NCBI RefSeq assembly: GCF_009846865.1
Contig: NZ_WUWN01000009.1
Location: forward strand, 1-64,000
Source: Puerhibacterium puerhi
GTDB taxonomy: Bacteria; Actinomycetota; Actinomycetes; Actinomycetales; Cellulomonadaceae
DNA length: 64,000 nucleotides
Reading direction: 5' to 3'
In this document: positions 1 to 64,000 of the stretch, one piece after another
How the letters are laid out: every line of letters starts with the position of its first letter
Position numbering within the stretch: position 1 is the first letter of the stretch
The notes under the pieces: model-generated
The model's input: only the letters and a program-made list of their open reading frames with translations
Told to the model about the DNA's origin: nothing
Databases searched by the model: none
Program-made: the position numbers and the translations under genes

Positions 1-1
1 C

Positions 2-2272
2 CCGGCCGAGGCTGCGGCGCCGGCCGCTGCCGAGCCCGCCGGCGGCCCCGCCACCGAGCCCGTCACCGAGCCCGTCACCGAGCCCGCCACGGCCCCGGAG
101 CCCGTGCTGAGCGAGGACGAGGTCGCCGCGGCCGAGGAGGTCGCCGCGATCGAGGCCGAGCTGCTGGCCGACGGCGTGGAGCTGGTCGACCTCGCCCCCG
201 AGGACCTCGTCGAGGACGAGACCGACATCGACACCGACACCGACACCGAGGCCGACGCCGAGGGCGACCTCGACGCCGAGGAGCGCCCGCGCCGCCGTCG
301 GCGCCGGGGCGGTCGCGGCCGCCGGGGCGGGCGCCGCGGCGACGAGCCCGCGGACCGCGAGGACGAGGAGCCCGAGGACGAGGCCGAGGAGGCCGAGGAG
401 ACCTCCGGCGCCGACGAAGGCCAGGGCGTCGAACGGGACGAGGCGGCAGCGGGCGAGCAGGACGACGAGCAGGAGGGCGGCGCGTCGCGCCGTCGCCGGC
501 GGCGCCGCCGCGGCTCGCGTGCCGAGCGCCTCGAGCGCGCCGAGACCGCGACCGGCCGCGCGCGCGAGCGTGACGAGGTCACCGCGCTCAAGGGCTCGAC
601 CCGCCTGGAGGCCAAGCGCCAGCGCCGCCGCGAGGGCCGCGACGCCGGCCGCCGCCGCCAGATCATCACCGAGGCCGAGTTCCTCGCGCGCCGCGAGTCG
701 GTCAAGCGCTCGATGATCGTGCGCGAGAAGAACGGCCGCACGCAGATCGCGGTGCTCGAGGACGGCGTGCTCGTGGAGCACTACGTCTCGCAGCAGTCGC
801 AGGCCTCGATGGTCGGCAACGTCTACCTCGGCCGCGTGCAGAACGTGCTGCCCTCCATGGAGGCGGCGTTCGTCGACGTCGGCAAGGGCCGCAACGCCGT
901 GCTGTACGCCGGCGAGGTGAACTGGGACGCCGCGGGCCTCGAGGGCCAGCCGCGCCGCATCGAGCAGGCCCTCAAGTCGGGCGACACCGTGCTGGTGCAG
1001 GTCACCAAGGACCCGATCGGGCACAAGGGCGCGCGCCTGACCAGCCAGATCACCCTGGCCGGCCGCTACCTCGTGTTCGTTCCCGGTGGGGGCATGACCG
1101 GCATCAGCCGCAAGCTGCCCGACGTCGAGCGGGGCCGCCTCAAGAAGATCCTGCGCGAGATCGTGCCCGACGGCGCCGGCGTCATCGTGCGCACCGCCGC
1201 GGAGGGCGCGAGCGCCGAGGAGCTGCGGGCCGACGTCGAGCGCCTGCAGAACCAGTGGGCGGCGATCAGCGCCAAGGCCGAGAAGGGCGCGTCGGCGCCC
1301 GCCCTGCTGCAGGGCGAGCCGGACCTGGCGATCCGCGTCGTGCGCGACATCTTCAACGACGACTTCACCTCGCTCGTCGTCCAGGGCGACGACGCGTGGC
1401 GCGAGGTCTCGGGCTATGTCGAGGAGCTGGCGCCGGACCTGCGCGAGCGCGTCACCAGGTGGACCGAGAACACGGACGCGTTCGCGGCGCACCGCATCGA
1501 CGAGCAGCTCGCCAAGGGCATGGACCGCAAGGTCTGGCTGCCGTCCGGCGGTTCGCTGGTCATCGACCGCACCGAGGCGATGACGGTCATCGACGTCAAC
1601 ACCGGCAAGTTCACCGGCGAGGGCGGCACGCTCGAGGAGACCGTCACCCGCAACAACCTCGAGGCGGCCGAGGAGATCGTCCGCCAGCTGAGGCTGCGGG
1701 ACATCGGCGGCATCATCGTCATCGACTTCATCGACATGGTGCTCGAGTCGAACCGCGACCTGGTGCTGCGCCGCCTCGTGGAGTGCCTGGGCCGCGACCG
1801 GACCAAGCACCAGGTGGCCGAGGTGACCTCGCTCGGCCTGGTGCAGATGACCCGCAAGCGCGTGGGCCAGGGCCTGGTCGAGGCGTTCTCGGAGACCTGC
1901 GAGCACTGCAAGGGCCGCGGGTTCATCGTGCACGCCGACCCGATCGAGAAGAGCCACCACAACCACGCCCACGACAACGGCGGCGACGCCGAGGGCTCGA
2001 AGCGCGCGCGCCGCAAGCGCGGCGCGGCCAAGGAGCCCGAGCCGGCGCACGCCGACGTCCCCAAGCTCCCCGACGACAAGTCGGAGGCGCGCGAGGCCGT
2101 CAAGGCCACCCTGGCGACCATCGCGGCCGCCGCGGCGCACGCCCACGAGCACAAGGACGACGAGGCGGTGGTGGTCGAGGAGACCCGGACCGTCCAGCAG
2201 ACCGTCGTCGTCGCCGGCCGCGAGGAGGTCGTGGAGCCCGTCGGCGAGCCGACCGGGCCCGCCGAGGACTGA
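2..2272 (+). CDS. rne: Ribonuclease E/G, 5'-truncated by window edge
   Basis: Endoribonuclease of the RNase E/G family, acting in mRNA decay and rRNA/tRNA processing. The frame is open from the first bases, so the true start lies upstream; 756 residues are visible. The visible N-terminal third is an extension of acidic runs alternating with arginine blocks, as in actinobacterial RNase E. An S1-type RNA-binding domain follows (NVYLGRVQNVLPSMEAAFVD, about nt 820-880), then the catalytic core with VIDVNTGKF (about nt 1590) and IDFIDM (about nt 1720), and the Zn-link CEHCKG (about nt 1900). The C-terminal tail is low-complexity. A strong hairpin follows the stop. In relatives rplU usually comes next; here about 5 kb of other genes intervene. 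Family assignment is secure. Confidence 0.95.
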   Translation, partial: PAEAAAPAAAEPAGGPATEPVTEPVTEPATAPEPVLSEDEVAAAEEVAAIEAELLADGVELVDLAPEDLVEDETDIDTDTDTEADAEGDLDAEERPRRRRRRGGRGRRGGRRGDEPADREDEEPEDEAEEAEETSGADEGQGVERDEAAAGEQDDEQEGGASRRRRRRRRGSRAERLERAETATGRARERDEVTALKGSTRLEAKRQRRREGRDAGRRRQIITEAEFLARRESVKRSMIVREKNGRTQIAVLEDGVLVEHYVSQQSQASMVGNVYLGRVQNVLPSMEAAFVDVGKGRNAVLYAGEVNWDAAGLEGQPRRIEQALKSGDTVLVQVTKDPIGHKGARLTSQITLAGRYLVFVPGGGMTGISRKLPDVERGRLKKILREIVPDGAGVIVRTAAEGASAEELRADVERLQNQWAAISAKAEKGASAPALLQGEPDLAIRVVRDIFNDDFTSLVVQGDDAWREVSGYVEELAPDLRERVTRWTENTDAFAAHRIDEQLAKGMDRKVWLPSGGSLVIDRTEAMTVIDVNTGKFTGEGGTLEETVTRNNLEAAEEIVRQLRLRDIGGIIVIDFIDMVLESNRDLVLRRLVECLGRDRTKHQVAEVTSLGLVQMTRKRVGQGLVEAFSETCEHCKGRGFIVHADPIEKSHHNHAHDNGGDAEGSKRARRKRGAAKEPEPAHADVPKLPDDKSEAREAVKATLATIAAAAAHAHEHKDDEAVVVEETRTVQQTVVVAGREEVVEPVGEPTGPAED
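53..88 (+). repeat. 12-bp in-frame tandem repeat in rne
   Basis: Three copies of ACCGAGCCCGTC (last copy ends GCC) encode repeated T-E-P-V/A in the disordered N-terminal extension of RNase E/G. The unit keeps the reading frame. Confidence 0.85.
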
Positions 2273-2293
2273 GGCCGCCCAGTCGCGACGCAC

Positions 2294-2326
2294 GACGCCC
2301 CGCCGCGCACCGCGCGGCGGGGCGTC
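2294..2326 (+). terminator. Hairpin terminator after rne
   Basis: Perfect 15-bp stem (GACGCCCCGCCGCGC pairing with its complement) around a 3-nt loop, starting 22 nt after the rne stop codon. There is no U-tract, which is common for terminators in GC-rich actinobacteria. Confidence 0.8.
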
Positions 2327-2369
2327 GTCGTGCGCGGGGTGTGCTTGACCGGTCGGCTTGACTGGGCGC

Positions 2370-2981
2370 ATGACTGGGCGCATGACGGGGGAGCAGGGCG
2401 CGGCGCCGGGCCTGGGCGCCGGGCGCATCGAGGTCGTCGCCGGGCCGATGTTCGCCGGCAAGTCGGAGGAGCTGGTGCGGCGGGTGCGCCGCGCGCAGCT
2501 GGCGGGCCGCGCCGTCGTCGTGGTCAGCCACGCGCTCGACACACGCTCGGGCGCCGGGCGGGTCGCCTCGCACTCGGGCCTGGAGATGGCGTCGCTGCAG
2601 GCCGCCTCGGCGGCGGACGTGCCCGGGCTCGTCCCGCCCGGCACGGAGCTCGTCGCCATCGACGAGGCGCAGTTCTTCGGCCCGGGGCTCGTCGAGGTCG
2701 TCGCTGGCCTCGCGGACGCGGGGGTCGTCGTCGTGGTGGCCGGGCTCTCGGTGACGTTCGACGGCCGGCCGTTCGAGCCGCTGCCGGCCCTCATGGCCGT
2801 GGCCGAGCGCGTCGACAAGCTCACCGCCGTCTGCGCCGTGTGCGGGCGGGACGCCGCCTACCACGTGCGGGTCCGCGCCGACGGTCCGCCCGAGGCCGCC
2901 ACCGACGCCGCGGCCCCCGTGGCCGCGCACGTCGGCGGCGCGGAGTCCTACCAGGCCCGCTGCCGCCTGCACCGCGCCTGA
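2370..2981 (+). CDS. tdk: Thymidine kinase
   Basis: Salvage kinase converting thymidine to dTMP in the cytoplasm. The Walker A motif GPMFAGKS lies near the N-terminus, the DEAQFF motif mid-protein, and the TK1-type zinc ligands are visible as CAVC and, near the C-terminus, CRLH. The length of about 200 residues is normal for bacterial TK1-type enzymes. The start is uncertain: TTG at 2358, ATG at 2370 and ATG at 2382 are in frame inside a 12-bp tandem duplication (TGACTGGGCGCA), and none has a strong ribosome-binding site. I chose the first ATG. The gene stands alone between terminators and converges on the desaturase gene. Confidence 0.93.
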   Translation: MTGRMTGEQGAAPGLGAGRIEVVAGPMFAGKSEELVRRVRRAQLAGRAVVVVSHALDTRSGAGRVASHSGLEMASLQAASAADVPGLVPPGTELVAIDEAQFFGPGLVEVVAGLADAGVVVVVAGLSVTFDGRPFEPLPALMAVAERVDKLTAVCAVCGRDAAYHVRVRADGPPEAATDAAAPVAAHVGGAESYQARCRLHRA

Positions 2982-2989
2982 GCGCGCGC

Positions 2990-3013
2990 GGCGGCCGGCC
3001 CGGCCGGGCCGCC
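2990..3013. terminator. Shared hairpin between convergent tdk and desaturase
   Basis: GGCGGCC and GGCCGCC form a 7-bp stem over a GC-rich loop in the short gap between the convergent stop codons. It is a plausible bidirectional terminator but weaker than others in the window. Confidence 0.5.
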
Positions 3014-3014
3014 G

Positions 3015-4103
3015 TCAGACCCCGCGCAGGCGGTGGTAGGCGGGGCAGTCGAACGGGTCGCGCGCCGCGAGGCCGACCCGGTTGAGGTAGCGCACCACGA
3101 TCGCGTAGGACCGCACGAGGCTCGTCTCGGTGTAGGGCACCTGGTGGGCGGCGCAGTGCGCGCGCACCAGCTCGCGGGCGCGGGCCAGGTGCGGGCGCGG
3201 CATGCTCGGGAACAGGTGGTGCTCCACCTGGTGGTTGAGCCCGCCCATCAGCACGCTCATCAGCGCGCCGCCGCGGATGTTGCGCGAGGTCAGGACCTGC
3301 TTGGAGAAGAAGTCGATCCGGCTCTCGGCCGGGATGATCGCCATGCCCTTGTGGTTGGGCGCGAACGAGGCGCCCATGTAGACGCCGAAGACGGCGAGCT
3401 GGACGCCGAGGAACGCCGCGGCGAGCCCGGGCGGCAGGAACCAGCACACCGCCGCGACGTACGCGGCCAGCCGCACCGCGATGGCGGCCACCTCGAGCGC
3501 ACGCGCGCCGCGGTCGGCGCGCGTGCCGTGCAGCAGCGAGCGGATCGAGGTGACGTGCAGGTTGAGCCCCTCGAGGGTCAGCAGCGGGAAGAACGCCCAG
3601 CCCTGCACCCGGGTGAGCGGCCGCAGCCAGCGGTGCTGGGCGCGGGCGCCGTCCTCGGTGAAGACGACGGTGTCGTTGGCGATGTCCGGGTCCTTGCCGA
3701 GCCGGTTGGGGTTGGCGTGGTGGCGCGAGTGCTTGGACATCCACCAGGAGTAGCTGATGCCCACCACGCCGTTGGCGAGGAACCGCCCCAGGCGGTCGTT
3801 GGCCGGGCCGGAGGCGAGCACCTGGCGGTGGGCCGCCTCGTGGGCGAGGAACGCGAACTGCGTCAGCACGATCCCCAGGGCGCCGGCGACCAGCAGCTGC
3901 AGCCACGAGTCGCCCAGGAGCACGAACCCGGCGACGAGGCCGCCGAGCGCCACGACGAGCACGGCGCCGGTCCACGCGTAGTACCGGTAGGCGCGGCGCA
4001 GGAGGCCGGCCTCCCGCACGGCCTGGGACAGGGCGGTGTAGGAGCTGGTGGCGGCCGTGCGGCGCGCGGAGGAGGGTGCGGTGGACGGTGCTGCCAGGGG
4101 CAT
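3015..4103 (-). CDS. Membrane fatty acid desaturase
   Basis: Di-iron acyl desaturase of the linoleoyl-CoA/delta-6-like family (362 aa), expected to introduce double bonds into membrane acyl chains. All three histidine boxes are present: HEAAH (about residue 88), HSRHH (about 125) and HQVEHH (about 290). Hydrophobic segments precede the first box and lie mid-protein. The ATG at 4103 gives the usual length. A perfect inverted repeat CCTACGG-N2-CCGTAGG lies 70-85 bp upstream and is probably the operator of an unlinked regulator. An electron donor (ferredoxin or cytochrome b5-like) is not encoded nearby. Substrate position specificity cannot be read from the sequence. Confidence 0.9.
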   Translation of the reverse strand: MPLAAPSTAPSSARRTAATSSYTALSQAVREAGLLRRAYRYYAWTGAVLVVALGGLVAGFVLLGDSWLQLLVAGALGIVLTQFAFLAHEAAHRQVLASGPANDRLGRFLANGVVGISYSWWMSKHSRHHANPNRLGKDPDIANDTVVFTEDGARAQHRWLRPLTRVQGWAFFPLLTLEGLNLHVTSIRSLLHGTRADRGARALEVAAIAVRLAAYVAAVCWFLPPGLAAAFLGVQLAVFGVYMGASFAPNHKGMAIIPAESRIDFFSKQVLTSRNIRGGALMSVLMGGLNHQVEHHLFPSMPRPHLARARELVRAHCAAHQVPYTETSLVRSYAIVVRYLNRVGLAARDPFDCPAYHRLRGV

Positions 4104-4172
4104 GCTGCCTCGCAGGGGTCGGGGTCGACTTCCCAGCCGCGGAGGTGAGCGGGTGCCCGTGGATGCCCCGAG

Positions 4173-4188
4173 CCTACGGGACCGTAGG
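4173..4188. promoter_or_regulatory. Perfect palindrome upstream of the desaturase
   Basis: CCTACGG-GA-CCGTAGG, 7-bp arms with a 2-bp centre, located between the divergently read desaturase start region and the end of the Pcm-like gene. The symmetry and position suggest a TetR-type operator; no TetR gene is present in the window, so the regulator is inferred. Confidence 0.6.
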
Positions 4189-4235
4189 TTTCGCCGCGCG
4201 CGGCACGTGTGAAGGGTGTGCGCGGGTCCGGCGGA

Positions 4236-4832
4236 TCACTCCTCGGCCTCGACGAGCGGCACGAACGAGTAGGTGCCGTGCCCGCTGACGTGCACCTCGC
4301 CGTCGTCGTCCCGGGTGACCAGCGCCAGCACGTGGCGCACCGGGATGACCATGCGGCCGCCGGGTGCCACCTGCGCCACGAGCGCCGGCGGCAGCGACTG
4401 CGCGGCGGCGGAGACCAGCACGCGCTCCCACCCGCCGGGGCGCGGGGCGCCGAGCACGCCCGGCGCCGCGCCGACGAGCCGGGCCCACGGCATGCCCGCC
4501 CGTGCGACGTTGGCGGCGCCCCAGGCCGCCAGGCCCGGACGCACCTCGACGCCGAGCACCTCGCCGTCGGGCCCGACGAGGTGCCCGAGCAGCGCCGTCG
4601 TCCAGCCGGACCCCGCGCCCACGTCGAGCACGCGGGCGCCGCGGGGCACCCGCAGCAGCCGCAGCATCGCCGCCACCGTGGACGGCTGCGAGCACGTCTG
4701 GCCCAGCCCGATGTCGAGCGGCCGGTCCTCGCGGGCGTGCGCCCGGCGCGCGCGGGGCAGGAAGCCCCGCCGGTCCACGGCGCGCAGCGCCTCGGCCACG
4801 GGGTCGTCGCCGGCGTCCCACGCGCGCCCCAT
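4236..4832 (-). CDS. pcm: Protein-L-isoaspartate O-methyltransferase-like protein
   Basis: SAM-dependent methyltransferase of the PCMT family (198 aa), which in characterised members methylates isoaspartyl residues for protein repair. The family signature GQTCSQPSTVA is followed by the SAM-binding loop VLDVGAGSGWTTAL (about residues 75-90). The longer reading frame starts at 4865, but ATG 4832 gives the normal N-terminus; it is preceded by GGGGGC and by a CACGAT hexamer 6 nt upstream, so it may be leaderless. It is transcribed away from the dodecin gene. It could be a paralogue with another substrate; the PCMT fold itself is clear. Confidence 0.82.
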   Translation of the reverse strand: MGRAWDAGDDPVAEALRAVDRRGFLPRARRAHAREDRPLDIGLGQTCSQPSTVAAMLRLLRVPRGARVLDVGAGSGWTTALLGHLVGPDGEVLGVEVRPGLAAWGAANVARAGMPWARLVGAAPGVLGAPRPGGWERVLVSAAAQSLPPALVAQVAPGGRMVIPVRHVLALVTRDDDGEVHVSGHGTYSFVPLVEAEE

Positions 4833-4930
4833 GCCCCCATCGTGCCGCCGAGTGGCGCGGCCCACAGGCCGGGCCGATCCTGGCGGTGCACCGAGGCGGT
4901 GCGGACGGTCGACGACGATCGGAGGACGAC

Positions 4931-5146
4931 ATGGCAGGCACCCACACGGTCGCGCGGATCACCGAGATCAGCGCACGGTCGGAGACGAGCTTCGAGGACG
5001 CCATCCGGGTCGGTGTGGAGCGGGCCACCTCCACGCTGCGCCACGTCCAGGGGGCGTGGGTCAAGGACCAGAAGGTCGAGATCGAGGACGGCCGCATCGT
5101 CGCGTGGACGGTGATGCTCGCGATCACGTTCGTCCTCGAGGACTGA
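4931..5146 (+). CDS. Dodecin
   Basis: Small (71 aa) flavin-binding storage protein that assembles into hollow dodecamers in the cytoplasm. The beta-alpha-beta-beta pattern is recognisable: VARITEISARS, a helix around FEDAIRVGVERA, then HVQGAWVKDQKVEI and a C-terminal strand WTVMLAITFVLED. The tryptophan and glutamine of the family (GAWVKDQ) are present. The ATG at 4931 is preceded by GGAGGACGAC, a good ribosome-binding site. The gene stands alone, converging on the BCCT transporter gene with a 6-bp gap. Confidence 0.93.
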   Translation: MAGTHTVARITEISARSETSFEDAIRVGVERATSTLRHVQGAWVKDQKVEIEDGRIVAWTVMLAITFVLED

Positions 5147-5152
5147 GCGGCC

Positions 5153-7066
5153 TCAGCCCACCGGTGCGGGCGTGCGGCCGTCGCCGGCCGCATCCGCGGG
5201 CCGCTCGCCGGAACGGTCCGCCCTGTCCTGGGGGTGGTCCTCGGGGTGGTCCTCGGGCTGGTCCTCGGGCTGGTCCTCGGGCTGGTACCAGTCCGTCAGC
5301 GCCGGGTCCTCGGTGTCCAGCCAGGCGCCGGCCCCCTCGTCGGGCTCGGTGGCGACGACGCCGACGACGAAGTCGTCGCCGTGCTCCTCGATGCCCGCGC
5401 GCACGCCCTGGTCGAGGGCCTCGCGCGCGTACCGCCGGCGCAGCGTGAGCGGGTCGCGTGCCAGGTCCTTGGCCCACGCCACCATCACGAGGATCTGCAG
5501 CCCTGACAGCGCCACCTGCCCGCCGCCGACGAGCAGCACGGCGGCGATCGCGGCCAGCGCGACGCCCCACACCACGGTGGTCCACCGGCGCGGCTCCGGG
5601 TTGCCCTCCTCCGACAGGCTCGCCATGACGATCGAGGCCGAGTCCGCGCTGGTGACGAAGAAGATGACGATCGAGACCATCGCCAGCACCGACGTCACGG
5701 CGCCGAAGGGCAGCTCGCGCAGCACGGTGAACAGCATGTCCTCGCCGGACTCGGCGGCGCTGATCGCGGCGCCGGTCTGCTCCAGCCACATGCTGGTGCC
5801 ACCCACGATCGTGAACCAGACCAGGCACACGACGCTCGGCACGACGATCACGGTGACCACGAACTCGCGCAGCGTGCGGCCGCGGCTGATCTTGGCGATG
5901 AACATGCCCACGAACGGCGTCCAGGACACCCACCACGCCCAGTAGTAGGTGGTCCAGGTGCTCATGAACCCCTGGGCGTCCGGCGCGGACGCCGCGGACT
6001 GCGCCATCAGCGTGGGCAGGTCGCCGACGAACGTCATCAGCACGCCGGGCACGAGGTTGAGCAGCAGCACCGTGGGCCCGACCACGAAGACGAACAGCCC
6101 GAGCAGCCCGGCCACGGCCATGTTGATGTTCGACAGCGCGCGGATGCCGCGCTTCAGGCCGGAGACGGCCGAGAAGATGAACGCCACGGCCAGCAGGGCG
6201 ATGATCCCGACGATCACGCCGTTGCCCAGCGGCCCCGTGCCGCCGACGATCTCGACGCCCCGGCCGATCTGCAGCGCTCCGATGCCGAGCGACACCGCGG
6301 TGCCGAAGAGCGTGACGACGATCGCGAAGACGCCGACGACCTTGCCCAGCGGGCCCTCGGTGCGTCGGCCGAAGATCGGCTCCAGCAGCGCCGACATCAG
6401 CGGGGAGCGACCTTTGCGGTAGGCGGCGTACGCGACCGCGCCGCCGACCAGGGCGTAGTAGCCCCACGCGACCGGCCCCCAGTGGAACAGCGTCTGGGCG
6501 AGGGCCACGTGCATCGCCTCGTTGCTGCCGGCCGCGACGTCCTCGAACGCGGGCGGGAGCTCCAGGAAGTAGGTCATCGGCTCGAGCGGCCCGTAGAACA
6601 GCAGCCCGATGCCGATGCCCGCGGAGAACAGCATCGCGACCCAGGAGACGGTGGAGAACTCCGGCTTCTCGTCGTCCTGCCCCAGGCGCACCGCGCGGTA
6701 GCGGCCGAAGCCCAGCCACATCATGAACAGGAAGACCGCCACGGTCAGGATGCCGAAGAACCAGCCGAAGTCCGTGGTGACGACCGAGAACCCGGCGGCG
6801 GCGAAGGCGGCGAGGCCGTCGGGGGCGGCGACGCCCCAGACGATCACCGCGACCACCAGCGCGGCGGCGACGGCGAAGACGACCCTGTCGACGCCGAAGC
6901 TGCGGTGCGTCTGCTCGACCCCGATGCCGGGCAGGAGCGCCGGGTGCGGGAGCCCGGCGGGGGCGGGGGCGGCGACCTCCCGCAGGATGCGGGCGGCGCG
7001 AGGCCTTTGGGCGGGCGTCGTATGGCCGGGCTCGTCACCGGACGAGGTGCGCTGGCTGGGCGCCAT
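5153..7066 (-). CDS. BCCT-family osmolyte transporter
   Basis: Secondary transporter for glycine betaine, carnitine or choline (betaine/choline/carnitine family), 637 aa, about 12 membrane segments. The tryptophan-rich signature MSTWTTYYWAWWVSWTPF (TM8 region) identifies the family. A hydrophilic N-terminus of about 45 residues and a long acidic C-terminal tail, ending in EDQP/EDHP repeats, are the parts that sense osmotic stress in characterised members. ATG at 7066 is chosen over an upstream ATG at 7087 because GAGAGGA sits 7-10 nt before it. The substrate cannot be fixed from sequence. The gene is divergent from rplU. Confidence 0.9.
   Translation of the reverse strand: MAPSQRTSSGDEPGHTTPAQRPRAARILREVAAPAPAGLPHPALLPGIGVEQTHRSFGVDRVVFAVAAALVVAVIVWGVAAPDGLAAFAAAGFSVVTTDFGWFFGILTVAVFLFMMWLGFGRYRAVRLGQDDEKPEFSTVSWVAMLFSAGIGIGLLFYGPLEPMTYFLELPPAFEDVAAGSNEAMHVALAQTLFHWGPVAWGYYALVGGAVAYAAYRKGRSPLMSALLEPIFGRRTEGPLGKVVGVFAIVVTLFGTAVSLGIGALQIGRGVEIVGGTGPLGNGVIVGIIALLAVAFIFSAVSGLKRGIRALSNINMAVAGLLGLFVFVVGPTVLLLNLVPGVLMTFVGDLPTLMAQSAASAPDAQGFMSTWTTYYWAWWVSWTPFVGMFIAKISRGRTLREFVVTVIVVPSVVCLVWFTIVGGTSMWLEQTGAAISAAESGEDMLFTVLRELPFGAVTSVLAMVSIVIFFVTSADSASIVMASLSEEGNPEPRRWTTVVWGVALAAIAAVLLVGGGQVALSGLQILVMVAWAKDLARDPLTLRRRYAREALDQGVRAGIEEHGDDFVVGVVATEPDEGAGAWLDTEDPALTDWYQPEDQPEDQPEDHPEDHPQDRADRSGERPADAAGDGRTPAPVG
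5235..5282 (-). repeat. 12-bp in-frame repeat at the BCCT C-terminus
   Basis: Four tandem units TGGTCCTCGGGC (first unit ends GG), read on the minus strand as the acidic repeat E-D-Q/H-P near the C-terminal end of the transporter. Confidence 0.9.
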
Positions 7067-7128
7067 GGATACGTGTCCTCTCATCAACAGGTCAAGAGAC
7101 GGCCAACGACCCTAGCAGCACGGCCGCC

Positions 7129-7146
7129 TCCCCTTTGCCGAGGGGA
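7129..7146. other. Inverted repeat in the BCCT-rplU divergent region
   Basis: TCCCCT-N6-AGGGGA lies in the roughly 300-bp gap between the BCCT start and rplU. It sits upstream of the BCCT gene and could be an operator for it; a role is not shown by sequence. Nothing else coding is visible in this gap. Confidence 0.4.
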
Positions 7147-7210
7147 TAGATACCGCATCGGCGCGCGCCGCGCCCGTCGGAGGGGTGCGCGGCGGTGCTG
7201 CACCTCACGT

Positions 7211-7239
7211 TTGAACCGGGGGGAGGCGTCGCGTAGGCT
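7211..7239 (+). promoter_or_regulatory. Sigma70-type promoter of rplU-rpmA
   Basis: TTGAAC, 17-nt spacer, TAGGCT: a near-consensus housekeeping promoter. It would give an untranslated leader of about 120 nt before rplU, long enough for autogenous ribosomal-protein control, although I cannot assign a known leader motif. Confidence 0.75.
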
Positions 7240-7369
7240 GTGACGTCGGCGCGCCCTCGGTGCGCCTGTCCCGTGTGCCCACGGACGCACCGCACTCGAC
7301 CGCCGCGGCGGGCCGAGTTGCCGACCAAGACGGTGTACCCCGACGTGCGGCACGCCAAGACCAGGAGAG

Positions 7370-7690
7370 ATGAGCAGCAACGTGGTTTACGCGATCGTCA
7401 AGGCCGGTGGCCGTCAGGAGAAGGTGTCCGTCGGGGACATCGTCGTCACGAACAAGATCGAGGCGAAGGCCGGCGACACCGTCGAGCTCGCCGCTCTCCT
7501 GCTGGTGGACGGGGAGAAGGTGACCACCGACGCCGCCGCGCTGGCGAAGGTCAAGGTCACCGCCGAGGTCGTGCGGGACGAGAAGGGCCCGAAGGTCACG
7601 ATCCTCAAGTACAAGAACAAGACCGGCTACCGCAAGCGCCAGGGTCACCGCCAGAGCCTGACCCGCCTGAAGGTCACCGGCATCAAGTGA
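7370..7690 (+). CDS. rplU: 50S ribosomal protein L21
   Basis: Large-subunit ribosomal protein (106 aa). The N-terminal [14 protein letters not shown] and the C-terminal basic [16 protein letters not shown] are diagnostic. ATG 7370 is preceded by CCAGGAGAG. It is cotranscribed with rpmA 77 bp downstream, the standard arrangement, and is served by the promoter at 7211. Confidence 0.98.
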
Positions 7691-7767
7691 CTTCCCGGCG
7701 TCGCGGGCCCGCCCGCGCCGCGCCGGTGATCAACCCCGTTCTTCAGTACTGAAAGCAGGTCAGACAG

Positions 7768-8019
7768 ATGGCACACAAGAAGGGCGCGAGCTCCTCGCGC
7801 AACGGTCGCGACTCGAACGCCAAGTCCCTCGGCGTCAAGCGCTTCGGCGGTCAGGTCGTCAAGGCCGGCGAGATCATCGTCCGCCAGCGCGGCACCCACT
7901 TCCACCCGGGCGCCAACGTCGGCCGCGGTGGCGACGACACGCTGTTCGCGCTGGCCGCCGGCTCGGTCCAGTTCGCGACGCGTCGTGGCCGCAAGGTCGT
8001 CGACATCGTCGAGGCCTGA
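7768..8019 (+). CDS. rpmA: 50S ribosomal protein L27
   Basis: Large-subunit ribosomal protein (83 aa) whose N-terminus reaches the peptidyl transferase centre. It begins [16 protein letters not shown], with no cleavable N-terminal extension of the firmicute type, and contains [13 protein letters not shown]. It is followed by a 16-bp terminator-like hairpin, so obgE probably relies at least partly on its own promoter. Confidence 0.98.
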
Positions 8020-8039
8020 GCCTCACCCCGAAACACTCC

Positions 8040-8076
8040 AGCGGAGGGGCGCACCGGTGCGGTGCGCCCCTCCGCT
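8040..8076 (+). terminator. Terminator between rpmA and obgE
   Basis: A 16-bp perfect stem (AGCGGAGGGGCGCACC and complement) with loop GGTGC, 20 nt after the rpmA stop. It separates the ribosomal-protein genes from obgE. Confidence 0.8.
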
Positions 8077-8097
8077 GCGTCCTGAGAGGATCGTCCC

Positions 8098-9615
8098 ATG
8101 GCCAGCTTCGTCGACCGAGTCGTCCTGCACGCTTCCGGCGGAGACGGCGGCCACGGTGTCGCCTCCATCCGCCGCGAGAAGTTCAAGCCCCTGGCGGGCC
8201 CCGACGGCGGCAACGGCGGCGACGGCGGCAGCGTCCGCCTCGTCGTCGACCCCCAGGTCACCACGCTGCTCGAGTACCACCACCTGCCCCACCGCCACGC
8301 CACCAACGGCACCCAGGGCATGGGCGACGACCGCGACGGCGCCAAGGGCGAGGACCTCGTGCTGCGCGTGCCCGACGGCACCGTGGTCAAGGACCCCGAC
8401 GGCACCGTGCTCGCGGACCTGGTCGGCGCGGGCGCCGAGTACGTCGTGGCGCACGGCGGGCGCGGCGGCCTCGGCAACCGCGCGCTGTCCTCGCCCAAGC
8501 GCAAGGCCCCCGGCTTCGCGCTGCTGGGCGAGCCAGGCGAGACCGCCGACGTCGTGCTCGAGCTCAAGACGATCGCGGACGTCGCGCTCGTCGGCTTCCC
8601 CAGCGCCGGCAAGTCGTCGCTCATCGCCGCGATCTCCGCGGCGCGGCCGAAGATCGCCGACTACCCGTTCACCACGCTCGTGCCGAACCTCGGCGTGGTC
8701 GAGGCGGGGGACACCCGGTTCACCGTCGCCGACGTGCCGGGCCTGATCCCCGGCGCGAGCGAGGGCAAGGGCCTGGGCCTGGAGTTCCTGCGCCACATCG
8801 AGCGCACCGCCGTGATCGTGCACGTGCTCGACTGCGCCACGCTCGAGCCGGGCCGCGACCCGCTCACCGACCTCGACGTCATCGAGGCCGAGCTCGCCGC
8901 CTACGCCGGCGACCTGGAGATCTCCGGCGGCCGGGTGCCGCTGACCGAGCGCCCCCGCCTGGTGGTGCTCAACAAGATCGACGTGCCGGAGGCGCGCGAG
9001 CTGGCCGACCTGGTGCGCCCGGAGCTCGAGGCCCGCGGCCTGCGGGTGTTCGAGATCTCGACGGCGAGCCACGAGGGCCTGCGCCCGCTGACGTTCGCGC
9101 TCGCCGAGATCGTCGCCCAGGCCCGCGCCGCCGCGCCGGCGCCCGAGCCGGCCCGCGTGGTGCTGCGCCCGCGCGCCGTCGACGAGGCGGGCTTCACGGT
9201 CACGCGCAAGAGCGACGCCGACGGCGTCTACTACGAGGTGCGCGGCGCCAAGCCGGAGCGCTGGGTGCGCCAGACGGACTTCAACAACGACGAGGCCGTC
9301 GGCTTCCTCGCCGACCGCCTGGCCAAGCTCGGCGTCGAGGACAAGCTCTTCGAGGCCGGCGCCGTGGCGGGCGACGAGGTGCGCATCGGCGACCCGCGCA
9401 ACGCCGTCGTCTTCGACTGGGAGCCCACGCTCATGACGGGCCCCGAGCTGCTCGGCGCCCGCGGCACCGACCTGCGCCTCGAGGACCGCGCGCGGCCCAC
9501 GCGCGCCGACCGGCGCCGGGAGTTCACCGAGCGCATGGACGCCAAGACGGAGGCGCGCCGCGAGCTGTGGACCGAGCGCGAGCAGGGCATCTGGACCCGT
9601 CCGGACGACGAGTGA
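8098..9615 (+). CDS. obgE: GTPase Obg/CgtA
   Basis: Essential ribosome-associated GTPase (505 aa) linked to 50S assembly and stress signalling. The glycine-rich Obg domain occupies roughly residues 1-158, followed by the G domain with [10 protein letters not shown] (G1), DVPGLI (G3) and NKID (G4), and a C-terminal OCT domain at about 350-430 with a charged actinobacterial tail. A GAGGAT hexamer lies 6 nt before the ATG and there is no good ribosome-binding site, so it may be leaderless from a promoter inside or after the preceding terminator. Confidence 0.97.
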
Positions 9616-9675
9616 CGGCGGTCTGACCGGCGGACACGTCCGCGCGGCGGGCGTCCGGCGGGCGATGATGGGGCA

Positions 9676-10857
9676 GTGAACGTCCCCCTCGTCCGCGCCG
9701 TCCCCCGCGATGCCAGCTCGCGCGCCGCGCTGCCCGCCGCCCGCCGCGTCGTCGTCAAGATCGGGTCGTCCTCGCTCACCGGGCCGGACGGCCTGCTCGA
9801 CGTCGGCGCCCTGCGCGCGCTGGTCGACGTGCTGGCCGCGCGGCACGCCGCGGGCGGGCAGGTCGTGCTGGTGACCTCCGGCGCCATCTCGGCCGGCATC
9901 GGTCCCCTCGGCCTGGCCACGCGCCCGCGGGACCTGGCCACCATGCAGGCTGCCGCGTCGGTGGGCCAGGGGATGCTCGTGGCCCGCTACACCGAGGCGT
10001 TCGCCGCGCACGGCATCGGCGTGGGGCAGATCCTGCTCACCGCCGAGGACACGGTGCGCCGCCTGCGCTACAAGAACGCCCAGCGCTCGCTGTCGCGGCT
10101 GCTGGCGCTCGGCGTCGTGCCGGTGGTCAACGAGAACGACGCCGTGACCACCGACGAGCTGAAGTTCGGCGACAACGACCGGCTCGCCGCGCTCGTGTCG
10201 CACCTGGTCAAGGCGGACGCGCTCGTGCTGCTCACCGACGTCGACGGCCTGCACGACGCGCCGCCGTCGCGCCCCGGCGCCCGCCGCATCCCGCACGTGG
10301 GCGACCTGGCCGAGGTGGCGGACGTGCCCGTGACCGCCCGCGGCAGCGTGCTGGGCACCGGCGGCATGGTCACCAAGCTGGAGTCGGTGCGCATCGCGAC
10401 GGCGTCCGGCGTGCCGGTGGTGCTCACGCGCGCGGCGAACGCCGCCGCGGCGCTGGCGGGCGAGGACGTCGGCACGTTCTTCGCCGCCACGGGCCGGCGG
10501 ACCTCGGCGCGCCGGCTGTGGATCGCGCACGCGGCGCGGGTGCGCGGTCGGCTGCACGTCGACGACGGCGCGGCCCGGGCGGTGCTCGGCGGGCGGGCGT
10601 CGCTGCTGCCGGCCGGGGTGACGCGGGTCGACGGCGAGTTCGACGCCGGCGACCCCGTCGAGCTCGTGGCGCCGGACGGCGCCGTCGTGGCCCGCGGACT
10701 GGTGGCGTTCGACTCCCACGAGCTGCCCGCCCTGCTGGGCCGCCAGACGGCCGAGCTGCGCGCGGCGCTGGGGGAGGGGTACGACCGCGAGATCGTGCAC
10801 CGCGACGACCTGGTGCTCGAGCCGCGGGCCCGCGCGCGGGCCCGCGCCCCGCGCTGA
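9676..10857 (+). CDS. proB: Glutamate 5-kinase
   Basis: First enzyme of proline synthesis, phosphorylating L-glutamate at the gamma carboxylate; cytoplasmic. The amino-acid-kinase domain starts at VVVKIGSSSLT and includes NENDAVTTDELKFGDNDRLA; a C-terminal PUA domain spans about residues 285-370. The GTG at 9676 is preceded by a GATGAT hexamer 6 nt upstream. The tail is an Ala-Arg run. Its partner proA lies downstream but is separated from it by an opposing transporter gene. Confidence 0.96.
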   Translation: MNVPLVRAVPRDASSRAALPAARRVVVKIGSSSLTGPDGLLDVGALRALVDVLAARHAAGGQVVLVTSGAISAGIGPLGLATRPRDLATMQAAASVGQGMLVARYTEAFAAHGIGVGQILLTAEDTVRRLRYKNAQRSLSRLLALGVVPVVNENDAVTTDELKFGDNDRLAALVSHLVKADALVLLTDVDGLHDAPPSRPGARRIPHVGDLAEVADVPVTARGSVLGTGGMVTKLESVRIATASGVPVVLTRAANAAAALAGEDVGTFFAATGRRTSARRLWIAHAARVRGRLHVDDGAARAVLGGRASLLPAGVTRVDGEFDAGDPVELVAPDGAVVARGLVAFDSHELPALLGRQTAELRAALGEGYDREIVHRDDLVLEPRARARARAPR

Positions 10858-10888
10858 CCCCGCCCCGCGCTGACCGCCTCCGCAACGG

Positions 10889-12268
10889 TCAGGCGGTGGG
10901 GAGGTCCTCCTCCAGGCGGCGGCCCTTGAGCTCCGCGAGCAGCGCCGAGCCGGCCATCGCCAGCACGAACGCCGCGGCGAACACCACGAAGACGCCGACG
11001 GTCCCGATGCGGTCGTGCAGCGGCAGCACCACCAGCGGGGCGAGGATCGAGGCGACCCGGCCGAACGCCGTCGCGCTGCCGGAGCCGGTGGCGCGCACGG
11101 CGGTGGGGTAGCTCTCCGGGGTCACCGCGTACAGCGCGCCCCAGGCGCCGAGGTTGAAGAACGACAGCGCGATGCCGGCGACGAGGATCGCCGGCACCGA
11201 GCCCGCCAGGCCGAAGCCGATCGCCGAGACCGCCGAGCCGGCCAGGAACGTCACCAGCACGGCGCGCCGGCCCCAGGACTCGATGAGCCAGGCGGCCACG
11301 GCGTACCCGGGCAGCTGGGCGAGCGTGAAGACGAGGGTGAACGTGAACGAGCGCACCATGCCGAACCCGTCGGCCACCAGCAGGGTGGGCATCCAGGTGA
11401 ACGCGCCGTAGTAGGCGAAGTTCACGCCGAACCAGGTCAGCCACAGCGCCACGGTCCGGCGGCGCAGCGCCGCGGTGAACAGCTCGCGCACCGGGACGCG
11501 CGGCGCGGGCGCGGCAGTGCGGGCCGCGGGGGTGACGGCGACGGCGGCCCGGTCCCCGGCGCCCGCGGGCGCCGGCACGCCGGCCGAGGCCTCGAAGCGG
11601 CGCACCGCCGCCTCGGCCTCGGCGTGGCGGCCCTGGCGCTCGAGGAACCGCACCGACTCGGGCAGGCCGGTGCGCACGACGATGGCGTACAGCGCCGGCA
11701 CGAGCCCGATGAGGAACGCCCAGCGCCAGCCGTCGTCGGACCCAGCGACGACGAAGGTGCCGATGAGCGCCGCGGCGATCCAGCCGACGGCCCAGAAGGA
11801 CTCGAGCACCACGATGACCCGGCCGCGGATGCGCGCGGGGGCGTACTCGCTCACCAGCGTCGAGGCCACGGGGAGCTCGGCGCCGAGGCCCAGCCCGACG
11901 ACGAAGCGCAGCACCAGCAGCACGGCCACGCCGCCGGCGAGGGCCGACGCGCCGGTCGCGAGCCCGTACACGAGCAGCGTCAGGGCGAACACCTGGCGGC
12001 GGCCCACCTTGTCGGCGAGCAGGCCGCCGAGCGCTGCGCCCACGGCCATGCCGGCGAAGCCGATCGAGCCGAGCAGCGACAGCTCGCCGGTGCTCAGCTC
12101 CCACTGCACGGCCAGGGCGGCCAGCACGTAGGACACGATGCCGACGTCCATCGCGTCGAGCGCCCAGCCGACGCCGGCGCCCGTGAGCAGCCGGCCGTGC
12201 GCCCGGGTGAAGGGCAGCCGGTCGAGCCGCGCGGTGCGGCTGAGGTCGGGGGTGGTCTCGGTGGACAT
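10889..12268 (-). CDS. MFS transporter, NiaP/sugar-porter-like
   Basis: Twelve-segment major facilitator (459 aa). The N-terminal motif [18 protein letters not shown] and the loop [15 protein letters not shown] are typical of the group containing the niacin transporter NiaP and aromatic-acid transporters. A central loop of about 60 polar residues separates the halves. Start ATG 12268 follows GGGAGAACCG. It is inserted against the coding direction between proB and proA, and nadD lies 1.7 kb away, which weakly favours a pyridine substrate. That is inference; sugar or aromatic acids remain possible. Confidence 0.75.
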
Positions 12269-12404
12269 CGGTTCTCCCGTCGTGACCACGCCCGTCGCGG
12301 TCGGCGGAATGCTAGGGGGTGGCGCGCGGGCCTGGCCAGCGCCGTCTCGCGCGCCACCGCGGACGGCCCTGCCGCGCCGCGCGTCGCCGTCGTACCCTCG
12401 GGGC

Positions 12405-13703
12405 ATGACCTCGACCCTCAGCGACCGGACGGCGGGCACCGACGTCGAGCAGGACGTCCGCGACGTCGCGCGCCGCGCCAAGGTGGCCTCGCGCGCCCTG
12501 GCGACCGCGACCCGCGCCACGAAGGACGCGGCGCTGCACGCCGTCGCGGACGCGCTCGTCGCCGCGGCCGACGACGTCGTCGCGGCCAACCGCGAGGACC
12601 TGGCGCGCGGCCGCGAGAACGGCCTGACGCCGGGCCTGCTTGACCGCCTCGAGCTGACCCCGGCCCGCGTGGGCGCCGTCGCCGAGGCGCTGCGCGAGCT
12701 CGCGGGCCTGCCCGACCCGGTGGGGGAGGTGCTGCGCGGCCAGACCCTGCCGAACGGCCTGCGGCTGCGCCAGCTGCGCGTGCCCATGGGCGTGGTCGGC
12801 GTGATCTACGAGGCGCGGCCGAACGTGACGGTCGACGCCGCCGGCCTCGCGCTGAAGTCGGGCAACGCGGTGATCCTGCGCGGCGGCAGCGCCGCGGCGT
12901 CGTCCAACACCGTGATCACCGACGTCATGCGCCGCGCGCTGGAGGCCCAGGGCCTGCCCGCCGACCTGGTGCAGTCCATCGACCGGTACGGCCGCCCCGG
13001 CGGCGTGGCGCTCATGCACGCCCGCGGCCTGGTCGACGTGCTCATCCCGCGCGGCGGGGCGGACCTCATCCGCACCGTCGTCCAGGAGTCGACGGTCCCG
13101 GTCATCGAGACCGGCGTGGGCAACGTGCACGTCTACGTCGACGCGACCGCCGACGTCGCCACGGCCGTCGAGATCGTCATGAACGCCAAGACCCAGCGCG
13201 TCGGCGTCTGCAACGCCGCCGAGACGCTGCTGGTGCACCGCGACGCCGCCGACGCGTTCCTGCCCGCGGCGCTCGCCGCCCTCGGCGGGGCCGGCGTGGT
13301 GCTGCACGGCGACGAGCGGACGACGGCGCTCGCGCCCGAGAGCGTCGAGGTGATCCCGGCCACCGACGCCGACTGGGCCACGGAGTACCTCGCGCTGGAG
13401 CTCGCGGTGCGCGTCGTCGACTCGCTCGACGAGGCGATCGAGCACATCCGCACCTGGTCGTCGGGCCACACCGAGGCGATCCTCACGCGCGACATCGCGG
13501 CGGCCGACCGATTCGTCGCCGAGCTCGACTCCGCAGCGATCATGGTCAACGCCTCGACGCGGTTCACCGACGGCGGCCAGCTCGGCCTGGGCGCCGAGAT
13601 CGGCATCTCCACGCAGAAGCTGCACGCGCGCGGCCCGATGGGCCTGGCCGAGCTGACCACCACGAAGTGGGTGGTGCACGGCGACGGGCACGTGCGCCCC
13701 TGA
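12405..13703 (+). CDS. proA: Gamma-glutamyl phosphate reductase
   Basis: Second enzyme of proline synthesis: NADPH-dependent reduction of gamma-glutamyl phosphate to glutamate semialdehyde (432 aa). Recognised by [21 protein letters not shown], the catalytic cysteine in [13 protein letters not shown], and the C-terminal [18 protein letters not shown]. The ATG at 12405 is preceded by TACCCT with a 6-nt gap and no ribosome-binding site, so the transcript is probably leaderless. This promoter makes proA independent of proB. Confidence 0.97.
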
Positions 13704-13803
13704 CCCGGCGCCCGCGCCCCGCCCCCGACGCGCCCGGGACGCTCGGGGGCGCGCCGTCGTGAGAGACTGACGACCGAAGTCCACGCACACCAGGAGGAGC
13801 ATC

Positions 13804-13953
13804 GTGCTGCAGACCGTCGTCCAGGCCGCCCAGGAGACCAGCGAGGTCGTGGGGGGCATCTCGCCCGTCGCGCTCGGGGGCCTCGCCTTCGTCGGCTTCC
13901 TCTGCGCGCTGGGCGTGACCTACGCGTTCCGCAACGTCGGGAACCGCCACTGA
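13804..13953 (+). CDS. 49-residue single-span membrane protein
   Basis: A short reading frame starting GTG 13804, eight bases after the start of a strong AGGAGGAGC ribosome-binding site, and ending 28 bp before nadD. The product begins [16 protein letters not shown] and has one hydrophobic span at about residues 19-43 ([22 protein letters not shown]), followed by a basic tail RNVGNRH. Third codon positions are almost all G or C, matching neighbouring genes, which supports real coding. No family is recognised. Its place just ahead of nadD suggests cotranscription; the role is unknown. Confidence 0.78.
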
Positions 13954-13981
13954 GCAGCCGCTCAGGACCGTCTGCCTGCCC

Positions 13982-14608
13982 GTGAGTCTCGACGCCCCCG
14001 ACCGCCACCCTTCCCGCCCTCGCATCGGCGTGATGGGTGGCACCTTCGACCCGATCCACCACGGACACCTCGTGGCCGCCTCGGAGGTGGCCGCGCACTT
14101 CGACCTCGACGAGGTCGTGTTCGTTCCCACGGGCAAGCCGAGCTTCAAGCAGCACCAGAGGGTCTCGCCGGCCGAGGACCGCTATCTCATGACGGTCATC
14201 GCGACGGCGTCGAACCCGCGGTTCACCGTCAGCCGGGTCGACATCGACCGGCCTGGCCTGACCTACACCGTCGACACGCTGCGCGACCTGCGCGCCGAGC
14301 GGCCCGACGCCGACCTGTTCTTCATCACCGGCGCCGACGCCGTCGAGCAGATCCTGGCGTGGAAGAACGCGGACGAGCTGTGGGGCATGGCGCACTTCGT
14401 CGCCGTGACGCGCCCCGACCACGCCCTGTCGATCGACGGCATCCCCGAGGGCGCCGTGACGACGCTCGAGGTGCCCGCCATGGCGATCTCCTCCACCGAC
14501 TGCCGTCGGCGCGCCGAGGCCGGCCAGCCGGTCTGGTACCTGGTGCCCGACGGGGTGGTGCAGTACATCGCCAAGCACGGTCTGTATCGAGGTTCCGAGG
14601 ATGAGTGA
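13982..14608 (+). CDS. nadD: Nicotinate-nucleotide adenylyltransferase
   Basis: NAD biosynthesis enzyme joining nicotinate mononucleotide and ATP to deamido-NAD (208 aa, cytoplasmic). The nucleotidyltransferase signature [12 protein letters not shown] and the C-terminal ISSTDCRRR (the family ISST-x-R) are present. GTG 13982 is the first start in frame. The last 8 bases overlap the start of the next gene, so they are probably translationally coupled. The nadD - small membrane protein - rsfS - phosphatase order matches the common actinobacterial arrangement. Confidence 0.96.
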
Positions 14609-15518
14609 GAGCTCTGACCGGCCGGGACGGCCGCTGACGCGCCGCGAGCTGCGCGAGCGCGAGGAGATCCGCCTGCGCGAGGACGCACGCCCCGCGTCCG
14701 ACGCCGCGGCCCCGGCGCCCGGCGCCGCCGCCCCGGCGTTCCCGCCGGTGGGCGGCGGTGCGACCCCGCCGACGCGCCGCTCGCTGCACCAGCCGCCCGC
14801 GGGGCCGGCCGGCGGCACGACGCCGCCCGTGGTGCGCCCGCCCGCCTCGACCGGCGGTGTGCGCGGCTTCGACGCGACGACCGGGCGCCTGACGCCGGTG
14901 CAGCGCACCGGCGTGGGCTCCGTGCCGGTGCAGTCCGGCGTCCCCGTGCAGTCCGGCGTCCCGGTGCGGCCCAGCACGCCGCAGCCCGGCGCCGCGTCGC
15001 CCGGTGCGCCGACCCGCACGTCGGCGCGCTCGGCGTTCCCGCCGGTGCGTCCCGCGGGCGCGACCGGCGCGCAGGCGCCCGCCTGGAACCCGGTGTCGAA
15101 CCCGGTGTCGCCCGCCGCCACGTCGTCGGACCCCGCGCTCCCGGCACCGGCGCAGCCGTCGTCCGGCGCGGCGGGCATGCCCGCGAGCGTGCCCCCCGGC
15201 GGCCGCCGGCCGGCGCCGACGCCCGTGCAGCCCGCGACGCCCTCGCGGTCCGCGGCCCCCACGCCGTTCGACGCCGTGCTGGGCGTGGAGGCGCCGCAGC
15301 GTGCCGGCGCGGCGGAGCCGCAGCCGCAGGAGGCCGACGAGAAGCGCGGCGCGTCCTACACCTGGCTGCACTACATCGTCCTGGTCGTGGTCGCCTTCGT
15401 CCTCGGCCTGCTGCTGTGGAAGCTCATCGACACCGAGCAGCCCAGCTTCTCGTCCACCGACTCCGCCGCGGCGACGGTCACGACCGTCGCGCCCGGCCCC
15501 TGGGAGGGAACCCTGTGA
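14601..15518 (+). CDS. Pro/Ala-rich protein with one C-terminal membrane span
   Basis: Unrecognised 305-residue protein. A charged N-terminus ([17 protein letters not shown]) leads into about 200 residues rich in proline, alanine, glycine and serine, including the repeats [14 protein letters not shown], then a hydrophobic span near residues 253-275 ([19 protein letters not shown]) and a short tail. This predicts a cytoplasmic disordered arm anchored at the membrane. It overlaps nadD by 8 bp and is overlapped by rsfS by 4 bp, so it belongs to their operon. Proteins of this outline often sit between nadD and rsfS in this group of bacteria; the function is unknown. Confidence 0.85.
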
Positions 15519-15919
15519 CCGCATCCGAGCGCGCCGTCGAGCTCGCCGTCGTCGCCGCCCGCGCGGCCGCCGAGCGCAAGGCGGAGGAGATCATCGCGCT
15601 CGACGTGAGCGAGCAGCTGGTGCTCACCGACGTGTTCCTCATCGCGTCCGGCACGAACGAGCGCCAGGTCTCGGCGATCGTCGACGCCGTCGAGGAGGCC
15701 ATGCACAAGGCGGGCGCCAAGCCGATCCGCCGCGAGGGCCGCTCCGAGGCGCGCTGGGTGCTGCTCGACTTCGGCGACGTCGTCGTCCACGTGCAGCACG
15801 CCGAGGACCGCGTGTACTACGCGCTCGAGCGGCTGTGGAAGGACTGCCCGGTGGTGCCGCTGCCGGACGACGTCACGAACGCCGACGGCACGCCCGCCCA
15901 GCCGGCGACCGCCGACTGA
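15515..15919 (+). CDS. rsfS: Ribosomal silencing factor RsfS
   Basis: Binds ribosomal protein L14 and blocks subunit joining under starvation (134 aa). Recognised by KAEEIIALDVSEQLVLTDVF, IASGTNERQVSAI and the C-terminal WVLLDFGDVVVHV. GTG 15515 is chosen because it overlaps the end of the upstream gene (GTGA) and follows GGGAGGGAACCC; a longer frame reaching upstream encodes nothing typical of the family. Confidence 0.96.
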   Translation: MTASERAVELAVVAARAAAERKAEEIIALDVSEQLVLTDVFLIASGTNERQVSAIVDAVEEAMHKAGAKPIRREGRSEARWVLLDFGDVVVHVQHAEDRVYYALERLWKDCPVVPLPDDVTNADGTPAQPATAD

Positions 15920-15927
15920 GCCGCGCA

Positions 15928-16650
15928 GTGACCGCACGCACAGTCGTCCTGCTGCGCCACGGGCGCACCGAGTGGAACCTCGTCGGCCGCCTGCAGGGCC
16001 AGACCGACGTCCCGCTCGACGAGGTCGGCCGCTGGCAGGCCGCCGAGGCCGCCACGCACCTGGCGCGCGGCCACCGCGCGGCACGGGTGGTGGCGTCCGA
16101 CCTGGCGCGGGCCGTGGACACGGCCCGCGCGTACGCCGACCTCGTGGGTGCCGAGGTGCTCCCCGACGAGCGGCTGCGCGAGCGGGCGTTCGGCAAGTGG
16201 GAGGGCCTGACCGACGCGCAGATCGCCGCCGGCTGGCCCGAGGAGCACGCCGCCTGGCGCGGCGGGCACGACGTGGAGGGCGTCCCGCCCGGCGGGGAGA
16301 CCCGGGGCGAGGTCGGCCGGCGCGTGCTCGAGGCGGTCACCGAGCACGCCGAGGCCGTCGAGGACGGCGGCACGCTCGTCGTGGTCTCGCACGGCGCCGC
16401 CCTGACGACCGGCCTGACCGCGCTGCTCGGCCTGGACCCGGACGCCTGGCGCGGCGTCGTCGGCCTGACGAACGCCCACTGGTCGGAGCTGCGCCGCGCC
16501 CGCGGCGGCGACCTGGCGCCCGGGTGGCGGCTGGTCACCCACAACGTCGGCGCCGGCTACGCGGCCGAGGAGTGGCACGCCGGGCCGGCCACCGGCGCCG
16601 AGCAGCAGGCGGACACCGCCGATTTGGAGCCGAGGGGCAATCCTGCGTAG
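15928..16650 (+). CDS. Histidine phosphatase family protein
   Basis: Phosphoglycerate-mutase-like phosphatase (240 aa). The phosphohistidine motif LLRHGRTEWN is at the N-terminus, the acid is likely in RERAFGKWEG, and the second histidine is in VVSHGAAL. In related actinobacteria the gene next to rsfS can be a glucosyl-3-phosphoglycerate phosphatase or a broad-specificity phosphatase; the substrate cannot be decided here. GTG 15928 starts 6 bp after the rsfS stop. The promoter of the downstream tRNA gene overlaps its stop codon. Confidence 0.88.
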   Translation: MTARTVVLLRHGRTEWNLVGRLQGQTDVPLDEVGRWQAAEAATHLARGHRAARVVASDLARAVDTARAYADLVGAEVLPDERLRERAFGKWEGLTDAQIAAGWPEEHAAWRGGHDVEGVPPGGETRGEVGRRVLEAVTEHAEAVEDGGTLVVVSHGAALTTGLTALLGLDPDAWRGVVGLTNAHWSELRRARGGDLAPGWRLVTHNVGAGYAAEEWHAGPATGAEQQADTADLEPRGNPA

Positions 16651-16653
16651 TAT
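16624..16653 (+). promoter_or_regulatory. Promoter of the first tRNA-Ala gene
   Basis: TTGGAG, 18-nt spacer, TAGTAT, placed 67-96 bp before the mature tRNA. The -10 box includes the TAG stop codon of the phosphatase gene. Confidence 0.6.
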
Positions 16654-16719
16654 TACGGACGTTCCCGCGGAGCAGTCCCGGGAGCAACCACCCGAATCGG
16701 GCGTCACAGCCAGGTTCAC

Positions 16720-16792
16720 GGGGCTGTGGCGCAGCTGGTAGCGCACCTGCATGGCATGCAGGGGGTCAGGGGTTCGAGTCCCCTCAGCTCCA
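16720..16792 (+). tRNA. tRNA-Ala, anticodon GGC
   Basis: 73-nt tRNA. The acceptor stem is GGGGCTG with CAGCTCC, including the G3:U70 pair that defines alanine tRNA. The anticodon arm CCTGC-ATGGCAT-GCAGG gives anticodon GGC (reads GCC), and the T loop is GGTTCGAGTC. The 3' CCA is not encoded. The gene is identical to the copy at 17469. Confidence 0.97.
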
Positions 16793-16798
16793 CCGGAG

Positions 16799-16829
16799 AA
16801 CGCCGGACTCGTCGAGTCCGGCGTTTTTT
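16799..16829 (+). terminator. Intrinsic terminator of the first tRNA-Ala
   Basis: 12-bp stem AACGCCGGACTC around loop GTC, running into TTTTTT: a textbook rho-independent terminator, and the only one in the window with a full U-tract. Confidence 0.93.
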
Positions 16830-16892
16830 GTCGTCCGGAGCGGGCCCGCTCGGCGCGGTTGCGCCGCCCGCGCGGCCTGCCACGGTGGAGCC

Positions 16893-17388
16893 ATGATCGT
16901 CATCGGCGTCGACGTCGGCTCGGTCCGCCGCCCCGGCGGCTTCTCGTGGGCGGCGCCGGACGACAGCGTGCGCGGCCAGGACGACCCCTCGCTGCTCGGC
17001 GCCGTCGTCGTCGCCGCCCTGGAGGCGGGCGAGCAGGTGGCGCTGGCCGTCGAGTGCCCGCTGTCGGTCCCCGTGCCCGCCGCGACGGACGCGGGGTGGC
17101 GCCGGTGCCGAGCTGTTCGTCGCGGAGGCCATGGTGACCGCCGAGGGCAAGCCCGAGCCAGTGGGCGGCGCCGACCACGCCGACGCGGTGGCCGCCGCGC
17201 GGCGCCTCCAGGAGCTGCTGGACGACCGGGCGGCCGGAGACGCGCCCGTCGGGGACGTGACGTGCGCGCCGCACGTGCCGCTCAACCTCGCGGCCGTGAC
17301 GATGCTGCACGCCGGCCTGCGCGTCGACCCGGGCGAGCTGCGGCAGGACGTGCTCGTCGCGAAGGCCCGCCCGGTGGCGGCACCGTGA
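16893..17388 (+). pseudogene. Broken gene, DUF429-like, internal deletion and frameshift
   Basis: The N-terminal part starts at ATG 16893 (IVIGVDVGSVRRPGGFSWA) and stays coding-like to about 17095 (AVECPLSVPVPAATDAGW). The C-terminal part resumes in the +1 frame from about 17101 (AELFVAEAMV, VTCAPHVPLNLAAVTMLHA) to the stop at 17388. The total of 496 bp is not a multiple of three. From general knowledge, homologous proteins are about 220 aa, so roughly 60 central residues seem to have been lost at the junction. The promoter-like CACGGT 6 nt before the ATG remains. It lies between two identical tRNA genes. Family naming is tentative; the frame break is directly visible. Confidence 0.75.
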
Positions 17389-17468
17389 CCCGTCCGTGTG
17401 CGGACGTGCCACGCGGATCGGGTAGGATTCCGGAGGCTCGTGCGCCGGGGGACCGGCGGCAGGGCCGC

Positions 17469-17541
17469 GGGGCTGTGGCGCAGCTGGTAGCGCACCTGCA
17501 TGGCATGCAGGGGGTCAGGGGTTCGAGTCCCCTCAGCTCCA
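17469..17541 (+). tRNA. tRNA-Ala, anticodon GGC (second copy)
   Basis: Identical over all 73 nt to the copy at 16720, with the G3:U70 pair, anticodon GGC and no encoded CCA. A TAGGAT -10-like box lies at 17423-17428. The flanking sequences differ from those of the first copy, and no clear T-rich terminator follows. Confidence 0.97.
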
Positions 17542-17652
17542 CCGCGCAGGACATGGGCACCGGAGCCTTCCTCCTGCCTCCACGGCGCGGGCCGATCCAC
17601 CGGACGAGCGCGTCAGCGCCGCCGGCGCTGCGCACCGCCGTGTGCCGCGCGC

Positions 17653-18684
17653 TCAGCGCGGCGGGGGAGCCGTGCTCGCCCGGACGACGAGACGGGTCGG
17701 CACCATGACGGGCTCGAGACCCGGCGCCCCGTCGCCGCGGATCTGGACGAGCAGCAGCTCGACGAGCTCCCGGCCCATCCGGTGGAAGTCCTGCTCCACC
17801 GTGGTCAGCGGCGGGACGCTGTACTCGGACAGCCTGATCCCGTCGAAGCCGACCACGGAGACGTCCTCCGGGACGCGGCGGCCGTGCTCGTGCAGGGCCC
17901 GGAGCAGCCCGAACGCGGTCTCGTCGTTCGCGCAGAGCACCGCGGTGACGTCAGGGTCGGCCGCGACGTGCCGGCCGGCCGCGTACCCCGCCTGCGGGGT
18001 CCAGTCGCCGGGCCACGGCGGGGGCGGCGTGACGCCCGCCTCCAGCAGCCGGCCCCGCCAGGCGGCGAGCCGGCTCAGGGCGGGCTCGGAGCCGACCGGG
18101 CCCGCGACGTGGTGCACGGTCCGGTGGCCGAGGGCCAGGAGGTGCTCGACGGCGTCGCGCACGCCCTGCACCTGGTCGGCGGCCACCGCCGGGTACCGCC
18201 CGACGAGCCGGGAGTAGGAGGCGACCACCGGGAGCCCCGGCGGCAGCGCGAGCGTCTCGGGGGCGCTCTCCTCGGCGCGGATGATGACGAGGCCGTCGAC
18301 CGCCCGCTGGGACAGGCGCCGCGCGGCGTGCTGCCAGTCGGCGGCGCCCGGGGTGCCCACGTGGATGAGCGTGACGGTGTAGTCCTCGAGCTCCGCGGCC
18401 TCGAGCACGGCCTCGGTGATGCCGGCCTCGCCGGTGCGGTCGAAGGCGTGCGCCAGGAGCCCGATGGTGCCGAAGTGCCCGCTCCGCAGGGCCCGGGCCA
18501 CCCGGTTGGGGGAGTATCCGAGCTTCCCCATGGCGTCGAGCACGCGGTCGCGCGTGACGGGCCGCACGGACGGCGCCCCGTTCGCGACCCGGGAGACGGT
18601 CTGCGCCGACACCCCGGCCAGGAGCGCGACGTCCTGGATGGAGGGGCCGGTCGACCTCCGCCGCGCCGTCGTCGGTGTGGGCAT
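17653..18684 (-). CDS. LacI-family repressor of the beta-galactoside operon
   Basis: DNA-binding regulator of 343 aa. The N-terminal helix-turn-helix with hinge (SIQDVALLAGVSAQTVSRVANG, then SPNRVARALRSG) is followed by a periplasmic-binding-protein-like sensor domain (VCAND-like VLCANDETAFGLL, VVGFDGI). ATG 18684 is chosen: TATCAT lies exactly 6 nt before it, indicating a leaderless mRNA, and upstream codons to 18732 would run through the operator. It is divergent from the ABC/beta-galactosidase genes. A perfect palindrome lies in its own promoter and a related site in the operon promoter, so autoregulation and operon repression relieved by a galactoside are inferred. Confidence 0.9.
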   Translation of the reverse strand: MPTPTTARRRSTGPSIQDVALLAGVSAQTVSRVANGAPSVRPVTRDRVLDAMGKLGYSPNRVARALRSGHFGTIGLLAHAFDRTGEAGITEAVLEAAELEDYTVTLIHVGTPGAADWQHAARRLSQRAVDGLVIIRAEESAPETLALPPGLPVVASYSRLVGRYPAVAADQVQGVRDAVEHLLALGHRTVHHVAGPVGSEPALSRLAAWRGRLLEAGVTPPPPWPGDWTPQAGYAAGRHVAADPDVTAVLCANDETAFGLLRALHEHGRRVPEDVSVVGFDGIRLSEYSVPPLTTVEQDFHRMGRELVELLLVQIRGDGAPGLEPVMVPTRLVVRASTAPPPR

Positions 18685-18715
18685 GGCGCGATGATAGACC
18701 GCCCGCGGAGCGGGC

Positions 18716-18733
18716 GATGGTGACGTCACCATC
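18716..18733. promoter_or_regulatory. LacI-type operator, perfect palindrome
   Basis: GATGGTGAC-GTCACCATC is a perfect 18-bp palindrome, 32 bp upstream of the regulator start and close to its -35 region. Even-length symmetric sites with a central CG are typical of LacI-family proteins. Confidence 0.75.
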
Positions 18734-18814
18734 GGCTTCGCCTGGTGCCGCCGCGGGCGCGTCCATCGTTACAGGAGTGTGACCTACGAACCGTGCCGCG
18801 CCGCCGAGCGGCGC

Positions 18815-18834
18815 TGCTATGTTCACGTCACCAT
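18815..18834 (+). promoter_or_regulatory. Operon promoter -10 with second operator
   Basis: TGC-TATGTT (18815-18823) is an extended -10 element. The overlapping ATGTTCACGTCACCAT (18819-18834) matches the inner 16 bp of the operator at 18716 except for two positions in the left half. A repressor bound here would cover the promoter of the ABC/beta-galactosidase genes. The leader to the next gene is about 125 nt and holds no other gene. Confidence 0.65.
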
Positions 18835-18955
18835 TCGGGACGACGACGTCAGCAGTGGTGGAGGTGGCGGGCAGGCTGTCCGGTCACCGCTCCCGCGGCG
18901 CAGCCGTCGGACGTGGCACGCAACGACGCGACACACCAGAAGGAGACGGCGTTCC

Positions 18956-20272
18956 ATGAGGACTACAGCACGCAAGCTCGCAGTCATGGCAGCGGTCCTG
19001 CCGCTCGGGCTCGCCCTCGCCGCCTGCGGCGGCGGTGGCGGCTCGACGGCCTCCGGTGAGGGCGGCGGGGGTGACGGCGACAACACCCTGACGGTGTGGG
19101 CGTGGGACCCGGCGTTCAACATCTACGCGCTCCAGGAGGCCGAGAAGGTCTACCAGCAGGAGAACCCGGACTTCGAGCTCGACATCCAGGAGGTGCCCTG
19201 GGAGGACGTGCAGACCCGCCTGACGACTCTCGCGCAGTCCCAGGAGACGGGGGAGCTGCCGGACATCTTCCTCATGCAGAACAACGCGTTCCAGAAGAAC
19301 GTCCTCAACTACCCGGACCTCTTCAGCGACCTGTCGGGCAGCGACGTCGACTTCTCCGAGTTCCCCGAGTCCGTCGTCGCGTACTCCACGGTCGACGGCA
19401 CCAACTACGGCGTGCCCTTCGACAACGGCACCGCCATCACGGCACTGCGCACGGACGTGCTCGAGCAGGCCGGATACACCGTCGACGACTTCACCGACAT
19501 CACCTGGGACGAGTTCATCACGCTGGGCGAGGACGTCCTGGCGAAGACCGGGCAGCCCCTGCTGTCCGGGCAGGCGGGGTCTGCCGACCTCCCGGTGATG
19601 ATGCTGCAGAGCGCCGGCGCGAGCCTGTTCGACGAGGAGGGCAACCCGACCATCGTCGACAACGACGCCCTCACCGCCGCCATCGACACCTACCAGCGGC
19701 TCGTCGAGACCGGCGTCCTGGTGGAGGTGAACACCTGGGACGAGTACATCAACACGCTCGTCAACGACTCGGTGGCCGCGACGGTGAACGGCGTGTGGAT
19801 CCTCGGCTCCATCCAGAGCGCCGAGGACCAGGCCGGCAAGTGGGCCATCACGAACGTGCCCTCGCTCGACGGCGTGCAGGGCGCGACGAACTACACCGCC
19901 AACGGCGGCTCCTCGTGGGCGATCAGCTCCAACGCGGACGTCGAGCTCGCGCAGGACTTCCTGGCGAAGACGTTCGCCGGCTCCTCCGAGCTCTACGACA
20001 CGATCCTGCCGGGCGCGGGCGCCCTGGCGAACTGGATCCCCGCCAGCGAGAGCGACGTCTACGGCGAGCCCCAGGAGTTCTTCGGCGGTGACGCCATCTA
20101 CAGCAAGGTGGTCGGCTACGCCGAGAAGGTGCCGAGCAACAACACCGGCGCCTACTACTACGAGGGGCGCGACGCGGTGAGCGTCGCGATCACGAACATC
20201 ATGAACGGGGCCGACCCGAAGGCCGCGCTCGAAGAGGCCCAGTCGACCGTCGAGTTCGCGATGGGCTCCTGA
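18956..20272 (+). CDS. ABC sugar-binding lipoprotein
   Basis: Extracellular solute-binding protein of family 1 (438 aa) that captures sugar for the permeases encoded next. The signal peptide ends in lipobox LAAC with Cys24 as lipidation site, followed by a Gly/Ser-rich spacer. The mature part starts NTLTVWAWDPAFNIY and has the family-1 outline. A longer frame upstream exists, but ATG 18956 follows AAGGAG and begins a proper signal sequence. It is the first gene of the operon. Together with two beta-galactosidase genes, this suggests galactosides or galacto-oligosaccharides as ligand; that is inference. Confidence 0.92.
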   Translation: MRTTARKLAVMAAVLPLGLALAACGGGGGSTASGEGGGGDGDNTLTVWAWDPAFNIYALQEAEKVYQQENPDFELDIQEVPWEDVQTRLTTLAQSQETGELPDIFLMQNNAFQKNVLNYPDLFSDLSGSDVDFSEFPESVVAYSTVDGTNYGVPFDNGTAITALRTDVLEQAGYTVDDFTDITWDEFITLGEDVLAKTGQPLLSGQAGSADLPVMMLQSAGASLFDEEGNPTIVDNDALTAAIDTYQRLVETGVLVEVNTWDEYINTLVNDSVAATVNGVWILGSIQSAEDQAGKWAITNVPSLDGVQGATNYTANGGSSWAISSNADVELAQDFLAKTFAGSSELYDTILPGAGALANWIPASESDVYGEPQEFFGGDAIYSKVVGYAEKVPSNNTGAYYYEGRDAVSVAITNIMNGADPKAALEEAQSTVEFAMGS

Positions 20273-20278
20273 CCCACC

Positions 20279-20321
20279 CCCGCGCGCGGCGGAGCGGCGC
20301 ACGCCGTCCGCCGCGCGCGGG
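20279..20321 (+). other. Intra-operon hairpin after the binding-protein gene
   Basis: A 15-bp perfect stem (CCCGCGCGCGGCGGA and complement) with a 13-nt loop, 7 nt after the binding-protein stop. In sugar ABC operons such hairpins commonly protect the binding-protein message and reduce permease expression. It may also act as a partial terminator. Confidence 0.65.
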
Positions 20322-20362
20322 ACCCGTCCCCCTCGAACGCACAGCTGAAAGGTGGGTCCTCC

Positions 20363-21320
20363 GTGGCTCGTCCGACTGCAACGGCGCAGCGGTCCGCTCC
20401 GGGAACAGCTCCCGTCGCCCGCACCGTGGCCGCGCCCCTGCCGCCCCGTCCGAAGGTCTCGCCGCTCGAGCGCCGCAAGAGCCTCACGGGCTGGGCGTTC
20501 CTGCTCCCCGCGTCCCTGCTCATCCTCTGGCTGAGCTTCTGGCCCATGATCCAGGCGGCGATCCTGTCGCTGCAGACCGGCCGCGGGACGCGGCTGAGCT
20601 TCGCCGAGCCGCTGTGGTCGAACTACACGCGCCTGCTCGAGGACGAGACCTTCAAGCTCACCCTGCAGAACACGTTCATCTACCTCGTCATCCAGGTCCC
20701 GCTCATGCTCGTCATGGCGTTGATCCTGGCGAACCTGCTGAACAACCCGAACCTGCGCTTCAAGAGCATGTGGCGCACCGCCATCTTCCTCCCGAGCGCC
20801 GTCGGCCTCGTGTCCTACGCCCTCGTCTTCCGGACGATGTTCGCCAACGACGGCCTCGTCAACGACATGCTCATGGGCCTGGGCCTGATCGACTCGCCCG
20901 TGAACTGGCTCGGTCAGACGGGCACCGCCCGCTTCGTGCTCGTCCTCGGCCTGCTGTGGCGCTGGACGGGCTACAACATGATCTTCTACCTGGCGGCGCT
21001 GCAGACGGTCGACCGCTCGACGATCGAGGCGGCCAAGATCGACGGCGCGAGCTCGGCGAAGGCGTTCTGGTACGTGACGGTGCCGCAGCTCAAGCCGATG
21101 ATCCTGCTCACCGCGATCCTGTCGACGAACGGCACGCTCCAGCTCTTCGACGAGTCCTACGCGCTCACCGCCGGCGGTCCGGCGAACACGTCGATGACCA
21201 TCTCGCACTACCTGTACATGGTGTCGTTCCGCAACAGCCCGAACTTCGGCTACGCGTCGGCGATCTCCTACGTGATCCTCATCATCGTCGCGGCGCTCGC
21301 CGTGGTGCAGCTCAAGGTCG

Positions 21321-21337
<17 letters not shown>
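20363..21337 (+). CDS. ABC sugar permease, MalF-like
   Basis: Inner-membrane permease (324 aa) of the carbohydrate uptake family, about six spans. The EAA loop reads EAAKIDGASSAKAFWYVTVP (about residue 220), the contact site for the ATPase. A charged N-terminus of about 35 residues precedes the first span. GTG 20363 follows AAAGGTGGGTCC. It overlaps the next permease gene by up to 17 bp. No ATPase gene is present in the operon, as usual for actinobacterial systems that use a shared MsiK-type ATPase encoded elsewhere. Confidence 0.93.
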
Positions 21338-25235
<3,898 letters not shown>

Positions 25236-25277
25236 AGCGCGCGCCCGGCTCGACGACGGGCCGGTCACCAGGTTCGG

Positions 25278-27680
25278 GTGACCACGCCGCCCGAGCCCCG
25301 CCGCGACCACCTTCCGCTCGGCGAGCCCGCCGGCAGCCCCGACCGGATCGAGGTCACGAGCCGGTGGATCGAGCGTGGCGGGCGCCCCTGGTTCCCGGTC
25401 ACCGGCGAGATCCACTACTCGCGGGTCCCGCGCGAGCGCTGGTCGGAGGTGCTGGGTCACGCCCGGGCCGGCGGCCTGGACTCGGTGTCCACCTACGTCT
25501 TCTGGCGGGCGCACGAGCCCCGGCCAGGTGACTTCCGCTGGGACGGCGGCCTGGACCTGCGCGCCTTCGTCGAGCTCGCCGCGTCGCACGGGCTGGACGT
25601 CGTCGTCCGGCTCGGCCCGTGGGCGCACGGCGAGGCGCGTCTCGGCGGCTTCCCGGACTGGCTCGTCGAGCGTGACCTGCGCAACCGCACCGACGACCCC
25701 GCCTACCTCGACCTCGTGCGCGCCTTCTACGCCCAGTCGATCGCCCAGCTGGCCGGGCTCACCCACGCCGAGGGAGGGCCGGTCGTCGCCGTGCAGGTGG
25801 ACAACGAGCTGTACGACCAGCCGGCGCACCTCGCCACGCTGCGGCGGATCGCCGAGGACCTCGGGCTGCGCGTCCCGCTGTGGACGGCCACCGGCTGGGG
25901 AGGCGCGCAGGTCCCGCACACGCTGCTGCCCGTCTACAGCGCCTACGTCGACGGCTTCTGGGAGGACTCGCGCACGGAGTGGCCGGAGTTCGCCGCCTGC
26001 CACTTCCGGTACAGCCCGGTGCGCGACGACCTGTCCGTCGGCGCGGACCTGCGCGAGGCGCTCGACGGGATCGTCCTCGACCCGGCGTCCGTCCCGCTCA
26101 AGGACGACGACGCGCTGCCGTTCGCCACCTGCGAGCTGGGCGGCGGGATGCACGTCGCCTACCACCGGCGGCCCCTGGTGAGCGCCGACGATGTCGCCGC
26201 GCTCGCCCTGGCCAAGGTCGGCAGCGGCTCGGTCTGGCAGGGCTACTACATGTACGCCGGCGGGACCCAGCGGACCAGCGCCGTGCCCGGGCAGGTCGGC
26301 GGTGAGCAGGAGTCGCAGGCCACCGGCTACCCCAACGACGTCCCGGAGCTCACCTACGACTTCTGGGCCCCCGTCGGCGAGCACGGACAGGTCCGCCGCC
26401 ACCACCATGCGCTGAGGCGCCAGCACCTGTGGCTGCAGGCCGAGGGCGAGCGGCTCGCGACCATGACCACCACCGTGGGCGGCGGGAGCGCACGGACCGA
26501 CGAGCTGCGGTGGGCGGTGCGCAGCGACGGGCGTCGTGGCTACCTGTTCCTCACCACGTACCAGCCGGAGCGGCAGCCCCTGGCCGCGCAGGCCGACCTG
26601 CAGGTGACCGTCGCCTTCGACGACGGCGCTGAGGTCACCGTCCCGACCGTGCCGGTCGACCTCCCGGCGGGTGTCTCGCTGGCGTGGCCGCTGCGGTACG
26701 CCCTGACCCCGGTCCTCGAGCTGCGCAGCGCCACCGCCCAGGTCGTCACGCGGCTCGTGGTGGACGGCGGCGAGGTCGTCGTGCTGGCGGCGACCGCAGG
26801 TGTCCCGGTCGAGCTCGTGGTGGCCGGGGACGTCCCGGTCGGCGGCGCGGGACGGGCCGTGCACCGCGACGGCGCCACGGTCGTCGAGCTCCGTACGCCG
26901 CCTGGACCGACGTGCGTCGTGGAGCTGCCGGGGGTGCGGCTGCTGGTCCTCGACGATGCGTCGGCCGACCGCCTCTACCGGCTGGAGGTCGCCGGACGCG
27001 AGCGCCTCGTGCTCTCCGACGCCCCGCTGTACGTCGAGGACGGAGCGCTGGTCCTGCACCCGGACTCCGGCCGGGCGACGGTGTCGTTCCTCCCGGCGCC
27101 GGACGGGGTGCGCGCCTCCGAGGGGCACGTCGGCGCGGGGCAGGACGCCGGCCCGTGGCGGACGTGGTCGCTGGACGTCCCGACGGCCGGGCGCCGACCG
27201 GTCCTTGCCGGCCCCCGCCGCCTCGACGCGACCGCCCCGCAGCCGGTCCGCGGCGGGCCGATGGACCGCCTGCGCGCGCCGACGGACTGGTCCGGTGCCG
27301 CCCACCTCCGGCTGGAGGTCCCCCGCGAGGCGCTCGACGACGTCGACCGCGTGCTCCTGCGGATCACCTGGCGTGGCGACGCGGGACGCGCGTACGTCGG
27401 GGAACGCTTGGTCAGCGACCACTTCTGGCACGGCCGCCCGTGGGACGTCGACCTCACCCCCTGGCGCGACGAGGTCGCGGCCGGCGCCCTCCGCCTCGAG
27501 CTGCTGCCCTGGAGCGACGCCGCCGGGGTGTGGGTCGATCCCGCGGTCCGTGGCCTGGCCGACGGCGTCGTCGTGGACGCGGTCGACGTCGTCCGGGTCG
27601 CTCGGGTGCGCCTCGAACCTCTCGGCGTCGGAGCCGGCGTCGGAGCCGGCGACGGCGACGGCGGCCCGCGGCCGGCCTGA
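25278..27680 (+). CDS. Beta-galactosidase, glycoside hydrolase family 35
   Basis: GH35 enzyme (800 aa from this start), no signal peptide. The barrel begins PWFPVTGEIHYSRVPRERW and contains STYVFWRAHEP. The acid/base is Glu177 in QVDNEL, where most members have ENEYG, and the nucleophile is likely Glu286 in CELGGGM. The C-terminal half has several beta-rich domains typical of long GH35 proteins, and the tail is a Gly/Asp/Ala repeat. GTG 25278 gives a family-like N-terminus with a weak ribosome-binding site; the frame stays open back to ATG 25176 inside the GH2 gene, so a longer form is possible. It is the last gene of the operon, followed by a terminator. Confidence 0.88.
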   Translation: MTTPPEPRRDHLPLGEPAGSPDRIEVTSRWIERGGRPWFPVTGEIHYSRVPRERWSEVLGHARAGGLDSVSTYVFWRAHEPRPGDFRWDGGLDLRAFVELAASHGLDVVVRLGPWAHGEARLGGFPDWLVERDLRNRTDDPAYLDLVRAFYAQSIAQLAGLTHAEGGPVVAVQVDNELYDQPAHLATLRRIAEDLGLRVPLWTATGWGGAQVPHTLLPVYSAYVDGFWEDSRTEWPEFAACHFRYSPVRDDLSVGADLREALDGIVLDPASVPLKDDDALPFATCELGGGMHVAYHRRPLVSADDVAALALAKVGSGSVWQGYYMYAGGTQRTSAVPGQVGGEQESQATGYPNDVPELTYDFWAPVGEHGQVRRHHHALRRQHLWLQAEGERLATMTTTVGGGSARTDELRWAVRSDGRRGYLFLTTYQPERQPLAAQADLQVTVAFDDGAEVTVPTVPVDLPAGVSLAWPLRYALTPVLELRSATAQVVTRLVVDGGEVVVLAATAGVPVELVVAGDVPVGGAGRAVHRDGATVVELRTPPGPTCVVELPGVRLLVLDDASADRLYRLEVAGRERLVLSDAPLYVEDGALVLHPDSGRATVSFLPAPDGVRASEGHVGAGQDAGPWRTWSLDVPTAGRRPVLAGPRRLDATAPQPVRGGPMDRLRAPTDWSGAAHLRLEVPREALDDVDRVLLRITWRGDAGRAYVGERLVSDHFWHGRPWDVDLTPWRDEVAAGALRLELLPWSDAAGVWVDPAVRGLADGVVVDAVDVVRVARVRLEPLGVGAGVGAGDGDGGPRPA

Positions 27681-27683
27681 CCG

Positions 27684-27715
27684 TCCTCTCACGCGGCCCC
27701 GCGAGCGTGAGAGGA
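27684..27715 (+). terminator. Terminator of the beta-galactoside operon
   Basis: 11-bp perfect stem (TCCTCTCACGC with GCGTGAGAGGA), 10-nt loop, immediately after the GH35 stop codon. Confidence 0.75.
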
Positions 27716-27730
27716 AGTCGCGCCGCGACC

Positions 27731-27757
27731 GTAACGGCGACGAGCGCGGGTCGAAAC
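27731..27757 (+). promoter_or_regulatory. GTAAC-N17-GAAAC words upstream of the nitrite channel gene
   Basis: GTAAC (27731-27735) and GAAAC (27753-27757) are the half-site words of GlnR boxes in actinobacteria. They start 22 bp apart, two helical turns, rather than the canonical 11. The same pair with the same spacing occurs before nirB. A link to GlnR or NnaR control is inferred. Confidence 0.45.
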
Positions 27758-27833
27758 CCCGCGGCGAGAGGCTCGGGCCCACGGGGCGCCGTCGGCGGCG
27801 CCGCCCGCCGACCCGACTCCGCCAGGAGGAGCC

Positions 27834-28688
27834 ATGCCCTATGTGAAGCCGACGGACCTCGTCACCCGGATGATCGACGCGGGCGAGTCCAAGGTGCTGA
27901 CGTCCACCCGCGACACGCTCGTCCGCTCGTTCATGGGCGGTGCCGTGCTGGCGCTCGCCGCGGCGTTCGCCGTCACCGTCTCCACGCGCACCGACAACCC
28001 GCTCGCCGGCGCGATCCTGTTCCCGGTGGGCTTCTGCCTGCTCTACCTCATGGGCTACGACCTGCTCACCGGGGTGTTCACGCTCTCGCCGCTGGCGTGG
28101 CTCGACAAGAGGCCCGGCGTGACGTTCCCCGGCGTGCTGCGCAACTGGGGCCTGGTGTTCGTGGGCAACTTCGCCGGCGCGTTCGTCACCGCCGTGCTCA
28201 TGACGATCTACTTCACCTACGGCTTCTCCACGGAGCCGGACGCCGTCGGCCAGGCGATCGGGCACATCGGCGAGGGGCGCACCGTCGGGTACGCCGACCA
28301 CGGCGCCGCCGGCATGCTGACGCTGTTCGTGCGCGGCGTGCTGTGCAACTGGATGGTCTCGACCGGCGTGGTGGCCGCGATGATGTCCGAGAGCGTCATC
28401 GGCAAGGTGGTCGGCATGTGGATGCCGATCATGCTCTTCTTCTACATGGGCTTCGAGCACTCGATCGTCAACATGTTCCTGTTCCCGTCGGGGCTCATGA
28501 TGGGCGGCCAGTTCACCATCGGCGACTACCTCGTGTGGAACGAGATCCCCACGGTGCTCGGCAACCTCGTCGGCGGCATCACCTTCGTCGGCCTCGCGAT
28601 GTACGTCACGCACGGCCGCACCGCGCCGAGGCGGACGCCGCTGCCGCGCCTGCCCGAGCCCGAGCTGGCCACCGCCGAGGGGCGCTGA
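27834..28688 (+). CDS. nirC: Formate/nitrite transporter family channel (NirC-type)
   Basis: FNT-family pentameric channel (284 aa, six spans), moving nitrite or formate across the membrane. The N-terminal helix is followed by FMGGAVLALAAAFAV, the mid-protein NWGLVFVGNFAGAF is the family pore signature, and the second re-entrant half is NWMVSTGVVAAMM. ATG 27834 follows CAGGAGGAGCC. Its location directly ahead of nirBD makes nitrite import (or export under excess) the likely role. It is followed by its own terminator, and the same regulatory words stand before it and before nirB. Confidence 0.9.
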   Translation: MPYVKPTDLVTRMIDAGESKVLTSTRDTLVRSFMGGAVLALAAAFAVTVSTRTDNPLAGAILFPVGFCLLYLMGYDLLTGVFTLSPLAWLDKRPGVTFPGVLRNWGLVFVGNFAGAFVTAVLMTIYFTYGFSTEPDAVGQAIGHIGEGRTVGYADHGAAGMLTLFVRGVLCNWMVSTGVVAAMMSESVIGKVVGMWMPIMLFFYMGFEHSIVNMFLFPSGLMMGGQFTIGDYLVWNEIPTVLGNLVGGITFVGLAMYVTHGRTAPRRTPLPRLPEPELATAEGR

Positions 28689-28705
28689 CCCGCTCCGGTG
28701 CCGCA

Positions 28706-28739
28706 CGCGGGGCCGCTGCCGACCGGCAGCGGCCCCGCG
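28706..28739 (+). terminator. Terminator after the nitrite channel gene
   Basis: 15-bp stem (CGCGGGGCCGCTGCC and complement) closed by GACC, 17 nt after the stop codon. It separates the channel gene from the nirBD transcript. Confidence 0.8.
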
Positions 28740-28752
28740 CGCGTGCCTGGCT

Positions 28753-28797
28753 CCCGCGCGCCCGGTCCCCGCGCGCCCGGTCCCCGCGCGCCCGGCC
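28753..28797. repeat. Three 15-bp tandem repeats upstream of nirB
   Basis: Three direct copies of CCCGCGCGCCCGGTC (last copy CC at the end) in the 222-bp gap between the channel gene and nirB. No role is evident. Confidence 0.85.
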
Positions 28798-28861
28798 CCA
28801 GCGGCCGTCGGCGCGTCTCTCAGCCCGCCGCGCGACGCGGTGAGGACGTCGTTGCGGACGG

Positions 28862-28904
28862 GTAACCCCGCGCGCACCGCCCGGAAATCCCGGCTCCCTA
28901 CGGT
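28862..28904 (+). promoter_or_regulatory. nirB promoter with GTAAC-N17-GAAAT words
   Basis: GTAAC (28862-28866) and GAAAT (28884-28888) stand with exactly the 17-nt spacing seen before the channel gene. TACGGT (28899-28904) is a -10 element ending 6 nt before the nirB ATG, so the mRNA is likely leaderless. GlnR/NnaR activation is inferred from position. Confidence 0.55.
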
Positions 28905-28910
28905 CGAGGC

Positions 28911-31577
28911 ATGACGGCAGAACTGTCGGCGGCAGCGTCCGCGACGCAGGGGACCTCGGCACCTCGCCACCTCGTGGTGGTCGGCGGCGGCATGGTCGCG
29001 CAGCGCCTCGTCGAGGCCCTGCGCGCCCGCGACGACGCCGGCGCCTGGCGCGTCAGCGTCTTCGCCGAGGAGCCGCGCACCCCCTACGACCGGGTCGGCC
29101 TCACGCGCTACTTCGAGGTCCGCGACCCCGAGGAGCTCGCGCTGGGCGACCCGGCCCTGTGGGACGACCCGCTCGTCACGCTGCACCGCGACTGCGCGGT
29201 CACGGCGATCGACCGGGCGGCGCGCACGGTGACCGACCGGCTCGGGCGGGTGCACCCCTACGACGAGCTCGTGCTCGCCACCGGGTCGCGTGCGGCGATG
29301 CCGCCCGTCCCGGGCAACGACCTGCCGGGCGTGTTCGTCTACCGCACGCTCGACGACGTCGCCGCGCTGCGCGGGTGGGTGGAGGCGAAGCGGGCGTCCT
29401 TCCCGGCCGGCCGGCCGGTGCGCGGGGCGGTCGTCGGCGGCGGTCTGCTGGGCCTGGAGGCCGCCGGGGCGCTCACCACGCTGGGCGCGCACGCCACCGT
29501 GCTCCAGTCCGGCACGCACCTGATGAACGCCCAGCTCGACCACGGGGCCGGCGAGGCGCTCCGGCGGCTCATCAACGCCCGGGGCATCGGCGTGCGCACC
29601 CAGACCGTGACGAGCGCCATGAAGCCGCACCGCCGCACGGGCCACGTCGGGCGCCTCGAGTTCGCCGACGGCGGCCGGCTCGACGTCGACGTCGTCGTGG
29701 TGGCCACCGGCGTGCAGCCGCGCGACGAGCTGGCCCGCGCCGCGGGGCTGGAGACGGGCGAGCGCGGCGGCGTCGTCGTCGACCTCGCGTGCCGCACCGG
29801 CGACCCGCACGTGTGGGCGGTGGGCGAGGTCGCCTGCATCGAGGGGCGCTGCACCGGCCTGGTCGCGCCCGGCAACGCGATGGCCGAGGTGGTCGCCGAC
29901 CGGCTGCTCGGCGGCGAGGCCACCTTCCCCGGCGCGGACACGGCCACGAGGCTCAAGCTGTCCGGCGTCGACGTCGCGAGCTTCGGCGACGCGCACGCGG
30001 GCACGCCCGGCGCCGTCGAGGTCGTCTGGGCCGACCCGGTGGCGGGCGTCTACAAGAAGCTGGTGCTGTCCGACGACGCGCGCACGCTGCTCGGCGGCGT
30101 GTTCGTGGGCGACGCGACGCCGTACGCCACGCTGCGGCCGATGCTGGGCGCCCAGCTGCCCGGCGGCGACCCGAGCGCGTTCCTGCTGCCGGAGGGCGGG
30201 GGAGGCGCGCCGAGCCTCGAGCTGCCCGACGACGCCGCCGTCTGCTCGTGCAACAACGTCTCGGCCGGCGCGGTGCGTGCCGCCGTCAGCGAGCACGGCT
30301 GCACCGATCTCGCCGGGGTCAAGGCGTGCACCCGGGCCGGCACCACGTGCGGCTCGTGCCTGCCGCTGGTGAAGAAGATCGCCACCGCCGAGCTCGAGCG
30401 CGCCGGCGTCGCGGTGAGCAGCGCCCTGTGCGAGCACTTCGAGCTCACCCGTGCCCAGCTCTTCGACGCCGTGCGCGTCGCCGACCTGCACACGTTCACC
30501 GAGATCGTCGAGCGCTTCGGGCGGCGTCCCGTCGCCGCCGACGGGACGCCCGGCGCCCCGGGCCGCGGCTGCGACATCTGCAAGCCGGTGGTCGCCTCGA
30601 TCCTCGCGTCGCTGGGCAACGGGCACGTGCTCGACGGCGAGCAGGCCGCCCTCCAGGACACCAACGACCACATGCTCGCCAACATGCAGAAGGACGGCAC
30701 CTACTCGGTGGTGCCGCGCATGCCCGGCGGCGAGGTGACGCCCGACGGGCTCATCGCCGTCGGGCAGGTGGCCAAGGACTTCGGGCTGTACACGAAGATC
30801 ACCGGCGGGCAGCGCATCGACATGTTCGGCGCCCGCCAGGAGCAGCTGCCGGACATCTGGCGGCGGCTCGTCGACGCGGGGTTCGAGTCGGGGCACGCGT
30901 ACGGCAAGTCCCTGCGCACGGTGAAGTCCTGCGTGGGCTCGACGTGGTGCCGCTACGGGGTGCAGGACGCCGTGGGCATGGCGGTCGCGCTGGAGCTGCG
31001 CTACCGCGGCCTGCGCTCGCCGCACAAGATCAAGCTCGGCGTCTCGGGCTGCGCGCGCGAGTGCGCGGAGGCGCGGGCCAAGGACGTGGGCATCATCGCC
31101 ACGGAGAGGGGCTGGAACGTCTACGTGGGCGGCAACGGCGGCTTCACGCCCCGGCACGCGCAGCTGCTCGCGGAGGACCTCGACGACGAGACGCTCGTGC
31201 GGGTCGTCGACCGGTTCCTGATGTACTACGTCCGCACCGCCGACCGGCTGCAGCGCACCGCGCCGTGGGTCGAGGAGGTGGAGGGCGGGCTCGACGGCGT
31301 GCGGGCCGTCGTGCTGGAGGACTCCCTGGGCATCTGCGCGGACCTGGACGCCGCCATGGCGCGGCACGTCGAGGGGTACGAGGACGAGTGGAGGGCGGTG
31401 CTGGAGGACCCGGTCAAGCTCGCCCGGTTCTCGTCGTTCGTCAACGCGCCGACGACGCCGGACCCCGACCTGGCGTACGTGCCCGAGCGGGGCCAGCTGC
31501 GCCCCGCGACCGACGAGGAGAAGAGGTCCGGCGCCGCCGTGCTGGTGGCCGGGCCGCGGCTGGAGGTGCGCGCATGA
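28911..31577 (+). CDS. nirB: Assimilatory nitrite reductase [NAD(P)H], large subunit
   Basis: Reduces nitrite to ammonium with NAD(P)H, FAD, Fe-S clusters and siroheme (888 aa, cytoplasmic). Domains in order: FAD/NAD(P)-binding reductase (LVVVGGGMVAQRLVEAL at the N-terminus; second Rossmann motif GAVVGGGLLGLEAAGAL), a BFD-like [2Fe-2S] domain (VCSCNNVSAG, later TTCGSC), and a sulfite/nitrite-reductase domain with [4Fe-4S]/siroheme ligands VKSCVGSTWC and GCARECAEA. ATG 28911 is preceded by TACGGT and no ribosome-binding site. Its stop overlaps nirD (ATGA). Downstream genes make its siroheme cofactor. Confidence 0.97.
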   Translation: MTAELSAAASATQGTSAPRHLVVVGGGMVAQRLVEALRARDDAGAWRVSVFAEEPRTPYDRVGLTRYFEVRDPEELALGDPALWDDPLVTLHRDCAVTAIDRAARTVTDRLGRVHPYDELVLATGSRAAMPPVPGNDLPGVFVYRTLDDVAALRGWVEAKRASFPAGRPVRGAVVGGGLLGLEAAGALTTLGAHATVLQSGTHLMNAQLDHGAGEALRRLINARGIGVRTQTVTSAMKPHRRTGHVGRLEFADGGRLDVDVVVVATGVQPRDELARAAGLETGERGGVVVDLACRTGDPHVWAVGEVACIEGRCTGLVAPGNAMAEVVADRLLGGEATFPGADTATRLKLSGVDVASFGDAHAGTPGAVEVVWADPVAGVYKKLVLSDDARTLLGGVFVGDATPYATLRPMLGAQLPGGDPSAFLLPEGGGGAPSLELPDDAAVCSCNNVSAGAVRAAVSEHGCTDLAGVKACTRAGTTCGSCLPLVKKIATAELERAGVAVSSALCEHFELTRAQLFDAVRVADLHTFTEIVERFGRRPVAADGTPGAPGRGCDICKPVVASILASLGNGHVLDGEQAALQDTNDHMLANMQKDGTYSVVPRMPGGEVTPDGLIAVGQVAKDFGLYTKITGGQRIDMFGARQEQLPDIWRRLVDAGFESGHAYGKSLRTVKSCVGSTWCRYGVQDAVGMAVALELRYRGLRSPHKIKLGVSGCARECAEARAKDVGIIATERGWNVYVGGNGGFTPRHAQLLAEDLDDETLVRVVDRFLMYYVRTADRLQRTAPWVEEVEGGLDGVRAVVLEDSLGICADLDAAMARHVEGYEDEWRAVLEDPVKLARFSSFVNAPTTPDPDLAYVPERGQLRPATDEEKRSGAAVLVAGPRLEVRA

Positions 31578-32005
31578 GCACGATCACCGACGTGGGGACC
31601 GCCGCGACCACGGCGTGGACCACGGTCTGCCGGTTCGACGACCTCGCCGTCGAGCGCGGTGCGGCCGCGCTGCTGGCCGGCCCCGCCGGGCCCGTGCAGG
31701 TGGCGCTGTTCCGGCTGGTCGACGACCGGGTGCTGGCCGTGCAGCAGCTCGACCCGTTCGCGGGCGCCAACGTGATGTCCCGCGGCATCGTCGGCACGCG
31801 CGGCGGCGAGCCGACGGTCGCCGCGCCGCTGTACAAGCAGGTGTACTCCCTGGTCACCGGCGCCTGCCTGGACACGGCCGGCTACGCGCCGCGGCCCGGG
31901 CTCGCGCCGCGGCTGGCGACGTTCCCGGTGCGGGTGGCCGACGGCGTCGTGAGCGTCGGGCTGCCGGGGGCCGGGGGCGCGGCGGGCGCGCAGGAGCGGC
32001 GATGA
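31574..32005 (+). CDS. nirD: Nitrite reductase [NAD(P)H], small subunit
   Basis: Rieske-fold partner of NirB (143 aa). The fold is recognisable (VALFRLVDDRVLAVQQLDPF and, later, PLYKQVYSLVTGACLD), but the cysteine/histidine cluster ligands of true Rieske proteins are absent, as is normal for NirD. ATG 31574 overlaps the nirB stop, and its own stop overlaps the next start at 32002. Subunits are therefore probably made in step. Confidence 0.95.
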   Translation: MSTITDVGTAATTAWTTVCRFDDLAVERGAAALLAGPAGPVQVALFRLVDDRVLAVQQLDPFAGANVMSRGIVGTRGGEPTVAAPLYKQVYSLVTGACLDTAGYAPRPGLAPRLATFPVRVADGVVSVGLPGAGGAAGAQERR

Positions 32006-33252
32006 CCAGCCTCTACGGCCTCGACCTGACCGGCCGCGACGTCCTCGTGGTGGGCGGCGGCCCGGTGTCGGCCCGGCGCGCGGGCGCCCTGGCCGACGAC
32101 GGCGCCCGCGTCACCGTCGTCGCCCCGGACGCGTGCGAGGAGCTGCGCGAGCTCGCCGGCGCCGGCCGGGTGCGGTGGGTGGCGCGCGAGGTCGTCGAGG
32201 CGGACCTCGACGGGGCGTGGCTCGTGCACACCGCCACGGGCGACCCGCGCGCCGACGCCGCCGTCGCCACCTGGGCGGAGGCGCGCCGCACGTGGTGCGT
32301 GCACGCCGGCGACGCCGCGCGCGGCACCGCCCGGACCGCGGCCGCCGGCCGGCACGGCGACGTCGTCGTCGGCGTGGTCTCGGCCGGCGCGGCGGACCCG
32401 CGCCGGGCAGCCGCCGTGCGCGGCGCGGTCGCACGGTTCCTCGACGGCGGGGGAGCGGACCTGCGCCGCCACCGCGCCGGCGCCGGCCGGGTCGTGCTCG
32501 TCGGCGGGGGACCCGGCGCCCCGGACCTCATCACCGTGCGCGGGCGCCGGGCGCTCGCGGAGGCCGACGTCGTCGTCACCGACCGGCTCGGGCCGACCGG
32601 CCTGCTCGACGAGCTGCCGGCGTCGGTCGAGGTGATCGACGTGGGCAAGACGCCGGGGCACCACCCGGTGCCGCAGCACGAGATCAACGCGCTGCTGGTC
32701 GAGCACGCCAGGCGGGGGCGCACCGTGGTGCGGCTCAAGGGCGGCGACCCCTACGTGTTCGGCCGCGGCGGGGAGGAGCTGCTCGCCTGCGCCGCGGCCG
32801 GCGTGCCCGTCGAGGTCGTGCCCGGCGTCAGCAGCGCGCTGGCCGTCCCGGCGCTGGCCGGCGTGCCGCTGACGCACCGCGGCACCGTGACGGCGTTCCA
32901 CGTCGTCACGGGCCACCAGGGCCTCGACGCGGCCTCCCTGGCCTGCGTCGTCGACCGCGCCGCTACCCTGGTCATCCTCATGGGGGTGTCGGCCCTCCCC
33001 TCGATCAGCGAGCAGGCGCTCGCGGCCGGGGCGGACCCGGCGACCCCCGTGGCGATCGTGGAGCGGGGGTCCACCGCGCGCCAGCGCGTCACGCGCGCTC
33101 GGCTGGACCGCGTCGCGCAGGTCGCCGCCGAGGCCGGCGTCCGCGCGCCGGCCGTGATCGTGGTGGGGGACGTGGCCGCGGACGGACTGCTGGAGGTGGC
33201 CGGTGACGGGGACCGCGACGCCCGAGGGGCCGGCCGGGTGGCTGATGGCTGA
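32002..33252 (+). CDS. cysG: Siroheme synthase: precorrin-2 dehydrogenase fused to uroporphyrinogen-III methyltransferase
   Basis: 416-aa fusion producing sirohydrochlorin for NirB. Residues 1-150 form the NAD-dependent dehydrogenase domain (VLVVGGGPVSARRAGALADD). From about 165 onward lies the SAM-dependent methyltransferase (VVLVGGGPGAPDLITVRG, RLKGGDPYVFGRGGEE, VPGVSSALAVPALAGVPLTHR). It is shorter than enterobacterial CysG, and chelation is likely done by the SirB-type protein encoded two genes downstream. The start overlaps nirD; its end overlaps the HemD-like gene by 50 bp. Confidence 0.93.
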   Translation: MTSLYGLDLTGRDVLVVGGGPVSARRAGALADDGARVTVVAPDACEELRELAGAGRVRWVAREVVEADLDGAWLVHTATGDPRADAAVATWAEARRTWCVHAGDAARGTARTAAAGRHGDVVVGVVSAGAADPRRAAAVRGAVARFLDGGGADLRRHRAGAGRVVLVGGGPGAPDLITVRGRRALAEADVVVTDRLGPTGLLDELPASVEVIDVGKTPGHHPVPQHEINALLVEHARRGRTVVRLKGGDPYVFGRGGEELLACAAAGVPVEVVPGVSSALAVPALAGVPLTHRGTVTAFHVVTGHQGLDAASLACVVDRAATLVILMGVSALPSISEQALAAGADPATPVAIVERGSTARQRVTRARLDRVAQVAAEAGVRAPAVIVVGDVAADGLLEVAGDGDRDARGAGRVADG

Positions 33253-34375
33253 GCCGCCGCGGCCGGCGCTCGGACAGGTGATGGCCGGGTGCACCGTGCT
33301 GGTCACCGCCGACCGTCGCTCGGACGAGCTGGCCGCCGCGCTCGAGCGCCGCGGCGCCACGGTGCGGCACGCGCCCGCGCTGAGCATGATCCCGCACGTC
33401 GACGACGAGTCCCTGCTCGCGGCGACGCGCGCGCTGGTGGCCGCCCCGCCCGACGTGCTCGTGGCCACCACGGGCGTCGGGTTCCGGGCGTGGATCGAGG
33501 CCGCCGACGCCCATGGCCTCGCCGACGACCTCGTGGCGGCCCTGCGCGGCGCCCGCATCGTGGCGCGCGGGCCCAAGGCCCGCGGCGCGATCCAGGCGGC
33601 CGGGCTGCAGGCCGACTGGGTGGCCGAGTCGGAGACGTCGGCCGAGGTGGCCGAGGTGCTGCTCAGCGAGGGCGTCGCCGGGCTGCACGTGGCGATCCAG
33701 CAGCACGGCGCCGGCGCGGACGGGCTGGACCAGGTCTTCGAGAAGGCCGGCGCCACCGTCACCGACCTCGTCGTCTACCGCTGGGGCCCGACGCCGGACC
33801 CGGCCGCGGTGGCCGCGTCCGCGCGCGCCGCGGCGGCGGGGGAGATCGACGCCGTCGTGTTCACGTCCGCCCCGGGCGCGGAGGCGTGGCTGGCGGCGGT
33901 CGAGGCCGAGGGGCTCGGGGACGCCGTCGTCGCGCGGTTCGCGAGCGGCGAGATGGTGGCCGCCGCCGTCGGCGCGGTGACCGCGCAGCCGCTGGAGCGG
34001 CGCGGCATCCCGTCGCTGCAGCCGGAGCGCGGGCGCCTGGGCGCGCTCGTGCGCACGCTGGTGGGTCACTACGAGCAGGTGGAGTCCGTCGCCCTGGCCA
34101 CCGTGGCCGGCACGCTGGTGGTCCGGGCGCGGGTCGCGGTGCTCGACGGGCACGTGCTGCCGCTGTCGCCCACGGGCGTGGAGGTGCTGCGCCTGCTCGC
34201 CGCCGCCGGGGGCGGCGTGGTGCCGCGCGACAAGGTGCTCGACGTCCTGCCCGGCGAGTCCCGCGACCCGCACGCCGTCGAGGTCGCGATCGCGCGACTG
34301 CGCGACGCCGTCGGGCGCAAGGACCTCGTGCGCACGGTGGTCAAGCGCGGCTACCGGATCGAGCTCGCGCCGTGA
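33203..34375 (+). CDS. Uroporphyrinogen-III synthase-like regulator with winged helix (NnaR architecture)
   Basis: 390-aa two-domain protein. Residues about 30-285 are HemD-like (VLVTADRRSDELAAALERRG, VFTSAPGAEAWLAAVE). The C-terminal 90 residues are an OmpR/PhoB-type winged helix (LLAAAGGGVVPRDKVLDVL, EVAIARLRDAVG, VVKRGYRIEL). This architecture matches NnaR, known in Streptomyces and Mycobacterium as a co-activator with GlnR of nitrite assimilation genes. GTG 33203 is supported by GGAGG 6 nt upstream. It is placed in the nirBD/siroheme operon, so feedback on its own operon is plausible. Whether the HemD domain still binds tetrapyrrole or catalyses is unknown. Confidence 0.88.
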   Translation: MTGTATPEGPAGWLMAEPPRPALGQVMAGCTVLVTADRRSDELAAALERRGATVRHAPALSMIPHVDDESLLAATRALVAAPPDVLVATTGVGFRAWIEAADAHGLADDLVAALRGARIVARGPKARGAIQAAGLQADWVAESETSAEVAEVLLSEGVAGLHVAIQQHGAGADGLDQVFEKAGATVTDLVVYRWGPTPDPAAVAASARAAAAGEIDAVVFTSAPGAEAWLAAVEAEGLGDAVVARFASGEMVAAAVGAVTAQPLERRGIPSLQPERGRLGALVRTLVGHYEQVESVALATVAGTLVVRARVAVLDGHVLPLSPTGVEVLRLLAAAGGGVVPRDKVLDVLPGESRDPHAVEVAIARLRDAVGRKDLVRTVVKRGYRIELAP

Positions 34376-34424
34376 AGCCCGCGGTGAACCCCGCCGTGAC
34401 ACCCGCACCCGCCGAGGAGGCGCC

Positions 34425-35225
34425 GTGACCGCTCCCGCCCTGCTCGCCGTCTCGCACGGCACGGCGTCCGCCGAGGGCGCCGACGCCGTCGCCGGGCTCG
34501 TCGCGGCCGTCGCCGACCGCCTCGACGGCCGGGCCGCGGTGGCCGCCGGGTTCGTCGACGTCCAGCAGCCCGACGTGCCCACGTGCCTCGGCGCGCTCGG
34601 CGTGGACCGCCCCACCGGGGCGTCGGCGGTGCTCGTGCCGCTGCTGCTGTCCGCCGGGTACCACGTGCACGTGGACCTCGCCGACGACGTCGCGGCCGCC
34701 CGGGCCGCGGGCGGCGACGTCACGCTCGCCGGGGCGCTCGGGCCGGACGACCGCCTGGTCGAGGTGCTCGCGCGGCGCCTGGCGGAGGCGGGGCTGCAGC
34801 CCGACGACCTCGTGGTGCTGGGGGCGGCGGGCTCGAGCGACCGACGGGCGCTCGTCGACTGCGAGGCGACGGCGGCGGGGCTCGCCGAGCGGCTCGGGCG
34901 GCCGCGCGAGGGCGTCGTGCTGGCGTACCTCAGCGCCGCCGAGCCCCGGCTGGCGGACGCGGTGACGCAGGCGCGCGCCGTCGTCGCGCAGGACGCGGCG
35001 CGCGCGGCCGGGGTGGGCGCGGTCGGGGCGCGCGCGGCCGGGGCGCGCGTCGTCGTCGCGAGCTACCTGCTCGCGCCCGGCTACTTCGCCGACCTCGCCG
35101 CGGCCGCCGGGGGCGACGTCACGACGCCGCCGCTGCTCGTCGCGGGGGAGCCGGCTCCGGCGGAGCTGGTCGACGTGGTGGTGGAGCGCTACGCGGTCGC
35201 GGCGGGCGCAGCCCTCGGCGCGTGA
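34425..35225 (+). CDS. sirB: Sirohydrochlorin ferrochelatase, CbiX/SirB type
   Basis: Inserts iron into sirohydrochlorin to complete siroheme (266 aa). The two-repeat CbiX fold is visible: LLAVSHGTASAEGADAV with the metal-binding histidine, and later VLVPLLLSAGYHVHVDLADDV with two more histidines. GTG 34425 follows GAGGAGGCGCC. It ends the nitrite operon, giving it all siroheme steps after uroporphyrinogen III. A cobaltochelatase role is less likely in this context. Confidence 0.9.
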   Translation: MTAPALLAVSHGTASAEGADAVAGLVAAVADRLDGRAAVAAGFVDVQQPDVPTCLGALGVDRPTGASAVLVPLLLSAGYHVHVDLADDVAAARAAGGDVTLAGALGPDDRLVEVLARRLAEAGLQPDDLVVLGAAGSSDRRALVDCEATAAGLAERLGRPREGVVLAYLSAAEPRLADAVTQARAVVAQDAARAAGVGAVGARAAGARVVVASYLLAPGYFADLAAAAGGDVTTPPLLVAGEPAPAELVDVVVERYAVAAGAALGA

Positions 35226-35247
35226 CCCCGCGCAGGAGCCCGCGACG

Positions 35248-35574
35248 TCAGTCCTCCGGCGCCGGCCGCAGGTGGTCACCCAGGTCGCGCACGGTGGCGT
35301 CGAACGCCGCCTCGAGATCGACGCCGTAGGCGTCCGCGAGCGTGAGCACCGACCACAGGCAGTCGGCCAGCTCGTGGGCGAGCGCGGCGTCGAGGTCGTC
35401 CCGCGGGCGGACCCCGGCCTTGCCCTGCACGAGCTTGGCCAGGTCGCCGACGTCGCCGAGAAAGCCGAGCATGATCTCCTCGGGCGTCCAGCTGCGCCCG
35501 TAGCGCTCCAGCTCCATCGCCGCGTGCTGCGCTCGCACGGCGCGGGCTGACGCCTGCATTGCGTGGAAGTCCAC
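35248..35574 (-). CDS. MazG-like nucleotide pyrophosphohydrolase
   Basis: Small all-alpha NTP pyrophosphohydrolase-like protein (108 aa), a family that hydrolyses non-canonical NTPs. The metal-binding pattern is partly altered: the first pair is DVGDLAK rather than ExxE, while the second, HELADCLWSVLTLAD, keeps E-x-x-D. GTG 35574 is the only start giving a full helix 1. No clear ribosome-binding site or TANNNT box is seen. It is convergent with sirB across 22 bp. Confidence 0.8.
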   Translation of the reverse strand: MDFHAMQASARAVRAQHAAMELERYGRSWTPEEIMLGFLGDVGDLAKLVQGKAGVRPRDDLDAALAHELADCLWSVLTLADAYGVDLEAAFDATVRDLGDHLRPAPED

Positions 35575-35703
35575 GGCTCATCGTCGGTCAGGGGCGCGCA
35601 GCAGTGCGTCGGCGCGCGGCAGAAGGCGTGTCGGTGGCTCGCACTAGTGTTCGAAGGGAGCCGCAGCGGGCGGGCACGGCACAGGCGTGAGGGGGTGCGG
35701 GGC

Positions 35704-37530
35704 GTGACGGTCACGACGACGAGGTCGGCGGCGGCAGGAGACTCGGTGGCGGCACGTGCCGCGGCCCTGGCGTGGGTGCCGCTGACCGACGACGGCACCC
35801 TGGTCGCCCGGCTGGGCGCTGCAGGAGCGCCGGAGGCAGCGGCGGCGATGCTCGGGCGCGACCTGTCGAACCCGTACGCGACGCCCGCCCCGGCGGCGGC
35901 GGGCCAGCCGGCGGACGTGGCGTCGCTGGTGAGCAGCGTGGTCGAGGTGCACGGAGCCGTCGCGGCCGGCGAGCTGGCGGCCACGGTCGAGGCGCTCGTC
36001 GCGGTGCAGGAGCTCGTCAACCGAGCCCAGGCCGTGTCGGCGCTGCTGCTGGAGCGCGCCCGCCGGCAGGCCATGGCGGCCCCTGACCTGCTCGTGGACG
36101 GCTCGGACCCGCACGCGGCCGTGGCCTCGGGGTCCCGGCGGCGCGAGCTGGCCCATCGAGCGGTCGTGGCCGACGTCGCCGTGGCGGTCCGAGCGTCCGA
36201 GGACGCCGTCGCCGACTGGACCGACCGGGCCCGCACCCTGGTCACCAAGGCGCCGCGCACGCTGGCCGGGGCGCTGGCCGGCACGGTCCCCTGGGGAAAT
36301 GCCCGCGTGGTGGCCCGTGCGGTGAGCGACCTCGACGCGGTGGCCGCGGGAGAGGTGGACCGGGCGCTGGCCGGAGCGGCGGCCACGGTGTGCGACCGGC
36401 GGCTGCGGGGCAGGGCGCGGCGGGCGCGCGAGCGGGTGCATCCCACGCCCGTGACGGTGCGGCACGAGGAGGCCGTGGCGAAGCGGTACGTCGCCCTGGA
36501 CCCCGGCGCGGACGGGATGGCGTTCCTGTCGGCCTGTCTGCCGGCCCCGGCGGCGCACGCGGTGTTCGACCGGCTGACCCGCACCGGCCGGGCCGCCCGC
36601 ACGAGCGGAGACGGTCGTACCTTGGCCCAGCTGCGCGCCGACGCCCTGATCGACCTCGCGCTCGACGACGGTGCCCTCGACCTCGGCGGCGCTGTGGACC
36701 TCGGCGGTACCGCGGATCCCGGCGGCGCCGCAGAACTCGCCGGCGCTGCGGACCCCGGCGGCGCCGTCGGCCGCGCCGGCACCGTGGGCCCCGGCAGTGA
36801 CGAGCGCGGCAGCGGCGGCGCGCCGCTCCGTCGCGTGGTCGAGGGCGGGCCGCCGCACGGACCGCCGCCCGGACCGCCGCCCGGTCTCCCGGACCATCGG
36901 TTCTCCCTGGCGCGGCTGGCCCGCGCCATCCGCCCCCACGTCACCGTCACGGTGCCGGTGCTGACGCTGCTGGGCCGGTCCGAGGAGCCGGGGATGCTGG
37001 ACGGCGTCACGCCGATCGGCCCCGACGCGGCCCGCGAGCTGGCCGGTCTGGCGCCGTCGTTCACCCGGCTGCTGACCGACCCCGAGAGCGGGGTGCCGTT
37101 GTCGGTGGGTCGGCGCACCTACACCCCGCCGGCGGGGCTGCAGCGCTGGGTGGCGCTGCGCGACGCCACCTGCCGGTTCCCCGGCTGCGTCCGTCCCGCC
37201 CACGCCGCCGAGGCCGACCACACCCTGGCGTGGGCGCACGGCGGGGCCACGGCCGCCGGCAACCTCGCGATGCTCTGCCGCCACCATCACCAGCTCAAGC
37301 ACCAGACCCGCTGGCGGGTGCGCCAGACGACCGCCGGCGCGCTGGAGTGGACCAGCCCCACCGGCCGGCGCACCAGCACCCGCCCCGAGCCGCCGCCGGC
37401 CACCGTCCACACGACCGCCCAAGACCTGGCGCGCCTCCCGGGGCGTCCGCCCGACGGCGTCGACGACACCGAGCCCGAGGGGCGCGGCACACCGCCGGGC
37501 GACCCGGACGACGGCGGACCTCCGTACTAG
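35704..37530 (+). CDS. DUF222 / HNH endonuclease domain protein (13E12 family)
   Basis: 608-aa protein of the actinobacterial 13E12 repeat family. An N-terminal DUF222 region of about 350 residues, rich in alanine and arginine, is broken by a degenerate Gly/Ala repeat (about residues 320-370) and a proline stretch. The C-terminal HNH nuclease domain reads CRFPGCVRPAHAAEADHTLAWAHG then LCRHHHQLKH, with all expected metal ligands. GTG 35704 is the likely start; the frame is open further upstream without typical coding. The family is multi-copy in many actinobacteria and sometimes interrupted by mobile DNA. Its biological role is unproven. Confidence 0.85.
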   Translation: MTVTTTRSAAAGDSVAARAAALAWVPLTDDGTLVARLGAAGAPEAAAAMLGRDLSNPYATPAPAAAGQPADVASLVSSVVEVHGAVAAGELAATVEALVAVQELVNRAQAVSALLLERARRQAMAAPDLLVDGSDPHAAVASGSRRRELAHRAVVADVAVAVRASEDAVADWTDRARTLVTKAPRTLAGALAGTVPWGNARVVARAVSDLDAVAAGEVDRALAGAAATVCDRRLRGRARRARERVHPTPVTVRHEEAVAKRYVALDPGADGMAFLSACLPAPAAHAVFDRLTRTGRAARTSGDGRTLAQLRADALIDLALDDGALDLGGAVDLGGTADPGGAAELAGAADPGGAVGRAGTVGPGSDERGSGGAPLRRVVEGGPPHGPPPGPPPGLPDHRFSLARLARAIRPHVTVTVPVLTLLGRSEEPGMLDGVTPIGPDAARELAGLAPSFTRLLTDPESGVPLSVGRRTYTPPAGLQRWVALRDATCRFPGCVRPAHAAEADHTLAWAHGGATAAGNLAMLCRHHHQLKHQTRWRVRQTTAGALEWTSPTGRRTSTRPEPPPATVHTTAQDLARLPGRPPDGVDDTEPEGRGTPPGDPDDGGPPY

Positions 37531-37548
37531 CCCGCCGCCGACCTCCGC

Positions 37549-37612
37549 CTGCTGAGGCCCGCCCGGCTGAGCCCCGCCCTGCTGAGGCCTGCCGCTCTGC
37601 TGAGCCCCGCCC
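37549..37612. repeat. Four imperfect repeats between convergent genes
   Basis: CTGCTGAGGCCCGCCC, a shortened GGCTGAGCCCCGCC, CTGCTGAGGCCTGCC and CTGCTGAGCCCCGCCC fill the gap between the HNH gene and the cupredoxin gene. They supply repeated TGA triplets but no clear hairpin. Confidence 0.75.
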
Positions 37613-37624
37613 GGTGGAGCGCGG

Positions 37625-38095
37625 CTACCTGACCACCAGCGTCCCCGTCATGCTGGGGTGGATGCTGCAGTGGAAGGGGTAGTCGCCGGCGGACGCAGGC
37701 GCCTTCATCGTCGCGGTCTGGCCGGCGTCCACGGTGACGTCGAAGCCGCCCTGCTCGTCGGCCGTGACCGTGTGCTCCACCGAGTCCTCGTTGCGGATCG
37801 TCACCGTGCTGCCGGCGGGCACGCTGTCCGGCACGCTGAAGGCGAAGCCGCTGATGACGACGGTGCCCTGCTCGGCACCAGGGCCGGGGGTGCTCGGCTG
37901 CCGTGCGCTCATCGAGCCCATCGAGCCGGTGGCGGTCTGCCCGGTCGCCGCCGAGCCCGCGGTCGCCGCCGGCTCGCCCGAGCCGCCGCTGCATGCCGCG
38001 ACGAACCCCGCGACCAGCAGGGCGAGGACGACGGCCGTCCAGCGCCGGACGGGCGTGCGAGGAGCCGTGCGAGGAGAAGAGCCGCTCGCTGCCAT
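37625..38095 (-). CDS. Plastocyanin-like cupredoxin lipoprotein
   Basis: Exported blue-copper-type protein (156 aa). The signal peptide ends in the lipobox VAAC with the cysteine near residue 32, followed by a Ser/Gly/Thr linker. The cupredoxin domain covers about residues 75-156 with copper ligands His (VEHTV), Cys, His and Met in FHCSIHPSM. ATG 38095 is preferred because GGAGG lies 8 nt upstream; the alternative start at 38104 is too close to it. It should act as an electron carrier or copper protein on the outer face of the membrane. The partner is unknown. Confidence 0.92.
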   Translation of the reverse strand: MAASGSSPRTAPRTPVRRWTAVVLALLVAGFVAACSGGSGEPAATAGSAATGQTATGSMGSMSARQPSTPGPGAEQGTVVISGFAFSVPDSVPAGSTVTIRNEDSVEHTVTADEQGGFDVTVDAGQTATMKAPASAGDYPFHCSIHPSMTGTLVVR

Positions 38096-38176
38096 GGCGC
38101 CCACCTCCGCAGGGAAGCCACGTCCATCCTCGCGCGCCCGACCCGCGGCGTGAACCCCCGGTCCCGGCGAGGCCCG

Positions 38177-40012
38177 TCAGCCCCGCAGCACCACCACGCC
38201 CGGCCCGGCCAGCGTCACCGCCCCGTCGCTGCCGTCGTCGGTCCCGACCCCGACCCCGTCCGCGTCCCAGGCGAGCACGACCTCGCCGGCGCCGACGTGC
38301 GGCACGCGGGCGCCGTCGTCGGCCCACACGGCCACGACCTCGAGGTCGCCGCGCGTCATCGCGAGCCAGCCGTCGCCGGTGCGCACCTGCGTCCGGGTGC
38401 GGTCGCCCGTGGCGATCTCGGGCTCCGTGTGGCGCAGCCGCACCAGGTCGGTGTACCAGCGCAGCAGCCGGGCGTGCGGGCCGTCGGGCCCGTCGTCGGG
38501 CTCGGACCAGTCCAGCCGGGACGCCTCGAACGTCGAGCGCGCCTGCGGGTCGGGCACCTCGACGTCGTGCCCGTACAGCTCGGCCCAGCCGTGCGTGCCG
38601 AACTCCTCGGCGCGGCCCTGGCGCACCGCCTCCGCCAGCTCCGGCTCCTGGTGGTCGGTGAAGTACTGGAACGGGGTGGTGGCGCCCCACTCCTCGCCCA
38701 TGAACAGCATCGGGGTGCCGGGACCGAGCAGCACGACCGCGGCGGACACGGCCAGCCGCGCGGGGTCGAGCACGCGCGAGGGCCGGTCGCCCAGCGCGCG
38801 GTTGCCGATCTGGTCGTGGTCCTGGTCGAACACGACGAACCGGCGCCCGTCGACCTCGTCCGGCACGGGCGCGCCCCACTCGGTGCCGCGGAAGGTGGAC
38901 ATCTCGCCGTCGTGCACGAACGCGTGCCGCAGCGCCTTGGCCAGCGTCTCCGGCGCGCCGAAGTCGACGTAGTAGCCCTGCCGCTCGCCGGTCAGCAGCG
39001 CGTGCAGCGCGTGGTGGAAGTCGTCGGCCCACTGCGCCGTCATCCCGCGCCCGGGCCGCCCCTCGAGGTCGCGCCCGGTGGGCGTCACCATCGCCGCGTC
39101 GTTGAGGTCGGACTCGGCGATCAGCGACAACGGCCGGCCCACCTGCTCCGCGAGCTGCGCGACGGCGTCGGACAGCTCGGCCAGCAGGTGCCGCGGCGAG
39201 TCGTCGACCAGCGCGTGCACCGCGTCGAGCCGCAGGGCGTCGAGGTGGAAGTCGCGCAGCCAGCGCAGCGCGTTCTCGACGACGAACGCCCGCACCTCGT
39301 CGGCGTCCTCGCCGTCGAGGTTCACCGCGGCGCCCCAGGGCGTGTGGTGCCGGTCGGTGAAGTAGGGCCCGAACTCGCCGAGGTAGTTCCCGGACGGGCC
39401 GAGGTGGTTGTAGACGACGTCGAGGCACACCGCCAGCCCGCGGGCGTGCGCCGCGTCAACGAACCGCTGCAGCGCCGCGGGCCCGCCGTACGGCTCGTGC
39501 ACCGCCCACAGCGCGACGCCGTCGTACCCCCAGCCGCGCTCGCCGGGGAACGCGGCCACCGGCATGAGCTCCACGACGTCGACGCCGAGCCGCACGAGGT
39601 GGTCGAGGCGGCCGACGGCGGCGTCGAGCGTGCCCTGCGGCGTGAACGTGCCCACGTGCAGCTCGTAGACCACCGCGCCGAGCAGGTCGCGCCCGGCCCA
39701 CCCGCCGTCGCCCCAGCCGAACGCGGCGGCGTCGTACGTGCGGGACGGGCCGTGGACGCCGGCGGGCTGCCACGGGCTGCGCGGGTCGGGCCGGCCGGGC
39801 CCGCCGTCGAGCGAGAACAGGTAGTCGGTCCCGGGCGCCAGCGGCGCGGCCGAGCGCCACCAGCCGCCGGCCTCGCCGACCATCGGCGTGCGCGCCTCCT
39901 GGGCGCCCGCCGGCGTCGTCTCGACGAGGTCCACGGTCTCCGCCCGCGGCGCCCACACCCGCACCGGCGCCGGGGTCCCGGCGGTCGCCGGCGTCTCCGC
40001 AGTGGCGCTCAT
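38177..40012 (-). CDS. treZ: Malto-oligosyltrehalose trehalohydrolase
   Basis: Releases trehalose from maltooligosyltrehalose (611 aa, GH13). An N-terminal carbohydrate-binding-like domain (VRVWAPRAETVDLVE) precedes the barrel, with YELHVGTFTPQG, nucleophile region DALRLDAVHAL, acid region LIAESDLND, and DQDHDQIGNRA. ATG 40012 follows GAGGAGGGCCG and overlaps the treY stop (ATGA), so the two are coupled. With TreY it forms the trehalose-from-glycogen route; the debranching enzyme TreX is not in this window. Confidence 0.96.
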   Translation of the reverse strand: MSATAETPATAGTPAPVRVWAPRAETVDLVETTPAGAQEARTPMVGEAGGWWRSAAPLAPGTDYLFSLDGGPGRPDPRSPWQPAGVHGPSRTYDAAAFGWGDGGWAGRDLLGAVVYELHVGTFTPQGTLDAAVGRLDHLVRLGVDVVELMPVAAFPGERGWGYDGVALWAVHEPYGGPAALQRFVDAAHARGLAVCLDVVYNHLGPSGNYLGEFGPYFTDRHHTPWGAAVNLDGEDADEVRAFVVENALRWLRDFHLDALRLDAVHALVDDSPRHLLAELSDAVAQLAEQVGRPLSLIAESDLNDAAMVTPTGRDLEGRPGRGMTAQWADDFHHALHALLTGERQGYYVDFGAPETLAKALRHAFVHDGEMSTFRGTEWGAPVPDEVDGRRFVVFDQDHDQIGNRALGDRPSRVLDPARLAVSAAVVLLGPGTPMLFMGEEWGATTPFQYFTDHQEPELAEAVRQGRAEEFGTHGWAELYGHDVEVPDPQARSTFEASRLDWSEPDDGPDGPHARLLRWYTDLVRLRHTEPEIATGDRTRTQVRTGDGWLAMTRGDLEVVAVWADDGARVPHVGAGEVVLAWDADGVGVGTDDGSDGAVTLAGPGVVVLRG

Positions 40013-42561
40013 CGGCCCTCCTCCTCGGTCTGTCCCTCGATGCCGGCCTCGATGTCGTCCGCGGCCGCGCGCTCCAGCAGCGCCACCGGCCACGGCCCCA
40101 GCAGGTCGCCCAGCCGCACCGCGCCGCCGGGGTGGTCGGCGCCGGTGAGCACCGAGCGCCACGTCGCGTCGCCCGGCAGCTGCGGCAGCACCACCGACGC
40201 GTCCGGCAGGTCGCGCGCGGCGGGCGCCTCGGTGCCCAGCCGCGTCGCCACGGTGACCGCCTGCGGGCCGTCGGCGTCGCCGCGGGCGAACGCGACGGCG
40301 TGCCCCGACGTCGTCGGCAGCGGCTCGTAGGTCGCGTCCGGGCCGACGAACGCCCCGGGGCGCCGGCGGCGCAGGCGCAGCGCGGCGGCGGTCAGCGCGA
40401 GCTTCTCCTCGGCGAGGTCGGCCGGCGCGTGCCCGCCGTCGAGGCGGGCGAGCTGCGCGGCGAGCCGCGCGAAGTCCACCGGGCGGCGGTTGTCCGGGTC
40501 CACGAGCGAGGTGCCGGTGACCTCGGTGCCCTGGTACACGTCGGCCACGCCTGGCACGGTCAGCTGCAGCGCCTTGGTCGCCAGCACGCTGCGGCGCGCC
40601 GTCGGCGTCGTGCGCTCCACCCACGCGGTGAACGCCTCGACGACGGCGGGGTGCTCCAGCAGCGCCGTCGCGTAGGCGGTCATCGCCTCCTCGCGCGCGG
40701 TGTCCGGCGCCGTCCAGGTGGTCCACGACTTCTGCTCGCGCGCCGCCTTGAGCAGGTAGGCGGTCAGCCGGTCGGCCTCGATCGGACCGGCCGCGGTCCA
40801 GGTGCCGGCCAGCGTCTGCCACAGCCGGTTCTCGGCGGCGCCGTCCAGGTCGGCGGGGCGCAGGTCGGCGGTGGCCTCGCGCAGGGCGTGCACCAGCGCC
40901 TCCCAGTCCTGGGCGACGGTGCTCAGCACGCCGATGCGGGCCCGCACGTCCTCGCTGCGCTTGGTGTCGTGCGTCGTGCCCGCCGTCATCGTCGCCGGCC
41001 ACACCGCCTGGGTGCGCCGGGCGAACGCGTGCAGCTCGTCCGGGTCGATCCCCACGCGCGCGGGGTCGCCGCCCACCTCCGTGAGGCTGGTCAGCTGGGT
41101 CCAGCGGTAGAACGCCGTGTCCTCCACGCCCTTGGCCATCACCGCGCCGCACACCTGCTGGAAGCGCACCACGAGCTCGGCCCGCCGCTCCTCGCCGCGG
41201 CGCCCGGCCGTGCCCACCTCCCGGTCCAGCAGCAGGTCGACGACCAGCTCGAGCGTGTCGTGCCGGTCGGGCAGCAGGTGCTCGCGGGCGACGTTGGCCG
41301 CCTCCCACAGCACCTGCTCCTGCGCCGGCGGCACCGGCTCGCCCGGCACGACGTAGGCCCGGTAGCGGGGCAGGGCCACGACCAGCTCGACCACGCAGTC
41401 GCGCAGCGCGCGGAAGGTGTGGTCGCGCAGCCGCACGTCCTCGCGGCAGATCTCGGCCAGCAGCGCCGTGACGCGGTCCACCTCCGCGTACAGCGACGTG
41501 GCCACCACCTGCCGCTTGGCGGCCTCGACCACCTCCGGCAGCGTCGTCGTCCGCCCGGTCAGCTCGGTCTGCACCCGGGTCAGGTCCGCGGCGCCGGCCG
41601 GGTCCACCTGCAGGGCGTGCAGCCGCCACGCGACGTCGTACCCGGTCGTGCCGGCCACCGGCCAGTCGTGCGGCAGGTCCTCGTCCGCCTCGAGGATCTT
41701 CTCGGCCACGATCCACGCCCCGTCGGTCGCCTCGTGCAGTCGCCGCAGGTAGCCGCGCGGGTCGGCCAGACCGTCCGGGTGGTCGATGCGGAACCCGTCG
41801 ACCACGCCGGCGCTGTACAGCTCCAGCAGCAGCGCGTGCGTGGCGTCGAAGACCTCCGGGTCCTCGACGCGGATCGCGGCCAGCGTGCCGACGTCGAAGA
41901 ACCGGCGGTAGTTCAGCTCCTCGTCGGCCACCCGCCAGTACGCCAGCCGGTAGTGCTGCCGGCCCACGAGCTCCGCCAGCGGCAGGTGCTCGGTCTCCGG
42001 GCGCACGGGGAAGGCGTGGTCGTAGTAGCGCAGCACGGGCTGCTCGCCCTCGTCCTCGTGCCCCGGCACGACCGTCCGCTCGACCGTCAGCTCGCCCGAG
42101 GCCAGCACGTCGCCGATGCGCGCGCCGAGCACCGGCATGAGCAGCGGCGCGCCGGCGTCGAGCTCGACGTCGAACCACGCCGCGTACGGCGACCCGGGGC
42201 CGTGCCGCAGCACGGACCACAGCGCGCGGTTGTGCCACGCGGGCGTCGGCACCGCCATGTGGTTGGGCACGACGTCGACCACCACGCCCATGCCGCGCTC
42301 GTGCGCCGCCGCGGCGAGCCGCTCGAGCCCCTCGCGCCCGCCCATGACGTCGCTGATCCGGGTGTGGTCGACGACGTCGTAGCCGTGCGTGGACCCCGGC
42401 GCCGCCTGCAGCACCGGCGACAGGTACAGGTCGGTCACGCCGAGCGCGTCGAGGTACGGCAGCGCCTCGCGCGCGCCGTCGAAGCTCAGGTCGGGCCCGA
42501 GCTGGAGGCGGTAGGTGCTGGTGGGCGTTCGCCGGCCGGGCCGCGGCAGGTGGGGATGCAC
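40009..42561 (-). CDS. treY: Malto-oligosyltrehalose synthase
   Basis: Isomerises the reducing-end linkage of maltodextrins to an alpha,alpha-1,1 bond (850 aa, GH13). It starts with STYRLQLGPDLSF and contains GYDVVDHTRI, the catalytic DGFRIDHPDGL and IVAEKILE, and the TreY-specific HDTKRSEDVRAR. GTG 42561 or GTG 42567 may be used; CACGGT lies 6 nt before 42561, a weak leaderless-type promoter. It is divergent from the GNAT gene at 42631 across about 70 bp. Confidence 0.95.
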   Translation of the reverse strand: MHPHLPRPGRRTPTSTYRLQLGPDLSFDGAREALPYLDALGVTDLYLSPVLQAAPGSTHGYDVVDHTRISDVMGGREGLERLAAAAHERGMGVVVDVVPNHMAVPTPAWHNRALWSVLRHGPGSPYAAWFDVELDAGAPLLMPVLGARIGDVLASGELTVERTVVPGHEDEGEQPVLRYYDHAFPVRPETEHLPLAELVGRQHYRLAYWRVADEELNYRRFFDVGTLAAIRVEDPEVFDATHALLLELYSAGVVDGFRIDHPDGLADPRGYLRRLHEATDGAWIVAEKILEADEDLPHDWPVAGTTGYDVAWRLHALQVDPAGAADLTRVQTELTGRTTTLPEVVEAAKRQVVATSLYAEVDRVTALLAEICREDVRLRDHTFRALRDCVVELVVALPRYRAYVVPGEPVPPAQEQVLWEAANVAREHLLPDRHDTLELVVDLLLDREVGTAGRRGEERRAELVVRFQQVCGAVMAKGVEDTAFYRWTQLTSLTEVGGDPARVGIDPDELHAFARRTQAVWPATMTAGTTHDTKRSEDVRARIGVLSTVAQDWEALVHALREATADLRPADLDGAAENRLWQTLAGTWTAAGPIEADRLTAYLLKAAREQKSWTTWTAPDTAREEAMTAYATALLEHPAVVEAFTAWVERTTPTARRSVLATKALQLTVPGVADVYQGTEVTGTSLVDPDNRRPVDFARLAAQLARLDGGHAPADLAEEKLALTAAALRLRRRRPGAFVGPDATYEPLPTTSGHAVAFARGDADGPQAVTVATRLGTEAPAARDLPDASVVLPQLPGDATWRSVLTGADHPGGAVRLGDLLGPWPVALLERAAADDIEAGIEGQTEEEGR

Positions 42562-42630
42562 GGCCACACCGTGCCACGGGGCGCGCGAGCACGCACCGGG
42601 GGTGGGGCGGGCCTCCGTACCATCGGCGGC

Positions 42631-43137
42631 ATGACCAGTCTCTCCGGCGGCGCCGTGCTGCGCCCCGCCGCCCCGGGCGACGAGCCCGGCATCCTCGAGT
42701 GCATCCGCGGCCTGGCCGAGTGCGAGCGCGAGCCCGACGCCGTCGCCACGACGACCGACGACCTCACTCGCGCCCTGTTCGGGCCGCGGCCCGCGGTGTT
42801 CGCGCACGTCGTCGAGCAGGACGGCGAGGTCGCCGGCATCGCCGTGTGGTTCCTGTCCTTCTCGACGTGGACCGGCACCCACGGCATCTGGCTCGAGGAC
42901 TTCTTCGTGCGCCCCGAGCACCGCGGCCGCGGGTACGGCGTCGCGCTGCTGCGCGAGCTCGCGCACCTGTGCGTCGAGCGCGGCTACGAGCGCCTCGAGT
43001 GGACGGTGCTCGACTGGAACGCGCCCTCGATCGCCCTCTACGAGGCGGTCGGCGGGCGGCCCCAGGACGAGTGGACCACCTACCGGCTGGCCGGCGACGC
43101 GCTGGGCGACCTGGCCGCCGGCCGGCGGCAGAAGTGA
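42631..43137 (+). CDS. GNAT acetyltransferase, diamine-acetyltransferase-like
   Basis: 168-aa GNAT protein. The acetyl-CoA loop is in VRPEHRGRGYGVALLRELA, preceded by IWLEDFFV, and the C-terminal motif WNAPSIALYEAVGG is typical of the spermidine/diamine N-acetyltransferase branch. TACCAT lies 7 nt before the ATG and there is no ribosome-binding site, indicating a leaderless transcript. The true substrate is unknown. The next 275 bp hold a strong terminator but no gene. Confidence 0.85.
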   Translation: MTSLSGGAVLRPAAPGDEPGILECIRGLAECEREPDAVATTTDDLTRALFGPRPAVFAHVVEQDGEVAGIAVWFLSFSTWTGTHGIWLEDFFVRPEHRGRGYGVALLRELAHLCVERGYERLEWTVLDWNAPSIALYEAVGGRPQDEWTTYRLAGDALGDLAAGRRQK

Positions 43138-43306
43138 AGATCCAGCGCGTGCTCCGTGAAAACCTGTGCCAGACTCCTGATCGGCGACCCGTCGCCCCGG
43201 GCACGCGGCAGCCCGCCTGTCACTGACCCGCGGCCTGGGCGCGCCGCCCGGACCTCCCGCGCAGGGGGCTGGACGTCCAGGCGCGCCGCCCTGCACGGTC
43301 GCCAGC

Positions 43307-43333
43307 GGAGAGGCCGCCGCCGGCGGCCTCTCC
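43307..43333. terminator. Strong hairpin between the GNAT gene and pntA
   Basis: 12-bp perfect stem GGAGAGGCCGCC, loop GCC, complementary arm. It lies 170 nt after the GNAT stop and 79 nt before pntA. The gap before it (43138-43306) has two copies of GGCGCGCCGCCC and a GGACGTCC palindrome but no reading frame of note. Confidence 0.7.
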
Positions 43334-43412
43334 TGCTTGTCGCGGACCTGCACCCCGTGCCGGGAGCCTCGGATCCCGATAGGTTGCGCTCGTCCGGCCC
43401 GGGGAGGTCCGC

Positions 43413-44978
43413 ATGCGCATCGGCGTACCGCGGGAGAGCCACGCGGGGGAGCGGCTGGTGGCCGCCACGCCCGCGACCGTCCCGCGGCTGCGGCGCCTGG
43501 GCTACGACGTCGTCGTCGAGGCCGGTGCCGGCGCGGATGCCACCTTTCCCGACGCCGCGTACGCCGAGGCCGGCGCGACGCTCGGCACGACGGCGGAGGT
43601 CTGGGGCGCCGACGTCGTCACCGCGGTGCGCGCGCCGGACGAGACCCGGCTCGGGCTGCTGCGGCCCGGTACCGTGCTCGTCGCCCAGCTGGCCCCCGCC
43701 GCGAGCCCCGAGCGGCTCGCGGCGCTCGCGGCCCGCGGGGTCACCGCCCTGGCCCTGGACGCCGTCCCGCGGCTGTCGCGGGCGCAGGCGATCGACACGC
43801 TCTCGACGATGTCCAACGTCGCCGGGTACCGCGCCGTCATCGAGGCCGCCGCCGAGTACCAGGGCATGTTCGCCGGGCAGGTCACCGCGGCGGGCAAGAC
43901 GCCGCCCGCCGCGGTGTTCGTCATCGGCGGCGGCGTCGCCGGGCTGGCCGCGATCGGCACCGCCGTCAGCCTCGGGGCGGCCGTGCGGGCCTTCGACGTG
44001 CGGCCCGAGGCGGCCGAGCAGGTCGAGTCGCTCGGGGCCACGTTCGTCCGCGCCGACGAGGCCCAGCAGGAGGTCAGCGCCGACGGGTACGCCCGCCCGC
44101 TGACGCCCGCGCAGGAGGAGGCGGCGCTGCGCCTGTACGCCCGCGAGTGCGCCCGCGCGGACGTCGTCATCACCACGGCCCTCGTGCGCGGCCGCGCGCC
44201 GCGCACGATCACGGCGGCGACGGTCGCGGCGATGCGGCCGGGCTCGGTGATCGTGGACCTCGGCGCGCCCGGCGGCGGCAACGCGGAGGTGACGGTGCCG
44301 GGCGAGCGCGTGGTCACCGCGGGCGGCGTCGTGGTGCTCGGCTGGACCGACCTGCCCAGCCGCATGCCCGCGCACACGTCGCAGCTGTACGGGACCAACG
44401 TCGTGCACCTGCTCGAGCTCCTGACGCCGGCGAGAGACGGCCGGCTCGTGCTCGACCTCGACGACCCGGTGCAGCGGGGCATGACGGTGACGCTCGCGGA
44501 GGACGGCGGCCGGGTGCTGTGGCCGCCCCCGCCGGTGGCGGTCTCGGCGGCCCCGCCGCCGGCCCCGCCGCAGGCCGCCCCCGCGGCGCCGCCGCCCGTG
44601 CCCGAGGATGCCGGGGCGCGTGCCCGGCAGCGGTCCCTGCGCCGCGCCGTGGGCGCGGCCCTCGCCGCCGTGCTGGTCGTGCTGGCCCTAACGCTCGGGC
44701 CGCCCACGTTCCTGGGGCACTTCACGGTCTTCGCGCTGGCCGTGGTCGTCGGGTTCTACGTCATCTCGAACGTCAGCCACTCCCTGCACACGCCGCTGAT
44801 GGCGCAGACCAACGCCGTCTCCGGGATCATCCTCGTCGGCGCGCTGCTGCAGCTGGGCGTGGACGACCCGGTGGTCACCGTGCTGGCGTTCGCCGCGGCG
44901 ACGGTGGCGAGCGTCAACATCGTCGGCGGGTTCGGCGTCAGCCGCCGGATGATCGGCATGTTCCGGAAGGACGGCTGA
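43413..44978 (+). CDS. pntA: NAD(P) transhydrogenase subunit alpha
   Basis: Proton-translocating transhydrogenase, NAD(H)-binding subunit with membrane tail (521 aa). The soluble domain I starts [20 protein letters not shown] and includes the Rossmann motif [18 protein letters not shown]. An Ala/Pro linker (about residues 375-400) leads to three to four spans at the C-terminus ([17 protein letters not shown] to [18 protein letters not shown]). ATG 43413 follows GGGGAGGTCCGC. It is followed at once by pntB. The complex links the proton gradient to NADPH supply. Confidence 0.95.
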
Positions 44979-44979
44979 A

Positions 44980-46464
44980 GTGGCCGCGGGGAGCGCCGGC
45001 ACGGCGACCGCCTTCGCCCAGGCGGTCTACGTCGTCGCGGCCCTGCTGTTCGTCCTGTCCCTCGCCGGGCTCGCGCGGCCGACGACGGCGCGCCGCGGCG
45101 TGACGCTCGGGATCGTCGGCATGGTGCTGGCGCTCGGGGCCACGGTGCTGCTGGCGGCCGAGCGCTCGCAGCGGCCCGTGGGCGTGACGCTCGGCCTGGC
45201 GCTCGCCGCGCTCGTGCTCGGTGGCGCGGTCGGGGCGTGGCGGGCGCGGCGGGTCGCGATGACGCAGCTGCCGCAGCTCATCGCGATCCTGCACTCGTCG
45301 GTGGGCCTGGCGGCGGTCGCCGTCGGCTACAACTCGTTCCTCACCTCGCGCCTCGCCGGCGGGCCGCCGGACGACGCGGTGCACCGCGTCGAGGTGTTCC
45401 TCGGCGTGCTGGTCGGCGCGGTGACGCTCACCGGCTCCGTGGTGGCGTACCTCAAGCTGGCGGCGCGCATGCCGTCGGCCCCGCTGGTGCTGCCGCGCCG
45501 CAACACGCTCAACCTCGCCGCGGTGGTGGTGTCGCTCGGGCTGCTGCCGTGGTTCCTCGCGGCCGACGGGGCCGCCGCCCTCGCGCCGCTGCTGCTCATG
45601 ACCGTGGTGGCCCTCGCGCTCGGCGCGCACCTGGTGGCGGCGATCGGCGGCGGCGACATGCCCGTCGTCGTCTCGATGCTCAACTCCTACTCCGGGTGGG
45701 CCGCCGCCGCGGCGGGCTTCATGCTCGGCAACGACCTGCTCATCGTCACCGGCGCCCTGGTGGGCGCCTCCGGCGCGATCCTCAGCTACCTCATGTGCCG
45801 GGCGATGAACCGGTCGTTCGTCTCGGTGGTGCTGGGCGGCTTCGGGGCCCCGACCGCCGGCCCGTCCGGCACCGGGACCGGCACCGGGACCGGCACCGGG
45901 ACCGGCACCGGGACCGTGGCGGGCGCGGGGACCGGGGCGGGGCAGCACCGCGAGGTGCAGGTCGAGGACGTCGCCACGATGCTGCGCGGCGCGCGCAGCG
46001 TCGTCGTGACTCCCGGCTACGGCATGGCCGTGGCGCAGGCGCAGTACCCGGTGGCCGAGCTCGTCGCCCGCCTGCGCGCCCGCGGCACGACGGTGCGGTT
46101 CGGCGTGCACCCCGTGGCCGGCCGCCTGCCCGGCCACATGAACGTGCTGCTGGCCGAGGCCAAGGTGCCCTACGACATCGTGCTGGAGATGGACGAGATC
46201 AACGACGAGCTGGCGGCGACGGACGTCGTCCTCGTCATCGGGGCGAACGACACGGTGAACCCGGCGGCGGCGGAGGACCCCACCAGCCCCATCGCCGGCA
46301 TGCCGGTGCTGCGGGTCTGGGAGGCGGGGCAGGTGGTCGTGTTCAAGCGCTCGATGGCTGCGGGCTACGCGGGCGTGGCCAACCCGCTCTTCGCCCGGGA
46401 GAACACCGCGATGCTGTTCGGCGACGCCAAGGAGCAGGTGGAGAAGATCGTCCAGGCGCTGTGA
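44980..46464 (+). CDS. pntB: NAD(P) transhydrogenase subunit beta
   Basis: Membrane and NADP(H)-binding subunit (494 aa). About eight spans in the first 285 residues, including [22 protein letters not shown], then the NADP-binding domain III with [14 protein letters not shown] and [10 protein letters not shown]. Between them, at about residues 297-312, lies a Gly-Thr repeat encoded by a 12-bp tandem repeat, lengthening the hinge between the membrane and soluble domains. GTG 44980 starts 1 bp after the pntA stop. It converges on the LysE-type gene with a 6-bp gap. Confidence 0.95.
45868..45915 (+). repeat. 12-bp tandem repeat in the PntB hinge
   Basis: Four exact copies of GGCACCGGGACC encode (Gly-Thr)8 between the membrane domain and the NADP(H) domain of PntB. 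Confidence 0.95.
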
Positions 46465-46470
46465 GCCGGC

Positions 46471-47091
46471 TCAGGCGGCCAGCAGCAGGCCCACGGCGAG
46501 GGCGACCATGACCGCGGCGATGACGCCGTCGAGCACCCGCCACGCGCCCGGGCGGGCGAACACGGGCCGCAGCAGCCGCGCGCCGTACCCCAGCGCGGTG
46601 AACCACAGCAGGCTGCCGAGCATCGCCCCGCCCGCGAACCACCAGCGGCCGTCGCCGTGCCCGCCGGCGATCGACCCGAGCATCACCAGGGTGTCCAGGT
46701 AGACGTGCGGGTTGAGCCAGGTGATCGCCAGGGCGGTGCCGAGCACCGCCGCCGCGCCGGCGCGGTCGGGTCCCGGGCGGGCGGCCTGGTCGGGCTGGAG
46801 CGTCGCGCCGGTGGGGCGCAGCGCGCGCCGGGCCGCGAGGGCGGCGTAGACCAGCAGGAACGCCGCTCCGCCGACCCGCATCACGGTCACCAGCCACGGC
46901 ACGGCGCCGAGCAGCGCGCCGGCGCCCGCGACGCCCGCGCCGATGAGGACGACGTCGGACAGCGTGCACGCGGCCACCACCACGCCGACGTGCTCCCGGC
47001 GCAGCCCCTGGCGCAGCACGAACATGTTCTGCGCGCCGATGGCGACGATGAGGGAGAGGCCGAAGCCGAGGCCGGAGAGCGCGTGGAGCAT
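46471..47091 (-). CDS. LysE/ArgO-type amino acid exporter
   Basis: Basic amino-acid exporter of the LysE family (206 aa, six spans). It starts with ALSGLGFGLSLIVAIGAQNMFVLRQGL, the LysE signature, and has WLNPHVYLDTLVMLG mid-protein. ATG 47091 is taken as start; an in-frame GTG at 47094 lies exactly 7 nt after a TAGCGT -10 box and could be the leaderless start. The divergent LysR-type gene is the usual LysG/ArgP partner, sensing lysine or arginine excess. Confidence 0.9.
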   Translation of the reverse strand: MLHALSGLGFGLSLIVAIGAQNMFVLRQGLRREHVGVVVAACTLSDVVLIGAGVAGAGALLGAVPWLVTVMRVGGAAFLLVYAALAARRALRPTGATLQPDQAARPGPDRAGAAAVLGTALAITWLNPHVYLDTLVMLGSIAGGHGDGRWWFAGGAMLGSLLWFTALGYGARLLRPVFARPGAWRVLDGVIAAVMVALAVGLLLAA

Positions 47092-47101
47092 CACGCCCTC
47101 G

Positions 47102-47158
47102 ACGCTAGGCGCCCGCGTCGCCACAGTCCAACAAATGTTTCTCAGGTTGCCTTAGCGT
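47102..47158. promoter_or_regulatory. Divergent promoters of the LysE/LysG pair
   Basis: TAGCGT boxes face outward on both strands: 47107-47102 (minus, for the exporter) and 47153-47158 (plus, for the regulator, 6 nt before its ATG). The roughly 45 bp between them, including the AT-rich AACAAATGTTTCTCAG, are the likely regulator binding site. Confidence 0.65.
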
Positions 47159-47164
47159 TGCTTC

Positions 47165-48076
47165 ATGGAGATCGCCCAGCTGGACGCCCTGCTCGCCGTG
47201 GTCGACGAGGGCTCGTTCGACGGCGCCGCCCGGGTGCTGCACGTGACGCCCTCGGCCGTGAGCCAGCGGATCAAGGCGCTGGAGACCAGCGCCGGCGCGG
47301 TGCTCGTGCGGCGCTCGCGGCCGGTCGCCGCCACGGAGGTCGGGGCCGACTACGTGCGCCTGGCGCGCCAGGTGCTCGCGGTGGTGCGCGAGTCCGGCCT
47401 GCCCGGGCGCACCTCGGGCGGGGCGGCGGGCGCCGGCGGGGGAGCGCCCGCGGGCGCCCCGCCGGCCCGGGTGCCCATCGCCATCAACGGCGACTCGCTC
47501 AACACGTGGGCGATGGCGGCGCTCGCCGAGGTCGCCGACCGGGCGGTGTTCGACGTGCACCGCGAGGACCAGGACCACTCGGCGGAGCTGCTGCGCTCGG
47601 GCGAGGTCATGGCGGCGATCACGACGCAGGCGGTCCCCGTGCAGGGCTGCACCGCCGTGCGGCTCGGCGTGATGCGGTACCGGCCGTTCGCCACGCCCGC
47701 GTTCGTGCGGCGCTGGTTCCCCCACGGCGTGACGCCCGACGCGATCGCCGCCGCGCCGATGGTGATGTTCGACCGCAAGGACGACCTGCAGGACCGCTAC
47801 GCCCGCGCCAAGGCCGGCCGCGACGTCGAGCCGCCGCGGCACTACGTGCCCTCGACCGCCGACTACGCCCGCGCGGTGGTGCACGGGCTCGGCTGGGGGC
47901 TGCTGCCGCACGAGCACTCGGACGCGCCCGAGGCCGCCGGCGAGCTCGTGGAGCTCGAGGCCGGTGCGCACGTCGACGTCGAGCTGCACTGGCAGCAGTG
48001 GTCGCTGCGCACGCCGGTGCTCGACGCCGTCGCCCGGGCGGTGCGCCGCGCCGCCGCGGCGGCGCTGCTGCCGTGA
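47165..48076 (+). CDS. LysR-type regulator, LysG/ArgP group
   Basis: 303-aa transcriptional regulator. The winged helix at residues about 2-60 (LDALLAVVDEGSFDGAARVLHVTPSAVSQRIKALE is the LysR pattern, here quoted by key words DEGSFDGAA and TPSAVSQRIK) is followed, after a Gly/Ala-rich linker, by an effector domain (VPIAINGDSLNTWAMAAL) as in LysG/ArgP. TAGCGT sits 6 nt before ATG 47165, with no ribosome-binding site. It is divergent from the exporter gene, whose activation by lysine or arginine is the expected function. Confidence 0.9.
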   Translation: MEIAQLDALLAVVDEGSFDGAARVLHVTPSAVSQRIKALETSAGAVLVRRSRPVAATEVGADYVRLARQVLAVVRESGLPGRTSGGAAGAGGGAPAGAPPARVPIAINGDSLNTWAMAALAEVADRAVFDVHREDQDHSAELLRSGEVMAAITTQAVPVQGCTAVRLGVMRYRPFATPAFVRRWFPHGVTPDAIAAAPMVMFDRKDDLQDRYARAKAGRDVEPPRHYVPSTADYARAVVHGLGWGLLPHEHSDAPEAAGELVELEAGAHVDVELHWQQWSLRTPVLDAVARAVRRAAAAALLP

Positions 48077-48139
48077 GTGTCGGAGGCCCGTCCTACCGTG
48101 TCGGGCAGGACCCCGCGGGACGACCGGAAGGACGGGACC

Positions 48140-48745
48140 ATGACGCTCGACCAGATGGACGAGATCACCGAGATCACTGCTGACGACGTGCTGGCGGACG
48201 TGCGCAGCGCCGCCCGCGCCATGGCGCGCGGCGGGTTCGCCACCTACGACGACGTGCTCTCCCGCTGCCTCGAGCTCGCCGCCCTGTCCGCCGTCACGCC
48301 GCGAGCCGGCAGCGTGGAGCGCGTGGTGCGCCAGGAGTGGGAGGCGGGCCTCGCCGCGCAGCGCGCCTGGACGGGGACCGAGAGCGACGACCGGCGCCTC
48401 GACGCCGCCTTCGCCGAGCTGCAGGGCGAGGGCGTGTTCGCCCGCGCGAGCCTGGGCGACTGCGTCGAGTGCGGCGCGCGCGAGGCGCGGGCCCTCGCCG
48501 GGCCCGCCGCGCGGGGCTACGTCTTCTTCCCGGCCAGCGCCGTGGACACGCTGGCGGTCGGCACGCTGCGGCTGGCCTGCGGCACGCCCGACGACGACCC
48601 GGCCCGCACCGCGGAGCTCGCCCGGCGCGTCGTGGCGGTGCTCGAGGCCCACGGCCTGTCCGCCGCGGCGGACGACGACGGGATCGTCGTCCGGGTGCCC
48701 CGGTGGCGCCGGCGGCTGCCGGCCTCCCGCGGCTCGGTGGCGTGA
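48140..48745 (+). CDS. DUF6891-like hypothetical protein
   Basis: 201-aa soluble protein of unknown function. It has an acidic helical N-terminus (DEITEITADDVLADVRSAARAMARGGFATYDDV), a CxxC-containing segment (DCVECGAREARAL) and GYVFFPASAVDTLAVG before the C-terminal part. ATG 48140 follows GGAAGGACGGGACC. A TACCGT box about 45 nt upstream may be its promoter. It resembles small actinobacterial proteins grouped as DUF6891; this recall is from memory and not certain. It is followed by the strongest hairpin in this region. Confidence 0.7.
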   Translation: MTLDQMDEITEITADDVLADVRSAARAMARGGFATYDDVLSRCLELAALSAVTPRAGSVERVVRQEWEAGLAAQRAWTGTESDDRRLDAAFAELQGEGVFARASLGDCVECGAREARALAGPAARGYVFFPASAVDTLAVGTLRLACGTPDDDPARTAELARRVVAVLEAHGLSAAADDDGIVVRVPRWRRRLPASRGSVA

Positions 48746-48746
48746 A

Positions 48747-48780
48747 CGAAGGCGGTGCCCCTGCCGGGGCACCGCCTTCG
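48747..48780. terminator. 15-bp terminator between convergent genes
   Basis: CGAAGGCGGTGCCCC, loop TGCC, perfect complementary arm; positioned between the DUF6891-like gene and the end of mqo, so it can serve both strands. Confidence 0.88.
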
Positions 48781-48797
48781 TCGTGGAGGTGTGCGGG

Positions 48798-50321
48798 TCA
48801 GACCCGCGAGTCGGCCTGCGACTCGTAGACGGAGGCGTCCAGCACCTCGCGCCGGTCGAGGGCCGCGTCGAGCGCGGCGGTGTCGGCGGGGACGCCGCCG
48901 GCGAGGCTCGGCATCATCCGGGCCAGGCGCGGACGCCAGGCGTCCGCCTTCGCGGGGAAGCAGCGCTCGAGCACCCCGACCATGGCCGAGGCGGCGGTCG
49001 AGGCGCCCGGCGAGGCGCCGAGCAGGCCGGCGATGGTGCCGTCGGCCGCGGCGACGACCTCGGTGCCGAACTCCAGCACGCCCTTGCCGTCCTTGTCGCG
49101 CTTGATCACCTGCACCCGCTGGCCGGCCACGATCTTCTCCCAGTCGCCCGGCATGGCCTCGGGGAAGAACTGCTGCAGCGACTCGAACTTCGCCTCGGGG
49201 CTCTTGAGCAGCTCCTTGACGAGGTACTGCGTGAGGTCCAGGTTCTTGAGCCCGGCGCCCATCATCGAGGTGAGGTTGTGCGCGCGCAGCGAGGTGATCA
49301 GGCCCAGGTACTTGCCCTTCTTGAGGTACTTGGGGCTGAACCCGGCGTACGGGCCGAACATCAGGTACGTCTTGCCGTCGACCACGCGGGTGTCGAGGTG
49401 CGGCACCGACATCGGCGGGGCGCCCACGTCCGCCTTGCCGTACACCTTGGCCTGGTGGCGGGCCACCAGCTCGGGGTTGGCGGTGCGCAGGAACTCCCCG
49501 GAGATCGGGAAGCCGCCGAAGCCCTGGATCTCCGGGATGCCGGCCGACTGCAGCAGCGGCAGCGCGCCGCCGCCGGCGCCCACGAACACGAAGCGCGCGG
49601 TGACGGTGTGGCTGCGCTCGGGGGCGTTCCAGGAGCGGTCCTTGACCTTGAGGCGCCAGCGCCCGTCGCGCGTGCGCCTGAGGCTCTTGACCTCGTGCTG
49701 CAGGCGCAGCTCGGCGCCGTTCGCCACGAGGCCGTCGAGCAGCTGACGGGTGAGCGACCCGAAGTCGACGTCGGTGCCCAGGGCGTTGCGCGTCGCGGCG
49801 ACGGGCTCGGCCGGGTCGCGGCCCTCGACGAGCAGCGGCGCCCAGCCGGCGATCTGCGCGCGGTCGGTGCTGAACTCCATGTCGCTGAACAGCGGGTGGG
49901 CCGAGAGCGTCTCGTACCGGCGGCGCAGGTAGTCGACGTTGGCCTCGCCGCGCACGAACGTCATGTGCGGCGTGCGGTTGATGAACGAGGCGCTCGTCAG
50001 GCGGCCCGTGGTGAGCAGGTGGCTCCACAGCTCGCGGGAGACCTCGAACTGCTCGTTGATCTTCACCGCCTTGGCGATGTCGATCGTGCCGTCGGGCTTC
50101 TCGGGGGTGTAGTTCAGCTCGCAGAGCGCGGCGTGCCCGGTGCCGGCGTTGTTCCACGGGTTGGACGACTCCTGGGCGACGTCGTCCAGCCGCTCGTAGA
50201 CGCGGATCGACCAGTCCGGCTCCAGCTGCTGCAGCAGCGTCCCGAGGGTCGCGCTCATGATGCCGCCGCCGATCAGGACGACGTCGACGGCGTCCTTGGT
50301 GCTCGTGGAAACAGAAGTCAC
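48798..50321 (-). CDS. mqo: Malate:quinone oxidoreductase
   Basis: FAD-dependent peripheral membrane enzyme (507 aa) oxidising malate to oxaloacetate and feeding electrons into the quinone pool. The FAD motif VVLIGGGIMSATLGTLL is at the N-terminus; WNNAGTGHAALCELNYTP and, further on, GAGGGALPLLQSAGIPE are Mqo hallmarks. GTG 50321 lies 8 nt after a TACACT -10 box, so the mRNA is probably leaderless. A CRP/GlxR-like dyad overlaps the -35 region, suggesting carbon-dependent control. Confidence 0.96.
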   Translation of the reverse strand: MTSVSTSTKDAVDVVLIGGGIMSATLGTLLQQLEPDWSIRVYERLDDVAQESSNPWNNAGTGHAALCELNYTPEKPDGTIDIAKAVKINEQFEVSRELWSHLLTTGRLTSASFINRTPHMTFVRGEANVDYLRRRYETLSAHPLFSDMEFSTDRAQIAGWAPLLVEGRDPAEPVAATRNALGTDVDFGSLTRQLLDGLVANGAELRLQHEVKSLRRTRDGRWRLKVKDRSWNAPERSHTVTARFVFVGAGGGALPLLQSAGIPEIQGFGGFPISGEFLRTANPELVARHQAKVYGKADVGAPPMSVPHLDTRVVDGKTYLMFGPYAGFSPKYLKKGKYLGLITSLRAHNLTSMMGAGLKNLDLTQYLVKELLKSPEAKFESLQQFFPEAMPGDWEKIVAGQRVQVIKRDKDGKGVLEFGTEVVAAADGTIAGLLGASPGASTAASAMVGVLERCFPAKADAWRPRLARMMPSLAGGVPADTAALDAALDRREVLDASVYESQADSRV

Positions 50322-50329
50322 GAGTCGTC

Positions 50330-50357
50330 AGTGTAGGAGCACGTGAAAACCGTCACG
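50330..50357 (-). promoter_or_regulatory. mqo promoter with CRP/GlxR-like dyad
   Basis: TACACT on the minus strand (50335-50330) is the -10 element, and CGTGA-N6-TCACG (50342-50357) matches the CRP/GlxR pattern TGTGA-N6-TCACA at 8 of 10 positions. Overlap with the -35 position would favour repression. Confidence 0.55.
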
Positions 50358-50399
50358 AAACGGCGGGCGCGTCTATGACGCCCGTCACAATCGCTCCCA

Positions 50400-50416
50400 C
50401 GATCCCGGTGGGATCG
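50400..50416 (-). terminator. Short hairpin after the pdxH operon
   Basis: CGATCCC, loop GGT or ACC depending on strand, GGGATCG: a 7-bp stem just past the stop codon of the minus-strand isomerase-family gene. Confidence 0.5.
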
Positions 50417-50417
50417 C

Positions 50418-51137
50418 TCACACGCCGGCGGGAGGCGTCACCGCCGCGCCCGGCGCGGGCGACGAGGACGGCCACGGGCCCAGCTCCGGCAGCGGCACGT
50501 GCGCGCCGTCGCGCTCGGCCCACACCGTACCCGACGGCACGCGCCCGGCCAGCCACGACGCCACGTCGCGGGCGTCGCCGCGCAGGTCGGTGACCCGCCA
50601 GCCGGCGGGCAGGCGCACCGCGAGGAAGGCGTCCAGGTGCGCGCAGAACGGGGCGCTCCACGTCGCCGGGCCCAGGGCGGCGCCCAGGCCGGCCGTCGCG
50701 TCGCCGGCGTGGATCACCGCCTCGCGCCACCACGCGAGCAGGGCACCCTCGAGGGTGCCGAGCCGGTAGGTGACCGGCGCGTGCCACAGCGGGTCGCCGG
50801 GCGCCGGCCACGCCGCGCGCAGGCGCTCGCGCAGCGCCTCGAGCGCCGCCACGTGCTGCGCGGTGGTGCGGCGTGCCCCGGCCTCGATGGCGGCGGCGCG
50901 GCCGGCGGCCCCGCCGTCGTACACCTCGACCTGCTCGCCGCGCGCGGCGGCCTCGGCCTGGCGCGCGAGGGCGGCGCCGACGCCGTCGACGTGCGCCAGC
51001 ACGTGCCCGCGCGTCCAGCCCGGCAGCGGGGACGCCTCGGCGTGCGCCGCGTCGGGCAGGGCGCGCACGACCTCCACGAGGCGGTCGAACGTCGCGGCCG
51101 ACTCGCGCAGGGCGGTCGTCCGGGTCTCGGTGCTCAC
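50418..51137 (-). CDS. Mycothiol-dependent maleylpyruvate isomerase family protein
   Basis: DinB-like four-helix-bundle protein (239 aa) of the actinobacterial MDMPI family, members of which use mycothiol with a metal bound by histidines. The N-terminal helix TALRESAATFDRLVEVVRAL and WTRGHVLAHVDGVG with family histidines are visible; a further histidine follows in REAVIHAGDA. The C-terminal domain is a short alpha/beta unit. GTG 51137 overlaps the pdxH stop, so translation is coupled. A role in thiol-dependent detoxification is plausible; the substrate is unknown. Confidence 0.85.
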   Translation of the reverse strand: MSTETRTTALRESAATFDRLVEVVRALPDAAHAEASPLPGWTRGHVLAHVDGVGAALARQAEAAARGEQVEVYDGGAAGRAAAIEAGARRTTAQHVAALEALRERLRAAWPAPGDPLWHAPVTYRLGTLEGALLAWWREAVIHAGDATAGLGAALGPATWSAPFCAHLDAFLAVRLPAGWRVTDLRGDARDVASWLAGRVPSGTVWAERDGAHVPLPELGPWPSSSPAPGAAVTPPAGV

Positions 51138-51784
51138 GGCCACAGCAGCCCCTTCGTCCAGCCGGCCGCCCCGGCGCGGTAGCGCAGCCGCACGTGGCCG
51201 TCGTCGGCCGCCTGCCAGAACTCGATCTCGGCCGGCTCGAGGACGTAGGCGGTCCACGTGGGCGCGGCCAGCTCGCGGTCGGCCCGCACGCGCTCGAGCG
51301 CTGCGTCGAAGGCCTCGCGCAGCTGCGCCTGGTCGGTCAGCGGCTCGCTCTGGTGGGCCAGGAGCCCGGCGGCGCGCGAGGTGTCCGGGCGCGCCAGGAA
51401 GTCGGCGCGGGACGTCGCCTCGGGGCCCGGGTGCACCGCACCGGTCACCCGCACCTGCCGGCCCAGCTCCCGCCAGAAGAACGTGAGCGCCGCGTGCGGG
51501 TTCTCGGCGAGGTCCCGGCCCTTGGGGCTGGTGGCGTGCGCGGCGAACCAGAAGCCGTCGGCGTCGACGTCCTTGAGCGTGAGCGTGCGCGCGTGCACGG
51601 CCCCCGCGGCGTCCGCGGTGGCGAGGTTCGCCGCGTGCGGGGCCGGCACGCCGGCCGAGACGGCGTCGTCGAACCAGGCGGCGAACAGCGCCAGGGGATC
51701 GGTCGGCGTGGCCTCGACCGCGAAGGGCGGCAGGTCGTCGGGGAACGTCGGCAGCCCGCGCAGCCGGTCGCGGAACTCGCTCAT
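51134..51784 (-). CDS. pdxH: Pyridoxamine 5'-phosphate oxidase
   Basis: FMN-dependent oxidase making pyridoxal 5'-phosphate (216 aa). Recognised by RTLTLKDVDADGFWFAAHATSPKGRDLAENPHAALTFFW-type sequence (key words RTLTLKDVD, SPKGRDLAENP) and the C-terminal WRLRYRAG-like VRLRYRAGAAGWTKGLLWP. ATG 51784 follows GAGGAGGCCACCGC. A TAGGCT box at 51827-51822 and a CRP/GlxR-like site between it and the start form its control region. It is cotranscribed with the isomerase-family gene. Confidence 0.93.
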   Translation of the reverse strand: MSEFRDRLRGLPTFPDDLPPFAVEATPTDPLALFAAWFDDAVSAGVPAPHAANLATADAAGAVHARTLTLKDVDADGFWFAAHATSPKGRDLAENPHAALTFFWRELGRQVRVTGAVHPGPEATSRADFLARPDTSRAAGLLAHQSEPLTDQAQLREAFDAALERVRADRELAAPTWTAYVLEPAEIEFWQAADDGHVRLRYRAGAAGWTKGLLWP

Positions 51785-51801
51785 GCGGTGGCCTCCTCGG
51801 G

Positions 51802-51827
51802 CGTGATCGCTGTCACACCCGGAGCCT
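51802..51827 (-). promoter_or_regulatory. pdxH -10 box and CRP/GlxR-like site
   Basis: TAGGCT (51827-51822, minus strand) precedes TGTGA-CAGCGA-TCACG (51817-51802), which matches the CRP consensus at 9 of 10 symmetric positions. It lies at or just after the expected transcription start, a repressor position. Confidence 0.55.
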
Positions 51828-51857
51828 ACCGACCCGCCGGGCGCCGGTCGGCGCCCG

Positions 51858-53099
51858 TCAGAAGTAGTCGCGCACGTGCACCTGGCGTCCGCCCCAGACG
51901 GCGTCCCACACGAGGTCGTCGTGTGCCGGACCGGTGAGCTGGCCGGCCAGGCGCAGGTTCGCGGTCGACTGCGCGCCCGCGTACGACGCCGCGAGGCCGG
52001 CCGGGGTGAACGTGGGCCGGTCGGCGTCCGCGGGCGACGCGGGGGCGTCGCCGTCGCGCGTGACGTGGACGGCGCCGTCGGCGACCTCGAGCGTCCAGGC
52101 GCCCCGCAGCCGGTCACCCGGGCCGACGGCGTCGCCACGGCCGACGACGGCGAACGGCACGCGGGCGGTGAGCGGCGCGACGCGGGCGGCCCCGAGCGCG
52201 CCCGGCACGTCGAGCACGCGCAGCATGTACGCCTCGCGCGCCGCGAGCGTCGCCGCGTGGTCCGGCAGGACGAGCCGCGCCGGGTCGAGGCCCGAGGTGC
52301 TCAGCGCCACCGCGCCCACGACCATGCCGAACGACCCGAGCGCCCGCCACAGCGTCCGTGCGGCGTCCGGCGTGAGCGCCACGAGGTCCTCGACCTCGAG
52401 CCGGCCGGTGCGGTCGTAGCCGGACCCGCGGTCCCACGAGGCGAACCCGACGACGCGGTCGGCGGCGTCGACGGCGAGCGTGACGCCGGTGTGGTCGCTC
52501 AGCAGGGCCTCGTCCATGGCGAACGGCGGCTCGGCACGGGTGAGGGGACCGTTCTGGCCGGCGGCCCACGCGTCGTACGCGGCGCGGACCGCGGGCAGGT
52601 CCGCGGCCTCCGCGCGCCGGACCCGCGTGCCGTCCGTCGGCGCCGCGACGCGGGCCAGCGCCGCGAGCGGCACGTGCACGGTGTCGAAGCCGCCGACGAT
52701 CCCGTACCCCAGCCCCTGGTAGATCCCGGCCGCGCTGGGGTACAGGGTGGAGATCACCTCGCCGCGCTCGCGCGCCTCGCCCAGGGCGGCGTCGAACAGC
52801 GCGCGCACCAGCCCGCCGCCGCGGGCCTCGGCGGCGACCGTGACGCCGGCGAACCCCGCCGTCGGCAGCGTGGCGCCGTGGAACCAGGACGTGAAGCCGC
52901 GCACGAGCAGGCGTGCGGCCAGGGCGTCGCCGTCGAACGCGCCCCACGGGCGGCCGCCGGTGGGCGGCCAGGACTCGGCGGTGGGCGCGGGCGGCGGCGT
53001 GGCGGGGACGCCGAAGGCCTCGGCGCCCAGCGCCTGGAAGGCGGGTGCGTCGGCGAGCTCGACGGGGCGCACCGCGACGGCACGGTCGGAGAGGGTCAC
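51858..53099 (-). CDS. Eis-like GNAT acetyltransferase
   Basis: 413-aa protein of the Eis family: tandem GNAT domains followed by an SCP2-like C-terminal domain. The acetyl-CoA loop is in VAAEARGGGLVRALFDAALGEARE (about residues 85-110), and LYPSAAGIYQGLGYG follows, as in Eis. The C-terminal carboxylate DYF end matches Eis proteins, where the terminus acts as catalytic base. TAGCGT stands 6 nt before GTG 53099. Characterised relatives acetylate lysines and aminoglycosides; the natural substrate here is unknown. Confidence 0.88.
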   Translation of the reverse strand: MTLSDRAVAVRPVELADAPAFQALGAEAFGVPATPPPAPTAESWPPTGGRPWGAFDGDALAARLLVRGFTSWFHGATLPTAGFAGVTVAAEARGGGLVRALFDAALGEARERGEVISTLYPSAAGIYQGLGYGIVGGFDTVHVPLAALARVAAPTDGTRVRRAEAADLPAVRAAYDAWAAGQNGPLTRAEPPFAMDEALLSDHTGVTLAVDAADRVVGFASWDRGSGYDRTGRLEVEDLVALTPDAARTLWRALGSFGMVVGAVALSTSGLDPARLVLPDHAATLAAREAYMLRVLDVPGALGAARVAPLTARVPFAVVGRGDAVGPGDRLRGAWTLEVADGAVHVTRDGDAPASPADADRPTFTPAGLAASYAGAQSTANLRLAGQLTGPAHDDLVWDAVWGGRQVHVRDYF

Positions 53100-53156
53100 G
53101 CCCCGACGCTACGGGGGCGCGGGCGGGGCGTCGTCCTCAATCCGCGGCGCGCCGGG

Positions 53157-53816
53157 TCACAGCTCGACGAGTCCCGCCCGGTGGGCCAGCACCACGGCCT
53201 GCGTGCGGTCGCGCGCCTGCAGCTTGGCGAGGACGGCGGCGACGTGGGTGCGCACGGTCTCGACCCCCACCACCAGCTCGGCCGCGATCTCGGCGTTCGT
53301 CATGCCCTGGGCCACGAGGCCGAGCACCTCGGCCTCCCGCGGGGTGAGGGCGGGCCCGGCCCAGGCGCCGCGCGGCGCGCGGGCGCCCCGGACGAGCTCC
53401 CGGACGGCCCGCGGGAACACCAGGCTCTCGCCGGTGGCCACGGTGCGGACCGCCTGCACCATCGCCTCGGCGCTGGCCCGCTTGAGCAGGAACCCCGACG
53501 CCCCCGCCACGAGGGCGTCGACCACGTACGCGTCGTGCTCGAACGTGGTCACCACGAGCACCCGCGGCGGGTCGGCGAGCCGCAGCACGAGCTCCGTGGC
53601 GCGCAGCCCGTCGACGCCCGGCATGCGGACGTCCATGCACACGACGTCGGGCCGCAGGCGCCGGACCGCCTCGACCGCCGTGGCGCCGTCGCCGGCCTCG
53701 CCGACCACCTCGAGGTCCGGCTCGGCGTCGAGGATCAGCCGCAGGCCGCTGCGCACGAGCGGCTCGTCGTCGGCGACGACGACGCGGACCCGGCGGGCGG
53801 TGGGCGGTGCGGTCAC
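53157..53816 (-). CDS. NarL-family response regulator
   Basis: 219-aa two-component regulator. The receiver domain (VRVVVADDEPLVRSGLRLIL; phosphorylation Asp in VVCMDVRMPGVDG, about residue 57) is followed by a LuxR-type helix-turn-helix (LTPREAEVLGLVAQGMTNAEIA). GTG 53816 overlaps the stop of the kinase gene, so the pair is translationally coupled. The target is probably the neighbouring membrane protein or another transport function. Confidence 0.94.
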   Translation of the reverse strand: MTAPPTARRVRVVVADDEPLVRSGLRLILDAEPDLEVVGEAGDGATAVEAVRRLRPDVVCMDVRMPGVDGLRATELVLRLADPPRVLVVTTFEHDAYVVDALVAGASGFLLKRASAEAMVQAVRTVATGESLVFPRAVRELVRGARAPRGAWAGPALTPREAEVLGLVAQGMTNAEIAAELVVGVETVRTHVAAVLAKLQARDRTQAVVLAHRAGLVEL

Positions 53817-55093
53817 GGGGCCTCCTGGCGCTCGCGGTCGTCGCGGTGGTCCTCGGGCATCTCGGGGCGGGGGAGGACGGCGCGCAGCACCCACCGGTCG
53901 CCGCGCACGCCCGCGTCGACGGCACCCCCGAAGAGCGCCGCCCGCTCGCGCACGCCGGCCAGGCCGCGCCCGCCCGCGCGGCGTGCCGCGCCGCGATCGG
54001 CGCGGCCGGTGGGCAGCGGGTTGCTCACGTCCACGGTCACCTCCCTCGGCGTCGTCGCCACGACGAGGCGCACGGCACCCGGGCCGCCGTGGCGGTGGGC
54101 GTTGGCGAGCGCCTCGGCGACGACCCGCCGCACCGCGCGGTGCAGCAGCGCCGGCAGGCGGTCGGGCAGGTCGAGCGACGCGGTCACCTCGAGGCCCGCA
54201 CGGCGGTGCGCCGCCACCACGTCGGCCAGCTCGACGGCCGTGTCGGCCAAGCGGTCGTCCGCGGCCGCCCGGTCCTGCCGCAGGGCGCCGAGCAGCGCGT
54301 CGAGCTCGCCGAGCGCCTGCCGCGCGGCGTCCTCGATCGCCTCGAAGGACCGGGCGGCGAGCGCCGGCTCGCGCTCGACGACCCGCCGGCCGGCCGCCGC
54401 CTGCACGCCGACGATCGTCAGGGCGTGCCCGATGCCGTCGTGCAGCTCCCGGGCCAGGCGCACGTGCTCGGCCTCCCGGTCGGCGCGGGCGAGCGCCGCC
54501 TCCAGCCGGTCGTGGGGCGTCGGGCCGAGCACGCGCCCGGCGAGCACGGCGGCGGCCGCGCCGACCGGCGCCGCGGCGAGCAGCAGCGCCGTCCCCGCCC
54601 CAGCGGCGGCGAGGACGCGCAGGGCCTGGCCCGCACCGGGGGCTGGCGGGGGGACGGCCGACGCCAGCGGCCGGCCGGTCACGGCCTCCACCGCGACCAG
54701 CACGGCGAACGGCACGCCGGCGAACAGGGCGGCGGCGACAGCGAGCCCGGCGACCTGGTGGCCCAGCACCCACGCAACGGTCCGCACGCGGTGAGCGGCG
54801 CGCGGACGGCGCGGCAGCACCAGCTCGGCGTCCGTGCCGAGCATGGTGCGCGCCGCGGTCACCTCGAGCTCCCGCGCGCCGGGCACGAGGCCGAGCGCGG
54901 CAGCCGCGGCGACCGTGAGGCCCGCGACCACCCCGACGGGCGCGCCCGGGGCCGCCGACCGGACCAGGGAGACGGCGAGCAGCGCCGCGGCCAGGCCGAT
55001 CGCCGCGCCGAGCATCAGCCACGCGAGCCGCCGCGCGAGCCGCCGCGCCAGGCGGGCGGCCCGGCGGCTCGGGTGGCGCGGTGCGGTCGGCAT
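53813..55093 (-). CDS. NarL-type sensor histidine kinase
   Basis: 426-aa kinase. After an Arg-rich N-terminus come about four spans, then a HisKA_3 domain with phosphoacceptor His in ARELHDGIGHALTIV and a HATPase domain (VVAEALANAHRHGGPG; GRGLAGVRERAALFGG). ATG 55093 has GAGGATGG upstream. There is no large extracellular sensing loop, so it likely senses the membrane or a partner protein. It is encoded directly downstream of an unknown membrane protein, a candidate partner. Confidence 0.92.
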   Translation of the reverse strand: MPTAPRHPSRRAARLARRLARRLAWLMLGAAIGLAAALLAVSLVRSAAPGAPVGVVAGLTVAAAAALGLVPGARELEVTAARTMLGTDAELVLPRRPRAAHRVRTVAWVLGHQVAGLAVAAALFAGVPFAVLVAVEAVTGRPLASAVPPPAPGAGQALRVLAAAGAGTALLLAAAPVGAAAAVLAGRVLGPTPHDRLEAALARADREAEHVRLARELHDGIGHALTIVGVQAAAGRRVVEREPALAARSFEAIEDAARQALGELDALLGALRQDRAAADDRLADTAVELADVVAAHRRAGLEVTASLDLPDRLPALLHRAVRRVVAEALANAHRHGGPGAVRLVVATTPREVTVDVSNPLPTGRADRGAARRAGGRGLAGVRERAALFGGAVDAGVRGDRWVLRAVLPRPEMPEDHRDDRERQEAP

Positions 55094-55144
55094 GGCGCCA
55101 TCCTCGCCGGGACGGCGCCGGCCCGGAAGGACCGCCACGGCCCG

Positions 55145-56245
55145 TCAGGCCTCGCGTGCGTCGACGGCCGCGCGGTGACCGACGTATCCCCACACCGCCA
55201 GCGCGAGGGCCGGGCCCCACAGCCAGCACGGGAACACGACGGCCGAGACCAGCGCGGTGACGAGTCCGTCGGCGGGCAGCAGCACGAGCATGGGCACGGC
55301 GGTGAAGGTCACCGCCGCCGCGACGAGGCCGCCAGGCACGGCCGCCGCCGCGACGGGCACCGGGCGCCGGGCGAGCACCGGCACCCAGCGGGGAAAGACC
55401 GCACCCCAGGGGCGGATCAGGCCGAGCGTCAGCACGACGCCGAGCCATGCGCCGCCGGAGAGCGTCACCCCCCAGATGCGGGTCGCCGGGTCGAGCACCT
55501 CGCCACCGAGCAGGGGCCAGGGGGTGAGCCAGGTGAGCCGGACCAGGGCGTACGGCAGCGGTCCGCAGGCCGCCACGACGGTGATCGGTACCCGGTGGCG
55601 CACGACCCACCGCGTCGCGCGAGCCGCTCCGGGCGACCCGGCGAGCGCCGACGCCAGGACGGCGCCCCACGCGGCACCGGCACCGAGCACGAGCAGCACG
55701 ATGGCGAGCCGGCCGGCCTGCTGGGCGAGCGCCGTGCCCAGGTTCGCGACGAGCGAGACGATCGGCGCGCGTGCCGCGACGGCGCCTCCTGCCAGCAGCA
55801 CGAGCGCGGGGACGCCGACGGTCCAGCGCGCGACGGGGTAGCGCCGGACCACCTGGACCAGGAGGACGACGACGGCGGCCGGCAGCGCCATCGCCACGAG
55901 GTAGCCCAGCACGGCGAGGGTCGCGGTGCCCTGCAGCACGAGGCCCAGCACGACGACCTCGGCCGCGGCGAGCACGGCGAGCGCGCGGCGGGGCAGCGCC
56001 CCGGCGAGCGCGGCGAGGGCGCCGGCAGCACCGACGAGCGCCGCGACGGTCTGCACGACGACGGCGGCGTGCGGCGAGGCGGCAGCCAGCCAGGCCGTCC
56101 CCGGGTCCGGTCGGGGGAGCGCGCCCGCGAGCGCGGCCAGGCCGGCGAGCGCGGCAGCGCCGGCGAGCACGGCGGCCGCGACGAGCGCGCGGCGGGCGGG
56201 GCGGGAGGGGAAGGGGAGGGCGCGGGAGAGGTCGGCGGGGTGCAC
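55145..56245 (-). CDS. Polytopic membrane protein of unknown function
   Basis: 366-aa protein with about ten hydrophobic segments and alanine-rich loops, beginning HPADLSRALPFPSRPARRALVAAAV. No catalytic or transport motif is recognised. GTG 56245 gives the full length; the ribosome-binding site is poor. It precedes the two-component genes on the same strand by about 50 bp, so it is probably cotranscribed and could be the sensed partner. Confidence 0.8.
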   Translation of the reverse strand: MHPADLSRALPFPSRPARRALVAAAVLAGAAALAGLAALAGALPRPDPGTAWLAAASPHAAVVVQTVAALVGAAGALAALAGALPRRALAVLAAAEVVVLGLVLQGTATLAVLGYLVAMALPAAVVVLLVQVVRRYPVARWTVGVPALVLLAGGAVAARAPIVSLVANLGTALAQQAGRLAIVLLVLGAGAAWGAVLASALAGSPGAARATRWVVRHRVPITVVAACGPLPYALVRLTWLTPWPLLGGEVLDPATRIWGVTLSGGAWLGVVLTLGLIRPWGAVFPRWVPVLARRPVPVAAAAVPGGLVAAAVTFTAVPMLVLLPADGLVTALVSAVVFPCWLWGPALALAVWGYVGHRAAVDAREA

Positions 56246-56301
56246 GGCGGTTCCGTTTCGTCGCGGGAGCGGGTCCCCACCACGTTCCGGGACCGCAGCG
56301 C

Positions 56302-56335
56302 CGCGGCGTCTCCCCCGCGAGGGGGAGATGCCGCG
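56302..56335. terminator. Terminator between merR-type gene and membrane protein gene
   Basis: 15-bp stem with one G-U pair (CGCGGCGTCTCCCCC), loop GCGA. It ends the MerR-type gene on the minus strand and insulates the two-component locus. Confidence 0.8.
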
Positions 56336-56358
56336 ACGGCCGGGGGAGAGGGCCGGCG

Positions 56359-56748
56359 CTAGAGCGCCCGCAGCAGCGCGATGAGCTCGTCGGCCATGTC
56401 GAGCTTGCGCGCCAGGTCGGCGCGGCGCTCCTGCGCGGCGGCGACCAGGTCGCTCAGCTCGGCGCGCACGGCGTCGTCGGCGTCGCCGGCGGCCACGCGG
56501 TCGGCCAGCTCGAGCAGCCGGCTCATCTCCTCGAGGGAGAAGCCGAGCGGCTTCATCCGCCGGACCAGCAGGATCCGCTCGACGTCGGCCTCCGTGTAGA
56601 GCCGGAAGCCGCCCTCGGTGCGGCCCGACGGCCGCACGAGCCCCACCTCGTCCCAGTGCCGCAGCGTGCGCAGCGACAGGCCCGTGCGCTCGGCGACGGC
56701 GCCGATGTGCATCGTGGCGGCCGGGTCCTGCGGGGCGGGCGTCGTCAT
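56359..56748 (-). CDS. MerR-family transcriptional regulator
   Basis: 129-aa regulator. The MerR DNA-binding domain (MHIGAVAERTGLSLRTLRHWDEVGLVRPSGRTEGGFRLY-type; key words GAVAERTGLSLRTLRHW and GGFRLYTEADVERI) is followed by a dimerisation helix and a short C-terminus without clustered cysteines, so a metal is not the obvious signal. ATG 56748 is the first start. It is divergent from the SulP gene, with a shared dyad between them; control of that transporter is likely. Confidence 0.9.
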   Translation of the reverse strand: MTTPAPQDPAATMHIGAVAERTGLSLRTLRHWDEVGLVRPSGRTEGGFRLYTEADVERILLVRRMKPLGFSLEEMSRLLELADRVAAGDADDAVRAELSDLVAAAQERRADLARKLDMADELIALLRAL

Positions 56749-56783
56749 GACCGTCGATTGTGCCGGACGGCGGCGCACCGACC

Positions 56784-56806
56784 CTACCCTCACGTAAGGG
56801 TAGAGT
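56784..56806. promoter_or_regulatory. MerR operator overlapping the sulP promoter
   Basis: CTACCCT-CACGTA-AGGGTAG is an inverted repeat with 7-bp arms and a near-symmetric centre. The last bases of the right arm begin TAGAGT (56801-56806), the -10 box of the SulP gene, 8 nt before its GTG. MerR proteins typically bind such dyads at the promoter and remodel it. Confidence 0.75.
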
Positions 56807-56814
56807 TGCCGGAC

Positions 56815-58305
56815 GTGCCCGCTGCTCCCGCCCCTCACTCCGTCCGCGCGGCCCTCCGCTCGCCGCGCACGCTGCGCACCGAGGTGCTCGGCGGCCTGGT
56901 CGTGGCCCTCGCCCTGATCCCCGAGGCGATCGCGTTCTCGCTCGTCGCGGGCGTCGACCCGCGGGTGGGCCTGTTCGCCAGCTTCACCATGGCCGTCACC
57001 ATCGCGATCGTCGGCGGCCGCCCGGCGATGATCTCGGCAGCCACGGGCGCGGTCGCGCTCGTCGTCGCCCCGGTGGTGCGCGACCACGGCCTCGACCACC
57101 TCGTCGCCACCGTGATCCTCGCCGGCCTGCTGCAGGTGGTGCTCGGCCTGCTCGGCGTCGCGCGGCTGATGCGGTTCGTCCCGCGCTCGGTGATGGTCGG
57201 CTTCGTCAACGCGCTGGCGATCCTCATCTTCCTGTCCCAGCTGCCGCACCTGCGGGACGTGCCCGTCGCCGTCTACCCGCTCGTGGCCGCCGGCATCGCC
57301 GTCATCGTGCTCTTCCCGCGCCTGACGAAGGTCGTGCCCGCCCCGCTCGTGGCCATCGCGCTGCTGACCGTCGTGGTGCTCGCGGCGGGCATCGCGGTGC
57401 CGACCGTCGGCGACCAGGGCGAGCTGCCCGAGTCGCTGCCCGCGCTGTTCGTCCCGGACGTGCCGCTGAACCTCGAGACGCTGCGGATCATCGCGCCCTA
57501 CGCCCTCGGCATGGCCCTCGTGGGGCTGCTCGAGTCGCTCATGACCGCCAAGCTCGTGGACGAGGTCACCGACACCCGCTCCGACACGACCCGCGAGGCC
57601 TGGGGCCAGGGCGTGGCCAACGTGGTCACCGGCCTGTTCGGCGGCATGGGCGGGTGCGCCATGATCGGCCAGACCATGATCAACGTGAAGGCCTCGGGCT
57701 CGCGCACGCGGATCTCCACGTTCCTCGCCGGCGTCTTCCTGCTGGTCCTCGTGGTCGGGCTGGGGGACGTGGTGGCGGTCATCCCGATGGCCGCGCTGGT
57801 CGCGGTCATGGTGATGGTCTGCGTCGGCACCTTCGACTGGCACTCGGTGCGCCCGGCCACGCTGCGCCGCATGCCGAGGTCGGAGACCGCCGTCATGCTC
57901 GCCACCGTCGCGGTCACCGTCGCGACGCACAACCTCGCCTACGGCGTCATCGTGGGCGTGCTGGTCGCCACGGTGATGTTCGCGCGCCGCGTCGCGCACC
58001 TGACCACGGTCACCCCGCGGGACGCCGCGGACGACGCGGGGCGGCGGGTCTACGACGTCACCGGCGAGCTGTTCTTCGCCTCGTCGAACGACCTGGTCCA
58101 CCAGTTCGACTACGTCGGCGACCCGCAGGACGTGGTCATCGACCTCAGCGCTGCCCACGTCTGGGACGCCTCCAGCGTCGCGGCGCTCGACGCCGTGCGG
58201 ACCAAGTACGCCGCGCGGGGCAAGCACGTCACCGTGGTGGGGATGAACGCCGACTCCGCCGAGCGCCACGAGCGCCTCTCCGGCGCCCTCGGCGCCGGCG
58301 CCTGA
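56815..58305 (+). CDS. SulP-family anion transporter with STAS domain
   Basis: 496-aa transporter for sulfate, bicarbonate or related anions. Membrane part (about 10-14 spans) begins TEVLGGLVVALALIPEAIAFSL, the SulP signature, and includes GLFGGMGGCAMIGQTMINVKASG. A C-terminal STAS domain spans about residues 415-485 (VIDLSAAHVWDASSVAALD). GTG 56815 follows TAGAGT with an 8-nt gap and no ribosome-binding site. Regulation by the divergent MerR protein is inferred; the transported anion is not determinable. Confidence 0.93.
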   Translation: MPAAPAPHSVRAALRSPRTLRTEVLGGLVVALALIPEAIAFSLVAGVDPRVGLFASFTMAVTIAIVGGRPAMISAATGAVALVVAPVVRDHGLDHLVATVILAGLLQVVLGLLGVARLMRFVPRSVMVGFVNALAILIFLSQLPHLRDVPVAVYPLVAAGIAVIVLFPRLTKVVPAPLVAIALLTVVVLAAGIAVPTVGDQGELPESLPALFVPDVPLNLETLRIIAPYALGMALVGLLESLMTAKLVDEVTDTRSDTTREAWGQGVANVVTGLFGGMGGCAMIGQTMINVKASGSRTRISTFLAGVFLLVLVVGLGDVVAVIPMAALVAVMVMVCVGTFDWHSVRPATLRRMPRSETAVMLATVAVTVATHNLAYGVIVGVLVATVMFARRVAHLTTVTPRDAADDAGRRVYDVTGELFFASSNDLVHQFDYVGDPQDVVIDLSAAHVWDASSVAALDAVRTKYAARGKHVTVVGMNADSAERHERLSGALGAGA

Positions 58306-58326
58306 GGCGGCCGGGCCCGCGCCGGG

Positions 58327-58866
58327 TCAGCGCAGCTCGTCGGGCGCCCCGGTGCCGGGCACCAGGGCGCGCTGCATCCGCAGCAGGTCGTGCCATGCGC
58401 CGAGCTTCCAGCCGACCTGCCGCTCGACGCCGACCTCGGCGAACCCCAGCGCGCGGTGCAGGCCCACGCTCGCGTCGTTCGGCAGCGCGATGCCGGTGAT
58501 GACCTGCCGGTAGCCGCGCGCGGTCAGCCGCTCCAGCAGCGCGGCGTACAGCGCCCGCCCGGCGCCCGTGCGCCGCGGCGCGTCGAGGCCGAGGTACACG
58601 CTCGTCTCGGCGGTCCAGCGGTAGGCGGGGCGCGGCCGGTAGGGGCTGGCGTAGGCGTAGCCGACCAGCACGCCGTCGGCCTCGGCCACGAGCCACGCGT
58701 GGCTCGCGCCGTAGGTCTCGATGCGCCGCGCCATCTCGGCGTCCGACGGCGGGACGTCCTCGAAGCTGACCGCGGTGCCGGTCACGTACGGCGCGTACAG
58801 GGCCGCGCAGGCGGCGGCGTCGGACGCGGCGGCGTCGCGCAGGGTGATCGGCACGGTGTTCGGCAC
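58327..58866 (-). CDS. GNAT acetyltransferase, phosphinothricin/methionine-sulfoximine type
   Basis: 179-aa GNAT. The N-terminal ITLRDAAASDAAACAALYAPYV, the mid YRWTAETSVYLGLDAPRRTGAGRALYA loop (here cited in parts) and the C-terminal FAEVGVERQVGWKLGAWHDL are hallmarks of the PAT/MnaT group, which acetylates methionine sulfoximine or phosphinothricin. TACCGT lies exactly 6 nt before GTG 58866, so the transcript is probably leaderless. It converges on the SulP gene. Confidence 0.88.
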   Translation of the reverse strand: MPNTVPITLRDAAASDAAACAALYAPYVTGTAVSFEDVPPSDAEMARRIETYGASHAWLVAEADGVLVGYAYASPYRPRPAYRWTAETSVYLGLDAPRRTGAGRALYAALLERLTARGYRQVITGIALPNDASVGLHRALGFAEVGVERQVGWKLGAWHDLLRMQRALVPGTGAPDELR

Positions 58867-58961
58867 GGGGCGACGGTAGCGCGCGGCGCAGCCGCCGGCG
58901 TCCACGGCCCCGCCCGCGCGCCGGCCGGGCGAGCGCGCCGCCGTGGTGCGAGCCTCGAACC

Positions 58962-59573
58962 GTGCCCGACACGTCCACCTCGTCACGCCGCGCGGTCGCC
59001 ACCGTCGGCCGGCTCCTGCGCCGCCGTCGCGCCGGCACCGCGCAGGGCGTCGTCGCGCGCCTCGCGCCCGGCATGCCGCCCACCCTGCAGCTCGTCAGCG
59101 ACGCGTTCGCCGACGGCGCGCCGATCCCGCGCCGGTACGCCGGCCGCGGCGTGGGGGACAACGTCGCGCCCGGGTTCACGTGGTCGCGCCCGCCGGAGGG
59201 CACCGCCCAGCTCCTGCTCGTCGTCGAGGACCCGGACGCCCCGGCGCGGCGGCCGTTCGTGCACCTCGTGGCCCTGGGCGACCCCTCGGCCAAGCGCGCG
59301 GTCGAGGGGGCGCTGACCCTCACGAGCCCGGCGGAGCCGGCCCGCGTGGGCCGCGGCCGGGTGCGGTTCGTCCCCGGCTCGCTCGGCCTGCGGGGCTACC
59401 AGGGCCCGCGCGCGCTGCCGGGCCACGGCCGCCACACCTACGGCTTCCACCTCTTCGCGCTCGACCGGGCCATCCCGGACACCGCCCGGCTGCGGCGGCT
59501 CGACGACGTCATCGCGCTCGCGCGCGGCCACGTGCTCGCCCGCGGCGAGTACTTCGGCACGCAGGAGCGCTGA
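58962..59573 (+). CDS. YbhB/YbcL-type PEBP family protein
   Basis: 203-aa phosphatidylethanolamine-binding/Raf kinase inhibitor-like protein. After a basic N-terminus of about 35 residues the core begins PTLQLVSDAFADGAPIPRRYAG and contains VEDPDAP and YGFHLFALD of the PEBP fold. No signal peptide is evident. GTG 58962 is taken from the frame, without a clear ribosome-binding site; a later start near the core is possible. The biochemical role of bacterial PEBPs is poorly known. Confidence 0.85.
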   Translation: MPDTSTSSRRAVATVGRLLRRRRAGTAQGVVARLAPGMPPTLQLVSDAFADGAPIPRRYAGRGVGDNVAPGFTWSRPPEGTAQLLLVVEDPDAPARRPFVHLVALGDPSAKRAVEGALTLTSPAEPARVGRGRVRFVPGSLGLRGYQGPRALPGHGRHTYGFHLFALDRAIPDTARLRRLDDVIALARGHVLARGEYFGTQER

Positions 59574-59594
59574 CGTCACAGCGCTGACGTCACA
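59567..59594. repeat. 14-bp tandem duplication across two convergent stop codons
   Basis: GCGCTGACGTCACA occurs twice in tandem. The first copy holds the TGA of the PEBP gene (59571-59573), the second the stop of the minus-strand GNAT gene (59590-59592). Each copy contains the palindrome TGACGTCA, providing a stop on both strands. Confidence 0.9.
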
Positions 59595-60060
59595 GCGGCA
59601 GCTTGAAGCCCTCGTGCGACTGGGCGTAGCCGAGCGAGCGGTAGAAGCGGTGGGCGTCGGGGCGGGCCTTGTCGCTGGTGAGCTGGGCCAGCGCGCACCC
59701 GCGCTCGCGGCCGCGGGCGTGGGCGCGCTCCATGAGCCGGCGCCCCAGGCCCTGGCCGCGCAGCCGGGCGTCGACCCGCACCGCCTCGACGAGCAGCCGG
59801 GTGGCGCCCGCCCGCGAGATGCCCGGCACGAACGTCAGCTGCATGGTGCCGACGACGTCGCCGTCGAGCTCGGCGACCCACAGCTCGTCGTTCGGGCTGG
59901 CCTCGATCGCCGCGAAGGCGGCCTCGTGGGCCGGGCCGAACGCCCCGGTGCGGGCGGCCGCCACGGCGTCGTCGGCGATGAGCTCGACGACGCGCGCGAG
60001 GTCGGCGCGGCGGGCGAGGCGGAAGGTCACGCGGTCGGCGGGGGAGAGCGGCTCGGTCAC
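59590..60060 (-). CDS. GNAT acetyltransferase
   Basis: 156-aa GNAT protein of unassigned substrate. The fold is clear: VTFRLARRADLARVVELIADD, VGTMQLTFVPGISRAGATRLLVEAV, and the acetyl-CoA loop VDARLRGQGLGRRLME (about residues 93-108), then DAHRFYRSLGYAQSHEGFK. TACGGT lies 6 nt before GTG 60060. The group often acetylates small amines or amino acids. Confidence 0.87.
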   Translation of the reverse strand: MTEPLSPADRVTFRLARRADLARVVELIADDAVAAARTGAFGPAHEAAFAAIEASPNDELWVAELDGDVVGTMQLTFVPGISRAGATRLLVEAVRVDARLRGQGLGRRLMERAHARGRERGCALAQLTSDKARPDAHRFYRSLGYAQSHEGFKLPL

Positions 60061-60082
60061 AGCCCGACCGTACCGGCCGGTC

Positions 60083-60583
60083 TCAGTGCAGCGCGTACTT
60101 GAGCAGCACGACGAGCACGCCGAACGCGCCGGCGACCAGCGCCTCGGCGACCAGCGCGCCGCCGCGCGCCCCGGCCCGGTAGGCCGCGGCCCCGCCGGCG
60201 GCCACCAGCATGGCGATGGTGAACCACAGCGCCACCCAGGCCGCCGTCTGGGCGCCCGCGCCCAGCGCGCGAGCGAGCAGCAGCACGAGGATCGGCGGCG
60301 CGCTGCCGATGAGCACCGACCAGTTCTGCGCGAGCGACGTGGCGAGGCGGACGTGCGTCGGGTGCGCGGGGTCGACGAAGCGTCCGCCCACGGCGTCGAC
60401 GTAGACGTGGGCGAGCCAGTAGACGACCGCCACCGCCGCGGTGGCCACGACGACGCCGGCGGTCTCCGGGGCGTGCGCGCTGAAGACGGCGAGGACCGAC
60501 GCGGTGACGACGGCGCCGTAGAGCATCTCGGGCACGTGCGGGAGCGCGAGGCGGCGGTGGCGGGCGGCGGCGTGCTGGGTCAT
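60083..60583 (-). CDS. Small polytopic membrane protein
   Basis: 166-aa protein with four hydrophobic segments (for example VVTASVLAVFSA, VVVATAAVAVVYWLAHVYV, VLIGSAPPILVLLLARAL) and no motif that I recognise. ATG 60583 has GGGAGCCCGCG upstream; the frame continues further but without coding character. It stands head to head with the DUF1269 gene across about 120 bp, which links it loosely to the following group of stress-type genes. Confidence 0.75.
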   Translation of the reverse strand: MTQHAAARHRRLALPHVPEMLYGAVVTASVLAVFSAHAPETAGVVVATAAVAVVYWLAHVYVDAVGGRFVDPAHPTHVRLATSLAQNWSVLIGSAPPILVLLLARALGAGAQTAAWVALWFTIAMLVAAGGAAAYRAGARGGALVAEALVAGAFGVLVVLLKYALH

Positions 60584-60702
60584 CGCGGGCTCCCGAACCT
60601 GCCCCCGCACGGGTGATCCGGTCGCCGGGTGCCGCGGCCACGATGGTTCTGCCGGGGCGACCGCCCGGCACCGCGGTGAGGACCGACGAGGGAGCTGGGG
60701 TC

Positions 60703-61188
60703 ATGACCACGTTCACGGTGTGGAAGTACGACGAGCCGGAGGCCGCGCAGCGGACGGCCCGGATCCTGCAGGACGCCGCGGCCGACGGCCTCGTGACCGT
60801 CGTGGACCATGCGGTCGTCTCCTGGCCGCCGGGCGCCGACGCGCCCACGATGCACCACTCGCACGACGCGGGCCGGCGCACGGTCGGCTGGGGCGCGTTC
60901 TGGGGCGCGCTCGTCGGCACCCTGTTCCTCGCCCCCGTCGCGGGAGCGGCGGTCGGCGCGGCGGCGGGCGGCGCCAAGCGGGCCGTCGACGCCGTCGGGA
61001 TCGACGAGGAGCAGCTCGAGCGGATCCGGTCGGAGGTGACGCCCGGGACGTCGGCGCTCTTCGCCGTCACCGAGGGCGCCGACCTCGACCGGCTCGGCGA
61101 GCGGTTCCACGGCGTCGGCGGCCGGCTCGTGGAGACGAACCTGACCCCGGCCGAGCGCAGCACGCTGGCCGAGGTCTTCGACGTCTGA
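60703..61188 (+). CDS. DUF1269-type membrane protein
   Basis: 161-aa protein. A soluble N-terminus (TTFTVWKYDEPEAAQRTARILQ) is followed by HDAGRRTVGWGAFWGALVG, then a glycine-zipper hydrophobic hairpin (LFLAPVAGAAVGAAAGGA, about residues 88-108) and a C-terminal part with TSALFAVTEGADLDRL. This order is typical of DUF1269 proteins. ATG 60703 follows GAGGGAGCTGGGGTC. The family is uncharacterised, often associated with stress or membrane integrity. It is convergent with the SHOCT gene. Confidence 0.82.
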   Translation: MTTFTVWKYDEPEAAQRTARILQDAAADGLVTVVDHAVVSWPPGADAPTMHHSHDAGRRTVGWGAFWGALVGTLFLAPVAGAAVGAAAGGAKRAVDAVGIDEEQLERIRSEVTPGTSALFAVTEGADLDRLGERFHGVGGRLVETNLTPAERSTLAEVFDV

Positions 61189-61239
61189 GCCGACGTCGGG
61201 GCGGGGGTGCACGGTGCCCAGGCGCGGGTCCTCAGCGGG

Positions 61240-61560
61240 TCAGCCGCCGAGGATCCGCGCCTTCTGCGCGGCGAACTCGGCGTCGGTGAGGACGCCCTGG
61301 TCGCGCAGCTCGGCGAGCTGGCGCAGCTGCGCGATCGTCGGGTCCGTCTCGCCGCCGGTCGGTGCCTCCGGCGCCGGGGCGTACTGGGGCTGCGGATACT
61401 GGGGCTGCGCGTACTGCGGCGGGTAGCCGGCAGCCTGGGCGCGCTGCGCATCCTGCTCCGCCCAGCGGCCCTGCTGGCGGCGCTGCACGCGGCCCGAGAC
61501 GGCGCTGGCCGTCCCGGCGATGACGGCGGTGCGGGCGACCCCGCGAAGCAGTCCGGGCAT
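61240..61560 (-). CDS. SHOCT-domain protein
   Basis: 106-aa protein. The N-terminal part is basic with a short Ala/Val stretch, the middle has Gln/Tyr/Pro repeats (YAQPQYPQPQYAP), and the C-terminal 30 residues are a SHOCT domain (IAQLRQLAELRDQGVLTDAEFAAQKARIL). Such short C-terminal domains are thought to mediate oligomerisation or targeting. It is 19 bp downstream of the DUF6325 frame on the same strand, so cotranscription is likely. Confidence 0.88.
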   Translation of the reverse strand: MPGLLRGVARTAVIAGTASAVSGRVQRRQQGRWAEQDAQRAQAAGYPPQYAQPQYPQPQYAPAPEAPTGGETDPTIAQLRQLAELRDQGVLTDAEFAAQKARILGG

Positions 61561-61579
61561 GGTGGTGCTCCTTCTCGGC

Positions 61580-62521
61580 TCAGTGGCCCTCTGCGGCGTC
61601 GAGCGCCGCGACCAGCGAGGGCACGGGGATCCTGCCGCTGGCGGCGATCATCCCGCCGCCGCGGCGCAGCGCCGCGGCGAACGGGGCCGCCCAGACGTTC
61701 TCGTAGACGAGCACTCCGGCCGCGCTGCCGGGCTGGAGCGTCGCGCCCGCCTCCTGCAGGTCGTCCTCGGCGAGGATCCCCGACGACGCCCCGTCGAACA
61801 CGGCGAGGTCGAAGTCCCCGTCGACGTCGAGGTCGTGCAGCTCGATGCCGGCCACGGTGCCGTCGGCGGCCTTCTCGACGAAGGCGAGGTCCAGCAGGCG
61901 GATGATGCCGCGGTCGACGAGGTCCACCAGGAGCGGCAGCGCCTCACCGTTCAGCTTGTTCTCGGGGAACTCGACCACGAGGTAGTCGACGGGCCCCATC
62001 TCGTCGATCGTCCGGTCCATCTCGCGCCCCTTCGTCCCCGTCCGGCCGCCCGGATCCCGAATGCTCTCTGCGCCCCCACCGTGCGCCGGGGCCCGGTTCC
62101 CGTCCTCACCCGCGCGGGGTGAGGACCCGCGCGCGCCGCCGCCGCCTCCGCCGCCGCCTCCGTCGTCGACGACGCTGTCCATCAGCGCGAGCACCTCGGA
62201 CAGGTCGACGTCGCGCACGGTGTACGACGACGTCTCGGCCGCCTCGGAACGGCTGATGCTGCCGAGCATCGCGCGCAGCACGATCCCCACGGGTCCGTGC
62301 ACGGTCACCTCCACGTCCGGCCGGCCGCCCGCCGGGACCGTTCGCAGCTCGCGCAGCTCGAGGCCGAGCGCCGCCAGACGCTGCAGCACCCCGTACAGCG
62401 CGGACTGGTCCCGCACCGCGAGCTCGAGGACGGTGCAGGTGGTCGAGCGGCGGACGCCCAACTCGCTCAGATCCGTGCCCTGGCGGACCGCTCCCACGAC
62501 GGTCAGCTCGACCTGCGTCAT
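61580..62521 (-). CDS. ACT-like segment joined in frame to DUF6325
   Basis: One uninterrupted frame of 313 codons with two unlike parts. Residues 1-120 (TVLELAVRDQSALYGVLQRLAALGLEL reads like an ACT/ferredoxin-like fold; cited key words LYGVLQRLAALG and VEVTVHGPVG) are followed by a Gly10 and low-complexity linker containing a terminator-like hairpin and codons with unusually many A/T third bases. From ATG 62020 the rest (146 aa, GPVDYLVVEFPENKLNGEA, LAVFDGASSGILAEDDL) is a complete DUF6325 protein with AAGGGGCGCGAG upstream. It may be two genes whose separating stop was lost, or a real fusion. GTG 62530 is another possible start. Confidence 0.7.
   Translation of the reverse strand: MTQVELTVVGAVRQGTDLSELGVRRSTTCTVLELAVRDQSALYGVLQRLAALGLELRELRTVPAGGRPDVEVTVHGPVGIVLRAMLGSISRSEAAETSSYTVRDVDLSEVLALMDSVVDDGGGGGGGGGARGSSPRAGEDGNRAPAHGGGAESIRDPGGRTGTKGREMDRTIDEMGPVDYLVVEFPENKLNGEALPLLVDLVDRGIIRLLDLAFVEKAADGTVAGIELHDLDVDGDFDLAVFDGASSGILAEDDLQEAGATLQPGSAAGVLVYENVWAAPFAAALRRGGGMIAASGRIPVPSLVAALDAAEGH
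62102..62126 (-). terminator. Hairpin inside the linker of the DUF6325 frame
   Basis: GTCCTCACCC, loop GCGCG, GGGTGAGGAC: a perfect 10-bp stem located between the two protein segments. Its strength is that of an intergenic terminator, although no stop codon precedes it in frame. Confidence 0.6.
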
Positions 62522-62614
62522 CCGGACCACCCCGCCGTCATCGGTCCCGCGAGGACGCGCGGCCGACAGCCGCGCGCACGCCGTCCAGCGTGCGCGCGTC
62601 GTCGCGCGGGGGGA

Positions 62615-63121
62615 TCACCCGGCGGGGGTGGCGCCGCAGTACGTCTTCATGGCCCGCGTCACCCCCGCCCAGCTCTGGCGCACCTCGGCCAGGGACTCCT
62701 CGGCGGTCGCGCGCGCGTCGGCTGCGCCGGATCGCAGCGCGGCGCCGTAGTCGCGCAGCCGCGCCTCCAGGTCCTCGATCGCCGCGCTGGCCCGGTCGGC
62801 GGCCGTGTCGTCGTCCTGCTGCTGGGCCTCGGCGTCGAGCCGGTCGAGCTGGTCGAGAACCGACTGCACGGCGATGATCTCCACCTGGCCGCCGGCGCTG
62901 GGCGTGCCCGCGCTCGGCGGCGCGCTCGGCACGCGCGACGACAGGCTGTCCGGTCCGCCCGCGAGCAGCTGCTCGACCTGCACGGCGACCGCGTCGTAGC
63001 GCACGCACGGGCCCGACCCGCCGGCCTGCGAGCAGGCGCCGAGCGCCAGGGCCGCGGTCACGGCGGCGACGGCGGCGCCCCGACGTCGCCGGGTGGCTCC
63101 GGCCCCGCTCGACACGTCCAT
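62615..63121 (-). CDS. Hypothetical lipoprotein with coiled-coil character
   Basis: 168-aa exported protein. The signal peptide (RRRRGAAVAAVTAALALGAC) ends in lipobox LGAC, Cys30. The mature part has a Ser/Pro linker (VPSAPPSAGTPSAGG) and then long amphipathic helix pattern (VLDQLDRLDAEAQQQ, AIEDLEARLRDYGAALR), ending with a second cysteine in MKTYCG that could pair with the one in GPCVRYDAV. ATG 63121 follows GGGAGTCCGCGG. No family is recognised. It is oriented with the DUF6325 and SHOCT genes and may be part of the same transcript. Confidence 0.8.
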   Translation of the reverse strand: MDVSSGAGATRRRRGAAVAAVTAALALGACSQAGGSGPCVRYDAVAVQVEQLLAGGPDSLSSRVPSAPPSAGTPSAGGQVEIIAVQSVLDQLDRLDAEAQQQDDDTAADRASAAIEDLEARLRDYGAALRSGAADARATAEESLAEVRQSWAGVTRAMKTYCGATPAG

Positions 63122-63255
63122 CCGCGGACTCCCGTCCTGCTGCCGTCCCGTCGTCGCCCTCGCCTCGCCCTCGCCGGCGCCCGCGCCGTCGTCGTCGCCG
63201 TCGCTGTCGTCGGCGCGCGCCGCCGCCACGGTACGAGCGGCCGGGCGTTCGTGTG

Positions 63256-63301
63256 TCACCCGACCTGGGTGATCGCCGGCGGGCAGCGGCGCTCGTACTC
63301 T
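63256..63301 (+). promoter_or_regulatory. Dyad and leaderless promoter of the MalT-like regulator
   Basis: TCACCC-N5-GGGTGA (63256-63272) precedes TACTCT (63296-63301), which ends 6 nt before ATG 63308. The dyad lies just ahead of the -35 position, a typical activator or autoregulatory site. The gap to the divergent lipoprotein gene is shared. Confidence 0.6.
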
Positions 63302-63307
63302 CGTCGT

Positions 63308-64000
63308 ATGGTCTCGGTCCGAGCGGGTGCCGAGCCGTGGCTCCGCGTGCGAGCCCCGGCCGCCGTGGGGCCGACGCGCGCCCGCACGAGCGTCCCCGTG
63401 CTTCCGCGCGCGCTGGTCCGCCGGCCCCGCCTCGAGGCGTCGCTCGACACCGCCGTCGAGCGACGGCTCACCCTGGTCTCGGCGGGACCGGGCTGGGGCA
63501 AGACGACGACGGTCGCCGCGTGGGCCCGGACGCGTGCGGGGCGCGTCGCGTGGGTCACTCTCGAGCCCTACGACGACACCCCGACGACGCTGTGGGCGGA
63601 CGTCCTGGCGGCGGTGCGCGGTACCGGCGTCGCACCGCCGGGACACCCGCTGGACGCCGTCCAGATCCCCGCCCGGTTCACCTCCGACCTGCTGCGCCGG
63701 CTGCTCTTCGCGGTCGACATGCTGCCCGCGCCCGTGGTGCTGGTGCTCGACGACTTCCACCACGTCGCCGACCCGGAGGTGCTCGAGAGCATCGACGACC
63801 TGCTGCGCTACCCGCTGCCGCTGCACCTGGTCGTGCTGACCCGCCTCGACCCGATGCTGAGCCTGCAGCGGCTGCGCGGCCGGGGCGAGGTGGTCGAGCT
63901 CGGCGCCGGCGACCTGGCCTTCGACGAGTCGGACGTGGCGTCCCTCGGGGCGCTGGAGGGCCGCCGCCTCGCGCCCGCGCAGGTCGACCGGCTCCTGGCC
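63308..64000 (+). CDS. MalT-like LuxR-family ATPase regulator, 3' end beyond window
   Basis: The first 231 residues of a large STAND-type regulator. After an Arg-rich N-terminus come SVPVLPRALVRRPRLEASL (the conserved entry motif), the Walker A loop SAGPGWGKTTTVAAW (about residue 60) and Walker B VLVLDDFHHVADPEV, then LTRLDPMLSLQRLRGRGEVVEL. MalT-like proteins continue with TPR-like repeats and a C-terminal LuxR helix-turn-helix, which are not visible here. TACTCT stands 6 nt before the ATG. It is divergent from the lipoprotein/DUF6325/SHOCT group and a candidate regulator of it. Confidence 0.88.
   Translation, partial: MVSVRAGAEPWLRVRAPAAVGPTRARTSVPVLPRALVRRPRLEASLDTAVERRLTLVSAGPGWGKTTTVAAWARTRAGRVAWVTLEPYDDTPTTLWADVLAAVRGTGVAPPGHPLDAVQIPARFTSDLLRRLLFAVDMLPAPVVLVLDDFHHVADPEVLESIDDLLRYPLPLHLVVLTRLDPMLSLQRLRGRGEVVELGAGDLAFDESDVASLGALEGRRLAPAQVDRLLA

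Follow-up and report, generated by a model that had tools for sequence, protein, structure and literature searches.

The locus lies at the right end of a 64,000-nucleotide stretch of Puerhibacterium puerhi DNA (contig NZ_WUWN01000009.1, positions 1 to 64,000), hereafter the window. Its central feature is a single open frame on the minus strand, comprising an N-terminal A-B region, a linker and a DUF6325 domain (Table 1). The frame encodes 316 residues if GTG 62530 is the start and 313 residues if ATG 62521 is; the latter is more likely. DUF6325 (PF19850) occupies residues 178–312, scoring 38.2 bits against the Pfam curated cut-off of 23.4. Upstream are a lipoprotein-like gene and a divergent large regulator. 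Downstream are a SHOCT gene and a DUF1269 gene. At 62615–62617, a TGA in the dyad of the fused gene's promoter doubles as the stop codon of the lipoprotein-like gene.

A preliminary description, made from the letters of the window, had reported one stop-free frame joining two protein segments, a perfect 10-bp hairpin between them, A/T-ending codons in the linker and an internal ATG, preceded by AAGGGG, opening a complete DUF6325 protein of 146 residues. The frame was open on re-reading, the hairpin (loop of 5 nt) and the internal start were present, and the A/T-ending codons were seen on codon reading. The glycine tract, given there as ten residues, is nine by codon count. The N-terminal segment had been called ACT-like. 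No Pfam family, ACT included, matches window 62165–62521 at E ≤ 5. Structure models of this segment are of low confidence; in a fold search with a poor model (pLDDT 55) the highest-probability matches were Lrp-type regulators, at E 0.65. Neither sequence nor fold comparison establishes the ACT assignment.

Table 1. Features of the fused locus and its neighbourhood, in window coordinates.
Feature	Position	Strand	Remarks
Fused ORF: A-B N-terminal region, linker, DUF6325	61580–62530	−	Open frame; 13 other genomes share the fusion
A-B region, about 119 aa, two short units	62165–62521	−	No Pfam family; separate genes in other actinobacteria
Gly9 tract	62135–62161	−	In-frame insertion missing from nearest fused relatives (codons, linker lengths)
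Internal promoter dyad, TCACCC-N5-GGGTGA	62106–62122	−	Core of 10-bp hairpin 62102–62126
Predicted −10 hexamer of internal promoter	62078–62083	−	A 62082 and T 62078 are +24 and +28 from the dyad
Shine-Dalgarno AAGGGG of internal start	62027–62032	−
DUF6325 protein alone, 146 aa	61580–62020	−	Internal ATG
Fused gene's own promoter dyad	62615–62631	−	1 mismatch; −10 at 62587–62592
Lipoprotein-like gene, 168 aa	62615–63121	−	Upstream; no confident family
Perfect dyad between lipoprotein-like gene and divergent regulator	63256–63272		−10 TACCGT 63228–63233 (−); TACTCT (+)
Large ATP-binding LuxR (MalT-type) regulator, 907 aa	63308–64000	+	Extends past the window, ending at contig position 66031; GerE 48.1 bits, AAA_22 33.5 bits
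SHOCT protein	61240–61560	−	Downstream of DUF6325; SHOCT 39.4 bits
Weak dyad upstream of DUF1269 gene (frame 60613–61188)	60600–60616	+	2 mismatches

Loci for comparison were selected by similarity to the fused protein of the window. Some match was found in 110 of 221 family genomes searched. The N-terminal part and DUF6325 share one frame at all 14 loci read (own genome and 13 others; genera g1, g7 and g20); all 14 belong to one actinobacterial family, and kinship makes counts over them non-independent. An initial candidate, G188 (L206), carries DUF6325, has no A-B region by profile and was excluded. The genus has one further genome, in which no match was found. The A part alone, a short and insensitive query, was searched order-wide in 396 genomes; it matched 5 genomes at E ≤ 1e-4, the own genome included, and revealed no further fusion.

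The hairpin core recurs in front of DUF6325. At ≤1 mismatch, TCACCC-N5-GGGTGA has 31 matches in the 200 nt before the DUF6325 core of 88 loci; other 200-nt bins hold 0–4 matches, except for 7 at −600 to −400, mostly the upstream promoters of fused genes. The dyad is present at this stringency in 34 of 112 unfused loci (shuffles average 0.23) and absent from their +0 to 250 control region. Spacers of 0–12 nt other than 5 give 0–2 matches each in the same 112 loci. Carriers include Gordonia, Nocardioides, Actinomycetospora, Brachybacterium, Streptacidiphilus, Amycolatopsis and Cellulosimicrobium. In Streptomyces a dyad with ≤2 mismatches occurs in 3 of 25 loci, two of these badly placed; in Oerskovia it occurs in 0 of 4. 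Among the fused linkers, 9 of 14 carry it at ≤1 mismatch and 10 of 14 at ≤2 (shuffles 0.017). The hairpin core behaves as a protein-binding DNA site, which is here a prediction.

Promoter elements follow the dyad at a fixed distance. Counted from the dyad end, A+24 and T+28 are found in 69% and 66%, respectively, of 29 non-redundant unfused sites. They correspond to the A−11/T−7 pair of a −10 hexamer. Class II activator sites sit near −42; given A+24/T+28, the dyad centre is predicted near −43 with fixed −10 spacing, which is a class II layout. The full promoter pattern was defined as dyad, 23 nt, ANNNT. In the own 3.9-Mb genome, with ≤2 mismatches allowed, it is matched 38 times and its reversed version 6 times; at ≤1 mismatch there are 14 matches, with none for the control. 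Seven matches are perfect, and as the linker is one of them, the hairpin exceeds what chance would give. All 14 sites at ≤1 mismatch have an ORF start 7–106 nt further on. Genes behind them include DUF6325, the fused gene, lipoprotein-like, P-type ATPase, MFS transporter, SHOCT-ending and DUF1269-like genes (names other than Pfam matches assigned by eye). With a spacer of 4 the own genome has 1 full-pattern match against 14 with a spacer of 5, but of 61 family genomes 60 contain full-promoter matches with a spacer of 4, many of these matches in one repeated coding-like sequence, so that genome counts alone cannot separate the two boxes. A near-identical spacer-4 match recurs in many family genomes, e.g. 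G005:C4:13709, and resembles conserved coding sequence.

On comparison with unfused relatives, the linker is the promoter of DUF6325 captured as coding DNA. In L058 DUF6325 is a separate gene with a different gene upstream, and its non-coding promoter region is identical to the linker of fused L047 at 120 of 144 aligned bases, with single-base gaps. In Georgenia (L064), Nocardioides (L100) and a Propionibacteriaceae MAG (L115), DUF6325 is a gene of its own, preceded by separate A or A-B genes. The suggestion of the preliminary description that intergenic DNA had become coding linker is thus borne out by the matching non-coding promoter of L058 and by the separate genes of other actinobacteria.

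Signals for two products are kept. A dyad with ≤2 mismatches stands upstream of the fused gene at 14 of 14 loci, 73–113 nt before the N-domain; A+24/T+28 are in exact register in 10 of these and one base off in L035, L049, L050 and L051. Inside the frame, a strong Shine-Dalgarno sequence and a start codon are kept in all 14 fused genes, consistent with an internal in-frame start. The strength of this Shine-Dalgarno is equalled by 1 of 122 other in-frame ATG/GTG codons; that of P. puerhi is the weakest of the 14. Since the linker still resembles a working promoter, production of the joined protein and also of DUF6325 by itself is probable. We regard the gene as a three-part fusion (A, B and DUF6325) that would retain the promoter and ribosome-binding site of DUF6325 as its linker and would yield fused and free DUF6325, with a probability of roughly 0.78.

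Under the proposed mechanism, an activator, probably one whose DNA-binding domain is of the LuxR type (GerE), would bind both dyads, whose centres lie near −43. Transcription from the upstream promoter would give a long mRNA and an A-B-DUF6325 protein of about 33 kDa. The internal promoter, together with internal initiation on the long mRNA, would give DUF6325 alone, of about 16 kDa, plus the SHOCT protein. The A-B part might be an optional regulatory or docking domain, which is a guess. A further claim, favoured with less confidence, is that the linker has long been in double service, as a regulated promoter in its DNA, belonging to an uncharacterised actinobacterial regulon whose box is a spacer-5 relative of that of BldM, and as codons of a fusion driven by a second copy of that promoter, so that one regulator would set the ratio of fused to free protein.

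The principal alternative is that the fusion protein only is made and that the internal promoter and start are slowly decaying leftovers of the pre-fusion state. Such decay would fit the four fused genes whose linkers lack the dyad (L036, L037, L038 and L048) and a linker composition intermediate between coding and non-coding (GC1/2/3 of.84/.67/.81). Against decay, A+24 and T+28 are both present in 10 of 10 dyad-bearing linkers (≤2 mismatches), though nearby positions are free to vary. Of 3276 codons in the two domains, 2.1% end in T, as do 23 of the 295 remaining linker codons; T+28, as a third-codon base, explains part of the A/T-ending codons of the linker. The Shine-Dalgarno and start are kept even in the four linkers without the dyad. 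We consider this alternative unlikely. In the same four linkers a different hairpin, of GCACCGGG-N5-CCCGGTGC type, lies directly before the Shine-Dalgarno.

A second alternative, very unlikely, is a frame open by accident, with DUF6325 made from its own promoter only and read-through from A-B without function. Stops are scarce in high-GC DNA, and the protein sequence of the linker is weakly conserved, as an accidental frame would allow. Against this, linkers of the 14 fused genes are 72–159 nt long, every length is a multiple of three, and stops number 0 in frame 0 and 3 and 24 in the other two frames. The distance from dyad to domain core has six values among the ten dyad-bearing linkers, and all ten share a single phase; the 23 unfused loci are spread 14, 5 and 4 over the three phases. 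With no stop in frame, ribosomes that initiate at A-B are bound to read on into DUF6325.

The hairpin had been described as terminator-like, and a third alternative is that it acts as RNA, as a terminator or attenuator between the two parts. The perfect 10-bp stem of the window would suit such a role. No run of at least four T follows any of 53 dyads, and no intrinsic terminator was found in 61500–63400; the hairpin of the window, which has no T-run, does not fit an intrinsic terminator. Arm pairs over the 53 dyads number 318, of which 266 are unchanged, 31 broken, 20 G-U and 1 compensatory. Rfam gives chance matches only at the hairpin, far below gathering scores. A constant spacer of 5 and a constant distance to the −10 are what a DNA site would show, and an RNA role appears highly improbable.

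Recent fusion in this genome, by a lost stop or by slippage in the GGC tract as first proposed, has next to no probability. In its favour, the glycine tract is restricted to this genome among the 14. Against it, 13 other genomes, in two other genera, are fused without the tract, and the nearest relatives (L032–L034) have linkers 42–48 nt shorter that are still in frame. Sequencing error behind the open frame is rejected likewise; 14 assemblies agree. In the fused orthologues the frame and the DNA signals of the linker are conserved, and its protein sequence poorly so. The preliminary description had looked to related genomes for two separate genes as support for recent fusion, and to a fused protein with a conserved linker in orthologues for the opposite. 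Separate A or A-B and DUF6325 genes do exist in relatives; the fusion is nevertheless shared. Orthologues are indeed fused, with a linker kept as DNA signals and frame and not as protein sequence.

As judged from the shared frame, the fusion is old and not particular to the P. puerhi genome. Fused, unfused and partly lost states are all found among living relatives, as read from their loci. On the DUF6325 tree (125 rows, few columns) the fused state requires 3 changes, versus 13.5 in shuffles; because the columns are few, the history may be either a single origin with losses or more than one origin.

The A-B unit is also found elsewhere. Other actinobacteria have A as a short gene of about 70–90 aa whose end overlaps, or falls just short of, the beginning of a second short frame, B (L025, L030, L053, L054 and L100; B identified by eye). 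In g7 genomes A-B also occurs without DUF6325: the A-B profile matches 11 loci, made up of 10 out of 11 retrieved for this comparison and L021, with a SHOCT-like tail at the C-terminal end in 9 (L207–L214 and L216) and none in 2. Three scanned tails score 25.9, 26.8 and 28.7 bits for SHOCT (cut-off 27). DUF6325 and SHOCT-like proteins are themselves neighbours elsewhere. Because both types of fusion are seen, A-B, on the profile matches, pairs by fusion with either of the two, DUF6325 or a SHOCT-like protein. At L021:1764–1970 an A-B gene keeps the linker, a perfect dyad and the −10, with no DUF6325 beyond, an orphan promoter at the gene end.

The divergent 907-aa LuxR/MalT protein is a candidate regulator of the dyad promoters. 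A relative of it lies within 1.5 kb of 11 of 14 fused genes. Over 74 other loci, the dyad shows no association with a LuxR/MalT regulator located up to about 4 kb away (4 of 20 versus 16 of 54, p = 0.56); co-occurrence does not support the adjacent protein as a demonstrated binder, and it stays a candidate only. The own genome has 32 GerE matches.

BldM has a LuxR-type DNA-binding domain. In the parts of PMC4125116 (Al-Bassam 2014) that treat Streptomyces Group I promoters, the half-sites form a TCACcC/GgGTGA palindrome in a 16-bp site, and BldM is a homodimer of an atypical response regulator and mainly an activator; the Group I box is also quoted in part of PMC8914203. The half-sites TCACCC and GGGTGA are perfect in the window, and a LuxR-type activator is proposed here because they resemble that box. 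The published site, as given there, has 16 bp and a spacer of 4, whereas the dyad here has 17 bp and a spacer of 5; no site with a spacer of 4 at ≤1 mismatch was seen in the 112 unfused or the 14 fused loci. BldM itself is therefore not proposed as the regulator. The word SHOCT is absent from the main text of PMC4125116.

In gene fusion in general, neighbouring genes become one frame. Here the intergenic promoter and start persist as a linker instead of being lost. Cas11b and the SpaO short form are examples of in-frame internal starts, by which a single gene yields a long protein together with a short C-terminal product. In contrast to these, the linker here holds the whole predicted regulated promoter of a once separate gene, and the unfused state persists in relatives. 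The literature searched yielded nothing pertinent on comparable fused promoters and no paper that names DUF6325. Unfused relatives have the same domain in the same order, DUF6325 beside a SHOCT gene; the present locus differs from them in the N-terminal fusion of DUF6325 to the A-B unit. Going by PMC11237479, the SHOCT partners might hint at assembly on the membrane side, which is a guess.

The locus would be a clean case of gene fusion proceeding without loss of the second gene's control. A single silent change at T+28 could separate promoter function from protein sequence, which makes the idea directly testable. The dyad delimits a candidate regulon (DUF6325, SHOCT, DUF1269, P-type ATPase, MFS transporter and others) of mostly unknown gene functions. 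In G209, at C5:132482–132696 and C6:6809–6875, dyad-like matches overlap, some about 22 nt apart, and have a tandem-repeat look. Five perfect full-promoter matches lie within 26 kb in G006 (C1:418571–444472), around the DUF6325 match at 431042, as a clustered regulon. To the right of the window, at G000:C89:68887–69010, two more dyads lie between a divergent P-type ATPase gene and a SHOCT-ending gene; they likely belong to the same regulon.
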